Notes under the pieces: generated by a model
Database searches by the model: none
Seen by the model: only the letters and a program-made list of their open reading frames with translations
What the model was told of the DNA's origin: nothing
From: Sutterella sp. AM11-39
GTDB taxonomy: Bacteria; Pseudomonadota; Gammaproteobacteria; Burkholderiales; Burkholderiaceae_F
Reading direction: 5' to 3'
Assembly: GCF_003472385.1 (NCBI RefSeq)
Contig: NZ_QRLV01000009.1
Span: forward strand, 1 to 64,000
Length of the DNA: 64,000 bases
Made by a program: the position numbers and the translations under genes
Shown: piece after piece, positions 1 through 64,000 of the stretch
Layout: every line of letters begins with the position of its first letter
Numbering within the stretch: the stretch's first letter is position 1

Positions 1-9
1 ATTAAAGCG

Positions 10-40
10 AACCCCCGTTGGAGTCTCTCCTTCGGGGGTT
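10..40 (+). terminator. Intrinsic terminator of a gene upstream of the window
   Basis: An 8-bp perfect stem (AACCCCCG at 10-17, CGGGGGTT at 33-40) encloses a 15-nt loop. The T-run after it is short. It probably ends a gene lying left of the window. The reading frame of the following exporter is open through this hairpin, which is one reason for choosing the internal start of that gene. Confidence 0.65.
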
Positions 41-134
41 TCGTCATTTCTGCATTCGCACAGCGCATTTGACTTGCCGCAGGTGTATCCTTTCTCATCC
101 TTTTCATTCCGATCATCCGCGGAGTTTCGGGAAC

Positions 135-944
135 ATGTTGGAACTGCTTGAATATTTGGTGCTTGGTATCGGCGTCGGTACGGTCGGTGCTCTTCTCGGT
201 TTAGGCGGCGGTTTTATTCTTGTTCCGATTTTCATGCTTTTCATGATTGCCCCGCACGGCAGCACCTTTACGACGGTGCAACAGGTGGTTGGAACAAGCC
301 TCTTTGCAGTTTTCTGTAACGCCATTTCCGGAACGTTTGCCTACATTCGCCAACGACGCATTCTTATGCGGGCGGCTGTACCGTTTGCATTGGCCACCTT
401 GCCCGGCGCATTTCTGGGCGGTTATCTGTCCGAATGGTTCTCCGGCCCCGGCTTTTCGCTCGCCTTCGGCATCCTGATGGTCTTTATCGGCTACATCATG
501 TATTCGAAGTCCCGTGGCAAGGCCGCCAACAAAAGCGTGGAGGACTGGGATCCGGCAACCGCTCGATTCAACATGCCGCTTGGCGTTTTGTGTTCCTTCT
601 TTGTAGGCTTTCTGTCTTCCATCTTCGGCATTGGCGGCGGCATTGTTCACGTTCCCATGATGGTATTCGTTCTTGGGTTTCCGCCGCAGATTGCGGTTGC
701 GACATCCACTTTCGTGCTTTTCGTAAGCGCAGTTATGGGGGTTTCAAGTCACGCTCTGCTCGGGCACATCATTTGGGGACCGGCCTTGATGATCGGTGCC
801 GGAGCCGTCATCGGCGCTCAACTTGGTGCCAAAATCGCCAAAAAGAGCAAACCGCGACTGCTTGTGGTTTTGCTTTCGATTTTGGTCTTTTTGATCGGTC
901 TGCAGTTCATCTGGAAAGGAGCCGTCGGACTCGGCTGGTTCTGA
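135..944 (+). CDS. TauE/SafE-family membrane exporter
   Basis: A 269-residue integral membrane protein of the TauE/SafE (DUF81) family, whose characterised members export sulfite, sulfoacetate or related organosulfur anions. Two half-repeats are visible, each with a Gly-rich motif: GLGGGFILVP near residues 21-30 and GIGGGIVHVP near 165-174, a hallmark of the family. Hydrophobic helices fill most of the chain. The frame is open further upstream, but that would run through a terminator hairpin and a non-membrane Cys/His-rich stretch. The ATG at 135 has GGAG ten bases before it and gives the usual family length. It converges on the MFS gene, with a terminator between them. Substrate unknown. Confidence 0.85.
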   Translation: MLELLEYLVLGIGVGTVGALLGLGGGFILVPIFMLFMIAPHGSTFTTVQQVVGTSLFAVFCNAISGTFAYIRQRRILMRAAVPFALATLPGAFLGGYLSEWFSGPGFSLAFGILMVFIGYIMYSKSRGKAANKSVEDWDPATARFNMPLGVLCSFFVGFLSSIFGIGGGIVHVPMMVFVLGFPPQIAVATSTFVLFVSAVMGVSSHALLGHIIWGPALMIGAGAVIGAQLGAKIAKKSKPRLLVVLLSILVFLIGLQFIWKGAVGLGWF

Positions 945-956
945 AAATGTTTCAAC

Positions 957-990
957 AAAGAGTCGCCCCAACGGTCGGCTCTTTTCTTTT
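957..990. terminator. Terminator between convergent genes
   Basis: AAAGAGTCG (957-965) pairs with CGGCTCTTT (976-984) apart from one G-T wobble and is followed by a T-rich stretch. It sits 12 bases after the exporter stop and just before the stop of the opposing MFS gene, so it may serve both. Confidence 0.65.
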
Positions 991-998
991 CGGAAAAC

Positions 999-2231
999 TC
1001 AGTCTGACGCACTCAGAGATTTCTTGGGCAAAAGAAATGCGGCCAATCCGATCAGCGGCAGGAATGCAATGACGGTGAACACGCTCTGTAGTCCCATGGC
1101 GTCGGCAGCCGAGCCAAAGAGAGCTGTCGCAATGCCGCCCATGCCGAAACTCACCCCGAAGAAAACTCCCGAGACCAAGCCGACATGATTCGGTGCGGCA
1201 TTGAGCGCGCAGACAAGAATGGCTGAAAAAGCCGACGACATGATGAATGACACGGCCAAAGCCAAAAAGACGAATGTCTGAAGTCCGACGTGAGGAATCA
1301 AGAGCGTGAACGGTGCGGCGCCGAGTATCGAAAAGAGAATGACGGCCCGACTGCCGAAACGATCTGTCAGCGGGCCGCCTGCGATAGTGCCGACCGCACT
1401 CATCGCCAGAAAACCGAAAAGCACGTATTGGCTGGCTGATATGGCCATGCCGAACGTGTCGATCAAATAGAACGTCAAATAGTTCTGCAGGCAGGCAATG
1501 TAGACCTGTTTGGAGAACATCAGCAAAAAGAGAACCACGAAGAGCACGGTAAGAGGTCGACTGATCGTCTGTTTCTTCGTATTTCTCAGGAGTTGTTGGG
1601 GTTGCCGTCTTTGCCGAGCGGCCGCCAATGTGCCGACCCGCAGCATCACAACCGCAGCCAAGCCAGCGGCAATTCCGAACCAGGCAATGCTCGCCTGCCC
1701 GTAGGGAATCACGACGAAAGCGGCCGCCAGCGGTCCCAAAGCCATACCGGCGTTTCCGCCGACCTGAAATACCGATTGAGCCAATCCTTTGCGGCCGCTG
1801 GAAGCAAATTGAGCGATTCGTGTAGCTTCCGGATGGAACACGGCCGAACCGAATCCGAGAAAGGCTACGGCAAGGAGCATGGAAGCAAAAACGGATGCCT
1901 GAGACAAGGCCACCAGACCGACAAGCGTACAGCACATGCCGATGGCGAGCATGTACTTGGTCGGGTGTTTGTCGGTTGTGAGTCCGACCAAAGGCTGTAG
2001 AAGCGAGCTTGTAACCTGAATCACCAAAGTAATGAGGCCCACTTGTGTGAACGTCAGGCCGTGCGCATCGCGCAGAATCGGCAACGCAGCAGGAATTACC
2101 GATTGGATGCCGTCGTTTAGGAAATGTCCGAGGCAGACCAAAAAGAGCAGACCGTAGGCGGTTTGTTTGGCAGATTTTGTTGGACGTTGCGTGCGCATTT
2201 CGAATGTCGTAACACTGTTGTCAGACGGCAT
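999..2231 (-). CDS. fsr: MFS transporter, fosmidomycin-resistance (Fsr) type
   Basis: A 410-residue major facilitator protein with about 12 hydrophobic segments. It closely matches the pattern of E. coli Fsr: HFLNDGIQS in the first helix, LLQPLVGLTTDKHP in the helix 2-3 loop, FHPEATRIA, then GLAQSVFQVGGNAG. Fsr exports fosmidomycin in E. coli; the natural substrate is unknown. The first ATG (2231) gives an N-terminal tail of about 25 residues before helix 1. An ATG at 2198 is also possible; neither has a strong ribosome binding site. The gene is divergent from the phosphate transporter at 2353, and the Pho-box-like repeats lie between the two starts, so co-regulation is possible but unproven. 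Confidence 0.85.
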   Translation of the reverse strand: MPSDNSVTTFEMRTQRPTKSAKQTAYGLLFLVCLGHFLNDGIQSVIPAALPILRDAHGLTFTQVGLITLVIQVTSSLLQPLVGLTTDKHPTKYMLAIGMCCTLVGLVALSQASVFASMLLAVAFLGFGSAVFHPEATRIAQFASSGRKGLAQSVFQVGGNAGMALGPLAAAFVVIPYGQASIAWFGIAAGLAAVVMLRVGTLAAARQRRQPQQLLRNTKKQTISRPLTVLFVVLFLLMFSKQVYIACLQNYLTFYLIDTFGMAISASQYVLFGFLAMSAVGTIAGGPLTDRFGSRAVILFSILGAAPFTLLIPHVGLQTFVFLALAVSFIMSSAFSAILVCALNAAPNHVGLVSGVFFGVSFGMGGIATALFGSAADAMGLQSVFTVIAFLPLIGLAAFLLPKKSLSASD

Positions 2232-2243
2232 AGCCAGGCCGTG

Positions 2244-2283
2244 TTGTCATGGTTTTGTCATCTTGTCTTAGTGGCTTTGTCAT
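2244..2283 (+). promoter_or_regulatory. Candidate PhoB-binding repeats (Pho box)
   Basis: TTGTCAT occurs at 2244-2250, 2255-2261 and 2277-2283, that is at 11-bp spacings (11 and 22). PhoB boxes are direct 7-mers of the CTGTCAT/TTGTCAT type spaced by 11 bp. The array lies 70-110 bp before a PiT phosphate transporter. The position between divergent starts also allows an effect on the MFS gene. PhoB itself is not in the window. Confidence 0.7.
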
Positions 2284-2352
2284 GTTTCGAGCGCACACTG
2301 CGCGCCGAGAACCTCTCGACAAAATCATATTCCTTCAAGACAACAACAAGCC

Positions 2353-4572
2353 ATGGAACACTATTACATTGCCTTGCTGGTCTTTTTGGGCCTGCTGGCT
2401 GTTTTTGACCTATTCGTCGGCGTGAGCAACGACGCCGTCAACTTCCTCAATTCTGCTCTCGGTTGCCGCATTGCCTCGTTTAAGACAACGATGTTCGTCG
2501 CGAGCATCGGCGTGATGTTGGGCGCCACATTCTCATCGGGGATGATGGAAATCGCCCGTTCCGGTGTCTTCAACCCGCAAATGTTCACCTTCCACGAAAT
2601 CATGGTGATTTTCTTTGCGGTCATGGTCACCGACATCATCTTGCTTGACACATTCAATTCACTGGGCCTGCCGACATCGACGACCGTGTCAATTGTGTTC
2701 GAATTGCTCGGCAGTGCACTTGCCGCTGCCGCATTTACGCTTTTGGCCGACGGCAAATCGCTGGCCGATGTGGCCGAATACATCAACAGCTCTCGGTCGC
2801 TAACGATCATTTCGGGCATTCTGATTTCGGTGGCGGTGGCGTTTGTCACCGGCACTGTTGTGCAATACATTGCGCGACTGATCTTCACTTTCAATTTCGA
2901 AAAAATGTATCGCCGTATCGGCGGTGTCTACGCGGGGCTGGCCATCACGGCCATTTTCTACTTCTTAGTCATGAAGGGCGCCAAGGGTGCTAGCTTCATG
3001 CGCCCCGAATGGATCGACTTCATGAGCAACAACACGTTGCCGATTGTGGCAACGCTCTTTGTGGTGCTCTCGATTGTCTTCCAGCTTCTGATCCTTATCG
3101 CCAACGTTAACGTCTTCAAAATCATCATCTTGGCCGGTACCTTCGCGCTGGCATTTGCTTTTGCAGGCAACGACCTGGTCAACTTCGTCGGCGTGCCGCT
3201 CGCCGCGCTGGACTCCTACAACGAGTGGGTGGCTTCGGGAGCCGCTGCCGACACTTTCACGATGGAAGGCCTGCTCAAGCCCACGGTTGCCAACACGTTC
3301 CTGTTGCTGTTAGCAGGTCTTGTGATGGTGCTCACATTGTGGTTCTCCAAGAAAGCCCAGATTGTGATTCAGACCTCGATCAACCTGTCTTCGAGCAACT
3401 CCGGTGAACACGAACAGTTCGGCAGCTCTTTGCCGGGCCGTATGATCGTGCGCGCCAGCATGGGCTTTGGTCGTCTCGTCAATCAATTTATTCCCATGGG
3501 AGTCAAAAAGGGCATCGACAGCCGTTTCGAGCCCAAGAAGTTACTGCATGGCGAAACGCCGCTGCCGTTTGACTACGTGCGCGCCTCGATCAATCTGGTC
3601 GTGAGCGCCGTGCTGATTGCATCGGCAACGAGCCTGAAGCTTCCGTTGTCGACGACATACGTGACCTTTATGGTTGCGATGGGTTCAAGTTTTGCCGACG
3701 GTGCCTGGGATCGTGAAACCGCTGTTTATCGTATCTCGGGTGTATTGACCGTGATCAGCGGCTGGTTTATCACGGCGCTATGTGCTTCGACCATGGCTGC
3801 AGTCGTTTGCTGGCTGACGCTTTGGGGCGAGGGCATTGCCGCATTGATCTTTGCCGTGGGTTCCGTGTTCCTTCTCGTACGATCCAACCTCAAGGCCAAG
3901 CTCGATACGGTGGATATGCGTGCCGATCTTGATACGCGTTACGACGCTCACAAGATGCAGCAACTTGTCGAAGAGCGCACGGAAGTCAATTTTGAAAAGA
4001 CGGTTGCCGTATTCGGAGAACTTGTCGATAAGTTCCTGGCTGACAAAGAGGCTGATCTGCGACAAATCAAAACGGACAGCAATGAGTTGTTCGACAAGAT
4101 GAGTGCGGATCGCGGCCTGTACTACCGCATGGCCAATTCAAGCTTCAAGCCCACCAACAAGGACTTCGACGCTCGCTACTGCTATTACCGCATTTCGACC
4201 AATATGCGAGAAGTCGGTCGTTCGTTGCAATCTTTGGCCAAACTTGCGACCGATCACGTCGCTAACCGCCACCGAATTTACCAGGGCGAGCTCAAGAACG
4301 AGCTGCAGAATCTGGCGCAGTACCTTAAGCAGATCTCGACCGGGGAAGACGGTAAGCTGAATTTGCGCAATGTCATGCTGCATGCCGATGAGGCGAGCAA
4401 TCGCATCGATGCGTTGCAGGCTGAACTGCTGCGCCGTATCCCGGACGACAAGCTGTCGGTACGCGGTTGTGAGCTTTACCTGAATTTCCTTGTGTTTGCG
4501 CGTGAGTTCATCAACCGCTGTTCCATCGTTGCGGTGTTGTCCGGACAGTTGGATGAGATTGCTCAGCGTTAG
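2353..4572 (+). CDS. Inorganic phosphate transporter, PiT family, with PhoU-like C-terminal domain
   Basis: A 739-residue PiT-family transporter for inorganic phosphate. Residues ~1-510 form the membrane part with the two PiT signature repeats: SNDAVNFLNSALGC near the start, and GNDLVNFVGVPLAALD mid-protein, plus STTYVTFMVAMGSSFADGAW. Residues ~520-739 are soluble, helical and charged, resembling PhoU-type regulatory bundles fused to some long PiT proteins (inference). It is a close paralogue of the gene at 9218-11557. Upstream lie Pho-box-like repeats; a terminator follows. No clear Shine-Dalgarno is seen before the ATG. The substrate class is secure; the role of the C-terminal domain is not. 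Confidence 0.88.
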   Translation: MEHYYIALLVFLGLLAVFDLFVGVSNDAVNFLNSALGCRIASFKTTMFVASIGVMLGATFSSGMMEIARSGVFNPQMFTFHEIMVIFFAVMVTDIILLDTFNSLGLPTSTTVSIVFELLGSALAAAAFTLLADGKSLADVAEYINSSRSLTIISGILISVAVAFVTGTVVQYIARLIFTFNFEKMYRRIGGVYAGLAITAIFYFLVMKGAKGASFMRPEWIDFMSNNTLPIVATLFVVLSIVFQLLILIANVNVFKIIILAGTFALAFAFAGNDLVNFVGVPLAALDSYNEWVASGAAADTFTMEGLLKPTVANTFLLLLAGLVMVLTLWFSKKAQIVIQTSINLSSSNSGEHEQFGSSLPGRMIVRASMGFGRLVNQFIPMGVKKGIDSRFEPKKLLHGETPLPFDYVRASINLVVSAVLIASATSLKLPLSTTYVTFMVAMGSSFADGAWDRETAVYRISGVLTVISGWFITALCASTMAAVVCWLTLWGEGIAALIFAVGSVFLLVRSNLKAKLDTVDMRADLDTRYDAHKMQQLVEERTEVNFEKTVAVFGELVDKFLADKEADLRQIKTDSNELFDKMSADRGLYYRMANSSFKPTNKDFDARYCYYRISTNMREVGRSLQSLAKLATDHVANRHRIYQGELKNELQNLAQYLKQISTGEDGKLNLRNVMLHADEASNRIDALQAELLRRIPDDKLSVRGCELYLNFLVFAREFINRCSIVAVLSGQLDEIAQR

Positions 4573-4610
4573 TTGCAAAAGCAAAGACGGCAACAGTCGG
4601 TTTTGACAAC

Positions 4611-4642
4611 AAAAAGCGTCGATCTTCGGATCGGCGCTTTTT
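4611..4642 (+). terminator. Intrinsic terminator after PiT gene
   Basis: A 14-bp stem (4611-4624 with 4629-4642, one G-T wobble) carries a TTCG tetraloop and ends in TTTTT. It sits 38 bases after the transporter stop. Confidence 0.9.
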
Positions 4643-4670
4643 GTTTGATATGCCTTTTCCTTGCGGAAAT

Positions 4671-4699
4671 AAAAAAAAACGCGACACCGAAGTGACGCG
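4671..4699 (-). terminator. Intrinsic terminator after tRNA-Asn
   Basis: Read on the minus strand, CGCGTCAC and GTGTCGCG (4680-4699, one mismatch) enclose a TTCG loop and are followed by nine T residues. It lies 35 bases downstream of the tRNA 3' end. Confidence 0.85.
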
Positions 4700-4733
4700 C
4701 TCTTTCCTTCCTGCAACCCTCTGAAAGAAGAGG

Positions 4734-4809
4734 TGGCTCCCCGAGTTGGGCTCGAACCAACGACCCACGGATTAACAGTCCGTTGCTCTACCGACTGAGC
4801 TATCGGGGA
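4734..4809 (-). tRNA. tRNA-Asn(GTT)
   Basis: A 76-nt cloverleaf on the minus strand. The acceptor stem is TCCCCGA (4803-4809) with TCGGGGA, the D-arm contains AGCTCAGTCGGTAGAGC, the anticodon loop is CTGTTAA with anticodon GTT, the T-arm carries GGTTCGAACCC, and CCA is encoded (4734-4736). It stands alone with its own promoter and terminator. Confidence 0.97.
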
Positions 4810-4822
4810 ATGCAGAAGCAGA

Positions 4823-4851
4823 ACTATATAGGTGTTTTTGAGTTTTGGCAA
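4823..4851 (-). promoter_or_regulatory. Sigma-70 promoter of tRNA-Asn
   Basis: Minus strand: -35 TTGCCA (4851-4846), a 17-bp spacer, and -10 TATAGT (4828-4823), 14 bases before the tRNA 5' end. Confidence 0.75.
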
Positions 4852-4968
4852 GTCTTTTTCGGAGAAAATTCGCCATTCAAGACGATTTTCAGCAAAAATC
4901 GTGCTCAATACTTCTCTAAGTCTATGAAATTTAAAGACTTATAATAAAGATTTAAACTAACGAAAGAG

Positions 4969-5007
4969 AAAAAGAAAATGCCGTCGCCTTGTGAGAAAGA
5001 CGACGGC
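4969..5007 (-). terminator. Intrinsic terminator after aminotransferase
   Basis: Minus strand GCCGTCG (5007-5001) pairs with CGACGGC (4986-4980), followed by a T-rich tract. It lies 30 bases after the aminotransferase stop codon. Confidence 0.8.
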
Positions 5008-5036
5008 TTGAGGCCAGTCAGCCGATCGGTGCGCTA

Positions 5037-6239
5037 TCAGAGCACTTCGGCGATGGATTTGGCCACGTACTGCACATTGCGGGTGTTGAGGCCGCAAATG
5101 CAGATGCGACCGTTTTTGACGGCGTAGATGCCGTAGTCGGCTGCCAGCTTTTCAACCTGCTCGGGCGTCAACCCCGTAAAGGAGAACATGCCGGCCTGGC
5201 GCGTCACGAAGCTGAAGTCGCGCTTGGCACCGAGGCGGGCCATTTCATCGGCCAGCGCCTTGCGCATCGAGCGGATGCGTTCACGCATGCCGCCGAGCTC
5301 TTCCTTCCAGTGAGCGTACTTTTGCGGATCGGAAAGCACGCGCTCGACGATGTATGCGCCGTGAGCAGGCGGGTTGGAGTAGTTGCAGCGCACCACAGCC
5401 TTCAGCTGCGTCATTACGACGTCGGCTTCGGCCTTGCTCTGGCAGACGACCGTAAGGGCGCCGATACGTTCGTTGTAGAGGTTAAACGACTTGGAGAACG
5501 ATGTGGCGACCAAGAAGCTCATGCCGGAGGCGGCAAACATTCGAATTGATGCGGCGTCTTCGTCAAGACCGTCGCGGAAGCCCTGATAGGCCATGTCAAG
5601 GAAGGGGGTAAGACCGCCTTTCTGGCAGATTTCGATCACGACCTTCCACTGCTCTTCGGTGAGGTCGTAGCCCGTCGGGTTGTGGCAGCAGGAGTGCAGA
5701 ACCACGAGAGTCTTGGCGGGCAGGGCCTTGAGGTCTTCGACCATCGCTTCGAAGTTGAGGCTGTTGGTGGCGGCGTCATAGTAGCGGTAGGGTTTGATCT
5801 CGTAGCCAGCCATGCCGAGGATGGCGTTGTGGTTGCCCCAGGTGGGCAGCGACGTGGAGGCGACGCGCTCGCCGCAGATATGGAACATGAAGTCCATGCC
5901 GACCTTCAGAGCGCCCGTGCCGCCCAGAGTCTGGATGGTAGCGGCGCGTCCCGAGAGAACGATTTCGCTGTCGGCACCGAAAACCATCTGCTGGACATGC
6001 GCGCCGTAGCCGTCAAGACCGCTGATGGGCAGGTAGCTGTGCGGAATGCAAGCTTCGGCAAGAGCGGTTTCGGCTTCCTTGACGACGTCGAGCACCGGAG
6101 TGACGCCTTCGTCAGTCATGTATGCGCCCACACCGAGATTTACTTTTTGCGGGCGGGGATCCTGGCGGTAGCGCTGCGTCACGCCAAGGATCGGATCGGC
6201 AGGAGCAGCAACGAGGCTGCTGAACAAAGCATCGGACAT
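5037..6239 (-). CDS. tyrB: Aromatic amino acid / aspartate aminotransferase
   Basis: A 400-residue PLP-dependent class I aminotransferase of the AspC/TyrB type that exchanges amino groups between 2-oxoglutarate and aspartate, tyrosine or phenylalanine. The PLP lysine is near residue 250 in SFSKSFNLYNERIG. HNPTGYDL, the N-terminal NLGVGAY motif and the family length (about 397 residues) agree. ATG 6239 (MSDALF) is preferred because AGGG lies 8 bases before it; the ATG two codons earlier touches that site. AspC and TyrB are hard to separate by eye; TyrB-like aromatic activity would fit the nearby aroG but is inference. It stands alone, with a terminator downstream and a divergent uvrB upstream. 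Confidence 0.88.
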   Translation of the reverse strand: MSDALFSSLVAAPADPILGVTQRYRQDPRPQKVNLGVGAYMTDEGVTPVLDVVKEAETALAEACIPHSYLPISGLDGYGAHVQQMVFGADSEIVLSGRAATIQTLGGTGALKVGMDFMFHICGERVASTSLPTWGNHNAILGMAGYEIKPYRYYDAATNSLNFEAMVEDLKALPAKTLVVLHSCCHNPTGYDLTEEQWKVVIEICQKGGLTPFLDMAYQGFRDGLDEDAASIRMFAASGMSFLVATSFSKSFNLYNERIGALTVVCQSKAEADVVMTQLKAVVRCNYSNPPAHGAYIVERVLSDPQKYAHWKEELGGMRERIRSMRKALADEMARLGAKRDFSFVTRQAGMFSFTGLTPEQVEKLAADYGIYAVKNGRICICGLNTRNVQYVAKSIAEVL

Positions 6240-6417
6240 ATGCATCCCTGTTTAGTTGTTGTTGAAAATTTATCGTCCAATTTGTCCGGTCGGCTGCAAA
6301 CGCGTGTCGGAGCCGACGGCAACAACTAATATTAGACCTTTGGTGTGCGTACGGTTTGTTCCAAGAGGCGGAAATTATCAAATTGCGCACTCAATGCATT
6401 CGTAGAGAAGTGTTTTC

Positions 6418-8456
<2,039 letters not shown>

Positions 8457-8460
<4 letters not shown>

Positions 8461-9122
8461 CGAGAAAGAAGACGTACAGCCAGTTCGGGCAACTCGCTCA
8501 CATGCCGGGCCAGCGCTGCCGCTCCCCAGTCGGAGACGGCGGCGCCGCTGCCGGTGTAGCCCCAGGTGGCGGCAATGAATGGCACTTTCGCATTGGCGGC
8601 GGCCTGTGCGTCGCGCGCGTCGTCTCCCACGTAAACGGTTTCAGCAGCCGAATAACCCAGCGTCGCCATGGCGTGCAACAGCGCATCGGGCGCGGGCTTG
8701 GGCGCGGGAAAGCTTTGTCCCGACAAAATGCAGGCTGCGTGTCGGGCAATGCCTTTGGCTTCGCACAAGGGGCGGGCCAATTCAATGGCTTTGTTGGTCA
8801 CGATGCCCCATGCCAGTCCCATTTCGGTCAACCGTGCGAGCATGTCGGGCACTCCCTCAAAGGGCGTGCTGTCCTGCACCATGATCTGTGCGTAGTGCTC
8901 CAGAAAATCACGCCTGCTTGCTTCAAAGGCGCTTGCCGTGGGGGGCATGCGGAGTCCCGCCCAAATCATTCCCGCTGCTCCGCTGCCGCAGTGCTCGCGA
9001 AGTGCTTCGTAGGGAAGAGGCGCCAGTCCCGCGCGAGACCTCAGGAAATTGGCAGAGTTGGCCAATCCCGGGGCGCTGTCCATCAAAGTTCCGTCCAGAT
9101 CAAACAAAATCAGTCCGCGCAT
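8457..9122 (-). CDS. gph: HAD-family phosphoglycolate phosphatase
   Basis: A 221-residue HAD hydrolase of the Gph type, expected to dephosphorylate 2-phosphoglycolate formed during repair of oxidised DNA ends. Motif I is DLDGTLMDS with nucleophile Asp8 and acid/base Asp10, motif II is the Thr of IVTNK, motif III is the Lys of KPAPD, and motif IV is GDDARD. The frame is open 16 codons further upstream, but [13 protein letters not shown] at 9122 places motif I where the family has it. It converges on uvrB with overlapping stops. Substrate specificity within HAD phosphatases cannot be proved from sequence. Confidence 0.82.
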
Positions 9123-9152
9123 GAGCGTTGTTCCTTGTGTTCGGCAGGTCCA

Positions 9153-9191
9153 AAGAAAAGCCCCGCACAACAGAGAGGATTGTACGGGGCT
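9153..9191 (-). terminator. Intrinsic terminator after second PiT gene
   Basis: A 12-bp stem with one mismatch (9180-9191 with 9159-9170) has a 9-nt loop and a TTTTC tail on the minus strand, 27 bases after the transporter stop. Confidence 0.85.
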
Positions 9192-9217
9192 GCCATCAGC
9201 TTAAGAAATCGATCCGA

Positions 9218-11557
9218 TTAGGATTTCTTTCCGAAGCCCGTGACGTGCAGGGCACGCAGGATGTTTTGCGGACCGGTGTGCGAGGCGGGCTTTTCGAGCT
9301 TGGCGCCGGATTTGCCTTCGCTCTTGTCGTCCGTCTTGGCTCGGTCGCACAGCTCGTTGAGCTCGTGCTGGAGCACGGCCACGATGCTGTAGCGGTTGAC
9401 GAGCTCGCGGGCAAACTGCAGGAAGTTGAGGTAGAGCTCACAGCCGCGCATCGAGATGTTTTCCGTGGCAATCGACGAGAGCAGGTTTTCCTGCATGCGG
9501 TCGATTTCAAGGATGATGTCGTTGCCGTTGAGCTTCACCGACTCGAGCGCATGGCGGCCCTTGACGGCGCGGCCGAGCTTTTGCAGGTCGCTTGCCAACT
9601 GGATCAGATTGGCCTTGAGTTCACCCTTGTAGACGCGGTGACGGTTGGCAATGTGGTCCTTTACCGTCGTCGTAAGCTTTTGCAGGTTGCTTCCCACTTC
9701 ACGCATGCCGGTGTATGCGCGGTAGTAGCAGTAACGGGCATCGCGGTCGAGCTTGGTGTCGGACTTGCGCTGCTGGGCCATGTCGTAATAGACACTGCGT
9801 TCGCGGCTCAACAGGTCGAAGAAATCAGCCGACTCGCTCTTGATCTTGCGAAGCGCCGATTCGTTGTCGTTGAGAAACGCCTTGACGGTGGCTTCGTACA
9901 GATCCACGGTGTGCTGCAGATGCAGGCCGACCGTGTCGTTGATGGCGTCGCGTACCGAGTAGCAGTCGTCGTTTTTGAGGTGGCGTTCCTTTTGCTCGGC
10001 GGAATGCGACTTAAGGAAGTTGGAGCGAATCAGCAGCGTGATCGCAAAGAGCATCAGCGCGATCATCATGTAGGTGCCGCCCATCATCGCCATCCAGCAG
10101 ACCAGGGCTGCGGCCGAGCAGGCGGTAAAGGCGGTGAGGAACCAGCCGCTGATCACGGTGAGTACGCCGGAAATGCGGTAGACGGCCGTTTCACGGTCCC
10201 AGGCGCCATCGGCAAAGCTCGAGCCCATGGCGACCATGAAGGTCACGTAGGTGGTGGACAAGGGCAGCTGCAGACTGGTTGCAGAGGCAATCAGAATGGA
10301 ACTGAGGACCAGGTTGACGGATGCGCGGACATAGTCGAAGGGCAGCGGCTGTTCGTTGCGCTCGAGCTTACGGGGCTTGAAGCGGGAATGCAATGCTCCC
10401 TGAAGGCGCATCGGCAGAATTTGACGGATGACCGATCCGAGCGTCATGGAGCTGCGCACGATCATGCGGCCGGGCAAGGAGCTGCCGAACTGTTCGTGTT
10501 CACCCTGCTGGCTCGAAGAGAGGTTGATGGAAGTCTGAACCACGCGGTGGGCTTTCTTGGAGAACCACAGCGTGAGCACCATGACCAAACCGGACAGGAG
10601 CAAGAAAATTGTGGCGGCCTTGCTGCCTTTTTCGGCAAGGCTAGTCATCATGAAGGTGTCGCCGTCGGTGCCGTTGGCCATGAAGTCGCGTACGGCATCA
10701 AGAGCGGCAAGCGGCACACCGACGAAGTTCACCAAGTCGTTGCCGGCAAACGCGAAAGCAAGCGAGAAGGTACCGCTCAGAATGACGATTCGGAAGATGT
10801 TGAAGTTGATTGTCCAAAGCAAAATGGAGAACAAAATGGACAATCCGATGAAGAGCGTCAAAAGGATGGCGGAGGTGTTGGCGTCGATCCAGGCGATCCA
10901 TTCGGGTTGCATGAAGCTGGCGCCTTTGGCGCCTTTCATGACGAGGAAGTAGAAGATGGCCGTGATGCAGAAGCCGCCGAAGATGCCGCCGATGCGGCGA
11001 TACATGGCTTCAAAGTGGAAGGTAAAGAGCAAACGCATCAGGTATTGCACGACCATGCCCGAGACGAAGGCAACGCCTACGGAAACCAAGATACCTGAGA
11101 TGATCGTCAGTGCCTTGGCGGTGTTGATGTAGTCAACAACGGCCGCGAAGCTGCCGTCGGCAACGTAAATCTTGTAGAGAGCGGCGGCAAGGGCGCTGCC
11201 GAGCAGCTCGAAGATGATGGAAACGGTGGTGGAGGTGGGCAGACCCAGGGAATTGAAAGTGTCCAGCAGAAGCACATCGGCGATCATGACGGCAAAGAAG
11301 ACAATCATGATCTCGTTGAATGTGAACATCTGCGGATGAAAGACGCCCGAGCGAGCGATTTCCATCATCCCTGAGGAGAAGGTGGCGCCGAGAAGAACGC
11401 CGAAGCTTGCCACCCACATCGTGGTACGGAAACGCGCGATGCGGCAGCCTAAAGCGGAATTAAGGAAGTTGACGGCGTCGTTACTGACGCCTACGAACAA
11501 GTCAAAGCACGCCAGCACGGCCAGAAAGCCGAGGACGACCAGATAAAAATCAGACAT
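9218..11557 (-). CDS. Inorganic phosphate transporter, PiT family, second copy with PhoU-like domain
   Basis: A 779-residue paralogue of the PiT protein at 2353-4572, alike over its whole length: SNDAVNFLNSALGC, GNDLVNFVGVPLAALD and STTYVTFMVAMGSSFADGAW are shared, as is the ~230-residue helical C-terminal part (with RGCELYLNF). It differs by an extra ~35-residue Ser/Lys/Gly-rich tail. The ATG at 11557 is followed immediately by the first membrane helix. Upstream is an extensive set of Pho-box-like repeats on both strands. Two PiT copies 5 kb apart suggest a duplication followed by insertion or retention of aminotransferase-uvrB-gph between them. Confidence 0.9.
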   Translation of the reverse strand: MSDFYLVVLGFLAVLACFDLFVGVSNDAVNFLNSALGCRIARFRTTMWVASFGVLLGATFSSGMMEIARSGVFHPQMFTFNEIMIVFFAVMIADVLLLDTFNSLGLPTSTTVSIIFELLGSALAAALYKIYVADGSFAAVVDYINTAKALTIISGILVSVGVAFVSGMVVQYLMRLLFTFHFEAMYRRIGGIFGGFCITAIFYFLVMKGAKGASFMQPEWIAWIDANTSAILLTLFIGLSILFSILLWTINFNIFRIVILSGTFSLAFAFAGNDLVNFVGVPLAALDAVRDFMANGTDGDTFMMTSLAEKGSKAATIFLLLSGLVMVLTLWFSKKAHRVVQTSINLSSSQQGEHEQFGSSLPGRMIVRSSMTLGSVIRQILPMRLQGALHSRFKPRKLERNEQPLPFDYVRASVNLVLSSILIASATSLQLPLSTTYVTFMVAMGSSFADGAWDRETAVYRISGVLTVISGWFLTAFTACSAAALVCWMAMMGGTYMMIALMLFAITLLIRSNFLKSHSAEQKERHLKNDDCYSVRDAINDTVGLHLQHTVDLYEATVKAFLNDNESALRKIKSESADFFDLLSRERSVYYDMAQQRKSDTKLDRDARYCYYRAYTGMREVGSNLQKLTTTVKDHIANRHRVYKGELKANLIQLASDLQKLGRAVKGRHALESVKLNGNDIILEIDRMQENLLSSIATENISMRGCELYLNFLQFARELVNRYSIVAVLQHELNELCDRAKTDDKSEGKSGAKLEKPASHTGPQNILRALHVTGFGKKS

Positions 11558-11605
11558 TTGAGCACGGATGGGTTGTTGACAACTTAATAGAAAAGTTTTG
11601 CAGAT

Positions 11606-11658
11606 GTTTATGACAGATTTATGACAAAGCTGTCATCAAATCGTCATTGAGTTGTCAT
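11606..11658 (-). promoter_or_regulatory. Bidirectional Pho-box-like array
   Basis: On the minus strand TTGTCAT (11627-11621) and CTGTCAT (11616-11610) are 11 bp apart with A/T-rich spacers, an almost ideal PhoB box for the PiT gene starting at 11557. Immediately beside it, on the plus strand, CTGTCAT (11630), TCGTCAT (11641) and TTGTCAT (11652) follow at exact 11-bp steps. The two arrays face away from each other. A possible -10 (TATTAA, minus strand 11589-11584) lies downstream. Confidence 0.78.
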
Positions 11659-11675
11659 ACAAGCCTGCCGCGCTT

Positions 11676-11714
11676 GCAAAAAAAAGCCTGCGGTAGGGAC
11701 TTTCCGCAGGCTTT
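11676..11714 (-). terminator. Intrinsic terminator after yhbY
   Basis: A perfect 11-bp stem (11704-11714 with 11683-11693) is followed by a run of T on the minus strand, 23 bases after the yhbY stop. Confidence 0.9.
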
Positions 11715-11736
11715 GAAGACGAAAAACCGAAGTTCG

Positions 11737-12207
11737 TCAGGCAAGCGAGGCCTTTTTAGTTTTGCGCTTGGCTGCCGCACGCGCTTTACTCTTGCGCTTG
11801 GCGTCCTTGGCGCTCGAAGGTTTGCCCAAAGCGAGCTTCTTTTTCTTGTCGGAGGGTTTCTTGATGCCGCGGGCGCCGGGGTCGGACTTGGCGCGCAGCT
11901 GAGCGAGCCCGATGTCCTCTTCAGTCTTTTCGACGGGCGGGCGATAGAAGACGAGCATCTTGCCGATGGCCTGGATGCGGGCGGCGCCAAGCTCTGCGGC
12001 GACCGTGTGATAAATTTCGTCGCGTTCTTCGCGATCGTCTCCGGCTACGTGCACCTTGACGAGACCGTGATCGTCGAGCGCGCGCTCGATTTCCTTTAAG
12101 ACGGCCTGCGTCATTCCCTTTTCTCCGATCAGCACGAGCGGATTCAAGTGATGGGCGTCGGCGCGCAGGCGCAGTCTTTCGTTACGCTCTAAAACTAGTT
12201 CTGTCAT
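11737..12207 (-). CDS. yhbY: YhbY family CRM-domain RNA-binding protein
   Basis: A 156-residue protein. Residues 1-95 are a CRM domain as in YhbY, which associates with pre-50S ribosomal particles. The GxxG RNA-binding loop is IGEKGMT near residues 27-33, and VKVHVAG follows. Residues ~100-156 form an unusually long Lys/Arg/Ala-rich tail that E. coli YhbY (97 residues) lacks; it probably adds non-specific RNA contacts (inference). It is divergent from rlmE, also a 50S assembly factor, as seen in related genomes. A terminator lies downstream. Confidence 0.88.
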   Translation of the reverse strand: MTELVLERNERLRLRADAHHLNPLVLIGEKGMTQAVLKEIERALDDHGLVKVHVAGDDREERDEIYHTVAAELGAARIQAIGKMLVFYRPPVEKTEEDIGLAQLRAKSDPGARGIKKPSDKKKKLALGKPSSAKDAKRKSKARAAAKRKTKKASLA

Positions 12208-12306
12208 TGTTGAATTGCGTCTTTGTACCTAAAAAAGTCGTGTAGGACGCATTTTATCTGACTAACGCCAGAAGACCGTCTGTATGAGTTGGAGGATGAA
12301 TGTCGC

Positions 12307-12476
12307 TAAAATGCGGTGTCATTAAGAATGAGCCGGCAGGCTCGGATCGTCTGTGAAGTGAGTTCCCATTGGGAATCAGCAACAGAAACCCAGCTGCAGC
12401 AGGCCCTGCCTGTTAGCAGGAATCCCCCAGCAGAAATCCCCCGACGTGAGCCGGCGGGAGGACGTCAATTGTTTTC
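12307..12476 (+). promoter_or_regulatory. Putative promoter and structured leader of rlmE
   Basis: A TAAAAT -10 box lies at 12307-12312 without a convincing -35. The following ~160 nt hold several short perfect hairpins: GAGCC/GGCTC (from 12330), TTCCC/GGGAA (about 12363-12375), CCTGC/GCAGG (about 12406-12421), and GACGT/ACGTC (about 12443-12466). TGAGCCGGC is repeated at 12329 and 12447. A 54-codon open frame (12328-12492) also runs through it and overlaps the rlmE start out of frame, without a good ribosome binding site. I do not recognise a known riboswitch class. Confidence 0.4.
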
Positions 12477-13127
12477 ATGCCCAAATCCCTAAAAAAACTA
12501 CGTTCCAACCGCGCTTGGATTGAGCGCCATATCAACGACCCTTTCGTCAAGAAGAGCCGTCGCGAGGGTTATCGCGCCCGTTCCGTCTATAAACTCACGG
12601 AGCTGGACGATACCGAACATCTTTTTCGTCCCGGCATGAACGTGGCCGATCTCGGCAGTGCCCCGGGCAGCTGGACGCAGATCGTTCGCGAGCGACTCAC
12701 GGACAAAAACGGCGAATTGAAGGGCCGCATCATCGCCATGGACATCCTGCCGATGGAGCCCATCGACGGCGTGACATTCCTGCAGGGGGACTTTCGCGAA
12801 CAGGAAGTGGCCGACAAGTTAAACGAGATTCTCGGAGGCGACAAGCTCGACGTCGTGATCAGCGACATGGCGCCGAATCTCTCGGGCATTGCGATGGTTG
12901 ACGCCAATGCCAGTCTGCTTCTCAATGAACTCGCGCTTGACTTTGCCGTCGAGCACCTCAAGCCCGAAGGCGTGTTCGTCACGAAGGCCTTTCAGGGGTC
13001 GGGCTACTCCCAGTTCATTGAAAACTGTAAGAAGCATTTCGTGAGTGTGGCTCAGCGCAAACCTGAAGCAAGCCGCAATTCAAGCGCGGAAATGTACGTG
13101 GTGGCACGTCGCCTGAAGAACAAGTGA
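12477..13127 (+). CDS. rlmE: 23S rRNA (uridine-2'-O)-methyltransferase
   Basis: RlmE/FtsJ, 216 residues, methylates U2552 in the A-loop of 23S rRNA in the 50S subunit using S-adenosylmethionine. The SAM motif DLGSAPGSW is at 58-66. The K-D-K-E catalytic set is present: Lys39 (ARSVYKL), Asp130 (SDMAPN), Lys170 (FVTKAFQG) and Glu205 (SAEMYVV). The N terminus is basic, as in the family. It lies 211 bp before ftsH, the classical partner. A long structured leader precedes it. Confidence 0.96.
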   Translation: MPKSLKKLRSNRAWIERHINDPFVKKSRREGYRARSVYKLTELDDTEHLFRPGMNVADLGSAPGSWTQIVRERLTDKNGELKGRIIAMDILPMEPIDGVTFLQGDFREQEVADKLNEILGGDKLDVVISDMAPNLSGIAMVDANASLLLNELALDFAVEHLKPEGVFVTKAFQGSGYSQFIENCKKHFVSVAQRKPEASRNSSAEMYVVARRLKNK

Positions 13128-13338
13128 GCGTGAAGCAAACTTTGTTAACGAATCTCACGCACGTGCGCTCGGCATTTGAGCGTCTTTTGCGATAGGCTTA
13201 ACGTGCTTTGGTGTCGGCGGTTTTTACGCTCGCTGTTGATTGCAGACAAAGAGCGCCGACAGCTTCATATTTGATTTACGTATTCGAGACAGGACGGCCT
13301 TGCACGGCAAGACCGTCCGCGCATGACAGAGGAATATC

Positions 13339-15288
13339 TTGGACAACAGAATGATCGGCCGCGTGGCGGTCTGGTTGCTCATCGCATTTGTGCTCTTTAC
13401 CGTCTTCCGGCAGTTTGACAACACGGCCACAGCGCCCATGAACGCCGAGCAGACGAGCTACACGCAGTTCATGCAGGACGCCAAGGACGGCAAGATTCGC
13501 CGCGTGGACGTGCAGGGCCGCAAGATCACGGTGACGCCCGTCGAAGGCGCTTCCTACGTGATCACCAGCCCGGGCGACCTGTGGATGGTTGACGATCTGC
13601 GTAAAAACGGCGTGCAGGTCTTCGGCAAGCCCGAAGAAGAACCGTCGTTCCTGCAGACGATTCTTGTGAGCTGGTTCCCGATGCTGCTTTTGATCGGCGT
13701 GTGGATTTTCTTCATGCGTCAGATGCAGGGCGGCAAGTCGGGCGCTTTCTCGTTCGGAAAGAGCAAGGCGCGCATGCTTGACGATTCGGCCAATAAAGTG
13801 CGCTTTTCCGATGTGGCCGGTTGCGACGAAGCCAAGGAAGACGTGCAGGAAGTCGTGGAGTTTCTGCGCGATCCGTCGCGTTTCCAGCGCTTGGGCGGCC
13901 ATATTCCGCGCGGCATTTTGCTCGTGGGCTCGCCCGGTACCGGTAAGACCTTGCTTGCCAAGGCTATTGCCGGCGAAGCCGGTGTGCCGTTTTTCTCGAT
14001 TTCGGGTTCCGACTTCGTAGAAATGTTCGTGGGCGTGGGCGCGGCTCGCGTGCGCGACATGTTTGAAAACGCCAAGAAGAACGCTCCGTGCATCATCTTC
14101 ATCGACGAAATCGATGCGGTGGGCCGTCAGCGCGGTGCAGGTCTCGGCGGCGGCAACGACGAACGCGAACAGACTCTCAACCAAATGCTCGTTGAAATGG
14201 ACGGCTTTGAAACCGGCACCAACGTCATCGTGATTGCCGCAACCAACCGTCCCGACGTGCTCGACCCGGCGCTGATGCGTCCGGGCCGCTTCGACCGCCA
14301 GGTCGTGGTGCCGCTGCCCGACATCCGCGGTCGCGAACAGATTCTCAATGTGCACATGAAGAAGGTGCCCATCGGCCCCGACGTGCAGCCCGACGTGATC
14401 GCGCGCGGCACTCCGGGATTCTCCGGCGCCGATCTTGCCAATCTGGTGAACGAAGCCGCTCTCTTTGCCGCCCGCCGCAACGGCCGCGTGGTGGAAATGA
14501 ACGACTTTGAACTTGCCAAGGACAAGATCATGATGGGTGCGGAGCGCCGCTCTATGGTGATGACCGAGGACGAACGCAAAAACACGGCCTATCACGAATC
14601 CGGTCACGCGTTGGTGGCAAAGCTTCTGCCCAAGTCCGATCCGGTGCACAAGGTGACGATCATTCCGCGCGGCAGAGCGCTTGGCGTAACGATGCAACTG
14701 CCCGAAGAGGACCGCTACTCGTACGATCGCGACTATCTGCTCACCCGCATCGCCATTCTCTTCGGCGGACGCATTGCAGAAGAAGTGTTCATGAATCAGA
14801 TGACCACGGGCGCGAGCAACGACTTTGAACGCGCTTCGCAGCTGGCCCGCGACATGGTGATGCGCTACGGCATGAGCGACAAGATGGGCGTCATGGTCTA
14901 TGCCGAAAACGAGGGCGAAGTGTTCCTCGGCCGTTCGGTGACGAAGACCACGCACATCTCGGAAAAGACTATGCAGGCGGTTGATGCTGAAATCCGCCGC
15001 ATTCTCGACGAGCAGTACAAGCGTGCGCGCGAGCTCATCGAAGGACATCAGAAGGAAATGCACCGCATGGCCAAGGCCCTTCTCGATTGGGAAACGATTG
15101 ACGGCGACCAGATCGACGACATTCTCGCGGGCAACGAACCGCGTCCTCCCAAGTCTCCGGTGACGGGATCGGCCAAGCCCGAACCCCGCAAGGAAGAGAA
15201 GGTCGAGGAGCCCGTGCAGGAAGCCCAGGCTCCCGCTGACGAGGCGAGTGCTGAAGCTCCTGCTTCGGATAAGGACGAACCGAGATAA
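13339..15288 (+). CDS. ftsH: ATP-dependent zinc metalloprotease FtsH
   Basis: FtsH, 649 residues, the membrane-anchored AAA+ protease that degrades misfolded membrane proteins and regulators such as sigma-32 and LpxC. Helix 1 (~8-25), a periplasmic segment, and helix 2 (~110-130) precede the AAA module with GSPGTGKT near 197, Walker [10 protein letters not shown], and the second region of homology. The zinc site HESGH is at 419-423. The start is taken as TTG 13339 because GAGG lies 6 bases before it and the N terminus then matches family length; ATG 13351 is the alternative. The C-terminal ~50 residues are acidic, Pro/Glu/Ala-rich and likely disordered. Confidence 0.96.
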
Positions 15289-15309
15289 TTAGGGTGAAAT
15301 GACTGAATG

Positions 15310-15337
15310 ACGGCGGGCCGGTCCCGCCGTTCTTTTT
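15310..15337 (+). terminator. Terminator between ftsH and folP
   Basis: A perfect ACGGCGGG / CCCGCCGT stem (15310-15317 with 15323-15330), 5-nt loop and TCTTTTT tail. The folP ribosome binding site starts 2 bases after it, leaving no room for a separate promoter downstream. Confidence 0.88.
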
Positions 15338-15350
15338 GAAAGGATAGACG

Positions 15351-16208
15351 GTGCAGAAAGACAATTTCGAGCGTGCGACGACGTGGCAGTGCCGTGACCG
15401 CGTGATGGATCTGTCGCGGCCTCTGATCATGGGTATCGTGAACGTGACGCCCGACTCGTTTTCCGACGGCGGTACGCACAACGAATTTGAAGCGGCCGTG
15501 GCCTGGGGCAAGCGTCTGGCTGAGCAGGGAGCCGACATTTTGGACGTGGGCGGCGAGTCGACGCGACCCGGAGCGGCTGAAGTCAGTGTGGAAGAGGAAA
15601 TTCGCCGCGTCGTGCCCGTGGTGCGCGAGCTCGCCCGAGAGGGTTTCGCCGTGTCGGTTGACACAAGTAAGCCCGAGGTGATGCAGGCCAGTCTCGAAGC
15701 CGGCGCCTGCATTCTCAATGATATTCGCGCCTTTGAACTGCCCGGCGCCGAAGAGGTGGCCGCACAAAGCGGCGCAGGGCTCGTGATCATGCACATGCAG
15801 GGAACGCCGCAGACGATGCAAAACCGCCCCGATTACGAGGATCTGCTGGGCGAAATCGAAGCGTACCTCAAGGCCCGCGAAGCGGCTCTTCTGGCTAAGG
15901 GCGTGCGGCTCGAGCAAATTTGCTGGGACGCGGGTTTCGGTTTTGGGAAGACGTTTGAGCACAATTTCAGCATTCTCAAGCACACGGAGCGCTTTGTCGC
16001 CGGCGGCCGCCCCTATCTGATGGGACTTTCTCGCAAGACTTCGATCGGCGCAGCGGCCAACCAACCCGATCCTTCCAAGCGCATCGTCTCGAGCGTGGCG
16101 GGCGCTTTGCTTGCCGCCGAACGGGGCGCGCAAATCGTGCGCGTGCACGACGTGAAGGAAACGCGTGAGGCCTTTGACGTCTGGCAGGCCATGCAGGCAG
16201 CTCGCTAA
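15351..16208 (+). CDS. folP: Dihydropteroate synthase
   Basis: FolP, 285 residues, condenses p-aminobenzoate with the pterin pyrophosphate in folate synthesis; it is the sulfonamide target. [15 protein letters not shown] near 27-41 and the [13 protein letters not shown] segment near 64-76 bind the pterin and phosphate; GLSRKTSIG carries the conserved Lys/Ser of the pABA site. The start is GTG 15351 with AAGGA 7 bases before it; no in-frame ATG exists before the conserved core except at Val18-Met19. It is followed by glmM 61 bp on, the standard order. Expression must come from read-through of the ftsH terminator or from a promoter inside ftsH. Confidence 0.95.
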
Positions 16209-16269
16209 AATTAAAAGATTCGAGTTTTGCAGCAAGCGCCGCGGGCGTTTGACGAAAGGATTGAGAAAA

Positions 16270-17604
16270 ATGGCAAGACAGTTCTTTGGAACCGACGGCG
16301 TGCGCGGCACGGTGGGTGAAGCGCCGATTACGCCCGACTTCGTGCTTCTGCTCGGGCAAGCGGCGGGACGCGTGTTTGCGCGCCGCAGCAAGACGGCTCA
16401 CGCCACGGTTTTAATCGGCAAAGACACGCGCGTGTCGGGCTATATGCTCGAAGCTGCTCTTCAGGCGGGCTTTTCCGCTGCGGGCGTCGACATTGTTTTG
16501 TGCGGTCCGGTTCCGACGCCTGCTGTTGCCTATCTGACGCGCGCCTTGCGGCTGGACGCGGGCGTCGTGATCAGTGCCAGTCACAACCCGTACCACGACA
16601 ATGGCATCAAGTTCTTCTCAGCCGACGGGACGAAATTGCCCGATGCCGTAGAGGAAGAAATCGAAGCCGAAATCACCAAGGGCTATCAGTGCGTAGCAAG
16701 CGACGCGCTCGGCAAGGCCTATCGTCTGGACGACGCCTGCGGGCGTTACGTTGAGTTCTGCAAGAGCACCTTCCCGACGGGGCTGGACCTCAAGGGAATG
16801 AAGCTTTACCTCGACTGTGCTCACGGTGCGGCCTATCATGCGGCGCCTTCCGTTTTCCACGAACTCGGTGCCGACATCGTCTCCGACGGCGTCGAGCCCG
16901 ACGGCTTTAACATCAACCGAGGCGTCGGCGCGACGCACACCGACGATCTTGCCGAACGCACTTCCAAGGCCGGTGCCGATCTGGGGCTGTCGTTTGACGG
17001 TGACGCCGATCGCCTGATCATGGCCGACAGCAAGGGCAACGTTTACAACGGCGACGCGCTTTTGTATGTCATGGCGCGAGAACGCATTGAGGCGATGGGT
17101 AAGAAATCGGGTGTCGTGGGCACGCTGATGACCAATTTCGCGTTGGAAAAGCGCTTTGCGGAACTTGGCATTCCCTTTGAGCGTGCCAAGGTGGGCGATC
17201 GCTATGTGATGGAAAGGCTGCTGGAAAAGGGGTGGCTCTACGGCGGCGAAAGTTCCGGCCATCTGATTGCTCTTGACTGCCAGACCACGGGCGACGGCAT
17301 CGTCAGCGCTCTGCAAGTTCTCGCGGCCGTCGTCTCAAGCGGCAAGACGCTTGCCGAACTCACGGCCGATCTGCAGCTGATGCCGCAGGTTCTCATCAAC
17401 CGACGCATCGCCAAGGGCTACGATTGGAAAGCCAACGAGAAGTTTGCCGCCGAGATCAAGGCGTGCGAGGCGGAACTTGCCGATCGCGGTCGCGTGCTGA
17501 TTCGTCCGTCGGGAACAGAACCTCTGCTTCGCATCATGGTTGAAGCCAGGGATAAGGCTCTGGCGCAAACGCTGGCCGAACGCATGGCGCAGGCGCTGGA
17601 CTGA
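16270..17604 (+). CDS. glmM: Phosphoglucosamine mutase
   Basis: GlmM, 444 residues, isomerises glucosamine-6-phosphate to glucosamine-1-phosphate for peptidoglycan and LPS synthesis. The phosphorylated serine is Ser104 in ISASHNPY, the metal loop is FDGDADRL, the sugar-binding GGESSGH motif and the C-terminal phosphate-binding [10 protein letters not shown] are all intact. ATG 16270 follows AAGGA by 9 bases and starts the family-typical [13 protein letters not shown]. The gene forms a unit with folP. Confidence 0.96.
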
Positions 17605-17626
17605 GAAAATCCTCCGCACCAACGAA

Positions 17627-17668
17627 AACGGGACGCAAATGCGATGATTTGCGTCCCGTTGTCTTTTA
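17627..17668. terminator. Bidirectional terminator between glmM and porin
   Basis: A perfect 14-bp stem (17627-17640 with 17647-17660) has a 6-nt loop, with GTCTTTT on the plus side and TTTTCG on the minus side. Confidence 0.88.
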
Positions 17669-17733
17669 TCTGCTTCCGGGCAAGGGAAAGAAGCCGAAGG
17701 TTCTTTCCCGATGCATCGGTTGAAGTCAAGCGA

Positions 17734-18915
17734 TTAGAACTTGTGCTTCAGACCGCAGTTGACCTGAACCCAGGAAGGATCGTAGCTGTTGCCCTTGGAG
17801 GTGTCGATGCTGTCCTGCAGGTAGCCGGCACCCATGTAGACGGTGGTGCGCTTGGAGAGGTAGTACTCGTAGCCGGCACCGACCATGAAGCGCTTGAGGT
17901 CCTGATCGACATCAGAGGTGACAGTTGTGCCTTTATTGTCGGAGGAGGCATCCAAGTAGCCGAGGGTGGTCTTGACCTTGCCGTTGCCGACCGGAATGTC
18001 CACGCCGAGCATCACGGACCAGCCGTTGGCGTCACCGAAACCACGATTAACGTACTTGTCATTGCTATCCTTGAAGTTGCCCATGCGGCCCCAGTCGCCA
18101 CCGAAGCTGCTCGAGCCGACAGCCTTGGCGTTGTCGAACCAGTGCACGCCGAGGTAGGACTTGGCAAAGCCGCAGTCGTAGTTGACGGCAGCCGTGATCG
18201 TGATCTGGTCGTCTTCGGTGTCAAAGGAATTGTTGTCGCCGAAGCTGGCCTTGTTCAGCACGTCGACAGCGCCGTACAGGCTCAGACCGCCGTTGTTGTA
18301 GGTCACGGCAGCGGCGTAGTAGCGGTCGCGCGAGGATTCGTTTTCGTAGGTCTTGTCTTCTTCGTTACCCATGCCGTACAGCACCCAGACTTCAGCGCCG
18401 GCGAAGTTCGGGGTCTTGTAGTAAACCATGTTGTCCATACGGGTCGGACGATAGGCCTGCATGTAGCTCTGAACGCCGACGTCACCCCAGCCCGTACCGA
18501 AGGAGGAGAAGTAGCCGCCCAGACCGGTCGTGCCGGAATCGTTGGCGAGCGTGCTCAGACGGCCCATACCGAACTTACCGAAGCCGCCTTCGATGTAGAT
18601 GCTCGATTCACGGTTAAAGAGTCGGTCGTCGCCCATGGCGCCGGTGTCGGAGTTAAAGCCGTTTTCGAGGATGAAGCCGACCGTCAGGCCGTTGCCGAGT
18701 TCCTCGACGCCCTTGAGGCCGAAGCGGGAGCCGGAGCTCTGACCGGACATCATGCCGAAGCTGTTGTCGGCATTGTCGGTCAAAGTGGAGTAGTTGTCGT
18801 CGTTGTAGGAGTTGTAGGCAAAGCCGGTATCGATGATACCGTACAGCGTCACGGACGCTGCGGAGGCGCTGCACATTGCCGCGGCAGCAGCCAAACCAAC
18901 CAAAGTCTTTTTCAT
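17734..18915 (-). CDS. Gram-negative trimeric porin, betaproteobacterial type
   Basis: A 393-residue outer-membrane general porin. A signal peptide (MKKTLVGLAAAAAMCSASA, cleavage after Ala-Ala near residue 20) is followed by SVTLYGIIDTGF, the usual first strand of betaproteobacterial porins, then GSRFGLKG and the alternating pattern of beta strands, ending in Phe. ATG 18915 has AGGA 8 bases upstream; the longer frame adds a basic stretch unlike a secreted protein. It is monocistronic, with a long upstream region. A weak pair of 11-bp-spaced repeats there could be a Pho box, so a phosphate-related role is a guess. Confidence 0.92.
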   Translation of the reverse strand: MKKTLVGLAAAAAMCSASAASVTLYGIIDTGFAYNSYNDDNYSTLTDNADNSFGMMSGQSSGSRFGLKGVEELGNGLTVGFILENGFNSDTGAMGDDRLFNRESSIYIEGGFGKFGMGRLSTLANDSGTTGLGGYFSSFGTGWGDVGVQSYMQAYRPTRMDNMVYYKTPNFAGAEVWVLYGMGNEEDKTYENESSRDRYYAAAVTYNNGGLSLYGAVDVLNKASFGDNNSFDTEDDQITITAAVNYDCGFAKSYLGVHWFDNAKAVGSSSFGGDWGRMGNFKDSNDKYVNRGFGDANGWSVMLGVDIPVGNGKVKTTLGYLDASSDNKGTTVTSDVDQDLKRFMVGAGYEYYLSKRTTVYMGAGYLQDSIDTSKGNSYDPSWVQVNCGLKHKF

Positions 18916-19516
18916 GATTGACGTTCCTGGGAAAGAAAGCCGAAAAAATAAATGACGGTGTGTGAAATTACTTCTTCTTCGGAACAGTGACGCTGCCCCG
19001 AGCACACACAACAAGAGAAAGTGCACAATCGCAGAGAATCCTTGATGCGGCTCTTTCTATTTTTGGTGCCTCAAGCGAGGACTCGGACGTGAGGATACGG
19101 ATTATTTGTTTCAGTTCAAGTACAGATTCATGAAAAGTCCATGACGAATTTTTCATGTTAAATTTTTGTAACTGATTGATTTTATTGAAGAAATAACTTA
19201 TTTTCGGTTGGCGGAAATTGTTAGGGGCAGTAGGACGTTTAACTTAGTGCTGAGGTAGAAAAACAACACTTTCGGCGTCCGCTTTTTTTGCTTTTTTGTT
19301 CCAAAACAAAGGAGTCTTTTTCCTTTACGGGCAAAACGACTCTCTTTTGCGGCACAGCGAAAGATTCGGAAGGACGGTCTCAGAGCGATGTTCCGGGAAT
19401 TGTTTCCGAACAAAGCCTTTCCTGTAAAATTCCCCGAATCGTTGCGGGTGCAAAGCCCGCGGTTTTGTTGCGCCCGAAAATTGGGCGTACTGCTTATCGG
19501 ATAAGACACATTTTTT
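18916..19516. promoter_or_regulatory. Divergent control region of porin and alaS
   Basis: No gene is seen. On the minus strand, TTGAAC and TATCCT with a 16-bp spacer (about 19118-19091) could be the porin promoter; TCGTCAT (19147-19141) and TTTTCAT (19136-19130) are 11 bp apart, a weak PhoB-like pair. On the plus strand, TTGTTT (19400) and TAAAAT (19425-19430), 19 bp apart, may drive alaS. The alaS leader holds a short GCCC/GGGC hairpin (about 19471-19487). Confidence 0.4.
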
Positions 19517-22159
19517 ATGAAACCCGACACCTACATGACGGCCGCCGAGATTCGCACGGCTTTTTTGAAGTTTTTCGAGAGCAAAGGCCACCCCATTGTG
19601 GCTTCGAGTCCGGTGATCCCTCAGGACGACCCGACGCTGCTTTTTACCAACGCGGGTATGAATCAGTTCAAGGACAACTTCCTCGGTCTTGACAAGAGCC
19701 TGAAGCGTGCCACCACGGCTCAGAAGTGCATTCGCGCCGGCGGCAAGCACAACGACTTGGACAATGTCGGGTATACCGCGCGCCACCACACGTTCTTCGA
19801 AATGCTCGGTAACTTCAGCTTCGGCGACTACTTCAAACGCGAAGCCATTGCCTGGGCCTGGGAACTCCTCACGCAGGTCTACAAGCTTCCGGCCGAACGT
19901 CTCTGGGTGACGGTCTACATCGAAGACGACGAAGCCTACGACATTTGGAACAAGGAAATCGGCGTGCCGGCCGAGCGCATCGTGCGCATCGGCGACAACA
20001 AGGGTGCCCGCTACATGTCGGACAACTTCTGGATGATGGGCGACACCGGCCCTTGCGGTCCGTGCTCGGAAATCTTCTTTGACCGCGGCCCCAAGATCCA
20101 GGGCGGCCCTCCGGGAAGCCCCGATGAAGACGGCGACCGTTACATGGAAATCTGGAACCTGGTGTTCACGCAGTTCAACCGTGATACCGCCGGCAACATG
20201 AATCGTCTGCCCAAGCCCAACATCGACACGGGCATGGGCCTGGAACGTCTTGCTTCCGTTCTGCAGGAAGTCGACACCAACTACGATATCGACCTTTTCC
20301 AGAATCTGATGCGCGCCGCCAAAGAAGCCGTTGAAGCGGCCGGCGCCGAAAACGTGGATCCCCAGAGCCCGTCTCTGAAGGTCATCGCAGACCACATCCG
20401 TTCCTGCGGCTTTGCCGTTGCTGACGGCGTCAAGCCCGGCAACGAAGGTCGCGCTTATGTGATCCGCCGCATCTGCCGCCGCGCGATCCGCCACGGCTAC
20501 AAGCTGGGCGCCCGCGGTCTGTTCTTCTACAAGTTGATCGAACCGCTTGCCCGCGAAATGGGCGACATCTATCCGGAAATCAAGAATCCGAAGATTGCCG
20601 AAGTGATCCGCGCGGAAGAAGAACGCTTCCTGCAGACGCTCTCCAACGGCATGCAGATCCTTGACGAGGCCATGGCCGAATGCAAGGACGGCGTGCTGCC
20701 CGGCGACATCGCCTTTAAGCTGCACGACACCTACGGCTTCCCGGTGGACCTCACGGGCGACGTGTGCCGTGAGCGCGGTCTGACGGTCGACACCGAAGGC
20801 TTTGAAGCTTGCATGCTTGAGCAGAAGAACAAGGCTCGCGCCGCAGGCAAGTTCAAAATTGCCGCCGACGTGCTCTTTACGGGCGACAACAACGAATTCG
20901 TGGGCTACGACACGCTTGAGACGCCTGAAGCGAAGGTGCTTGCGCTCTACAAGGACGGCATTCAGGTCGAATCGGCTCAGGCCGGCGACGATGTGCTCGT
21001 TATTCTCGACAAGACCCCGTTCTATGCCGAAATGGGCGGCCAGGTGGGCGACACCGGCGTGCTCGAAAACGGCACGACGCTTTTGCAGGTGCGCGACTGC
21101 CTCAAGCTCAAGGCAAGCGTCTTCAGTCACGTTGCTCACGTCTGCGAAGGCGAAATCAAGACGGGCGACACGTTCAAGGCCGTGGTCGACGCCAAGCGCC
21201 GTGAGGCCATCATGCGCAACCACTCGGTGACGCACATCATGCACAAGGCGCTGCGCGAAGTGCTCGGAGAACATGTGGCCCAGAAGGGAAGCCTTGTGAA
21301 CGACGCCGTCACGCGCTTTGACTTCCATCACGACAAGCCGATGACCGCCGATGAAATCCGTCAGGTCGAAGATATTGTCAACGCTGAAATTCTTGCCAAC
21401 ACGCCGGTGCAGTGTCGTGTGATGTCGCTTGAAGACGCCCGCAACAGCGGCGCGACGATGCTCTTTGGCGAAAAGTACGGCGAAACGGTGCGCGTTTTGA
21501 ACATCGGCACCTCGGTGGAACTCTGCGGCGGTACCCACGTGTCCCGCACGGGTGACATCGGCGCCTTCAAGATCATCAGCGAAGCGGGCATTTCCGCCGG
21601 CGTTCGCCGTGTGGAAGCCGTGACCGGTCTTAACGCCGTTCGTCTGATGCAAGACAATGCCGAGCTGCTTGCGACGGCTGCCGCCAAGTTCAAGGCGCCG
21701 GCTCAGGAACTGCCCGAAAAGATTGACCATTTGGGCGAAACCGTCAAGCGTCTGGAAAAAGAATTGGCAGAAGCCAAGGCCAAGCTCGCTGCCAAGCAGG
21801 GCGATGAAGCCTTGAGTGCCGCTCAGGACGTCAACGGCGTGAAGGTGCTGCTCACGACGCTCGAAGGCATTGATGCCAAGACCTTGCGCGAAACCATGGA
21901 CAAGTTCAAGAACAAGTTTGGTTCGGCCGTGATCGTTCTCGCGGTGACCGGCGGTGACAAGGCTCAGCTTTGCGCCGGCGTCACGAAGGATTTGATCGGC
22001 AAGGTGAAGGCGGGTGAACTCGTCAACTTCGTCGCGGCTCAGTGCGGCGGCAAGGGCGGCGGCAAGCCCGACATGGCCATGGCCGGTGCTTCTGACGTCA
22101 AGGCGCTGCCGGCGGCGCTTGAAAGCGCACGCGCCTGGATTGCCGAAAAGCTTGCCTGA
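19517..22159 (+). CDS. alaS: Alanyl-tRNA synthetase
   Basis: AlaS, 880 residues (E. coli 876), charges tRNA-Ala and clears Ser/Gly mischarging. The class II catalytic domain comes first ([27 protein letters not shown] motif as [12 protein letters not shown]), then the tRNA-recognition region. The editing domain has HSVTHIMH and CGGTHV, the four zinc/editing ligands. A C-Ala domain with a coiled coil around 745-775 ends the protein. Two ATGs are possible (19517, 19535); neither has a clear ribosome binding site. A TusA-like gene follows after 5 bp. Confidence 0.96.
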
Positions 22160-22164
22160 TCATC

Positions 22165-22392
22165 ATGACTGCAACGCTGGACTGCTGCGGGATGAAGTGC
22201 CCGCAGCCGGTGCTCAAAGCCAAAAAGGCTCTCAAGGATGTGGAGGTCGGTGAGGCGCTTGAAGTGCTCACCGACGATCCGCATGCGATCGAGGACTTGA
22301 AAGTCTTCTGCACGCAGGGCGGGCACACCGTGGTGAGTCAGGAAACGGACGAGCAAGGTAAGACGCGTCACGTGATTCGTAAGGAACACTGA
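22165..22392 (+). CDS. TusA-family sulfur carrier protein
   Basis: A 75-residue TusA/SirA-like protein. The sulfur-carrying Cys12 lies in the CPQP motif near the N terminus, followed by the two-helix/four-strand pattern (PVLKAKKAL, LEVLTDDPHA). TusA relays persulfide sulfur from IscS for tRNA 2-thiouridine; other members serve molybdopterin or selenium metabolism. It starts 5 bp after alaS, so is probably cotranscribed, and is followed by a strong terminator. Which sulfur pathway it serves cannot be told from sequence. Confidence 0.88.
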   Translation: MTATLDCCGMKCPQPVLKAKKALKDVEVGEALEVLTDDPHAIEDLKVFCTQGGHTVVSQETDEQGKTRHVIRKEH

Positions 22393-22415
22393 GACGCCTG
22401 AAATTTCGGCACATT

Positions 22416-22460
22416 CTTCGGCCTTTGTCGGGACGACCGGCGAAGGCCGAAGTTCTTTTT
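22416..22460 (+). terminator. Intrinsic terminator of alaS operon
   Basis: CTTCGGCCTT (22416-22425) pairs with AAGGCCGAAG (22443-22452), ending in TTCTTTTT. It lies between the convergent TusA-like gene and tamB. Confidence 0.88.
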
Positions 22461-22467
22461 GTGGCGT

Positions 22468-25400
22468 CTAAAACTCGAACGTATAGAGCACGTCGAGACT
22501 TTGCGCGGCGCCGGAACTGGCTTCCACAAAGAGTCGGGCCAGAAGTCGGTAGCGCAGCGTCAGCGTGGCGATGGAGTCAAAAATGCCCATCGCGTACTTT
22601 ACTTGCAGTCCGGGCAGAACGTAGCCGCTGACGACCACCTGAGAGTCGTTGCCCGTACCCGAAGTCGATACGTTCAGGTCGCTGATGCGAAGCATTTCTC
22701 CGATGCCCGAAACGAGCTGACCGGTCTGGGAAAGGCCCATGCCCAGAAGCGCCGAGGTGAGCATGGAGTTGTCACCGTCGTTGGATGTCTTCAGACCTTG
22801 GCCGCGCATGATGTAGGAGATGGCGTCGGCCTGCGACATGGCGGGATCCGTGAAGAGTTCCGTTTGAGGTGCGTCGCTCGGCCCCTTGATGCGGATGCCC
22901 GCCGTGACGTCGTCTTCGATGGCGTCCGGATTGCGGATGGCCTCAAAGTCAAGGATCGGCTTGTTGACGGGGCCGGCAAAGGTCAGGTTGCCTTTGTTGA
23001 TCACGAGGTCCTGACCGTAGGCTTTGAAGGTGCCGTTTACCAGTTTGATGGTGCCGCTCAAGCCCAGATTCTGATCGTTCTGCGCAACGGTCACATCGCC
23101 TTGCAGTTCGCTTTTTAAGCCGAAGGCACTTAGGTTGACCTCATCGCCCAAATGGATCACAAGAGAGCTTTCGATCTGAAGCGGGGTGCGGACGCGAACG
23201 GCTACCTGATTGGCTTCGACGATTTCTTCGTCGGCCGAAGCGGAAATGGCGCCGGTAGGCAGGTCGTTGACGGTGATGCGCGCCTGGTTGATCTGAATGC
23301 TTCCTGAAAGGTTGAGGTTTTGCAGCGAGATGCTCGCCTGCACGTCGGGCGTGACATGCGCCGTGACGTAAGGCGGCAGGCTCACGCGCACTTTGTCGCC
23401 CTTGACGGCAACGCGAGCCGTCGGGTTTTCCGGGTCACTCCATTTTGCGTTGCCGGTGACGTTGATCTTGCCTTGGGCGGTCTGAAGATCGGCGATGAGT
23501 TCCGACTGATCGCCTTCGAAATGCAGCGTGACGTTGGACGGCTTCATGTCAAGCGGCACGGCCTGACCTTGTGCGGCAAAAGCGTCAAGCTTGATATCGC
23601 CGTAAAGCGCGGGCTTTTGCAATGTGCCTCGGGGCTGCAGTTCGGCCGAAAGGGTTCCGCTTGCCGAGAGTTGAGGCGAAAGCGAGGCAAGCACGGGATT
23701 GAACTGAGCGAGTTGCACATCGTCGACCGTCACGGAGCCTGAGAGCTGACGCTTTGTGAGAGGATCGGCTACGGCGATGTCGGCTTTCAATTCGCCTCCG
23801 TCTTTAAGTGACACCGTGCTTTGGATCTGCGCGGATTGAGGTTTGAAGTCGGCGGACAATTTCGTTTCTTTGAAGTGCAGCGTTTGACGCGAACCGTTCG
23901 TTTCGGCCGTCACCGAAATGCCGCGCCCGGCCACTTCTACATGCGCGACGGCGTGTTCGGGCGAGGGTTCGGTCCAGCTCACGGTTGCCGTTGCATCCGT
24001 GCGACCCTTGACATCAAGATCCGGCGGCAGGAGGTCTTTGATGAGAGAAAAGTCTGCGTTTTTGACGTCAAGCGCGAGACTGCCTTGTTTGCCGGCGTGA
24101 AGTTCTTCCCTGAGACAGACTTCAAGATTTTGCGAATTGCTCGACCAGCAGTGCGGCGAGAGCGAGGCCTGCGAGGCGTTTATGTTGAAGGCAAGCTTCG
24201 GTTTGTCGGCAGTCGTCCAGGTGCCGCGATCGGTTTTGAGCGCTGCCGAGACGAGTTCTCCGTTCCAATGAGTTCCTGATTCGTCGAGGTGACCGTCGAG
24301 GCGCGCATCAATGGCAACGGGAGAACCCTTGCTTGTCACCTGCAGCGTGTGCACGGACTGCGTGCCGGAGAAAGATGCGGAAATCGTTTTGAACGAAACC
24401 GAAGAGGCGGACAGATTGGCAGCACTGAGTTTTACGTCGGCCTTGGGAAGGCGCTCGCCTTTACTCTGTGTTGTCGTGACTTGAGCGGAAACATCGGCGC
24501 GCGCAAGCGACATGTCTCCGAACTGCAGCGAAGAGGCATGCATTTGGGCCGACAATTGAGGAATGGAAAGCGTACCGGTGAGTTTTCCTGAACCGGTGAC
24601 ACTGCCGCGCAGCGTTTTGTCGATGCGCGAGAGGTCGGGTGCGCTGACGCGAAATGCCCCGGAGAGTGTTTCCTTTTTCAATGCGGTATCGAGCTCAAGA
24701 GAGGCGTTGTCGGCTTTCAGAAGCAAGTTCTTGACAGCAAACGAGTCCGTGCCCTGAATGTGACCTGTGGTTTGTGCCGTGAAGGGCACATCGTTTAGCG
24801 AGGCTTTGACCGTAAGTGACGTGATGTCAACGGCCAAAGACCGGGGATCAAAGTCTGCTGCCGTTGAGGCCGTCAAGGCAAGTTCTGCCGATCCGTTTGT
24901 CTTGGGAGAATCTGCCGGGAGCAGTTTGCCCAGATCCTTGAGGTCGGACCAGGAGAGCGTGGCCGAGCCCGAAGCCGATGCCTTCTTGTCGGTCAAAGCG
25001 GCATGAAATGCGGAATGCAGCATGTTTTTGCCGATGCTTGCATCCAGCCGAAGGTCGGACAATGTGGTTTTCTTTCCTTGACCGGAGACGGAAAGGTCGG
25101 CAGGTCGGGCAAGAAGGGCAGAGGCGGCGCGAGTTGAAATCGAAAGATCGTAGGCGTCGTACGTACCCGCCAGTTTAACGTCGATGTTCTGAAGTTCTCC
25201 TTCGGTACCGATCAAGTCTTTGAGAGCAGTCAGATCCAAGTCGCCCGTTACAGCCAGTCGGAAAGCAGGATTGGCTTTGGCGGTTTCGATGTTGGCCTGA
25301 ACGTTCAGGATCTTTTGAGCCGACGTTGTCTGAAGCCTCAGATTGGTTTCGGAGGTGAGATCAAAAGTGGCGGCGGCCGTGATCGGATAGGCGGACAAAG

Positions 25401-26271
25401 GAGCCTGACGCGCCGTCACGGCAGCGTCCAGTTTGCCTTTGGGGATGCCGCCGAGCGTCATTTCTCCCTTAACGGAGGCGTCAACTGCCGGATGCGCAGC
25501 GACGAGTTTGGCGATGTGAACGCTTTGAGGGGCGGCGGTAAATGTTGCCGAAAGCGTTTCGAGCACGGTTTCGTCGTTGAGTTTGACATCGGAAACCGAA
25601 AGCGCCTTTACGTCCACAGTAAGCGGCAGTTCGGGCACCGCAAAGGGCTCAAGCAACGGTTTGGCAAAAAGCGCGTTTAACGTTTCGACCAGCGGCTCAG
25701 GTTTTTCATCGGTAGCCTTCGGTGTTTCGGGCAGATGAACGGAGATGCCCGCCATATTCAGGTTCTCTGTTGTGACCGTGCCGCCGGCGGCAGAGGCGGC
25801 TAGAGACAGGTCACGAACCGCAACATCAAACGCATCGGACTGAACGTGCGTGTCGGTGAAACGCACATCCGTGAGCGCAACGGAAAACGGCAGAAAGATC
25901 GGTGCGTTGTCTGAGGCGGCGGTTTCGGTGGCGGATTCCTGGTTTTCAGCGAGAGCGACCCGGAGCCCTTCAACGTGGAGTTTCCTGATGTCGGCATGTC
26001 GTTCGAGCGGGCGCAGATTGGCGATCGAGAACTGCACTCGCTTAAGTTCAAGAGTTACTGGCGTCGTCTGATAGCGAATTTCTGATATGTCCGCATCAAA
26101 GAGTGTGCCGCTGACGTGGCCGACACTAAGCTCAGGCAGGAACTTTTGCGCGAGCGAAACGCCTGTTTGCAGCCCCCAGGGGGTGAGCGCAAAGACAACG
26201 AGACCGACACAAAGCACCAGCGGGACGGCCAGCGCGAAGCCGATGCATTTCAAAAGACGAGAAACTCTCAT
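22468..26271 (-). CDS. tamB: Translocation and assembly module inner-membrane component TamB
   Basis: TamB, 1267 residues (E. coli 1259), a large AsmA-like protein anchored in the inner membrane that spans the periplasm as a beta-helical groove and works with TamA in outer-membrane protein insertion and lipid transfer. One N-terminal hydrophobic helix (~7-28) is followed by long repetitive beta-rich sequence, and the C terminus has the DUF490/TamB pattern ending in a Phe-terminal strand. ATG 26271 is chosen: its A is the last base of the tamA stop (TGATG), implying coupled translation. The longer upstream frame only mirrors tamA coding sequence. Confidence 0.93.
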   Translation of the reverse strand: MRVSRLLKCIGFALAVPLVLCVGLVVFALTPWGLQTGVSLAQKFLPELSVGHVSGTLFDADISEIRYQTTPVTLELKRVQFSIANLRPLERHADIRKLHVEGLRVALAENQESATETAASDNAPIFLPFSVALTDVRFTDTHVQSDAFDVAVRDLSLAASAAGGTVTTENLNMAGISVHLPETPKATDEKPEPLVETLNALFAKPLLEPFAVPELPLTVDVKALSVSDVKLNDETVLETLSATFTAAPQSVHIAKLVAAHPAVDASVKGEMTLGGIPKGKLDAAVTARQAPLSAYPITAAATFDLTSETNLRLQTTSAQKILNVQANIETAKANPAFRLAVTGDLDLTALKDLIGTEGELQNIDVKLAGTYDAYDLSISTRAASALLARPADLSVSGQGKKTTLSDLRLDASIGKNMLHSAFHAALTDKKASASGSATLSWSDLKDLGKLLPADSPKTNGSAELALTASTAADFDPRSLAVDITSLTVKASLNDVPFTAQTTGHIQGTDSFAVKNLLLKADNASLELDTALKKETLSGAFRVSAPDLSRIDKTLRGSVTGSGKLTGTLSIPQLSAQMHASSLQFGDMSLARADVSAQVTTTQSKGERLPKADVKLSAANLSASSVSFKTISASFSGTQSVHTLQVTSKGSPVAIDARLDGHLDESGTHWNGELVSAALKTDRGTWTTADKPKLAFNINASQASLSPHCWSSNSQNLEVCLREELHAGKQGSLALDVKNADFSLIKDLLPPDLDVKGRTDATATVSWTEPSPEHAVAHVEVAGRGISVTAETNGSRQTLHFKETKLSADFKPQSAQIQSTVSLKDGGELKADIAVADPLTKRQLSGSVTVDDVQLAQFNPVLASLSPQLSASGTLSAELQPRGTLQKPALYGDIKLDAFAAQGQAVPLDMKPSNVTLHFEGDQSELIADLQTAQGKINVTGNAKWSDPENPTARVAVKGDKVRVSLPPYVTAHVTPDVQASISLQNLNLSGSIQINQARITVNDLPTGAISASADEEIVEANQVAVRVRTPLQIESSLVIHLGDEVNLSAFGLKSELQGDVTVAQNDQNLGLSGTIKLVNGTFKAYGQDLVINKGNLTFAGPVNKPILDFEAIRNPDAIEDDVTAGIRIKGPSDAPQTELFTDPAMSQADAISYIMRGQGLKTSNDGDNSMLTSALLGMGLSQTGQLVSGIGEMLRISDLNVSTSGTGNDSQVVVSGYVLPGLQVKYAMGIFDSIATLTLRYRLLARLFVEASSGAAQSLDVLYTFEF

Positions 26272-28034
26272 CACAACGCGCCTCCCAAACCGAAGTAGAT
26301 CTTCCAGCTGTCCTCCGTGGGGTCGCCCACGGCCTTGGCCAGGTCGAGCTTGACGAGTCCGATGGGAGAAAGCCAGCGAATGCCGAAGCCCGCACCCTTC
26401 TTGATGTCTCCGAAATCGAATTCGTGACTCGATTGACCGGCATCGAAAAAGACTGCACCCCACCAGTTGCCGGTAACGTTGTATTGGTATTCGACGGAAA
26501 CGGTGTACATCTTTGAGCCGCCTTCGAGTTCGCCCTTGTCGTTTTTCGGGGAAATGGATTCGTAGTCGTAGCCGCGGATGCTCAAGTCGCCGCCCACGAA
26601 GAAACGCAGATCGGGCGGCACCTGATCAAAGCTTCCCGACTCGATCCAACCCGCGGACCATCGGCCGATGAAGATGTGCGAGGGCCCGAGCGAGCGAACC
26701 CAGCTTTGTTGCGCGGTGAGCAGTACGAAGTCGATGTCGGAGCCCCAGGCGGTGTTGGAAACCGAAATCGCATAGCGCTGTGTGTCGCCCCAGGTCGGCA
26801 GAACGCCCCCTTTTTGCCGCGTACGCGAAAACGAAAGGGTGGGATAAATGATTTGCGTATTTGACGAATCACTGCCCTGCGTGAAGTTGTCGTAGAGCCA
26901 GTCGACGGAAATCTTGCGCGTCCAGCCTGAGTCAAGCAGCTGAAAACGGGCGGCGGACACGGCCGTCGACGACGAAGTCGTGTCGTTTAGGGTCGAATAC
27001 TTGTAACCGCTTTGCAGGGCCCAGTAGTCCGAGAGAGGATTGGACTGACTCGGAATCTTGTAATTGAACTCGAATTCCTGCTCTTCGGGTGAAAGATCAG
27101 TGGCGGCCGTCAAACTGTGGCCTTTGCTGTTGAGCCATGGGCGAGTCCAGGACAGTTTTCCGTGAGGGCCGATGTCGGTGGCGTAGCCGATGCCGGTTTC
27201 CACCAGGTTTTCACTGCGGGGCGTGAGTGCGACATCAACGTCGAGCACGCGTTCGGGATCTTGCCTGGCTTTGTCAAACTGCATGGACATGACCACTGAT
27301 CCGAACCAGTTGGTTTCAGTGAGCTTGCGGGAAAGATCGCCGTAGGTGTTGTAGTCGTAGGGTTGCCCCTCTTTAAACGGGATGAGCGAACGAAGATAGG
27401 CTTCGTCAATCTGCGAATTTTGAAAACTCACCTTCCCGAATTTGTAACGTTTGCCGCTGTCGTAAGCGAGGTCCCAGTATGCCGTGCCTTCACGGGGCGA
27501 AACCTTGAGGCTGTGTCTGGAAAACTTGCCGTCGAAATAGCCGAGTTCCAACGCCAGGGCCTGCACGGATCCTTTGAATTGCTCGTAGTCGCTGTGCAGT
27601 AGAGGACTTCCGGCTTTCGGAATCTGTTGCACGGCGAGATCAAATTCGGTTTCCTTGGTTAGGGGCCCCTGCAGATTGAGGTGAGGCTCGGTGAGGTGAA
27701 TGCGCTCGCCCGGATCCACAATGACATTGACGGACGTGACGTCGCCCGAGTCGGCGCGAACCAGGTCAATCTTGACGCGGGGACGGTAGTATCCAAACGG
27801 TTTGATGCCGTCTTTGACGGCCGAAACCAGACGGCGCCTCACGGAGTAGGCGTCGTCATCTTTGCGCTGCATCAGGTGCGCGCGGACATTTTCGGTGAGT
27901 TCATCATTGAGCCCGATGAAATGGATGGAAATGTCGGCGGCGTAGAGCGCAAGGGGGCAAAGCGTCAGACAAAGGACGAGGTGTTTCTTCAAATGCGTAC
28001 CGAAAGTAAAGGAAACGGTTGTCAAGCGCTCCAA
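26271..28034 (-). CDS. tamA: Translocation and assembly module outer-membrane protein TamA
   Basis: TamA, Omp85/BamA superfamily, about 573-587 residues. A signal peptide (KKHLVLCLTLCPLALYA) is followed by three POTRA-like repeats to about residue 265, then a 16-strand barrel with the conserved RGYDYESISP region (lid/L6-type motif R-G-Y) and a C-terminal surface-antigen pattern. No ATG fits: TTG 28034 gives the longest form and TTG 27992 gives a classic MKKHL signal peptide start; I favour 27992 biologically but give the longer extent. The stop overlaps the tamB start by one base. Confidence 0.9.
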   Translation of the reverse strand: MERLTTVSFTFGTHLKKHLVLCLTLCPLALYAADISIHFIGLNDELTENVRAHLMQRKDDDAYSVRRRLVSAVKDGIKPFGYYRPRVKIDLVRADSGDVTSVNVIVDPGERIHLTEPHLNLQGPLTKETEFDLAVQQIPKAGSPLLHSDYEQFKGSVQALALELGYFDGKFSRHSLKVSPREGTAYWDLAYDSGKRYKFGKVSFQNSQIDEAYLRSLIPFKEGQPYDYNTYGDLSRKLTETNWFGSVVMSMQFDKARQDPERVLDVDVALTPRSENLVETGIGYATDIGPHGKLSWTRPWLNSKGHSLTAATDLSPEEQEFEFNYKIPSQSNPLSDYWALQSGYKYSTLNDTTSSSTAVSAARFQLLDSGWTRKISVDWLYDNFTQGSDSSNTQIIYPTLSFSRTRQKGGVLPTWGDTQRYAISVSNTAWGSDIDFVLLTAQQSWVRSLGPSHIFIGRWSAGWIESGSFDQVPPDLRFFVGGDLSIRGYDYESISPKNDKGELEGGSKMYTVSVEYQYNVTGNWWGAVFFDAGQSSHEFDFGDIKKGAGFGIRWLSPIGLVKLDLAKAVGDPTEDSWKIYFGLGGAL

Positions 28035-28075
28035 GTCTAGCTTGGATTTGCGGGTTTTCCAGCAACAACTGTTAG

Positions 28076-29299
28076 CTAAAGCGCCCAGACCGGCAGGGCG
28101 ACGACGTCGCTTGTGAGGTAGCGAGGCTCATCGCAAGTGCAGATCAGAGCGCCGGGACCTCGCTTGATGGTGTCGCCTTTGAGTACGCCGAAATTGTCGA
28201 GCATCTTGCGCTGAGGCGAAGCCGTCGATTTGATTTCGATCGGATAGTAAATGTCGCCTTCGCGAATCAGAAGATCAATCTCATTTTGCCGAGTATCGCG
28301 GTAGAAGTAGAAAAGAGGCTTTTTGCCGTTGTGCTTCCAGCTTTTGACAATTTCCATGACGACGAAATTCTCGAAAAACGCTCCGGCGTTATAGGCGTTT
28401 TTCAGAGCCGATGGACTTGGAGACTGGCACAGCCAGGCAGCCAAGCCGGTGTCGGTGAAGTAAAGCTTGCTTTTCTTGATGAGTGTTTTGCCGACGTTTT
28501 CGTAGAAAGGAGGCAAGAGATAGACAACGCCTGTAGCGACGGCAACGTTAAGCCAATCGCGGGCAGTTTCCGCCGCAACGCCGACGGCTTTTTGGATTTC
28601 GCCGATGGCAAATTCCTGACCAATGCGGCTTGCCAGTACGCTTAAGAAGCGCTCGAAATCCTCCACACGGCGTACTCCTGTCGAAAGGATGTCTTTTTCG
28701 ATGTAAGTTCTCAAAAGACTGTCGAAAAAGGCATCTCGTTGATCCGGCTCGTCGTGAACCACTTCCGGCCAGGAGCCTTGCCAGATGATTTTCCAGAGTT
28801 CTTCCGCCGTGAGCGGATCAAGCGAGCCGCGCGTAAGCTCACCGGTCGGCATAAAAGGTTTTTGCTCCGGGCCTTTGCCTTGCAGCTCGTAGAGACTGAA
28901 CGGAAAAAGCTCGAAGGATGCAACGCGGCCGGAAAGTGCTTCGGCGACCGCTTTCCTGAGACCGAGTTTTTGAGATCCGGTCAACCACACCAGGCCTCTT
29001 TCGTCCGTTTCATCGAGAATGGCTTTGATTTCCAAACCGAGGTCGGGAGCTCTCTGAAATTCGTCAACCAGCAAAGGCATCGGATATTGCTTGAAAAAGG
29101 CATCCGGAGCTTGTCGAGCCAGATCCAAAGCCTGATAGCGGTCGAGATTGACGTAGCGGCGATCTCCCTGCATGCGGCGCAGCATGGTGCTTTTGCCGAC
29201 CTGTCGCATCCCGGTCACCATGACACCTTTGTAGCGCTGACTGGCCCGATTGATAACGGTTTCAATCGTTCGAGGCAAGTACGTAAAGTTGAGAGACAT
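28076..29299 (-). CDS. AAA-family ATPase with C-terminal DUF4143 domain
   Basis: A 407-residue P-loop ATPase of the widespread AAA_14/DUF4143 family. Walker A is GMRQVGKST at residues 30-38, Walker B is LLVDEFQ (~76-82), then sensor-like LTGSQK. The C-terminal part (~200-380) is DUF4143 with YFTDTGLAAWL and the PD-(D/E)XK-like NEIDLLI...YPIEIKST signature. Function is unknown; these genes are commonly single, scattered and strain-variable. ATG 29299 starts at the conserved N terminus; the longer upstream frame crosses the sRNA candidate and its terminator. A second, broken family member is at 34937. Confidence 0.82.
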   Translation of the reverse strand: MSLNFTYLPRTIETVINRASQRYKGVMVTGMRQVGKSTMLRRMQGDRRYVNLDRYQALDLARQAPDAFFKQYPMPLLVDEFQRAPDLGLEIKAILDETDERGLVWLTGSQKLGLRKAVAEALSGRVASFELFPFSLYELQGKGPEQKPFMPTGELTRGSLDPLTAEELWKIIWQGSWPEVVHDEPDQRDAFFDSLLRTYIEKDILSTGVRRVEDFERFLSVLASRIGQEFAIGEIQKAVGVAAETARDWLNVAVATGVVYLLPPFYENVGKTLIKKSKLYFTDTGLAAWLCQSPSPSALKNAYNAGAFFENFVVMEIVKSWKHNGKKPLFYFYRDTRQNEIDLLIREGDIYYPIEIKSTASPQRKMLDNFGVLKGDTIKRGPGALICTCDEPRYLTSDVVALPVWAL

Positions 29300-29407
29300 A
29301 GGCGTGGATGTTTGTGGAATTGAATGAAATAAAGAGTATGGTCTTGATTTTATCAAGAGTACGTTCTTGATTTCGTTCAAAAATTGCAGAAGCCTTGAAA
29401 ATAAACG

Positions 29408-29445
29408 AAAAAAAGCGGTGACAGGAGCCTGAAACCTGTCACCGC
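29408..29445 (-). terminator. Intrinsic terminator of the sRNA candidate
   Basis: A perfect 11-bp stem (GCGGTGACAGG with CCTGTCACCGC, 29435-29445 and 29415-29425) has a 9-nt loop and seven T on the minus strand. No protein-coding gene ends just before it. Confidence 0.92.
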
Positions 29446-29573
29446 ACAAGGAAGATAACCCTAAGAAACCATCACGAACGCCAGGAGAACAACGTTGGTG
29501 AGAGGCTTGCAGCAGGTTCGACCCCAACGAACCCTTGTCTCTTCGGCTTTAAGCCTCTAGGTGTTTCTCAGTT
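29408..29573 (-). ncRNA. Candidate Fur-regulated small RNA
   Basis: A transcript of about 166 nt is predicted between a strong sigma-70 promoter with an embedded Fur box and a strong intrinsic terminator. No credible ORF with a ribosome binding site lies in it. Two internal hairpins are visible: GGCTT/AAGCC-type near 29554-29544, and GGTTCG/CGAACC around 29533-29515. A pyrimidine-rich single-stranded stretch (GTTGTTCTCCTGG, minus 29493-29481) is an anti-Shine-Dalgarno sequence. Its layout resembles RyhB, NrrF and PrrF: iron-starvation induced and terminator-ended. I see no sequence identity to those. A short Fur-controlled peptide such as HemP was looked for and not found. Confidence 0.68.
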
Positions 29574-29579
29574 GGTGGA

Positions 29580-29608
29580 ACTATATCGCAAATAAGAATC
29601 ATTCTCAA
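29580..29608 (-). promoter_or_regulatory. Fur-box promoter of the sRNA candidate
   Basis: Minus strand -35 TTGAGA (29608-29603), a 17-bp spacer, -10 TATAGT (29585-29580). The spacer and -35 form an inverted repeat TGAGAAT-G-ATTCTTA (within 29590-29608), matching the 7-1-7 Fur motif well. Binding of Fe-Fur here would block RNA polymerase. Confidence 0.75.
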
Positions 29609-29812
29609 CAAGTCTGACACAGGAAAATGTTTCTATTTGCAACAGCAAGAAGAGAGACTACAGGTGGCTTACTGTCACTTGTTTTGGTTGACTGTGTACG
29701 GCAGTGTGAGTTCATGTGTGGAAAATTTCTAGGAAAAACAAGCACAAAGTCGATCGGCTCTGTACAATGCGGGCTCCTTATCAATTTCTAATTTCTGGCC
29801 GGTAAAGCCAAA

Positions 29813-32036
<2,224 letters not shown>

Positions 32037-32044
32037 CGAAAGAA

Positions 32045-32091
32045 AAAAATCCCCCGATCAGAATCGAAAGCTGGCCGGGGGAATTTTTTTT
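32045..32091. terminator. Bidirectional terminator between tgt and aroG
   Basis: TCCCCCG (32050-32056) pairs with CGGGGGA (32076-32082), flanked by A-run on the left and T-run on the right, so it can end both convergent transcripts. Confidence 0.85.
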
Positions 32092-32103
32092 CGAACGTTC
32101 CGA

Positions 32104-33165
32104 TTACTGGAGACGGCTGCGGCGATCGCGGACGGCGTGAGCCAGGTTATTGAGCAAAACGACCGTGTCGTCCCAGCCGAGACAGGCGTCCGTGACGCTC
32201 TGGCCGTAGACGAGGGGCTTGTCGGGTTCGATCTTCTGGTTGCCTTCGACGAGGTTCGACTCGATCATGACGCCGATGATCGAACTGTTGCCGCCGGAAA
32301 CTTGCTCGCAGATGTTGTTGACCACATTGATCTGTTCGCGGCAGATTTTGTGGGAATTGCTGTGGGAAGCGTCAATCATTACGATTTCGCGGTGGCCGTT
32401 GGCCTTGAGCATCTCACAGGCTTTGGCAACGCTTTGGGCGTCGTAATTGGGCTCTTTTCCGCCTCTGAGAATGATGTGACAGTCTTCGTTTCCGGTCGTG
32501 GTGACAATGGCCGAGATGCCGCCCTTGGTAACCGACAGGAATGAGTGGGAGTGTTCGGCGGCGCCGATGGCGTCGACGGCGACCTTGATGTTGCCGTCGG
32601 TGCCGTTTTTGAAACCGACAGGGCAGGACAGACCGCTGGCAAGCTGGCGATGCGACTGAGATTCGGTTGTGCGTGCGCCGATGGCTCCCCAACTCACCAG
32701 ATCGGCAATGTACTGCGGCGTGATCATATCCAGGTATTCGACGCCGGTGGGAAGGCCGAGAGCCACAATGTCGCACAGCAGTTCACGGGCGACGCGCAAT
32801 CCGTGATTGATGCGGCAGCTGCCGTCCATATCCGGGTCGTTCATCAGACCTTTCCAACCGACGGTTGTACGGGGCTTCTCGAAATAAACGCGCATGATGA
32901 TTTCAAGGTCGCCTGCCAAGCGTCGACGCTCTTCGTTGAGCTTTTGCGCATATTCCATTGCAGCCTTGGGATCATGAATCGAGCAGGGGCCGACGATTAC
33001 AAGAAGTCGATCGTCGTGACCGTGCAGAATTTCGTGAGCGGCCATTCGGGCGCCGTGAACGGTTCTTGCGAACGGCTCTTCGCAGGGGAATTCACGAATG
33101 AGATGAGCCGGAGGCGTCAGTTCGCGAATCTCTTTGATGCGAAGGTCGTCGGTTGTGTAGCGCAT
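32104..33165 (-). CDS. aroG: 3-deoxy-7-phosphoheptulonate synthase (DAHP synthase), AroG type
   Basis: A 353-residue type I DAHP synthase that joins phosphoenolpyruvate and erythrose-4-phosphate, the entry step to aromatic amino acids. It follows E. coli AroG closely: DDLRIKEIRELTPP at the N terminus, VGPCSIHDP with the metal-binding Cys (~60), KPRTTVGWKGL, GARTTESQSHRQL, and DASHSNSHK. Which amino acid inhibits it cannot be stated from sequence. ATG 33165 follows AGGGAGA. Upstream is an attenuator with a Phe/Tyr-rich leader peptide, so transcription probably responds to charged tRNA-Phe/Tyr. Confidence 0.95.
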   Translation of the reverse strand: MRYTTDDLRIKEIRELTPPAHLIREFPCEEPFARTVHGARMAAHEILHGHDDRLLVIVGPCSIHDPKAAMEYAQKLNEERRRLAGDLEIIMRVYFEKPRTTVGWKGLMNDPDMDGSCRINHGLRVARELLCDIVALGLPTGVEYLDMITPQYIADLVSWGAIGARTTESQSHRQLASGLSCPVGFKNGTDGNIKVAVDAIGAAEHSHSFLSVTKGGISAIVTTTGNEDCHIILRGGKEPNYDAQSVAKACEMLKANGHREIVMIDASHSNSHKICREQINVVNNICEQVSGGNSSIIGVMIESNLVEGNQKIEPDKPLVYGQSVTDACLGWDDTVVLLNNLAHAVRDRRSRLQ

Positions 33166-33248
33166 GATGTCTATCTCCCTTGGTATCGGATTTTGTCGTT
33201 CGGTCTGTGCCGGCGAGCCTGAGGCTTGATTACGCAGAACCCGGTACG

Positions 33249-33280
33249 AAAAAGCCGCCGGATTTTGCGTTCCCGGCGGC
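33249..33280 (-). terminator. Attenuator terminator upstream of aroG
   Basis: GCCGCCGG (33280-33273) pairs with CCGGCGGC (33261-33254), followed by TTTTT, 84 bases before the aroG ATG and 25 bases after the leader peptide stop. CGGCGG inside the leader-coding sequence (33334-33329) is complementary to the 5' arm (CCGCCG, 33279-33274), which would give an antiterminator. Confidence 0.88.
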
Positions 33281-33305
33281 TGGCAGTACCTTTCAAATGC
33301 TTGCG

Positions 33306-33383
33306 TTACGCGTGCGCACGTACTCCTTCCGCCGAGGGGGCGAAATAAAAGGAGAAGAAATAAAATCGTGCCGTGTAAAGCAT
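33306..33383 (-). CDS. Phe/Tyr-rich attenuator leader peptide of aroG
   Basis: A 25-codon ORF starting at ATG 33383, with stop TAA at 33308-33306. Residues 7-14 read FYFFSFYF; in total there are five Phe and three Tyr codons in 25. It is placed exactly as in amino-acid attenuators: promoter, leader peptide, then a terminator overlapping a possible antiterminator, then the biosynthetic gene. The ribosome binding site is weak (GGAA about 13 bases upstream). By analogy with PheL, a ribosome stalled by lack of charged tRNA-Phe or tRNA-Tyr would allow read-through into aroG. The composition and layout are seen directly; the mechanism is inferred. Confidence 0.8.
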   Translation of the reverse strand: MLYTARFYFFSFYFAPSAEGVRAHA

Positions 33384-33450
33384 TTGAAAAAGGCAGTTCC
33401 AGATTTTCTAAGCAGAGCCTGATTCGTATTTCAGGCCGACTCAGGGACTT

Positions 33451-33479
33451 ACTCTACTCGATCTTGTGACGAAGTGCAA
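33451..33479 (-). promoter_or_regulatory. Putative aroG promoter
   Basis: Minus strand -35 TTGCAC (33479-33474), 17-bp spacer, -10 TAGAGT (33456-33451). It would start a ~280-nt leader containing the peptide and attenuator. Just upstream (33484-33510) is an AACACC/GGTGTT inverted repeat of unknown role. Confidence 0.5.
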
Positions 33480-33674
33480 ACGCAAAAACACCAATAAGAT
33501 CAGGTGTTTTGCTTAGATTGTCACATTTTTTCTCTGAGTCGAAACGAAAATTCAAAATGCTGGATTCAACCTTTGTGTCAGCGCGTGTTAAGTTTTCTCC
33601 TCGGTGCGACTGATGACGAAAAACAATTTCGCCGGTCGCGTTGTTGAGTCCATTTTTTTGCGTTTGTTTGCGCG

Positions 33675-34667
33675 ATGCCGCTGCTTCAATCCGACTACAA
33701 GGCTCCCCGCTGGTTGCCCGGAGCGCATCTTCAGACCATCGTTCCCGCCCGTTTTTTCCCGCGACCCGACGTGCAGTATCGAAGAGAAATTGTGGATATG
33801 CCCGACGGAGACTTCATCGTGTTGGATTGGTCGGAACCGGAGCCGATGGAGCTCAACGCGCCGGTGTTGGTGCATTTCCATGGATTGGAGGGTGATTCTC
33901 ACAGTCATTACGCAGAAGCGCTGATGCACGAGTGTGTCAAATGCGGTTGGCGAGGCGTCGTTGCGCATTTCAGAGGATGCGGCGGTCTGCCCAATCGTTT
34001 GCCGCGGGCGTACTTTGCCGGCGACAGCGACGATTGCGATTGGATACTGAGGACGGTTCACGAACGTTTCATTACGGCGCCGATTTATGCGGTCGGCGTG
34101 AGCCTCGGCGGTAACTACATTGCCAAATACATGGGCGAACGCCCGCAGGACGCATCTTTCCTGACGGCGGCCGTCTCGATCGGTGCGCCGGTGGATTTGG
34201 TGGCCGGAAGCGAAATCATGAGCCGCGGCGCCAACAAGCTCTACGAAGAAATGTTTTTGTCGACGCTCAAGGAAAAGCTCATTGACAAGGCCAAGCGTTT
34301 CCCGGATCTCATTGACATCAACAAGGTAAAGAGCTGTAAAACGCTCTACGACTTTGACAGTGTCTACACGGCGCCGATCCATCACTTCAAGAGCGCGATG
34401 GAGTATTGGACCTTGTGCTCGGCCAAGCGCTATCTCAAAAACGTCACTAGACCGCTGTTGCTTTTAAACGCCAAAAACGATCCCTTCCTGCCGCGCTGGG
34501 CGTTGCCGACGGAAAAGGACGTGAGCGACTGTGTCTATCTTGAGCAACCGGAAGAGGGGGGTCACATCGGCTTTCCCCGCGGCAATCCGCCCGGAGACCT
34601 GGGTTACCTGCCCGAGCGCGTCATGCGGTTTTTCTCGGTGTTTGAACCCAAAATTGAAAGCGTTTGA
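33675..34667 (+). CDS. Alpha/beta-fold hydrolase, YheT family
   Basis: A 330-residue alpha/beta hydrolase of the YheT/EMB8 (ABHD1/3-like) family. PRWLPGAHLQTIVPA at the N terminus is a family signature. The nucleophile Ser is in GVSLGGNY, the Asp in NAKNDPF and the His in GGHIGF, giving a full catalytic triad; the oxyanion region is FHGLEG. Characterised homologues act as carboxylesterases, but the natural substrate is unknown. It stands alone, divergent from aroG. Confidence 0.85.
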   Translation: MPLLQSDYKAPRWLPGAHLQTIVPARFFPRPDVQYRREIVDMPDGDFIVLDWSEPEPMELNAPVLVHFHGLEGDSHSHYAEALMHECVKCGWRGVVAHFRGCGGLPNRLPRAYFAGDSDDCDWILRTVHERFITAPIYAVGVSLGGNYIAKYMGERPQDASFLTAAVSIGAPVDLVAGSEIMSRGANKLYEEMFLSTLKEKLIDKAKRFPDLIDINKVKSCKTLYDFDSVYTAPIHHFKSAMEYWTLCSAKRYLKNVTRPLLLLNAKNDPFLPRWALPTEKDVSDCVYLEQPEEGGHIGFPRGNPPGDLGYLPERVMRFFSVFEPKIESV

Positions 34668-34936
34668 GCGGGCAAAAACGCCGCGATGCAATTTTTTGTC
34701 GACTGAATCAGCGAATTCTTGCGCTTTTTCGTAGGTGTAATTTACGAATTCTTGCAAGCAGGGCCGGGCATGTTGTTCTTGCGACGAGATCCGTTGCCAC
34801 TGCTGAAGCAAGACGATTTGCCTCGATAGCCGAAAAGACCACACTGGTTTGAGAACTGGCCGAACAAGAACATGTGAACGCATTGTTAGACGCATCTAGC
34901 AAAATCCGGAAGCATGAATTCTGATACGGATAAAAA

Positions 34937-36121
34937 ATGCTCACTCGACAAGAATATGATGTTTTACGCAGAAGGTTGGATGAACCGAGAAAGTTCATCC
35001 AAGTAGTACTTGGCCCTCGTCAGATTGGCAAAACCACAGTGGTTCGACAGGTGCTTTGTGACATCAATAAACCGCATTTATATTTCTCGGCGGATGACAC
35101 AGCGGTAGCAGGTTCTGCTTGACTTGCAAGCTGTTGGACGGCTGCTCGGCTGGAAGCCCAAACACATCCCGATGCCGGATGTGTATTGGTGATCGATGAA
35201 ATTCAGAAAGTGCCAAATTGGTCGGAAACCGTCAAACGGCAATGGGATGATGACACTTGGAATGAAAGAAACATCAAGGTCGTTTTATTGGGATCGTCCC
35301 GAGCTTTGATTCTTCAGGGGTTAAGCGAATCCTTGATGGGGCGTTTTGAAGAAATCCGCATGACGCATTGGACGTATGCTGAAATGCGGGATTGCTTTGG
35401 GTTGACGGTCGATGAATTCATCTACTTCGGCGGCTATCCGGGAGCCGTGGAGATGATGCTGGACGAGGCTCGGTGGAAGGTATATGTCAGAAATAGCATG
35501 ATTGATGCAACCGTTAACCGATACATTTTCGAAGACGTCCGAATCGGAAAAGCTGCGTTGCTGCGTAAGACACTGGAGCTCGGTGCGGCATATTCGGGCA
35601 AGATTCTGTCGTTGACAAAGCTGTTGGGAGAGATTCAGGACGCGGGTAACGTCATGACAATTGCCGGATACCTGGAGCGGCTCAACCAATGCGGTTTACT
35701 GGGGACGCTGCAGAAGTTTTCGGTGGACGATGCCAGACGTCGCGCGAGCATTCCGAAGTTTCAGGTGCACAACAATGCGCTTTTGACGGCACTGTCTGTC
35801 GGCACGTTTGAGCAGGTGCGAAACGATCCGGAGAAGTGGGGTCATTATGTGGAATCGGCTGTCGGAGCGTATTTGATTTCTCAGGCCTATCGCCTGCAAT
35901 TTGAGGTGTTCTATTGGCGGGATGGCAACAACGAAGTCGACTTTGTCTTGCGCAAAGACGGAAAAGTCGTGGCGTTGGAAGTCAAGAGCGACCACGAGCG
36001 ACACACCAAAGGACTGGATGTGTTTTGTCAGAAGTTCCGACCGAATGCCGCCTTGATTGTGGGCAGTGGGGGACTGCCGCTCGAAACATTCCTGGAAACA
36101 CCGATTGCCGATTTGTTCTGA
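34937..36121 (+). pseudogene. DUF4143-family AAA ATPase interrupted by an in-frame TGA
   Basis: A single frame from ATG 34937 to 36121 would code about 394 residues of a P-loop ATPase with Walker A GPRQIGKTT and Walker B CVLVIDEIQKVPNW, then DUF4143-like EVDFVLRKDGKVVALEVKS. It is broken only by TGA at 35120-35122. The surrounding sequence reads GSA-stop-LASCWTAARLEA, and family members have Trp here (pattern WI..QW..AR), so TGG to TGA is the simplest explanation. No frameshift is needed. Two shorter products are possible: a 61-residue stub and a C-terminal part from ATG 35186 lacking Walker A. Sequencing error is the alternative. It is a different subgroup from the intact gene at 28076. Confidence 0.85.
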
Positions 36122-36149
36122 GAAAATTGGTGCAAGACGAGGAAGCCCA

Positions 36150-36728
36150 ATGACCGACAATGCGCAACATGCAGACCTCAAACGTATGTGGAGCGGATGG
36201 ATTTCGCTCGTGCTGTTTGTTCTGCTGATTCCACTGAGCAATTGGGTAATTGTGAACCTTGGTGTCGTCTGCCCGCCCGGCGAGCCTTGTCTTGTGCCGG
36301 TTCTGCCTGGTCTGTGGGCACCTTCGACCGTGTTGTTGGCCGGTTTCAGTCTGGTGCTTCGCGACGTTGTGCATCATTGCCTGGGCTGGCGTTGGGCGTT
36401 GGCTTCCATCTTTTTCGGAGCGGTGCTCTCGGGTTTTATTTCCGAGCCTTCGCTCGTGGTTGCATCGGTGAGCGCTTTCCTTTTTGCGGAATTGGCTGAC
36501 TTTGCGGTGTACGCACCGATGAAAAAGCGTTATCCGGCCATGGCAGTCATCGTTTCCGGTCTGGTCGGTTCCGCCGTGGACTCTGCTATTTTCCTGTCAC
36601 TTGCCTTTGGTTCAGTCCAATATTTGTTTGGGCAGGTGCTCGGCAAGTTTTGGGTCAATCTGCTGGCCGGTATCGCCATTGCTTGGTGGCGGCGCCGCAA
36701 ACAGGCTGAGATGGCGATTTGCGCCTGA
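36150..36728 (+). CDS. VUT-family (queuosine-precursor-type) transporter, copy 1
   Basis: A 192-residue membrane protein with about five to six helices. LRDVVHHCLGWRWAL, FLFAELADFAVYAPMKKRYP and SAVDSAIFLSLAFGS match the VUT (YhhQ-like) family; YhhQ imports preQ0/preQ1. ATG 36150 has GAGGA 7 bases upstream. The next gene is a near-copy. The substrate is inferred only from the family and from queA-tgt 4 kb away. Confidence 0.78.
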   Translation: MTDNAQHADLKRMWSGWISLVLFVLLIPLSNWVIVNLGVVCPPGEPCLVPVLPGLWAPSTVLLAGFSLVLRDVVHHCLGWRWALASIFFGAVLSGFISEPSLVVASVSAFLFAELADFAVYAPMKKRYPAMAVIVSGLVGSAVDSAIFLSLAFGSVQYLFGQVLGKFWVNLLAGIAIAWWRRRKQAEMAICA

Positions 36729-36851
36729 TCTGTTTGATTTGGAAGGAAAAATTGACGTTTTCCTAAGCGGTCGTCTTTGCTACAATCTCGCACCACTTTC
36801 AAAAACATCTGCGCCGGATTGTTCTGCCGGTGGCGGTCACAAGGAAACCAT

Positions 36852-37439
36852 ATGTCCCATATCGGTGAGCTGGGCGACATGAAGCGCCCGTTGAGCGGTT
36901 GGCTCTCGCTCGTTTTGTTTGTTCTGATGATCCCCTTGACGAACTGGGTGATCATGAACGTCGGCCTCGTTTGCCCGGCTGACGGTCCTTGTTTGATTCC
37001 CGTTTGGCCCGGTTTATGGGCGCCTTCCGGCGTGCTGCTGGCCGGGTTCAGTCTGGTGCTGCGTGACGTTGTGCATCATTGCCTGGGCTGGCGCTGGGCG
37101 CTGATTTCGATTTTTGCCGGCGCCGCGCTCTCGGGCTTGATTTCGGAACCCGCTCTGGTCATTGCTTCGGTCTGTGCCTTCTTGTTTGCGGAGCTCGCTG
37201 ACTTTGCCGTTTATGCTCCCATGAAGAAGCGCTATCCGGCCATGGCTGTGATTGCGTCGGGGCTGGCCGGTTCCGTGGTTGACTCCGCGATTTTCCTGTC
37301 TCTGGCTTTCGGCTCCATTGAGTTTTTGGGCGGACAGGTGCTCGGGAAGTTCTGGATGAGTCTGATTGCAGGCGCCTTGATCGTAGCTTGGAGACGACTC
37401 AAGATGCATACGGTCCACGAACACCTGCAGATGCAGTGA
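36852..37439 (+). CDS. VUT-family (queuosine-precursor-type) transporter, copy 2
   Basis: A 195-residue tandem paralogue of the preceding gene, sharing long identical stretches (LAGFSLVLRDVVHHCLGWRW; AELADFAVYAPMKKRYPAM). Divergence is concentrated in the N and C termini. ATG 36852 has AAGGAA 5 bases upstream. A TACAAT -10 at 36781-36786 suggests its own promoter. Between the two genes is a CCGG/CCGG hairpin; I see no preQ1 riboswitch. One copy may have drifted in substrate. Confidence 0.78.
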   Translation: MSHIGELGDMKRPLSGWLSLVLFVLMIPLTNWVIMNVGLVCPADGPCLIPVWPGLWAPSGVLLAGFSLVLRDVVHHCLGWRWALISIFAGAALSGLISEPALVIASVCAFLFAELADFAVYAPMKKRYPAMAVIASGLAGSVVDSAIFLSLAFGSIEFLGGQVLGKFWMSLIAGALIVAWRRLKMHTVHEHLQMQ

Positions 37440-37525
37440 TTCGGACGCATTCTCAAGAAAAGCGGCGGTTAAGACAGTTCGTGCACAATTGCTCGAACTT
37501 GATCTATCCGCCTTTTTTGTATCCG

Positions 37526-38521
37526 ATGATCGCGCAAAACAACACACCCAAGACCGCCGTTCTCATCTGCAATACCGGTTCGCCTGCTGCTCCGACCAAA
37601 GAAGCAGTGGCGAAGTATCTTGCGGAATTTCTCGGTGATCGGCGTGTGGTGGAAATGAATCCGCTCCTTTGGCAGCCGATTCTGCGCGGCATCATTATTC
37701 CCCGTCGCGCGCAGGCTTCTGCCGATCGCTACAAGACGGTGTGGACGCAAAAAGGGTCTCCTTTGGTGGCGGTGACCTCCGACACGGCGCAAGGTCTGCA
37801 GAAGGAGCTGGGCGACGAATTCATCGTGTCCTGGGCGATGTGTTACGGCGTACAGCGAATTGATGAAGAACTCCGTCGGATTGCTGAACAAAAACCCGAG
37901 CGCATCGTTGTTCTGCCGCTATATGCGCAGTACGCCACACAGACGACGGAGGCAGTGTTCGATGCGGTGCGACGCGTGCAAAAGAAGGTTCGCGATTTGC
38001 CTTGCATTGTTACGATTTCTCATTACTTCGAAGAAGACGCCTACATTGAGGCGCTTGCCGCTCGCGTGCGCGCGCATTGGGAAAAAGTGGGTGATCTTGG
38101 AGACGAGGGCAAGCTCATGATGAGCTTTCACAGTATTCCGGCGGTTTCGAGCGAACGCGGCGATCCGTACGAAGCACAGTGCAAGCAGACGGCGGAAAAG
38201 CTGCGCCTTGCGTTGGGTTTGAAGAAAGATCAGGTTGTCCAGGTATTCCAGAGCAAATTTGGGAAAGCGAAGTGGTTGGAGCCTTTTGCCGTTGATACGG
38301 CCCCCGAACTAGGCCGACAGGGCTTGAAGCGCCTTGATGTGATTTGCCCGGGATTTGCCGCGGATTGCCTGGAGACGCTTGAAGAAATCGCCACGGAACT
38401 GCGCTCTTTTTATGAGCAGGCGGGCGGCAGCGGGTTTCACTATATCCCTTGCCTGAACGCGCAGAACGATGCGGTGGCCCTTTACGCCGAGATCGTTCGC
38501 AAGGCTCTGTCGAAGGTCTAA
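37526..38521 (+). CDS. hemH: Ferrochelatase
   Basis: HemH, 331 residues, inserts Fe2+ into protoporphyrin IX as the last step of heme synthesis. The catalytic His is in MMSFHSIP, the acidic metal-side residues lie in GFAADCLETLEEI, and HYIPCLN ends the core. The frame is open ~46 codons upstream, overlapping the VUT gene, but ATG 37526 (MIAQNNTPKTAVL) matches the family start; no strong ribosome binding site is seen. HemG lies 8 kb on, so the window holds two late heme steps. Confidence 0.94.
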   Translation: MIAQNNTPKTAVLICNTGSPAAPTKEAVAKYLAEFLGDRRVVEMNPLLWQPILRGIIIPRRAQASADRYKTVWTQKGSPLVAVTSDTAQGLQKELGDEFIVSWAMCYGVQRIDEELRRIAEQKPERIVVLPLYAQYATQTTEAVFDAVRRVQKKVRDLPCIVTISHYFEEDAYIEALAARVRAHWEKVGDLGDEGKLMMSFHSIPAVSSERGDPYEAQCKQTAEKLRLALGLKKDQVVQVFQSKFGKAKWLEPFAVDTAPELGRQGLKRLDVICPGFAADCLETLEEIATELRSFYEQAGGSGFHYIPCLNAQNDAVALYAEIVRKALSKV

Positions 38522-38556
38522 AAATCCGCTTCAGCTGAACTTTTTGCCTGCGACGG

Positions 38557-38585
38557 CTTGAAAAGAGCAAACCCAATCCCCATAT
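38557..38585 (+). promoter_or_regulatory. Sigma-32 heat-shock promoter of grpE
   Basis: CTTGAAA (38557-38563), a 14-bp spacer and CCCCATAT (38578-38585) fit the RpoH consensus (CTTGAAA-N11-16-CCCCATnT) exactly, 41 bases before grpE. Confidence 0.88.
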
Positions 38586-38626
38586 AAGAGCCATCTTTCA
38601 AGCATCCCTTTTGCAAGAACATCTTT

Positions 38627-39217
38627 ATGGCTCAAGAAGACACCAAGCAGGAACAGGTTAATCCTGCCGACGAATTGAAGAAAGCAGCCGAAGCTGCGGA
38701 GCAGGCGCAGGGTTCTGAACTGCCTCCGGAACTCGGCATCGAACCCGAAGGCGCAGAAGCCTCGCTCGAAGACCAGCTTGCCGCGGCGACGGCCAAAGCG
38801 GCTGAGAATTTTGATCTTTACGTGCGTGCGGTTGCCGAAATGGAAAACGTGCGTCGCCGTGCCGCCGAAGACGTTTCCAAGGCGCAGAAGTTCAGCATCG
38901 AGAAGTTTGCCAAGAACCTGCTTCCGGTGATGGATTCGCTTGAAAAGGCGATCGAAATGACCGCCGAAATCGAAGGTCCGATGCGGGAAGGCATTCTCGC
39001 GACGCACCGTCAGCTCATGCATGCGCTTGAAATGAGCGGCATGACCGTCATCGATCCGAAGGACGCCAAGTTTGATCCCAACACGCAGCAGGCCATTGCC
39101 ATGGTGCCTGCCGTCGAAGGCAAGAGCGCGGGCGACGTTGCTCAGGTCTTTCAGCACGGCTGGAAGATTCACGAACGTGTGCTTCGTCCGGCTATGGTGA
39201 GCGTGGTTCAAGGCTAG
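38627..39217 (+). CDS. grpE: Nucleotide exchange factor GrpE
   Basis: GrpE, 196 residues, releases ADP from DnaK. An acidic, Glu/Ala-rich disordered N terminus (~1-50) is followed by a long coiled coil (ENFDLYVRAVAEMENVRRRAAEDV) given here as two overlapping family motifs, RAVAEMENVRRR and KFAKNLLPVMDSLEKA, then the beta wing GMTVIDP and VLRPAMVSV. A sigma-32 promoter precedes it, and dnaK follows after another. Confidence 0.95.
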   Translation: MAQEDTKQEQVNPADELKKAAEAAEQAQGSELPPELGIEPEGAEASLEDQLAAATAKAAENFDLYVRAVAEMENVRRRAAEDVSKAQKFSIEKFAKNLLPVMDSLEKAIEMTAEIEGPMREGILATHRQLMHALEMSGMTVIDPKDAKFDPNTQQAIAMVPAVEGKSAGDVAQVFQHGWKIHERVLRPAMVSVVQG

Positions 39218-39251
39218 AAACTTCATCGACACAAAATTTTTCAGACGCCCC

Positions 39252-39279
39252 GTTGAATTTTCTCGGGGCGTCCCCATAT
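39252..39279 (+). promoter_or_regulatory. Sigma-32-type promoter of dnaK, nested in an inverted repeat
   Basis: GTTGAAT (39252-39258), 13-bp spacer, CCCCATAT (39272-39279). The -35 box lies in the loop of a perfect 9-bp inverted repeat GACGCCCCG (39244-39252) / CGGGGCGTC (39264-39272), and the -10 box lies in a CCCC-ATATA-GGGG palindrome. The repeat is not the CIRCE sequence bound by HrcA. Confidence 0.72.
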
Positions 39280-39421
39280 AGGGGGTATGGCGCGGCAGGC
39301 GGCGCTGAAAAAGAGCTTCCTGCGGTACGCGTAAGAGTTTCAGATCACGGTCGAAAACCTTCTCCCGTCGGTGGATGCGGAAAAGGTACGGCCCAACAGA
39401 GAATCAAGAGGAAAAAGAACA

Positions 39422-41365
<1,944 letters not shown>

Positions 41366-41504
41366 TTTGGCTTCAAAGCAAAACCCGAGCCCGGCGCGGC
41401 GTCCGAGCGAAAAGGACGCCGAGTCGGCCGTATAAGACACGGGGCCGGGCCGCCGATTTGGCGATTCGGCCCTTGCCATGTTTTTTCGTAACGATTGACA
41501 CACT

Positions 41505-42653
41505 ATGGCTGACCAGGATTATTACGAGGTACTGGGAGTCTCGCGCGACGCAAGCGACGACGAGATCAAAAAGGCGTATCGACGCCTGGCGATGAAGTAC
41601 CATCCCGATCGCAACAACGGCGACAAAGCGGCTGAGGAAAAGTTCAAGCAGGTGGGCGAGGCCTACTCGATTCTGAGCGATCCCCAGAAACGCGCGGCCT
41701 ACGACCGCTACGGCAAGGCCGGCGTCGATCCGAGCGCAGCCGGTGCGGGCGGATTCGGCGGTTTCGGCGGCTTCGGCCAGGGCCAGGGTGGTTTCGGCGA
41801 CTTCAGTGACATCTTCTCGGAAATCTTCGGGGGCGGTGCCGGCGGCGGTCGTCGCGGCGGACCTAAGGTGTTTCGCGGTGCCGACGTGAGCTATTCGCTC
41901 GAAATCACGCTTGAGCAGGCGGTGGCGGGTGCCAAGACCGACATCCGCGTGCCGGTTTGGGAAGAGTGCGAAACCTGTCACGGCTCCGGCTGCAAGTCGG
42001 GTACGTCGAAGAAGACCTGTCCGCATTGCGGCGGCAGCGGCATGATCAACATCAACCGCGGATTCCTGCAGGTGCAGCAGACCTGCCCGTACTGCCACGG
42101 AACGGGTGAAATCATTTCCGATCCGTGTCCGGACTGCCAGGGACGCGGCCGCAACCGTAAGACCAAGACGCTGGAAATCAATATTCCGGCGGGCATCAAC
42201 GACGGTCAGCGCATTCGCATCCAGGGTAAGGGCGAGCCCGGCCCCAACGGCGGTCCTTGCGGAGACCTCTTTGTGCAGGTGTTCATCAAGCAGCACGAAA
42301 TCTTCCAGCGCGACGGCGACGATCTGCACGCCGATTTGCCGCTGAGTTTTGCCACCGCTGCATTGGGCGGCGAAGTGAGTGTGCCGACGATGGGTACCGA
42401 AGCGCGCATCACGATTCCGGAAGGCACGCAAACGGGTAAGATCTTCCGCCTGCGCGGCAAGGGCGTGCCGCATTTGCACGGCGGCGGCAATGGGGACCTG
42501 TACGTGCACGCTTTTGTTGAGACGCCGGTCAATCTCACGAGCAAGCAAAAGAAGATGCTCAAGGAGTTTGACGAATCGATCAAGGAAGGAGGCACGAAGC
42601 ATTCGCCCCAGAGCACGAGCTTTTTGGACAAGATGAAGAAATTCTTCTCTTAA
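41505..42653 (+). CDS. dnaJ: Chaperone DnaJ (Hsp40)
   Basis: DnaJ, 382 residues. J domain with HPD at 33-35, a Gly/Phe-rich linker (~75-115), four CxxCxGxG zinc repeats ([32 protein letters not shown]), then the two substrate-binding beta domains. It stimulates the DnaK ATPase. The 139-bp gap after dnaK holds stacked GC-rich hairpins (CGGCGTCC/GGACGCCG at 41397-41421, then GGGCCG/CGGCCC) that may lower dnaJ expression relative to dnaK (inference). Confidence 0.97.
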
Positions 42654-42728
42654 CGGACGCGGCTGCAGCGATTTTTCGCTACAGTGGAGTCAGATAAAAC
42701 CCCGAATACACAACAAGGAGATATTCCG

Positions 42729-43268
42729 ATGACCAATAAGTTTGCAGGCACCCAGACCGAAAAGAACCTCTGGGCTGCGTTTGCCGGCGAGTCTCAGGCT
42801 CGCAACAAGTACGACTATTTTGCCGGCGTTGCCCGCAAGGAAGGCTATCAGCAGATCGCCGAACTTTTTGACGAAACGGCTGCCAACGAACGCCAGCACG
42901 CCAAGATCTGGTTCAAGCACCTGCAGGGCATCGGCAACACGGCCGAAAACCTGAAGGCTGCCGCCAGCGGTGAAAACTACGAATGGACGGACATGTACGA
43001 AGGTTTTGCAAAGACGGCCGAGGCCGAAGGCTTTGCAGAACTCGCTGCGCAGTTCCGTGCTGTGGGCGCCATCGAAAAGGCTCACGAAGAACGCTTTCTG
43101 AAGCTGCTCAACAACGTTGAAATGAAGCAGGTCTTCGAAAAGAGCGAAGAAGTGATGTGGCAGTGCCGCGAATGCGGTCACCTTGTGATCGGCAAGAAGG
43201 CGCCTGAAATTTGCCCAGTTTGCGCACACCCGCAGAGCTTCCAGCAGATCCGCGCTGAAAATTATTGA
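42729..43268 (+). CDS. rbr: Rubrerythrin
   Basis: A 179-residue rubrerythrin: an N-terminal ferritin-like diiron domain ([42 protein letters not shown]) and a C-terminal rubredoxin-like iron site (CRECG and CPVCAHP). It reduces hydrogen peroxide in the cytoplasm of anaerobes and microaerophiles. ATG 42729 has AAGGAG 9 bases upstream; the upstream 15-codon extension is not supported. It is monocistronic with a terminator. Confidence 0.94.
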
Positions 43269-43310
43269 TTGATGTCTGAGTCGCGATAAAGCGTATCAGC
43301 TCAATCCTAG

Positions 43311-43371
43311 GACCTCCGGTCACTGCGGCAGAGCTTCCATCTGTTGCGGGGACGGGAGGTCTTTTGTTGTT
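43311..43371 (+). terminator. Probable terminator after rubrerythrin
   Basis: GACCTCC (43311-43317) pairs with GGAGGTC (43355-43361) across a long 37-nt loop and is followed by TTTTGTTGTT. The long loop lowers confidence. Confidence 0.55.
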
Positions 43372-43712
43372 CAGGATTTTCAACGAGATTGACTACCAGG
43401 CGTATCCGGTGACCGAGAGAGATGCAATGCAGAGCTCTGCTACAGGTTCTCTTGATCGGTGCCGGGATTGAGGTTGTGGTAGATAAGCACACGGCTCTCG
43501 GGCGCAGCAATCTGGATGTCGAAAATGGTAACAGACGTTGGATTTTCGAATTTAAGTTTGCGAAAGATGAGGAAGAAGTCGGTGCGTTGCTCGAGCAAGC
43601 GGTTGAGCAAGTGCGCTCTCGACGTTACAGCGAGAGCGCAAGTGCTAAAGAACTGAATCGCATGGCGTTGGTGTTCGATGCCGCGCAGCGTCGGTTTGTT
43701 GCCTGGCAATGA
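43370..43712 (+). pseudogene. C-terminal remnant of a PD-(D/E)XK nuclease-domain protein (DUF1703 type)
   Basis: The sequence resembles the C terminus of AAA-ATPase-like/PD-(D/E)XK proteins: FNEIDYQAYPVTE in one frame, then QCRALLQVLLIGAG, HTALGRSNLDVE, and RRWIFEFKFAKDEEEV with the nuclease-like E-x-K. The N-terminal ATPase part is missing, and a frameshift lies in the GAGAGAG stretch near 43413-43421, joining the two frames. No ribosome binding site is seen. Its left edge abuts the rubrerythrin terminator. It is a decayed fragment; a short functional peptide is unlikely. Confidence 0.75.
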
Positions 43713-43730
43713 GTCTTACAACGCTGAGAC

Positions 43731-44474
43731 TTATTCGAACAAGCTCAGCAGATAGGGCAGCAGGAACGGAGCGGCAAACGCAGTGAAAAGACCTGTCAGC
43801 CCCATTGCCAGACCGGAGAATGCGCCCGTGTCGCGATTCATCTGAAAGGCTGTGGCGGTGCCGACGCCATGAGCGGCTAAGCCGATAGAAAAGCCGCGCA
43901 CGGCATCGTCCTTTTCCCTCAAAATTCCCAACAAGCCTCGCGCCATCAACGAACCCACAACACCCGTGATCACCACCAGGGCTGCTGTCAGAGCCGGAAT
44001 ACCGCCCAAGTGTTCGCTCACTGCCATGGCAATCGGGACGGTGACGCTCTTGGGAGCAAGGGAAATCATCGTCTCGGGAGAAGCGCCGAGGACACCGGCA
44101 ATCAGAACGGCAGAGACAATGGCGACCGTACCGCCTGCAATAAGACCGCAGGTGAGCGCCACCCACATTTTGGCCAAACGCAGACGTTGCTCATAGAGCG
44201 GAACAGCCAAGGCAACGGTGGCCGGCCCCAGCAGAAAGTTGATGTGCTGGCCGCCGTTGAGATAGGTCTTGTAGTCGGTACCGGTGAGTTCCAATGTCAC
44301 CACGAGAAGAACGATGGCAACGAGAAGCGGCGTGCAGATGGTCTTGTAGCCGCTTTTCTTGTATACCCACATGCCCAAGGCGTAAGCCAGAAGCGTCGCG
44401 CAAAGCCACAGTGCGGGATCGGCAAGAAGCTTCTCGGCTGTGAGAGTCAATTGAGAAAGAATCGAATCAAGCAC
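43731..44474 (-). CDS. lrgB: LrgB/CidB family membrane protein
   Basis: A 247-residue membrane protein of the LrgB family (YohK in E. coli). GTDYKTYLNGG, LGPATVALAVPLY and SIGLAAHGVGTATA are family motifs. LrgAB-type pairs have been linked to murein hydrolase control and, in plants and some bacteria, to pyruvate or glycolate export; the role here is open. It starts 8 bp before the lrgA stop, so the two are coupled. Confidence 0.88.
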   Translation of the reverse strand: MLDSILSQLTLTAEKLLADPALWLCATLLAYALGMWVYKKSGYKTICTPLLVAIVLLVVTLELTGTDYKTYLNGGQHINFLLGPATVALAVPLYEQRLRLAKMWVALTCGLIAGGTVAIVSAVLIAGVLGASPETMISLAPKSVTVPIAMAVSEHLGGIPALTAALVVITGVVGSLMARGLLGILREKDDAVRGFSIGLAAHGVGTATAFQMNRDTGAFSGLAMGLTGLFTAFAAPFLLPYLLSLFE

Positions 44475-44838
44475 GACGCTTCTCCTTTTTGCTCGAGCCT
44501 TGCAGAAGTCGAGCCACCCAGCGCGTTACCAGGACGGTCGTGGCCATAGCGAGGATGGACGAACCGATGATGGAGGCCGTAATCGGCAGCCATTCGGCCT
44601 GAAGGCGGTCAAAGTGCTCGATGATGCCGACGCCGGCGGGCACGAAGAGGAGGGCAAAGTGAGCAAGCAAAACGTTGACGACGGGCAGCGTTTTTTCCAG
44701 AAGGCCGTTGACGGTCATCAAGGCGAAAAGAAAAAGCACCATGCCCATCACGGGCCCGGGAACGGGCAGTCCGAAGAGCGTCACAAGTAAAAGCCCTGCC
44801 AGCTGAAAAGACAGCAGCAGGGCAATTGTCAGAATCAT
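44467..44838 (-). CDS. lrgA: LrgA/CidA family holin-like protein
   Basis: A 123-residue protein with four hydrophobic segments. FGLPVPGPVMGMVL and FVPAGVGIIEH are family signatures, and the C terminus is Lys/Arg-rich. It precedes and overlaps lrgB. The partner role is by analogy with LrgAB/CidAB. Confidence 0.87.
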   Translation of the reverse strand: MILTIALLLSFQLAGLLLVTLFGLPVPGPVMGMVLFLFALMTVNGLLEKTLPVVNVLLAHFALLFVPAGVGIIEHFDRLQAEWLPITASIIGSSILAMATTVLVTRWVARLLQGSSKKEKRRA

Positions 44839-44875
44839 TTGGTATCAGTCCTGCAAACCGAGAAAGTTCGCAATA

Positions 44876-46573
44876 CTAATCCGTTTCTTTCATGTCGCGC
44901 AGGTTGCGGCGAAGAATTTTTCCGACGGCAGTCTTCGGAAGAGCCTTCACGAAGACAATCGTGCGCGGGCACTTGTAGCCGGTGAGGCGCGCGCGGCAGT
45001 ATTTGACGACGTCGTCGCGGGTGAGCGCCGGATCCTTCTTGACGATCACGGCCTTGACCATTTCGCCCACGCGCGGATTGTTGACGCCCACGACGCCGCA
45101 TTCGAGCACGCCGGGCATGGAGGCGATCACGCTTTCGATTTCATTGGGATAGACGTTAAGGCCGTTCACAATGATCAGGTCCTTCTTGCGGTCCGTGATC
45201 GTGATCGTGCCGCGTTCATCCATAAAGCCCACGTCGCCGGTTCTGAGCCAGCCGTCGATGAGGACGTTGGCGGTCTCTTCGGGCTTTTCCCAGTAGCCTG
45301 CCATCACCTGCGGGCCCTTGACGCAGATTTCGCCCGTGTGTTCGGCGACCTTTTCCGGGTCAGAACACACGCCGAGATCGACGAACTGTTCGCCGCGAAT
45401 GGAAACGAGCGTGGAGGGCAGGGGGTAGCCCACCGAGCCGTCCCAGGGAGCGTCGGGCAGGTTGCCGCACACGCCGGGACTGGTTTCCGTGAGGCCGTAG
45501 GCTTCAAGGATGTGGCAGCCGGTGGCGTTGTACCACTTCTCGGCAACAGTACGTTGCACCTGAGCGCCGCCGCCCACGGTCATTTTGAGGCGCGTGAACT
45601 TGTGGTTCTTGAATTCCTTGTTGTTGACAAGCGCATTAAAGAGCGTGTTGACGCCGGGGATGATCGAGAAGTCCCACTTCTTGATGAGTTCCACCAGGCC
45701 CGGAATGTCGCGCGGATTGGGCACCATCACCTGGGTGGCGGCAAACTTCGAGAAGCACAGCGTCGCGGTGAAACTGAAGATGTGATAGAGCGGCAAAGCG
45801 GTCATGGCCACTTCTTTGCCCATTTCAAAGGTCTGACTGATCCAGGTGCCGGTCTGCTCGACGTTGGCAAGCACGTTGCGGTGCGTGAGCATGGCACCTT
45901 TGGCCACGCCTGTGGTGCCGCCGGTGTATTGCAACAGCGCAACATCGGTGTTTTTGAGTTCGAACGGCTTAAAGCCCTTGGAATGACCGATCGAAAGCGC
46001 CTTGCGGAAATTGACGTGACCGGGAAGGTTGAATTCCGGCACCATCTTCTTGACGTAACGCACGACAAAATCGGCGGCGGTGCGCTTGAGCCAGGGCAAC
46101 ATGTCGCCAACCTTGGTGGTCACGATGTGTTTGACGGGCGTTTCCGAGAGCGTGTTTTGCAGCGTCTTGGCGAAGTTTTCAATGATGACGATGGCCTTGG
46201 CGCCGCTGTCGGCAAGCTGGTGCCCGAGTTCGTGCGAGGTGTAGAGCGGATTGACGTTGACGGCAATCATGCCCGCGCGCAGGATGCCCAACAGCGTGAT
46301 GATGTACTGCTGCAGGTTGGGCATCATGATGGCGACGCGATCGCCAGGTTTCATGCCGGGAAGCGACTGCAGGTAGCCCGCAAAGTCCTTCGAGAGATCG
46401 CAGATTTCCCGGTATGTGAGCACTTTGTCCATGCAGATGAAGGCGGGGTGATCGCCGTAGGTTTCGGCAACCGTGTCGAAAAGTGCCGGAATGGAGGCGA
46501 AACGATCGGGATTGATTTCGGCCGGAAAGCCTTCGGGATAGTGCTTGAGCCAGGGAAGAGAAGTCTCGGACAT
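44876..46573 (-). CDS. fadD: Long-chain fatty acid-CoA ligase
   Basis: A 565-residue adenylate-forming enzyme that activates fatty acids to acyl-CoA. YTGGTTGVAKGAML is the P-loop motif (A3), AYGLTETSPGVC and DGWLRTGDVGFMDERG the A5/A7 motifs, and KDLIIVNGLNVYPNEIE the FadD signature; PKTAVGKILRR near the C terminus carries the adenylation Lys. ATG 46573 (MSETSLPWLKHYP) matches the family start; the upstream frame adds an Arg/Cys-rich stretch. Acyl chain length preference cannot be read. Confidence 0.92.
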   Translation of the reverse strand: MSETSLPWLKHYPEGFPAEINPDRFASIPALFDTVAETYGDHPAFICMDKVLTYREICDLSKDFAGYLQSLPGMKPGDRVAIMMPNLQQYIITLLGILRAGMIAVNVNPLYTSHELGHQLADSGAKAIVIIENFAKTLQNTLSETPVKHIVTTKVGDMLPWLKRTAADFVVRYVKKMVPEFNLPGHVNFRKALSIGHSKGFKPFELKNTDVALLQYTGGTTGVAKGAMLTHRNVLANVEQTGTWISQTFEMGKEVAMTALPLYHIFSFTATLCFSKFAATQVMVPNPRDIPGLVELIKKWDFSIIPGVNTLFNALVNNKEFKNHKFTRLKMTVGGGAQVQRTVAEKWYNATGCHILEAYGLTETSPGVCGNLPDAPWDGSVGYPLPSTLVSIRGEQFVDLGVCSDPEKVAEHTGEICVKGPQVMAGYWEKPEETANVLIDGWLRTGDVGFMDERGTITITDRKKDLIIVNGLNVYPNEIESVIASMPGVLECGVVGVNNPRVGEMVKAVIVKKDPALTRDDVVKYCRARLTGYKCPRTIVFVKALPKTAVGKILRRNLRDMKETD

Positions 46574-46699
46574 GGATGAGTGATCCTTCGTTTTCACGTT
46601 GCGTCGCGGCATGACGCTGCAACGGCAACGCCTAAATTTTTCTGTGTCAATCGGTTGGCGGCACTCCGACTGTTGCAATCAAAGCGCAGCGTCAAACGG

Positions 46700-47269
46700 T
46701 CAGCGTCGGGGCGAACGGCGAGCCTGCAGTTTGTCAAGCTGCAGGCAGTGGCGCGCGTAGGCTCTGACATCGTTGTAGTCGGTGTAGTCGATTGCGACGC
46801 TCGAATCCGTGGGACCGTCGGTGATCTTCATGATGATGCGGATCATCATGCGCTCGAAGAAGTTCCAGTTTGGGTAGTCCACCTTGCCGGCAAAGCACTT
46901 CAGGTCGCGGGGCTTCCAGGCGCTGCGCTTGACGAACTTCTGCAGGTAACGGTTGCCTTCGGGCGTTGCCTTTTCAGGCGAACGGGCGACGACCGTCACG
47001 TTGAAGAAGCTGTTGGGACGCGACTCGATTTCGTTTTTGTACATCGAGCAGAATTCCCAGACGATCTTGTTGTAGACGCCGTACACGATGGGAGAACCCA
47101 CGATCACGATGTCGTATTTCGCCCAATCCACACCCTCGCGGACGCCCTCCATCATGTCCACCATGTCGCACCCATGCCCCTCGGCAACGATCGTTTCCAT
47201 GATGGTGCGTGCGATGCGGGCCGTATGACCGGCGTGACTGTAGTAAGCGACGAGAACGTGATGAGACAT
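46700..47269 (-). CDS. hemG: Menaquinone-dependent protoporphyrinogen IX dehydrogenase (flavodoxin type)
   Basis: A 189-residue flavodoxin-fold protein. It follows E. coli HemG: an N-terminal FMN loop (YYSHAGHTARIA), IVGSPIVYG, VVARSPEKATPEGNRYLQKF (conserved RKPEKRTP-type loop), then ERMMIRIIMKITDGPTD and YTDYNDVRAYAR. HemG oxidises protoporphyrinogen IX using the quinone pool, suited to anaerobic growth, and feeds HemH, also in this window. A basic C-terminal tail is seen. Confidence 0.88.
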   Translation of the reverse strand: MSHHVLVAYYSHAGHTARIARTIMETIVAEGHGCDMVDMMEGVREGVDWAKYDIVIVGSPIVYGVYNKIVWEFCSMYKNEIESRPNSFFNVTVVARSPEKATPEGNRYLQKFVKRSAWKPRDLKCFAGKVDYPNWNFFERMMIRIIMKITDGPTDSSVAIDYTDYNDVRAYARHCLQLDKLQARRSPRR

Positions 47270-47734
47270 TGCGATTCCAACTGAGTCTGCGGGAAAGGCG
47301 AGTCAAACCGACTCAACCTTTCAATTTAATTTGAATCCCCGGCAAAAGGGATAGGGTGAAAAATCGGTACAAACCCGATTGATACGCCCGAATTTTAACG
47401 ACCGCATGCACAAAATTGGACAAAATCCGCGGCAGACGGCCTTATACGGCAATTTTCGCCGATTGAGGTTGTCTGAAGCTGAAAACCAAGAAAGTGTGTG
47501 TTGGGTGATGAAAAAATTCTCAGCAGGATTGTTTACAGGCGACGGCGTATAAAATTCCCGCAAAAAATCTTGGAAAAACAGCGGTTCGCCGACTAAAATG
47601 GCGCCTTCGCTGCGTGGTTGCCCAAAAAGGCCGGAGAGAATTTTCGGCGTCAACATTGCAACCGCCCTCAAACAACAACCAAACCGCAGTGCGGCACCTC
47701 ATTTTTTAGCGTTTCGCCGCGCGCTACAGGATTT
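47270..47734. promoter_or_regulatory. Intergenic region with infA promoter
   Basis: No gene is seen in 465 bp. TTGGAA (47570-47575), an 18-bp spacer and TAAAAT (47594-47599) form a likely infA promoter; a second TATAAA/TAAAAT-like site is at about 47548-47555. The left half near hemG shows nothing clear. Confidence 0.5.
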
Positions 47735-48004
47735 ATGGCAAAAGAAGATCTAATTGAAATGTCGGGCCAGGTGCTCGAAGTTCTCCCCGACGCCCGTTAT
47801 CGCGTCAAGCTTGAAAACGGTCACGAACTCATCGCCTACACCAACGGCAAGATGCGCAAGCACCACATCCGAATTCTCGCCGGCGACAAGGTTTCGCTCG
47901 AGCTCTCACCTTATGACCTCACCAAGGGCCGCATCACCTTCCGCCACATCGAAGGTCGTCCCTCTGCGGCTCCGGCTGCCGGCAGCCAGACGCGTCGCCG
48001 TTAA
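47735..48004 (+). CDS. infA: Translation initiation factor IF-1
   Basis: IF-1, 89 residues, an S1/OB-fold protein that binds the 30S A site. [31 protein letters not shown] and [13 protein letters not shown] are the family core. It is longer than E. coli IF-1 (72) by a Pro/Ala/Gly/Arg tail, typical of the second infA copy in betaproteobacteria. ATG 47735 has AGGA 5 bases upstream. Confidence 0.94.
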
Positions 48005-48022
48005 TTCTTTCTGCCGACGGTC

Positions 48023-48319
48023 ATGCAGCACTTTGTTCTGACGTACCGTTACGTTGATGACTATATGGCTCGGCGCGATGCTTTTCGTGCCGAGCATCTC
48101 GCGCGCCTGCAAAAGGCAGTAGACGACGGCCTTGTTCTGGCAGCAGGCGTTTTGCCCGAGAGTCTCTCGGCCCTGATCGTGTGCCGTGCGAACTCGGCCG
48201 ATGAGTTGCGCGCGTTTGCCAAAGACGATCCCTACTATCACGCCGGGTTGATCGCTTCTTTTGAAGTTGAGCCCTGGACGGTGGCCGTGGGGGTGCCGCA
48301 GATCCTCAAAGCGCAATGA
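48023..48319 (+). CDS. YciI-like protein
   Basis: A 98-residue YciI/YCII-family protein (dimeric ferredoxin-like alpha+beta barrel). DYMARRDAFRAEHLARL and FAKDDPYYHAGLI are the family pattern, including the His/Asp pair of the putative active site. Function unknown. It starts 18 bp after infA and overlaps xseA by four bases (ATGA). Confidence 0.85.
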   Translation: MQHFVLTYRYVDDYMARRDAFRAEHLARLQKAVDDGLVLAAGVLPESLSALIVCRANSADELRAFAKDDPYYHAGLIASFEVEPWTVAVGVPQILKAQ

Positions 48320-49734
48320 CCCAAGACGAGGACGGTGCTTTCGCATTGCCGCCGGCCGTCGGCGTCTCTTGCATTCTGCGCCGCATCAAGGGCGGGCTCA
48401 ATCGTCTGGGGCTGATTCGTATCGAAGGCGAAATCCATTCGATCAAGCCCTATCCGTCCGGACACGTCTATCTCGATCTCAAGGACAACGAGGACGACGC
48501 GATTTTGCACTGCGTGGTCTGGCGTCGCAACGCCTATCGACTGAAACGATTGCCCGAGCAGGGCGAAGCTGTGGTGCTCACCGGTACGCTCGACGTCTTT
48601 GAGGTGCGAGGACAGTTGCAATTCAACGTCGTTGCCGTACAGGCCGCCGGCGACGGCGCTCTGTTTGCCAAATTCGAGGCTCTCAAGCGAAAGCTTCTGG
48701 CCGAAGGCCTTTTTGACGCAACGCTTAAAAAGGAACTGCCGCGCTATCCGCAGTCCGTGGGGGTGATCACAAGCACCGAAACGGCCGCGCTTCAGGACGT
48801 TATGAAGACGCGTGCGAGCTTGGCTCCGTGGGTGCCCTTCGTGATTTATCACGCAGGCGTTCAAGGCGAAGCTTCGGAAGGCGAAATCCTTGCTGCGCTC
48901 AAAAAAGCTCGCGAAAGAAACGAAGTTGACGTTTTGCTTCTTGTACGCGGGGGCGGCTCTTTGGCGGACCTCTGGAGCTTTAACTCCGAAGCGCTGGCCC
49001 GAGAACTGCGGGCAATGCCGATGCCGGTTGTGACGGGCATCGGGCACGAAACCGATTTTACGATTGCCGATATGGCTGCCGACGTGAGAGCGCCGACGCC
49101 GACTGCCGCCTGTTCTCTTGTGTTGCAGCACTGGTCGGCGGCGCCTCAGTGGCTTTCGACACTCGAAACGCGTCTGGCGACAGTGATGCAGGCGAACCTG
49201 CGCCTGAGTCGATCGCAGTTGACTCAAGCCGTTCGTTTGCAGTCGGCCATGCAAAACGTTGTGCTGAGGCTGCGGGCCAGGGTGCCTGCTCAGCGGGAAT
49301 TGCGACAGATCTTCGAACGGTATCTTGACGCGCTGACCGAGCGACTTGATCGAAACGCGATGACGCTTGCTGCCGAACGGCGTGTGTGTCTGCAGGCTGC
49401 TGCATCCAAGACGGCGCTTGCGCAAATGAATCTTTTGCGTGTTCGCCCGGCCTTTGACAAAGCGCGAGCCGAAACGGCGCATCTCGAAAAAAGCCTTCGG
49501 CAGGCGGTGTCTCTTCGCATTGAGGCCAAACGAGCGGAACTTGAGCGGCTTTCCGCGTCTCTGTCGGCTTTGGATATCACCAAGACGTTGGCCCGCGGCT
49601 TTTCTCTTACAACCGACAGTCAGGGTCGTCCGGTGCGCGATGCGGAACAGCTCGCCGAAGGCGAAACGGTATCCATCCTGTTTGAGAAGGGCTCTGCGCG
49701 AGCCCGGGTCATTGAGCGCAAACCGAGAAGCTAA
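48316..49734 (+). CDS. xseA: Exodeoxyribonuclease VII large subunit
   Basis: XseA, 472 residues. An N-terminal OB domain (IEGEIHSIKPYPSGHVYLDLKD) is followed by the catalytic core with VGVITSTETAALQDV, RGGGSLADLW and GIGHETDFTIADMAAD, then coiled-coil segments (~270-410) and the C-terminal LARGFSLTT motif. It degrades single-stranded DNA with XseB, which is not adjacent here. It is translationally coupled to the YciI gene. Confidence 0.94.
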   Translation: MTQDEDGAFALPPAVGVSCILRRIKGGLNRLGLIRIEGEIHSIKPYPSGHVYLDLKDNEDDAILHCVVWRRNAYRLKRLPEQGEAVVLTGTLDVFEVRGQLQFNVVAVQAAGDGALFAKFEALKRKLLAEGLFDATLKKELPRYPQSVGVITSTETAALQDVMKTRASLAPWVPFVIYHAGVQGEASEGEILAALKKARERNEVDVLLLVRGGGSLADLWSFNSEALARELRAMPMPVVTGIGHETDFTIADMAADVRAPTPTAACSLVLQHWSAAPQWLSTLETRLATVMQANLRLSRSQLTQAVRLQSAMQNVVLRLRARVPAQRELRQIFERYLDALTERLDRNAMTLAAERRVCLQAAASKTALAQMNLLRVRPAFDKARAETAHLEKSLRQAVSLRIEAKRAELERLSASLSALDITKTLARGFSLTTDSQGRPVRDAEQLAEGETVSILFEKGSARARVIERKPRS

Positions 49735-49957
49735 AGAAAATTTCCTTTAAAAAGAAAGGAATTTGCGTTTGCCGGGTTTTGTCTCACGGATTCCCGATGA
49801 TTTCGGTCTATTATCTAAGGGTGACAAAGGACGTTTCGTGAGACAGCAATGGATCGTGTCCGATTCGGCCTGCTTCCCACAAGAAGGCAATCTTGGAGCT
49901 CACGCGTCCTGCAAGCAGAGAAATCCGATCGATAACCGATTCTCGAGGAGAAGTCCA

Positions 49958-50614
49958 ATGAGCCAGTTCGTTTTGCCCAAGCTTGATTATGAAATGGACG
50001 CCCTTGCACCGGCCATCAGCAAGGAAACGCTGGAATACCACTACGGCAAGCATCATCAGACCTACATCACCAATCTCAACAACCTCATCAAAGGCACGAT
50101 GTACGAAGCCGAATCCCTGCGTGAAATCATCAAGACAAGCCAGGGCCCGATCTTCAATAACGCTGCGCAGAGCTACAACCACGCCTTCTATTGGAAGTGC
50201 CTGAGCCCCAACGGCGGCGGCGAACCGACCGGCGCATTGATGGACGCCATCGTCAAGCAGTGGGGTTCTTACGAAGGCTTCGTTGCAGACTTCTCGGCCA
50301 AGGCGGCCAACAACTTCGGCTCCGGCTGGACGTGGCTCGTCAAGCGCTTGGACGGCCAGCTTGAAATCTATTCGACCTCCAACGCCGGTACGCCTCTGAC
50401 GGAACATCTCAAGCCCCTGATGGTCATCGACGTTTGGGAACACGCCTACTACATCGATTACCGCAACGCCCGTGCGGCCTACATCCAGGCCTTCTTTGAC
50501 AAGCTCGTCAATTGGGACTTCGTGCAGCGTCGCTTTAACGGTGAACCGTGCGACTGCGACTGCCGCGGTGAAGAAGGCGGTTGCTGCTGCGGAGCCTGCG
50601 GCTGCGGCGCTTAA
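49958..50614 (+). CDS. sodB: Iron-type superoxide dismutase with Cys-rich C-terminal tail
   Basis: A 218-residue Fe/Mn superoxide dismutase. Metal ligands are His28, His75, Asp158 and His162; Gln71 in [11 protein letters not shown] indicates the iron form. The catalytic domain ends near residue 193 as expected ([21 protein letters not shown]). It then carries an extra ~25-residue tail with eight Cys (198, 200, 202, 209, 210, 211, 214, 216), which is unusual and may bind metal. ATG 49958 has GAGGAG 7 bases upstream. The site overlaps a 7-nt match to the sRNA candidate. Confidence 0.95.
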
Positions 50615-50684
50615 AAAAACTCGAAACCGGCGCGTGCATTTCAAACGATTTGATGCGCGCGTCGCTTTTGGTTGATAGGAAAAG

Positions 50685-50724
50685 AAAGAAGCAGTTCGAT
50701 TCGGTTCGTACTGCTTCTTTTGTT
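50685..50724. terminator. Bidirectional terminator between sodB and DUF192 gene
   Basis: AAAGAAGCAGT (50685-50695) pairs perfectly with ACTGCTTCTTT (50710-50720), with T-rich tails on both strands. A weaker GC-rich hairpin closer to sodB (about 50629-50663) may also act. Confidence 0.85.
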
Positions 50725-50760
50725 GCCGAAGAAGATTTGCCGGTGAACGCGGACCGGTAA

Positions 50761-51222
50761 TTATTCCGCCGTCGACTCCGTGCGCTTGCAATAGCGAGCG
50801 TCGGCAAGCGCCGGAATGACGGTTCCCGCTCTGACGTTGTTGCGGGCAAACCAGCCGGCGTGCATCTCGATGACGCGGGAGGCGGCCACGCGTGAGTGGT
50901 GCAGTTCAAGCGAACCCTTTTGCATCGAGACGATTTGAGTGATGCGACCGCACGCATCGATAAAGGCTGCATCGAGGTCGATGAGCGTGTTTTTCATCCA
51001 CATGGCGATGGGGCGCGGAGCGGCAAAAACAAAGAGCATGCCGTGATCGGCCGGCATATAGGTGCGGTTCATGAGCCCCGTTCGGTGCTCGACCGAGGTG
51101 CGTGCAACTTCAAGTTCGACGATTTTGTCGCCGATTTTGACGGCCAGTGTTTCGTCGAGCGACTGTGCCGCAAGCGCACAACTGATGAGCGAGAACGTCA
51201 GACCGAGAAGAAAACGCGACAT
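50761..51222 (-). CDS. DUF192 family exported protein
   Basis: A 153-residue protein with a signal peptide (MSRFLLGLTFSLISCALAA) and a DUF192 domain: EVARTSVEHRTGLMNR, GMLFVF, MWMKNTLIDLDAAFID. Function unknown. ATG 51222 is chosen for the signal peptide; the upstream frame is not protein-like. An AATATA-TCG-TATATT palindrome lies at 51258-51272, upstream of this gene and of csp. Confidence 0.85.
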   Translation of the reverse strand: MSRFLLGLTFSLISCALAAQSLDETLAVKIGDKIVELEVARTSVEHRTGLMNRTYMPADHGMLFVFAAPRPIAMWMKNTLIDLDAAFIDACGRITQIVSMQKGSLELHHSRVAASRVIEMHAGWFARNNVRAGTVIPALADARYCKRTESTAE

Positions 51223-51475
51223 GATGCAAAACGAAAAGAAGGAGAAACATCCTAGGTAATATATCGTATATTTTCGCTCTTGCGAAGAGTCGTTTCGACG
51301 ATTGTGTGTCCGAGACAGCACACGACGCAAAAAGTGCAGTGCGTCATGAGCTTGAAAGCGGCAAGTTGGCGTAATGTTGATTGTTGAAAAGAGGACTTTG
51401 TGTTGCAGCAACCTGCTCAAGGCCGAGAGCCGACGCGAAGACTCGGACAAAGTGAAATAAACAAAGAGGAAAAAT

Positions 51476-51685
51476 ATGGCACAGGGAGTTGTCAAGTGGT
51501 TTAACGACGTCAAGGGCTTTGGGTTCATTACGCCCGACGAAGGCGGTGAAGAGCTTTTCGCGCATTTTTCCGCCATTGAAATGAAGGGGTTCAAGAGCCT
51601 CAAGGAAGGTCAGCGGGTGACGTTTGAGGTCGTCGAAGGTCCCAAGGGCAAGCAGGCGACGCACATCAAACCGATCGAAGAGTGA
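51476..51685 (+). CDS. Cold shock domain protein
   Basis: A 69-residue CspA-family OB-fold protein that binds single-stranded RNA/DNA. RNP1 is KGFGFI and RNP2 is [14 protein letters not shown] at the start is typical. GAGGAA lies 7 bases before ATG 51476. The ~250-bp region upstream suggests a long 5' leader as in cold-shock mRNAs, but its start is not defined. Confidence 0.93.
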
Positions 51686-51779
51686 GTCTCGGCAGGCGAG
51701 GAAGCCGATCTCATGAAGACGCTCCTGCCTGCACCTCAAAAAGCGCAGTAAAAACAAGGCGGTTGCCGATGCTTTGGCG

Positions 51780-51809
51780 TTGGCATTTCTCGTTGTGATC
51801 GTGTATTAT
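51780..51809 (+). promoter_or_regulatory. Promoter of rplM-rpsI
   Basis: TTGGCA (51780-51785), an 18-bp spacer and TATTAT (51804-51809). Confidence 0.72.
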
Positions 51810-52093
51810 TGCGCGTCTGATTTTCACCGTGCTTTCAGTTTCCCCGTTTTCCACTGGACTGATGGCGACAAGCGGCAAAAAGAAAATCAACAAGAAATTC
51901 CCGGTAAAAGGCACTGAATACGGTGCACAGCGAAGTTAGAACGCGGTGCGCTTCGGTGGTTTTTGCCTCGTTTTTGTTTATTGACGCGAGCAGGCCGTTT
52001 AACAGCTCCAACCTGTGCAAAGTACAGGCGCCACCCTGTGCGAGGCGGTTTGAAATTCATCTGCTGCGTCCTTTTGTGAATCAGGTGACAACA
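51810..52093 (+). promoter_or_regulatory. Long leader of rplM
   Basis: About 280 nt lie between the promoter and rplM. A 25-codon ORF with a Lys-rich product runs at 51862-51939 ([12 protein letters not shown]), without a clear ribosome binding site. Leaders of this operon carry L13 autoregulatory sites in other bacteria; I cannot match a defined motif. Confidence 0.4.
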
Positions 52094-52522
52094 ATGAAGA
52101 CCTTCTCTGCCAAGCCGCTCGAAGTACAGCGCGACTGGTACGTGGTCGATGGCAGCGACAAGGTGCTTGGCCGCCTTGCTGCCGAAATCGCACTCCGCTT
52201 GCGCGGCAAGCACAAGCCCGAATACACGCCGCATGTCGATACGGGCGACTACATCGTCGTGATCAACGCTGACAAGCTCAAGCTGTCTGCTGAAAAGGCC
52301 GGCAAGAAGACGTACTACCGTCACACCGGCTATCCGGGCGGTATCTACGAAACCACCTTCAAGGAAATGCAGGCCAAGCACCCCGGCCGTGCTCTCGAAA
52401 TCGCGGTCAAGGGCATGCTCCCGAAGGGCCGTCTCGGCTACGCCATGATCAAGAAGCTCAAGATCTACGCCGGCGCCGAACACCCGCACACCGCACAGCA
52501 GCCCAAGGTTCTTGACATTTAA
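52094..52522 (+). CDS. rplM: 50S ribosomal protein L13
   Basis: L13, 142 residues. [41 protein letters not shown] and [18 protein letters not shown] are family blocks. ATG 52094 gives the standard MKTFSAKP start; the longer upstream frame covers the leader. rpsI follows 11 bp on. Confidence 0.98.
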
Positions 52523-52533
52523 GGTGGATAAAG

Positions 52534-52926
52534 ATGATCGGTAACTACAACTACGGCACCGGCCGTCGCAAGAGCTCCGTGGCTCGCGTGTTCATCAAGC
52601 GCGGCACGGGCAAGATCGTGATCAACGGCCGCGATCTCAACGAATTCTTCAAGCGTGAAACCGGCCGCATGATCGTCATGCAGCCCCTGCAGCTCACCGA
52701 AAATGTCGAAACGTTCGACATCATGGTGAACGTGACCGGCGGCGGCGAATCCGGCCAGGCTGGTGCTGTGCGCCACGGCATCACCCGCGCTCTGATCGAC
52801 TACGATGCCGGTCTCAAGCCCGTCCTGTCGGCTGCCGGCCTCGTGACCCGCGATGCCCGCGAAGTCGAACGTAAGAAGGTTGGTCTGCGCAAGGCCCGCC
52901 GCGCCAAGCAGTTCAGCAAGCGCTAA
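52534..52926 (+). CDS. rpsI: 30S ribosomal protein S9
   Basis: S9, 130 residues, with [33 protein letters not shown] and the C-terminal [11 protein letters not shown] that reaches the P-site tRNA. It is cotranscribed with rplM. AAGGTGG precedes the ATG. Confidence 0.98.
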
Positions 52927-53002
52927 TCGTTCATTCGCAAGCGTTCTGCCTCGGTATACTTTTGCAAACTTTGGTTTGCGAAGAAAGCCGGGGCAAGAAG
53001 CG

Positions 53003-53039
53003 AAAAAACCGTCTCCCTTTCCCGGGCGGCGGTTTTTTT
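53003..53039 (+). terminator. Intrinsic terminator of rplM-rpsI
   Basis: AAAAAACCG (53003-53011) pairs with CGGTTTTTT (53030-53038) around a GC-rich interior, ending in seven T. Confidence 0.8.
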
Positions 53040-53110
53040 ATGCCTGCTGCCGGAGCATTTTTCCTGCCAAAGATATCAGACAAAAAAGATTCTTCGGGGA
53101 GTTTTTCGAC

Positions 53111-54181
53111 ATGCAGGAAAAGAAAATCAAGGCGGGTATTGTGGGTGGAACGGGGTACACCGGCGTGGAGCTGCTGCGTTTGTTAAGCCGGCACCCCAAT
53201 GTTGAGGTCTGTGCCATCACATCGCGCAAGGATGCGGGTACCAAGGTGACGGCCATGTATCCCTCGCTCAGAGGCTTCATGGACGATCTGGTGTTTACGA
53301 CGCCCGAAGAGGCCGAACTCACCGCTTGTGACGTGGTGTTCTTTGCGACGCCGCATGGGGTGGCCATGAGCATGGCGCGCGAATTGACGGCTGCCGGCGT
53401 CAAGATCATTGACTTGGCAGCGGATTTCCGTTTGCGTGATACGGACACGTTCAAGACTTGGTACAAGCTCGATCATGCCTGCCCTGATCTCCTGGAAGAG
53501 TCTGTCTACGGGCAACCCGAGACCATGCGTGAGAAGATGAAAAACGCTCGGATTCTCGGCATGGCAGGCTGCTATCCGACCTCCATCGAATTGGGACTCC
53601 TGCCTTTGATGGAATACGAAAAGGCGCATCCCGGTACATTTGACCTAAAAACCATCATTGCCGACAGCAAGTCGGGTATTTCCGGCTCCGGCAAGAAGGC
53701 GGACGTTTCGATCATTACGGCCGAAATGTCGGACAATTTCCATGCATACGGTCTTAAAGGACATCGCCATACCCCCGAAATTGAGCAACAGCTCAAACTC
53801 CTGGCCGGTACGGACGATCTGAAATTGACGTTTGTGCCGCATCTGTTGCCGACCATTCGAGGGATTCATTCGACGATTTACATTCGTCTGAAGGATGCTA
53901 CGACTCAGATTGATCTTCAGAAGCTCTATGAAGATCGCTTTGCGGATGAATACTTCGTCGATGTGATGCCTGCCGGATCAACGCCTGAAACGAGAAGCGT
54001 GCGCGGCTCCAACTTCCTGCGTCTGGCAGTTCATCGACCGGGCAACGGCGACCTGATCATCGTGCTGGCGGTGGAAGACAACCTGGTCAAGGGAGCTGCG
54101 GGGCAGTCGGTGCAGGCGATGAACATTCTCTTCGGATTGGATGAAAAGACGGGGCTGGACGCGCCTGCGTTGGTGCCGTGA
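53111..54181 (+). CDS. argC: N-acetyl-gamma-glutamyl-phosphate reductase
   Basis: ArgC (type 1), 356 residues, reduces N-acetylglutamyl phosphate in arginine synthesis. The NADP loop is [13 protein letters not shown], the catalytic Cys154 lies in GMAGCYPTS, the acid/base His in [10 protein letters not shown], and SGSGKKAD follows. ATG 53111 has GGGGAG about 10 bases upstream; the upstream frame crosses the rpsI terminator. Promoter not resolved. Confidence 0.94.
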
Positions 54182-54290
54182 CGTTTAAGGGCAATCCCGA
54201 CGGAGCGGTCGTGTGAATGGAGGGTCAGTCACGGCGGCAAATGAAAAATTGCAAACGACGGCTGACACTGGTAAATCTCTAATGCAATTT

Positions 54291-54321
54291 TTCGAGGCTC
54301 AGCAAGGAATTTCCGTATAAT
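54291..54321 (+). promoter_or_regulatory. Putative yajC promoter
   Basis: A perfect TATAAT lies at 54316-54321; the best -35 is TTCGAG (54291-54296) at a long 19-bp spacing. Confidence 0.5.
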
Positions 54322-54399
54322 CCGAAGGCTTTGCAATGCACGTCGCAAGGCGTTGCACGACAAGATTTTTTAACGAGAAAACATCTAAAGAGGTAAGAA

Positions 54400-54756
54400 G
54401 TGTTTTTCATTTCTGACGCAATGGCTCAGACCGCAGGTGCGGCCGCTGCCGGTGGTACCGGCGGTCTGCTGATGCAGATCATTCCGATCATTCTGATTTT
54501 TGTTGTGTTCTGGTTCTTCCTGATCCGTCCGCAGCAAAAGCGCCAGAAGGAACATCAGAAGATGTGCGAAGCGCTCACCAAGGGCGATGAAATCGTGACG
54601 ATCGGCGGCCTGGCCGGCCGTATCGCCGAAGTGAGCGAACAGTACGTCGTGATCGAAATCAGCCGCGTGGAAGACAATCCCGTGACGATCACGATGCAGC
54701 GCGGCGCTGTGCAGACGGTTCTGCCGCGCGGCACGCTGAAGTCGATCGACAAGTAA
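54400..54756 (+). CDS. yajC: Preprotein translocase subunit YajC
   Basis: YajC, 118 residues: one N-terminal membrane helix (~22-43, ending FFLIRPQQKRQKEH) and a small cytoplasmic domain (GDEIVTIGGLAGRI). It joins SecDF in the holotranslocon. The start is GTG 54400 with AGAGG 6 bases before it. A terminator separates it from secD. Confidence 0.93.
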   Translation: MFFISDAMAQTAGAAAAGGTGGLLMQIIPIILIFVVFWFFLIRPQQKRQKEHQKMCEALTKGDEIVTIGGLAGRIAEVSEQYVVIEISRVEDNPVTITMQRGAVQTVLPRGTLKSIDK

Positions 54757-54883
54757 AGACGGCTTTCATGCAGCGGGCGGGCTGTATCCGACTTGAAGGA
54801 TATGGCTGACGCCCGCTTTGCCGTTTAGTTGATGCACCGCAATCGGTTTATGGCCTTTTGCGGTTCTTGCGCAAAAAATGGAA

Positions 54884-54907
54884 CTGTTTGATCAAAACAG
54901 CCGTTTT
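54884..54907 (+). terminator. Terminator between yajC and secD
   Basis: CTGTTT (54884-54889) pairs with AAACAG (54895-54900), followed by CCGTTTTTT. The remaining ~150 nt before secD must hold a separate promoter if secDF is not read through; none is obvious. Confidence 0.65.
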
Positions 54908-55057
54908 TTGCGGACACGAAACTCTCAGCGGAAGAGTTTTGTAGGCTGAAGGGGAATTTCTCTTTTTGCCAATTCCATTTTCGCAACGAAAGGCGTCCGA
55001 GTCCGTGTGTGCGGTCTTGCGCGGAATCGGGCATCGGACTGACCCGGAGTTTTTGTT

Positions 55058-56950
55058 ATGAATCGATACGCTCTTTGGAAGTACATCGTCATCGGAGTGG
55101 TTCTGCTCATTGCGGCGCTGTACACCTTGCCGAATTTTTACGGCGAATCGCCCGCAGTGCAGGTGAGTTCCGGCAAGTCGACGGTGAAGATCGACGAGAC
55201 GGTGCTTGCTCGCGTGGAAAAAGCGCTTGCGGATGCACAGCTGAAGCCCAACGGTGTTTTCTATGAGCAGGGTGCTCAGCAAAACACCGTGCGCGTGCGC
55301 TTCGATCCGACGGAAGCCGAAAAGCAGCTGCAGGCTCGTGAAGTGCTCGAACGCGCTCTTAACCCCGACCGTACGGATCCTTCCTACATCGTCGCTCCCA
55401 ACCTGGTACCCAATACGCCCGAGTGGCTCCTGAAGATCAATGCGCTGCCGATGTACCTCGGCCTTGACCTTCGCGGCGGCGTTCACTTCCTGTTGCAGGT
55501 CGACATGCACTCGGCCATTGAGAAGCGCGCCGAATCGACGGCAGCCGATCTGCGTACGCAGTTCCGCGACAAGCGTATCCGTCACGCAGGCATTTCGCGC
55601 CAGGGCAATACGGTTGTGATCGCCTTTAACGACGAGCAGGAACGCGCCCGCGCCAATGACCTTCTTCGTTCTACTCAGCCTGATTTGGTGGTGACGGAGG
55701 GTACGCGCGCAGGCAAGTTCACCCTTTCGGCCGAACTGTCGCAAAAGGCGATTCAGAACGTTCAGGAATATGCCTTAAAGCAAAATATCTCGACGCTGCA
55801 CAACCGTATTAACGAACTGGGCGTTGCAGAACCCGTGATTGCTCAGCAGGGTGCCGATCGTATCGTGGTGCAGCTGCCGGGTGTTCAGGATACGGCCAAG
55901 GCCAAGGACATTCTGGGTCGTACGGCAACGCTTGAAGTGCGTATGGTTGACGATTCGCCTGAAGCGCTCACTCAGATGGCGCAGGGCAATGTTCCCTTCG
56001 GTGACGAAAAGTATTTTGACCGTGAAGGTCGTCCGATTCTCGTGAAGCGCCGTGTGGTGCTCACCGGTGAAAACTTGAACGACGCGCAGCCGGGCTTTGA
56101 CTCCCAGACGCAGGAACCCACGGTGAACCTGACGCTTGATAACAAGGGCGCACGCATCTTCCGCGATGTGACGCGTGACAACGTTGGCAAGCGCATGGCC
56201 ATCATCCTGTTTGAAAAGGGCAAGGGTGAAGTGGTGACGGCTCCTGTCATCCGTCAGGAAATTGCCGGCGGTCGCGTGCAGATTTCAGGTCGCATGACCA
56301 CGATTGAAGCGACCGACACCGCTCTCTTGCTGCGTGCCGGTTCTCTGGCGGCTCCCATGGAAATTGTGGAAGAACGCCTGATCGGTCCGTCTCTGGGTGC
56401 CGACAACATTGAAGCCGGCTTCCGTTCGACACTCTACGGCTTCGGTTTCGTGGCGGTCTTCATGATCCTCTACTACCAGGTCTTCGGCATCGTGACGGCC
56501 ATCAGTCTGATGTGCAACGTGATGTGCTTGGTGGCGTTGCTCTCCATGCTGCAGGCAACGCTGACTCTTCCCGGTATTGCCGCTATCGCGCTGACACTAG
56601 GTATGGCCGTTGACTCGAACGTACTCATTAACGAACGTATTCGTGAAGAACTTCGAATCGGGCGGACGCCGCAGTTGGCCATCAGTGAAGGTTACGGTAT
56701 GGCGTTTGCGACGATTGTCGACTCCAACGTCACCAGTTTGATCGCCGGTATTGCCTTGCTGATTTTCGGTTCCGGCCCGGTGCGAGGCTTTGCCGTGGTG
56801 CACTGCTTGGGCATCATGACGTCGCTCTTTACCTCCGTGATTGTCTCGCGCAGCATGGTGAACTTCATCTACGGTCGTCAGAAGAAGTTGACGCGCGTGC
56901 ATATCGGTCAGATCTGGCGCCCGGATACGGCGCAGACGCAGTCGAAGTAA
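55058..56950 (+). CDS. secD: Protein translocase subunit SecD
   Basis: SecD, 630 residues, an RND-type proton-driven partner of SecYEG acting on the periplasmic side. Helix 1 (~9-27), the large periplasmic P1 region with YLGLDLRGGVHFLLQVD (D1 motif), NRINELGVAEPVIAQQG, then five C-terminal helices with LTLGMAVDSNVLINERIREE (D4). GGAG precedes the ATG. Confidence 0.97.
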   Translation: MNRYALWKYIVIGVVLLIAALYTLPNFYGESPAVQVSSGKSTVKIDETVLARVEKALADAQLKPNGVFYEQGAQQNTVRVRFDPTEAEKQLQAREVLERALNPDRTDPSYIVAPNLVPNTPEWLLKINALPMYLGLDLRGGVHFLLQVDMHSAIEKRAESTAADLRTQFRDKRIRHAGISRQGNTVVIAFNDEQERARANDLLRSTQPDLVVTEGTRAGKFTLSAELSQKAIQNVQEYALKQNISTLHNRINELGVAEPVIAQQGADRIVVQLPGVQDTAKAKDILGRTATLEVRMVDDSPEALTQMAQGNVPFGDEKYFDREGRPILVKRRVVLTGENLNDAQPGFDSQTQEPTVNLTLDNKGARIFRDVTRDNVGKRMAIILFEKGKGEVVTAPVIRQEIAGGRVQISGRMTTIEATDTALLLRAGSLAAPMEIVEERLIGPSLGADNIEAGFRSTLYGFGFVAVFMILYYQVFGIVTAISLMCNVMCLVALLSMLQATLTLPGIAAIALTLGMAVDSNVLINERIREELRIGRTPQLAISEGYGMAFATIVDSNVTSLIAGIALLIFGSGPVRGFAVVHCLGIMTSLFTSVIVSRSMVNFIYGRQKKLTRVHIGQIWRPDTAQTQSK

Positions 56951-56970
56951 AGAATTAAGAGGGGAAAATC

Positions 56971-57906
56971 ATGGAGTTTTTCCGAATTCACAAGACGATC
57001 CCGTTCATGCACTACTCGCACATTCTGAACGCGATCTCTTTGGTTTCATTCATCATTGCCGTGTTCTGGATTTTCTATCACGGCTTGGCGCTGTCCATTG
57101 AATTTACGGGCGGCACGCAGGTTGTGGTGCAGTATCCGGAGGCTGTTCAGACGGAACAGATCCGTGAGCAGATCCAAAGCAAACTCGGCGTTGAAGCTGC
57201 CGTGCAGAACTACGGCACTGCACGCGACATCATGATTCGTCTTCCAATGAAGGAAGGCGAAACATCCGGTCAGATGGCCGGCGAACTTCTGAAGGCGCTT
57301 CAGGAGACGGCTCCCGGCGTCAAGATGCTCAACAACGAGTTCGTGGGACCACAGGTGGGTGAAGAATTGGCAACCGACGGTCTGACCGCTCTGTTGCTCG
57401 TTGTGGCCGGTATCATCATCTATCTCTCGATGCGATTCGAGTGGAAGTTTGCTATTGCCGCCATCATCGCCAACCTCCACGACATCGTGATCGTGGTGGG
57501 CATCTTTGCCGTGATGAACTGGGAGTTCTCGCTGCCGGTCTTGGCGGCCGTGCTGGCAGTGCTTGGTTATTCCGTGAACGAATCGGTGATTATTTTCGAC
57601 CGCGTACGTGAGCACTTCCGCAAGATGCGCCGTACGGACACGGTTGAGGTGATCAACTCGGCCATTACCGCCACGATTTCGCGTACGGTGATCACGCACG
57701 GTTCGACTCTGGCGATGACGCTTGCGATGTTCTTCTTCGGTGGTCCGGCGCTGCACTACTTCGCGTTGGCGCTCACGATCGGTATTCTCCTTGGCGTCTA
57801 CTCGTCGGTGTTCGTGGCGGCTGCGATTGCCATGTACCTCGGCGTGAAGCGAGAAGACCTTGTGAAGCCCATCAAGAAGGATGAGGTACAGGAGATGGTG
57901 CCGTAA
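56971..57906 (+). CDS. secF: Protein translocase subunit SecF
   Basis: SecF, 311 residues: helix 1, periplasmic domain with SIEFTGGTQVVVQ, then helices with LAVLGYSVNESVIIFDRVREHFRK and SRTVITHGST. It lies 20 bp after secD with GAGGGG before the ATG and is cotranscribed. A terminator follows. Confidence 0.97.
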   Translation: MEFFRIHKTIPFMHYSHILNAISLVSFIIAVFWIFYHGLALSIEFTGGTQVVVQYPEAVQTEQIREQIQSKLGVEAAVQNYGTARDIMIRLPMKEGETSGQMAGELLKALQETAPGVKMLNNEFVGPQVGEELATDGLTALLLVVAGIIIYLSMRFEWKFAIAAIIANLHDIVIVVGIFAVMNWEFSLPVLAAVLAVLGYSVNESVIIFDRVREHFRKMRRTDTVEVINSAITATISRTVITHGSTLAMTLAMFFFGGPALHYFALALTIGILLGVYSSVFVAAAIAMYLGVKREDLVKPIKKDEVQEMVP

Positions 57907-57937
57907 GAGGTATACTTAATCCTGAGCAAGAAAAGGG

Positions 57938-57974
57938 AACCCCGTTGGTGATTGATGCATCAGCGGGGTTTTCA
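57938..57974 (+). terminator. Intrinsic terminator after secF
   Basis: AACCCCG (57938-57944) pairs with CGGGGTT (57964-57970), extended inward by a TGAT/ATCA-like arm and followed by TTTC. Confidence 0.85.
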
Positions 57975-58079
57975 TTAGGTTCATCCAAAAGCTTTGCTAT
58001 CTGGGTGATCATAATTGGTATTGGCAGATATTTCGGCACGTCATTGTGTTGAGCGTCCCCTCTTCGCCCAACAGGTTAC

Positions 58080-58128
58080 CAGGGATCACGCTCAGAAGAG
58101 TGTTATCTCCTGAAAACACAGGGATAAC
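58080..58128 (+). promoter_or_regulatory. Alternative-hairpin segment upstream of the capsule locus
   Basis: GTTATCTCCTG (58102-58112) can pair with CAGGGATAAC (58119-58128, 10 bp with one bulged T), or with the near-copy CAGGGATCAC at 58080-58089. The two pairings exclude each other. A TACAAT -10-like box follows at 58174-58179. No JUMPstart/ops motif is seen. Confidence 0.4.
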
Positions 58129-58223
58129 TAACTAAGCTTGCTTTGTTTATCCTCATCCCATTTGGCGTTTGTGTACAATTCCACCAACAACTTTTTAGAG
58201 ATCATTTCAATCCCCTCCCTGAT

Positions 58224-58659
58224 ATGGCAGAAAACTGGTTCGCCTACACTCTTCGCGTGAACGGGGCTGAAGGAGTGCAGAAACTTATTGTGGCAGCTGG
58301 CAAGGCTAGCCAGTCTGCTGGTGGTTCTGTGTATGTCTCGGAGTCTGTGATTCTCGATGGGGGGGGGGAATCTCGCACACTGGCGTTGGATTGATCCATA
58401 TCGGCCAGCCCAATTTTTTCTCCATTCAAGCTGGCATCCTGGGCCGGCTGTTCGTCTTCAACGCACGGATGAGTCTTGGCTCTTTCTCAAGACTGAGATC
58501 TGCAGCAAACGGGTTCCTGTCCAGCTAGCAGAACTTCTCCAAACCGCTCCTCCGGTATTGCCTAGATGGTTCCTTAGGGTAGAAACCGAACGGGGCCACA
58601 TTTGTGATTTTATGTCTCCAAGGCTTCGTGCTGAGGAAGCGTCTTATTTTTCAGCCTGA
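58224..58659 (+). pseudogene. Small gene split by a G10 tract, probably phase-variable
   Basis: ATG 58224 opens a frame that ends at 58394 after 56 residues in the sequence as given (MAENWFAYTLR...). A run of ten G (58359-58368) shifts the frame: with nine G the frame would continue to 58659 and code 144 residues, the second half being Trp/Pro-rich (LAHWRWIDPYRP). I do not recognise the protein. No good ribosome binding site is seen before the ATG. Slipped-strand changes in such a tract are the usual basis of phase variation. A simple decayed gene is the alternative. Confidence 0.55.
58359..58368 (+). repeat. Homopolymer G10 tract
   Basis: Ten consecutive G inside an ORF at the edge of a surface-polysaccharide locus. 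Loss of one G restores a 144-codon frame. Confidence 0.9.
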
Positions 58660-58680
58660 TTCGATCCCTAGAGGTGTTTT

Positions 58681-59694
58681 GTGAACGTTTGTTCAGATAG
58701 CTTGACAGTAACTTGCCAGTCCATTTCGGATCTAAGCATTTTGCAGGAAGGGCGTAACGTATTAAGCATTGAGCGTGACGCCATAGACGTCATTGATCAG
58801 ACACTTGGCCAGCCTTTTATTGACGCTGTGCGGCTGATCCTCAATACGAAAGGAAACGTTATCTTTTCGGGTGTAGGGAAATCAGGGCACATCGGTCGCA
58901 AATTGGCGGCCACTTTCTCTTCAACTGGTACCACGGCCTTTTTTGTTCATTCTGATGAGGCGGCTCATGGCGACTTGGGAATGGTCAAAAAGGAAGATGT
59001 ATTCGTAGCCATTTCCTTTTCCGGTGAGTCCGATGAACTACTGACTATTCTTCCTGCTCTGAAAGCAATGGGTGTCAAGATCATTTGCATGACCGGAAGA
59101 GCTGACAGCTCTCTTGCCAAGGTCTCCGACGTCAGTCTTGTTACGCCTATCACGCGCGAAGCTTGTCCACTGAATCTGGCTCCTACGTCTTCGACAACCG
59201 TCACCATGGCGTTAGGCGACGCAATCGCAGGGGCTTGCATGGTTGCAAAGCATTTCAGCCGGGAGGATTTTGCACGTTCACATCCAGCCGGAGCTTTGGG
59301 GCGCCGCTTGTTACTTAAGGTGCAGGATGTTATGCGTAGCAAGTCTCTGCCTATTGTACAGCCACAGACTCCTCTGCTTGATGCCATTGAGGTTTTGTCA
59401 AAGGGCAGGCTCGGTGTTGTATTTGCTGTTGATGCCTACCAAAAACCTGAAGGCGTGTTCACGGAAGGCGATCTGTGTCGACTACTGCGAAAGTCCGTTG
59501 ATCTCGCAGCTCTGCGACTTGTTGATGTCATGAAATCAAACCCAAGGTTGGTATCTCCTAAGGCTCCTGCCCACGCCGCTTTACACCTTATTCAGGAGAG
59601 CCAGATCAATCAGTTGGCTGTTGTTGATGATGAAACGCAACAGTTGCGTGGAATCGTCCACGTTCAAGATCTCATTGCAAAAAAAATATACTAA
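58681..59694 (+). CDS. kpsF: D-arabinose 5-phosphate isomerase, KpsF/KdsD type
   Basis: A 337-residue enzyme that interconverts ribulose-5-phosphate and arabinose-5-phosphate, the first step to KDO. The SIS domain has FSGVGKSGHIGRKLAATF, the EAAHGDLGM loop and ISFSGESDEL; two CBS domains follow (~215-337). The start is GTG 58681 with GAGG 6 bases upstream; the core matches family members from ~residue 25 on. Capsule loci often carry this paralogue (KpsF), and the neighbours here are capsule-like, so I use kpsF rather than kdsD. Confidence 0.9.
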   Translation: MNVCSDSLTVTCQSISDLSILQEGRNVLSIERDAIDVIDQTLGQPFIDAVRLILNTKGNVIFSGVGKSGHIGRKLAATFSSTGTTAFFVHSDEAAHGDLGMVKKEDVFVAISFSGESDELLTILPALKAMGVKIICMTGRADSSLAKVSDVSLVTPITREACPLNLAPTSSTTVTMALGDAIAGACMVAKHFSREDFARSHPAGALGRRLLLKVQDVMRSKSLPIVQPQTPLLDAIEVLSKGRLGVVFAVDAYQKPEGVFTEGDLCRLLRKSVDLAALRLVDVMKSNPRLVSPKAPAHAALHLIQESQINQLAVVDDETQQLRGIVHVQDLIAKKIY

Positions 59695-59707
59695 GGAAAA
59701 CCTAGCT

Positions 59708-61228
59708 ATGCATGTCATTATCCAAGCAGGAGGAAAGGGGACGACACGTCTTGAAGGCTTAACTAGGAACCGTCCTAAATGTCTGGTTCCGGTTAACAAC
59801 CGCCCCCTGATATTCTGGACATTTGAAGCCTTCAAGGAACATGACATCACAGTTATCTGCGACTATAAGCAAGATGCTTTGAAGCGATATCTCGCAGCGT
59901 TTGGGCCTCAATATAGAGTTCAGGTTATTTCAGCAGACGGCAAGGGTACGGCTTCTGGCATCGGGAAGGCATGTGCACTAATCGACGACGATGCGCCGGT
60001 TGTCGTCCTTTGGTGCGATCTGCTGTTTGACCGCGACTGGGCGATACCTGAAGTAATGACAGAAACCTCCTTGCAAAGCAATTTGGTTGGACTGTCCGGG
60101 ACATTTCCTTGCAGATGGTCGTTCGAAAACAGGCAATTCAAGCATGAAGCATCGTCAGCGTCGGGCGTAGCTGGCTTCTTTGTCTTTAAGAATAAACGCG
60201 AACTTGAGGGTATTCCGAGTGATGGCGCGCTGGTGCCCTGGCTTGCCGAGACAAAGAAGGAGTTTCACCCTTTCTATCTTGAGCACATTACCGAAGTAGG
60301 AACAGTAAAGGCATTTGAAGCACTGAACAAACCTTCCGTCTGCCGCCCGTTTAATGAGGTTCTTTTCAACGAGGAAACAGTTTCCAAACGTGGTGTCGAC
60401 GACCAAGGACGGAAGATCGCTGTGGATGAAATCGCCTGGTACAAGCATGTCCAGGCCCTGGGTTTTGCCGCGATACCCAAAATTCACTCCTTTGAACCGC
60501 TTGTCATGGAACGCATCAAAGGTCGAAACATTTGGGAGTATGACTGTCTGACAGTTTCTGAAAAAAAGCGAGTGATTGATTCCATTATTGTCGGGTTGCG
60601 TGAACTTCACCAATTGGAAAACGCACGGCCAGCTATCGTTGCAGATCTTGAAGAAAACTATGTCTCCAAGACTTTCAGTCGTCTAGAAAAGGTTGAGGAT
60701 TTGGTTCCGTTTGCCCGAGACGAGTACATCCGTATCAATGGTCGTTACTACAAGAACATTTTCTATGACCGTGAATCGTTGGCCAACATCCTGAGGGAAA
60801 GATACCCCAAGGACTTCCATCTTATTCATGGTGACCCAACATTCTCCAACATGCTTTACGACCGTCTCCACGGTAAGGTATTTTTCATCGATCCTCGCGG
60901 GTATTTCGGCAAAACGAAGCTGTACGGGGACGTTGATTACGACTGGGCTAAGGTCTATTACTCTCTAGTCGGGAATTATGACCAATTCAATCGCAAGAAG
61001 TTTGCCTTGGAAATTAACAAAAAAGGCGTGGAACTGGCTGTCAAACCGAACAATTGGTCTGACATGGAAGACTACTTCTTTGAGCGGATCGAGTCTGTAT
61101 CCAAGACCAAAATTCGCGCACTGCATGCCGTTATCTGGCTATCCCTGACCACGTACGCATGGGAGGACTATGACAGCATTTGCGGCGCTTTCTACAACGG
61201 CATTCTGAAGTCTGCAGATTTTCTTTGA
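59708..61228 (+). CDS. Nucleotidyltransferase fused to APH-type sugar kinase
   Basis: A 506-residue two-domain protein. Residues 1-~225 resemble sugar-phosphate nucleotidyltransferases, with AGGKGTTRLEGLTRNRPKCLVPV (one residue longer than the usual GGxGTRL loop, given as motif only) and an acidic LWCDLLF metal site. Residues ~240-506 look like an aminoglycoside/choline-kinase fold: HGDPTFSN with His374 and Asp376, and FIDPRG with Asp395. Such fusions activate unusual capsule constituents. ATG 59708 follows kpsF by 13 bp; the earlier frame mirrors kpsF. Substrate not known; it forms a set with the HAD enzyme next to it. Confidence 0.75.
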   Translation: MHVIIQAGGKGTTRLEGLTRNRPKCLVPVNNRPLIFWTFEAFKEHDITVICDYKQDALKRYLAAFGPQYRVQVISADGKGTASGIGKACALIDDDAPVVVLWCDLLFDRDWAIPEVMTETSLQSNLVGLSGTFPCRWSFENRQFKHEASSASGVAGFFVFKNKRELEGIPSDGALVPWLAETKKEFHPFYLEHITEVGTVKAFEALNKPSVCRPFNEVLFNEETVSKRGVDDQGRKIAVDEIAWYKHVQALGFAAIPKIHSFEPLVMERIKGRNIWEYDCLTVSEKKRVIDSIIVGLRELHQLENARPAIVADLEENYVSKTFSRLEKVEDLVPFARDEYIRINGRYYKNIFYDRESLANILRERYPKDFHLIHGDPTFSNMLYDRLHGKVFFIDPRGYFGKTKLYGDVDYDWAKVYYSLVGNYDQFNRKKFALEINKKGVELAVKPNNWSDMEDYFFERIESVSKTKIRALHAVIWLSLTTYAWEDYDSICGAFYNGILKSADFL

Positions 61229-61242
61229 GGACAGGCAGAACT

Positions 61243-61614
61243 ATGAAACTTACTTTGTCGCCGTTGCCAAAGACTTGGGTGTTCGATGTCGATGGAACGA
61301 TTGTCAAACATAATGGGCACCTGACGCAGGAGGGAGATCAGCTTCTTCCCGGAGTCAAAGAACTTTTTGAGAGCATTCCTGCTACGGATGTCATCGTGCT
61401 GATGACTGCCAGAAAGCCTGAATACGAGGACGCTCTGAAGAAGTTCCTAGCCAAAAACAATATTCGCTTTGATTATCTGCTAACGGATATGCCTCAGGGC
61501 GAAAGAATTCTGGTCAATGACCGGAAGCCATCAGGATTACAAACTGCATACGCTGTCAACAAGAATAGAGACCAGGCCTTGTCCCTATCTTTTGAGGTCG
61601 ACAACTCTCTATGA
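61243..61614 (+). CDS. HAD-family phosphatase of capsule locus
   Basis: A 123-residue small HAD protein: motif I VFDVDGTIVKH (Asp16 and Asp18 by position), motif II the Thr of LMTARK, a late Asp/Lys stretch VNDRKPSG as motif III/IV. It lacks a cap domain, like small sugar-phosphate phosphatases found beside nucleotidyltransferase genes. It overlaps the next gene by four bases (ATGA). Confidence 0.78.
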   Translation: MKLTLSPLPKTWVFDVDGTIVKHNGHLTQEGDQLLPGVKELFESIPATDVIVLMTARKPEYEDALKKFLAKNNIRFDYLLTDMPQGERILVNDRKPSGLQTAYAVNKNRDQALSLSFEVDNSL

Positions 61615-62771
61615 ATTTTGCTCTTTCGAAAACAAAGACTATTTTGGGGATTCCTCTTTATCGAAAGTATCGAGCTGAAAAAGGGTTGAAGCGAGTCTTT
61701 CTAGGGGGAATCTACCGAGAGATTGTAACATTTGAGGATTACGGAGAGGCTTCACGCCAGTCCAGTTTGTTGGGCATTCCTGTCTGGGGGAGGAGGCTGA
61801 ATCAACAAGCCATTTCATGGCACATCGGTTCATCATTAATTGTTAAAAAGATATCCATTGCAAAAGAGCTTTCTTTCCAATTAGATTCAATTTTTTCAAA
61901 GATGCCGGTTCGTCCGGTTAATGGCCGAAAACATATTTTTATATTCTGGGCAAATTCTGGAGAAATCGCATTGCTTCTAATGTTTTTCTGGAAGCAGCTC
62001 TTGAAACGGTATGAAATACGCGCTCCGGAAGAAGTTGTAGTTTTGTGCACGAAGCAATACCACCAGGATATGTTGAGATTGTATTTTCCGGAAATTCGTT
62101 CTGTTGTAGCGAAGCCAAAAATATTGCGCTATGTACTTGATGACATCGAAGCAGATGGACGGCAAGTTCACATGTGTTTTCCTGGGAAGTATTTTGCTCG
62201 ATTCGAAGCCAGCATCAATGGTGTAGCTATAAATTATTTAGAGTGGATGAGTAAATGGTTTCAATTGAAAATTGGAGCACCAGTTAAGCAAAATGAAAAA
62301 GAGTTTAATAAGGCATTTAAATCGGCTATAGATAAGCTTTCTCTAGAGCAAAAAAATGCTTTAAATGATAAGGCAGAAAAGGGACTTGCTATCCTTGCCT
62401 TGGATTCATTTTCGAGCTCTAATCTTGATGATAAGTTTAAACAAATAATATCTTCAGATGTTTCGTCAAAATATGTGATACTAGAAAATACCACGAAATT
62501 TTCTTATCCGGAGATATTTGCGATAGCTACAAAGGCAAAGGAGCTAATTGCATTGAGAAGTGGAATTGTTGACTTTTTATCAAATTCTGGAATAAAAATG
62601 CATTTGTTTTATACTGATTTTCCAGATAGAGGGTTTAATACGCCGCCAAAATCAGCAAAAGAAGTGCTGTCGTTGTTTTCCATTAAGTCAATTCCATTGC
62701 TGAACGCTAGAACAAGTAAAGAAATTGTTGTCAAAAATATGAAAAATGAAGATGAAACAATATTTATTTAG
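61611..62771 (+). CDS. Putative capsule glycosyltransferase (GT-B-like), copy 1
   Basis: A 386-residue protein of unknown family. It has alternating alpha/beta sequence and a C-terminal ELIALRSGIVDFL segment like the nucleotide-sugar side of GT-B enzymes (heptosyltransferase-type), which is the basis for the tentative call. The gene is markedly AT-rich, unlike the housekeeping genes, and is coupled to the genes on both sides. It is a paralogue of the next gene (shared IALRSGxxDxL region and C-terminal pattern). Confidence 0.5.
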   Translation: MNFALSKTKTILGIPLYRKYRAEKGLKRVFLGGIYREIVTFEDYGEASRQSSLLGIPVWGRRLNQQAISWHIGSSLIVKKISIAKELSFQLDSIFSKMPVRPVNGRKHIFIFWANSGEIALLLMFFWKQLLKRYEIRAPEEVVVLCTKQYHQDMLRLYFPEIRSVVAKPKILRYVLDDIEADGRQVHMCFPGKYFARFEASINGVAINYLEWMSKWFQLKIGAPVKQNEKEFNKAFKSAIDKLSLEQKNALNDKAEKGLAILALDSFSSSNLDDKFKQIISSDVSSKYVILENTTKFSYPEIFAIATKAKELIALRSGIVDFLSNSGIKMHLFYTDFPDRGFNTPPKSAKEVLSLFSIKSIPLLNARTSKEIVVKNMKNEDETIFI

Positions 62772-63894
62772 TTTGCTGCGAAAGATTTTTCGAGAAAAAC
62801 ATTTAGGATACAAAGTAAGATATGAATTTCTTGGTTTACATATAAATGCATCTCCATTAAAATATTTGAGGCGAGAAATAAAAAATATTATAGATAATTC
62901 TCATCAATTTAAGAAAGTCATAATTTTATTTAACCATACTGGAGAAACTTCTTTTTTGTTATCTGGTCTTTATCATCATCTAAATAGAGAAGAATTAAAG
63001 GATATTTTATTTGTGGGCACTGTTGGTTACCATAAAGATTTAATAAATTTATATTGTCCGACCAACAATTATATTTTTAGACCAGACTTAAATTGGGTTC
63101 ATTTACGTTGGGATGTGCCAGAAAATAGTTTTGATATAAAAGGCACAACTGTCATAATGACACCAACTCTTAAGTATTTTGCTGAATATGAAAAAACAAT
63201 AAGGGATAACTCAAGTTTTCCTCATTTCTACAGAAACCTATTTGAAAAAAATAAAAATTTTTATGAGCCAGAAAATATAAAACCATTTCTCAGCAAGCAG
63301 CAGAAGATTTGGGTGTCCACCAAATTAAAAATTTTAGATGTTCATAAAAAATATATCCTCATAAGCAACGAAAGTGCTTCTAATATAAATTTCCCATGGA
63401 CATTTTGGTTTACTCTTAGCCATAAACTCCGTTTGCTTGGTTATGACGTAGTTTTTAATACATTTATTAATTCACCTGCATCATCGATTGGAAAATCATT
63501 TTTCGCAACACTAGGTGAAGGCCTAGAAGTTACAAGACATGCAGAATGTTTAATTGCTTTAAGAAGTGGTTTTTTAGATCTGTCATTGCCTGTTGCAAAA
63601 CAGATGATTGTTTTGTACACACCATTCAAATTTAGGTCACGAGAACTTCCTATTATGACGGCAGCAAAAGTTCAAAAGGCATTTTCTCTCAAAGAAATAC
63701 CATGCAAGCATAAATGTAATATTAATGAACTTATTATTGAAAACCCTGAAAATGTCGATTTCACAAAATTAATTGATATGGTAATAAACAGTATCGCACC
63801 CCCCCCCATAAAGATATTTAGAAGGATAATTCTTAGGTTAATTTTTCTGTTAAATAATTTCAGATATCTTAGCTTTAGCTTGGAGCTATCATGA
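62746..63894 (+). CDS. Putative capsule glycosyltransferase (GT-B-like), copy 2, with C9 tract
   Basis: A 382-residue paralogue of the preceding protein, also AT-rich. ECLIALRSGFLDLSLP corresponds to the same C-terminal site. Near the end, nine C (63799-63807) encode Pro-Pro-Pro, followed by a basic/hydrophobic tail of about 30 residues (IKIFRRIILRLIFLLNNF). With one C fewer or one more, translation would stop within five codons, giving a protein that ends where copy 1 ends. Start ATG 62746 or 62752; it overlaps the previous gene by 26 bases. Confidence 0.55.
   Translation: MKMKQYLFSLLRKIFREKHLGYKVRYEFLGLHINASPLKYLRREIKNIIDNSHQFKKVIILFNHTGETSFLLSGLYHHLNREELKDILFVGTVGYHKDLINLYCPTNNYIFRPDLNWVHLRWDVPENSFDIKGTTVIMTPTLKYFAEYEKTIRDNSSFPHFYRNLFEKNKNFYEPENIKPFLSKQQKIWVSTKLKILDVHKKYILISNESASNINFPWTFWFTLSHKLRLLGYDVVFNTFINSPASSIGKSFFATLGEGLEVTRHAECLIALRSGFLDLSLPVAKQMIVLYTPFKFRSRELPIMTAAKVQKAFSLKEIPCKHKCNINELIIENPENVDFTKLIDMVINSIAPPPIKIFRRIILRLIFLLNNFRYLSFSLELS
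63799..63807 (+). repeat. Homopolymer C9 tract
   Basis: Nine consecutive C inside an AT-rich gene; a length change swaps the C-terminal tail for an immediate stop. Confidence 0.9.
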
Positions 63895-64000
63895 AACTGC
63901 TCCAAGTTATTTTTAAAAGGCATTTTATAAGTGATTGCTGCATTAGAACACGATTCTTGTTTTTTTGTTGCGAAAGAGACGTCAATTTCAATGTATTAAC
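63891..64000 (+). CDS. Partial gene continuing past the window
   Basis: ATG 63891 overlaps the previous stop (ATGA) and stays open for 36 codons to the window edge. The start MKLLQVIFKRHF resembles the basic/hydrophobic N termini of the preceding two genes. Too short to classify. Confidence 0.5.
   Translation, partial: MKLLQVIFKRHFISDCCIRTRFLFFCCERDVNFNVL

Follow-up and report, generated by a model that had tools for sequence, protein, structure and literature searches.

In Sutterella sp. AM11-39, aroG, the gene for a class I DAHP synthase, is very probably controlled by ribosome-mediated attenuation of transcription, in the manner of the trp and phe leaders, as judged from the sequence of the locus and of its relatives. 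The DNA analysed (contig NZ_QRLV01000009.1, positions 1 to 64,000; this whole stretch of 64,000 nucleotides is referred to as the window) carries on its minus strand a leader peptide ORF with a run of Phe and Tyr codons, an antiterminator that excludes a U-tailed terminator hairpin, and then aroG (Table 1). The main parts of this arrangement had been pointed out in the initial annotation and were confirmed: the 25-codon leader with FYFFSFYF runs from 33383 to 33306 and encodes MLYTARFYFFSFYFAPSAEGVRAHA, the complementary blocks CGGCGG (33334-33329) and CCGCCG (33279-33274) are present and belong to a longer pairing of eight pairs, and the terminator upstream of the DAHP synthase gene consists of a hairpin and TTTTT, ending at 33249.

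Architecture of the aroG leader region

The aroG product scored 535.1 bits against the NCBIfam aroFGH profile (cut-off 173.2) and 567.5 bits against the AroG equivalog profile, half a bit below the cut-off of 568. The aroG ATG is preceded by an SD-like AGGGAG of its own, and the distance from the U-run to the aroG start is 83 nt. The upstream neighbour (33675-34667) lies on the opposite strand and is divergent from the leader and aroG, so that no other minus-strand gene is seen for the terminator to serve. The nearest relative among the best 80 related loci was that of an uncultured Duodenibacillus, with 94% AroG identity.

Table 1. Features of the aroG leader region, in coordinates of the window, with the basis of each assignment.
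Feature	Position	Strand	Basis
aroG, class I DAHP synthase, 353 aa	32104..33165	minus	NCBIfam profile scores
Segment 4 and U-run TCCGGCGGCTTTTT, terminator	33249..33262	minus	fold; U-tailed hairpins in relatives
Segment 3 AGCCGCCGGG, partner of segment 2 in the antiterminator and of segment 4 in the terminator	33272..33281	minus	
H0 3' arm, spacer after leader stop (CAAGCATTTGAAAGG...)	33282..33303	minus	complementarity
Leader peptide ORF, 25 codons and TAA	33306..33383	minus	translation; similar leaders in relatives
Segment 2, antiterminator 5' strand CUCGGCGG, then AAGGA	33324..33336	minus	sequence; GGCGG conservation
Segment 1 (protector) CUCCU..UCGCC, within the Phe/Tyr codons, partner of segment 2	33339..33354	minus	centroid fold
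Regulatory codons FYFFSFYF, codons 7-14	33342..33365	minus	translation; positional aromatic enrichment in relatives
H0 5' arm, start codon and surrounding leader initiation region	33378..33401	minus	complementarity to post-stop spacer
Candidate -10 box TAGAGT	33451..33456	minus	rule-based
Candidate -35 box TTTGCA, 18-nt spacer to -10	33475..33480	minus	rule-based

The antiterminator (2:3) is formed by eight pairs between CUCGGCGG (33336-33329) and CCGCCGGG (33279-33272), and the terminator (3:4) by GCCGCCGG and CCGGCGGC, followed by TTTTT; as segment 3 is common to both, the antiterminator excludes the terminator. For 1:2, the outer strand in the minimum-energy fold was partly different from that in the centroid fold. 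When the fold of the leader RNA was compared with shuffles, a z of -3.36 was obtained, with 2 of 200 shuffles equally good. The leader terminator was not listed by a generic terminator scan, which covers loops of 3-8 only. Rfam 15 (4227 models) gave nothing above gathering score in the leader, the only matches at E ≤ 10 being sroD (E 0.2) and L31-Firmicutes (E 1.5), both far below their gathering scores. Elsewhere in the window, a tRNA gene (4737-4809, minus strand) was the sole Rfam match above threshold.

A candidate promoter following the rule TTTGCA-18-TAGAGT was found in the window and in the related loci L001 and L004, with 67, 58 and 56 nt, respectively, between the end of the candidate -10 box and the leader ATG. 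The same rule gave nothing in L003, L005 and L006 and another candidate in L002; TAGAGT was also seen by eye in L003 and L005, at other distances. No promoter was detected for the leader by a generic promoter scan of the window, and no clear Shine-Dalgarno sequence was seen in the sequence upstream of the leader ATG.

In the proposed mechanism, a ribosome translating the leader while charged tRNA-Phe and tRNA-Tyr are plentiful would reach the stop codon, and segment 2 would be covered or left to pair with segment 1; with segment 2 unavailable, 3:4 would form and transcription would stop before aroG. If tRNA-Phe or tRNA-Tyr were short, the ribosome would stall on the aromatic codons and cover segment 1, 2:3 would pair, and RNA polymerase would continue into aroG. 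The pairing states were simulated with ribosomes placed on the leader, kinetics being ignored. In the window, the ribosome-free fold had 8.0 expected 1:2 pairs and no 2:3 pairs, and with a ribosome at the stop codon 2:3 amounted to 0.2 pairs; stalls at Phe-7 and Phe-12 gave 7.4 and 6.8 pairs of 2:3, respectively. Agreement with the mechanism is partial: simulated stalls at codons 8-10 and 13-14 gave no 2:3, and those at the non-aromatic codons 2, 4 and 6 gave as much of it. Over 76 leaders the picture was uneven, aromatic stalls raising mean 2:3 pairing more than one pair above its level at the stop codon in 42 and above that of the ribosome-free state in 53.

Conservation of codons and hairpins in related loci

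The best 80 related aroG loci from one protein scan were taken for comparison; L012, whose contig is cut 48 nt upstream, was excluded, which left 79 usable loci. A leader was scored where an ATG ORF with at least five Phe or Tyr in nine consecutive codons lay no more than 300 nt upstream. Such an ORF was found in 75 of the 79 loci (76/80 including the window), the misses being L017, L027, L035 and L060. Dinucleotide shuffling of these upstream regions produced one in 42 of 4000 cases (~1%), and genuine sequence from other parts of these loci and of the window contained one in 2 of 2946 stretches of 300 nt. A U-tailed hairpin separates leader from gene in every one of the 76 leader-bearing sequences, and GGCGG occurs within the leader in 74; the leaders without GGCGG are still able to pair, CUGGCG with CGCCAG in L016 and CUGGUGG with CCGCCAG in L064. 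The initial annotation had made its attenuator reading depend on conservation in relatives, and leader codons and hairpin proved to be conserved in loci of Sutterellaceae, Oxalobacteraceae, Burkholderiaceae and Alcaligenaceae, which supports that reading.

Two kinds of selection can be told apart in the leader. The first GGCGG stood in codon phase 2, 0 and 1 in 67, 5 and 2 of the 74 leaders, respectively (66, 4 and 4 when the last GGCGG was counted), and its retention across three reading phases indicates that the leader tail is conserved as RNA. At 10, 9, 8 and 7 codons before GGCGG, the share of Phe, Tyr and Trp was 89, 97, 97 and 91%, and from three codons before to two codons after GGCGG it was 0-1% (74 leaders); TTT/TTC and TAT/TAC were all in use (38 non-redundant leaders). 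Since the aromatic codons keep a fixed distance and both synonymous codons are used, it is the coding that is selected there. The distance is roughly what one would predict if segment 2 has to stay uncovered by a stalled ribosome.

Pair counts were made on an alignment of 40 sequences (A1), from which the covariance model used below was also built. The terminator could pair in 92.8% of cells, with 11 changed on both sides (0/500 shuffles as high), and the antiterminator in 82.2%, with 6 changed on both sides (1/500 shuffles). Most helix positions in A1 are nearly invariant, and covariation of the antiterminator is modest: its both-side-changed pairs (2) were matched by 176/500 shuffles and its further pair types (6) by 382/500, the corresponding figures for the terminator being 39/500 and 63/500. 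Sliding the antiterminator by +3 columns gave more both-side changes (10 cells), but only 53.6% of cells were then paired. Swap tests of 2:3 and 1:2 were confounded by base composition, a control region pair being equally strong. In L044 (Candidatus Burkholderia humilis), the leader ORF continues through the terminator to a length of 48 aa, and this attenuator is possibly decaying.

Leader codons and enzyme specificity

The 160 leader peptides collected comprised 127 distinct ones; Phe occurred in all 127 of these, Tyr in 122, Trp in 64 and the three together in 62; the window leader has Phe and Tyr codons and no Trp. In the first 74 leaders, Trp stood mostly six codons before GGCGG (16 leaders, including those of Cupriavidus, Caballeronia and Paraburkholderia). 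To judge from these codons, part of the aroG leaders may sense all three aromatic amino acids.

Alignments around Ser211 of E. coli AroG showed FLSVT in this Phe-sensitive enzyme and FVGIN in the Tyr-sensitive AroF of E. coli. In the Neisseria and yeast enzymes, this position helps to set inhibition by Phe or Tyr; a literature search for the residue at the Ser211 position and inhibition specificity found no paper. The window AroG has Ser (FLSVT), like the Phe-sensitive E. coli AroG. Trp codons have been added in 42 of 103 Ser-type leaders.

An attenuator that is real and senses Phe only, its Tyr codons being passengers, is the first alternative to weigh, and we consider it rather unlikely. Exactly this is reported for aroR of Corynebacterium glutamicum, where the aroR-aroF leader has Phe-Tyr-Phe; according to excerpts of PMC11802643, transcription of aroF increases when Phe is limiting, and Tyr availability is without effect. 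A Ser at the specificity position of the window AroG would fit Phe sensing as well, as would the excess of Phe over Tyr in Ser-type leaders (Y/(F+Y) = 0.29 over 103 distinct leaders), but Tyr is nearly always kept (the 122 of 127 distinct leaders given above), and the leaders of Gly copies, described next, are Tyr-rich to a degree that is hard to explain with idle Tyr codons, although the lineages are few.

Two main-type aroG genes within ~10 kb were found in five genomes around Mesosutterella (G005, G197, G196, G198 and G199), and the question of whether the residue follows the leader was fixed before the duplicated copies were translated. All five genomes have one copy with Gly and the other with Ser. 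In the four with both leaders (loci L254 in G005, L251 in G197, L252 in G198 and L249/L250 in G196), the leader of the Gly copy is Tyr-rich (MLNHVYGAYYYYGFFRLPAERVLWCA in two, MSFASDFYYYGYYLYRPRGGRVRRI in two) and that of the Ser copy is Phe-rich (MNYRARFYFTFNFFPCPAERVVSCA and a one-residue variant of it; MIRSARFCFSFGFFRCQAERVVEGV in two); the Gly copy of G199 is without a leader. Tyr outnumbers Phe in both of the distinct Gly-type leaders (F 4, Y 11), compared with 2 of the 103 Ser-type leaders. The two enzymes of G196 and of G198 are ~96% identical, and their leaders diverge in the choice between Tyr and Phe codons, among other differences, the specificity residue differing in the direction that matches the leader codons; these duplicates would represent a natural experiment in the joint re-tuning of an attenuator and an allosteric site after gene duplication. 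In the protein tree two Ser/Gly changes are needed, a single Gly clade being weakly rejected (AU p 0.033, test chosen post hoc), and gene conversion is an alternative account of the Ser/Gly pattern. The association of Gly with Tyr-rich leaders comes from few lineages, two independent pairs being too few to reach significance. Through the duplicated copies, Tyr sensing distinct from Phe sensing gains indirect support.

The wider proposition, for and against which we would give about equal weight, is that the aroG leader is a codon-programmable sensor co-evolving with the allosteric specificity of the enzyme. Single Ser-type enzymes would have leaders with a mixture of Phe and Tyr codons; among duplicates, the leader would be rich in Tyr codons where the enzyme is Gly-type (Tyr-sensitive-like) and rich in Phe codons where it is the Ser-type sister; in some Burkholderiaceae and Alphaproteobacteria, Trp codons would be added. 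One RNA element would thereby fill the role that in enteric bacteria falls to TyrR and TrpR. An extra helix would, in Sutterellaceae, lock the leader start in the terminated state.

A helix over the leader start in Sutterellaceae

This helix (H0) would be formed in the window by CUUUUUCAAAUGCUU, around the leader start, and the complementary AAGCAUUUGAAAGG, after the stop codon (E -19.0 / -17.8; z -3.3 against spacer shuffles). Sixteen Sutterellaceae-type leaders were compared, comprising those of named Sutterellaceae, others with an AroG identity of 72% or more and that of the second aroG copy in Mesosutterella. Their H0 regions had a mean z of -1.77 (se 0.25) against within-locus shuffles, with p ≤ 0.05 in 7/16, and the controls gave -0.25 (far-upstream block) and 0.05 (codons x spacer). 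H0 was absent from L006, L199 and L201 and weak in L198, L202 and L087. As a general feature it was rejected outside Sutterellaceae, where 33 leaders of other families (34 given) had a mean z of -0.16. Swap tests over 40 loci gave p ~0.003 for H0 (p 0.66 in the Oxalobacteraceae-like and 0.002 in the Burkholderiaceae-like subset), and the control codons x spacer scored more strongly still because the loci share base composition; within-locus shuffles are the fairer control. Since H0 crosses 2:3 (pseudoknot) and nests with 1:2 and 3:4, it would belong with the terminated state, and in Sutterellaceae it might act as a brake on antitermination while the leader carries no ribosome.

Strong folding and a helix over the leader start would also fit control of translation or of transcript stability, or control by a protein acting on the attenuator hairpins, the leader ORF then being of secondary importance. 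Nothing specific favours such control, and it is made very improbable by the U-run, which follows directly on the hairpin and lies the said 83 nt before an aroG start with an SD-like sequence of its own, and by codon-level selection at a fixed distance. Least credible of all, and hardly worth entertaining, is a small functional protein encoded by the ORF with an ordinary terminator behind it: the peptide tail (PLAEG, SNPKAVE, PLADREG) does look conserved within groups, but GGCGG lies in other phases in L013, L014, L022, L044, L067, L069 and L073 and yields different peptides there, aromatic codons are retained at a single distance, and with a divergent gene upstream the terminator has no other gene to end.

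Relation to known systems

Ribosome-mediated attenuation has long been known, and the aroG attenuator is of a known kind; the coupling of codons to allostery and H0 could make it more than that. Attenuation by Phe-codon leaders likewise operates at E. coli pheA (pheL) and pheST, in the excerpted descriptions of these; there a terminal-branch gene or a tRNA synthetase is controlled, whereas the window leader precedes the gene for the first common enzyme and has Phe and Tyr codons (in some lineages also Trp).

Similar in design is the aroR leader of C. glutamicum, which is also described before aroF in excerpts of PMC4046766. Like the window leader, it is a Phe/Tyr leader peptide before a DAHP synthase operon; unlike it, it belongs to another phylum and is reported to have three aromatic residues and to be indifferent to Tyr, a comparison made by description only. 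The initial annotation had suggested that attenuation of the first pathway enzyme by a Phe- and Tyr-sensing leader would be a distinct solution, and knew of no description of it in this group. For Burkholderiales, no report of the aroG leader was found in the open-access literature among the matches listed; the principle is not new, Phe/Tyr-leader attenuation of DAHP synthase being already known in kind from aroR-aroF as excerpted. The main text of PMC2965389 contains no aroG, DAHP or phenylalanine, and the excerpts of PMC4833913 contain nothing on an aroG leader. For B. cenocepacia, PMC5688073 reports 82 short 5'UTRs. In Acholeplasma, the uORFC-13-1 motif upstream of aroF (24 representatives; excerpts of PMC8632094) resembles the window in having a uORF with at least one Phe codon beside a terminator before a DAHP synthase gene, and differs in belonging to another phylum; here too the comparison is by description only.

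TyrR, for which regulons from six lineages of gammaproteobacteria are described in excerpts of PMC5343134, performs the same physiological task as the aroG leader but is a protein regulator. The search for TyrR that had been suggested for this genome was done in relatives. The TyrR HTH family was without a match in all 11 related genomes; among 150 genomes of the order there were 3 matches at E ≤ 0.001, of which 1 was above the cut-off (the E. coli control was positive), and in another search none of 15 genomes had a match above the cut-off. The aroG leader, for which there is no Rfam model, would offer a mechanism of entry-step control in a large bacterial group from which TyrR is nearly absent.

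Occurrence in whole genomes

The covariance model was run on the 150 whole genomes of the order and matched 39 of them at E ≤ 0.001. In 34 of the 39, the match lay directly upstream of aroG, the places of DAHP synthase genes having been found separately. A best E ≤ 2.8e-6 was reached in exactly those 34 genomes, in every one of which the best match was beside aroG; the other five had a best E ≥ 5.9e-5, not directly upstream of aroG. The model had been built in part from sequences of at least three of these genomes (G002, G006 and G114), whose matches are therefore not independent. All 30 loci retrieved around model matches had an adjoining aroG. A class I DAHP synthase was present in 115 of the 150 genomes, which puts the leader in at least 34 of 115. 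A further 81 genomes had a DAHP synthase without an adjacent model match, and in the upstream regions of the 60 examined no leader followed by a terminator was found; two of these (L128 and L131) passed the simple ORF count, with a hairpin that overlaps the ORF and does not lie 3' of it, and some terminator-like hairpin was present in 12 of the 60.

The family of Parasutterella (G006) was represented by 67 genomes, of which 39 had a model match (E ≤ 1e-5); a DAHP synthase was detected in 46 (E ≤ 0.001). All but two of the 39 matches lay beside a DAHP synthase gene (37/39; in G171 the gene is a fragment at the contig end); in G170 the contig stops before the gene, and in G167 no DAHP synthase gene was found. 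Eight genomes had the gene and no match, seven of them without a leader and one (G201) with a leader on closer search. A search of the phylum (398 genomes) gave a match at E ≤ 1e-4 in 47. Loci from the model searches were inspected for 83 matches, which are part of the total and count some genomes twice, and 83/83 had aroG with an upstream ORF containing at least four Phe, Tyr or Trp in nine codons; six paralogue regions (L081-L086) had no ORF with at least four Phe or Tyr in nine codons. In the alphaproteobacterium Paracoccus, the leader is MSHRMPCTISFYWFRCPQRSRV, which the model matched less strongly (E 6e-5 and 5e-4).

Within the window itself, weak matches to the terminator half of the model were seen on both strands at 52999-53042 (E 0.47 and 7.3); this is probably a chance hairpin at or inside ORF 52853-54181. 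G167, a small genome in which no class I DAHP synthase was detected, has its match (L244) at a degraded leader, MSYNVRFSLCILILPRRKG; by eye, a different coding sequence lies 3' of it, and the leader is possibly a relic after loss of aroG.

Leaders like MITVATSYFWYFSYDSSLAAGGSRSI precede aroG in 14 genomes of 6-9 Mb (L211, L212, L214-L216, L218-L223 and L227-L229), in which the AroG specificity position is Ala (FMAVT). A gammaproteobacterial (Pseudomonas) origin of genomes of this type was unsupported, the GAM42a probe site being found in 0/19 in a search without a positive control. The ALF968 16S probe site was present in 7 of the 14 and in 0 of 6 others, so that Alphaproteobacteria are likely for at least those seven. 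On two Paracoccus plasmids (L231 and L232), a short FYWF leader and a terminator precede a plasmid-borne DAHP synthase gene, and both strands of the antiterminator are changed, to CCAGCGG/CCGCTGG from the usual CTGGCGG/CCGCCAG.
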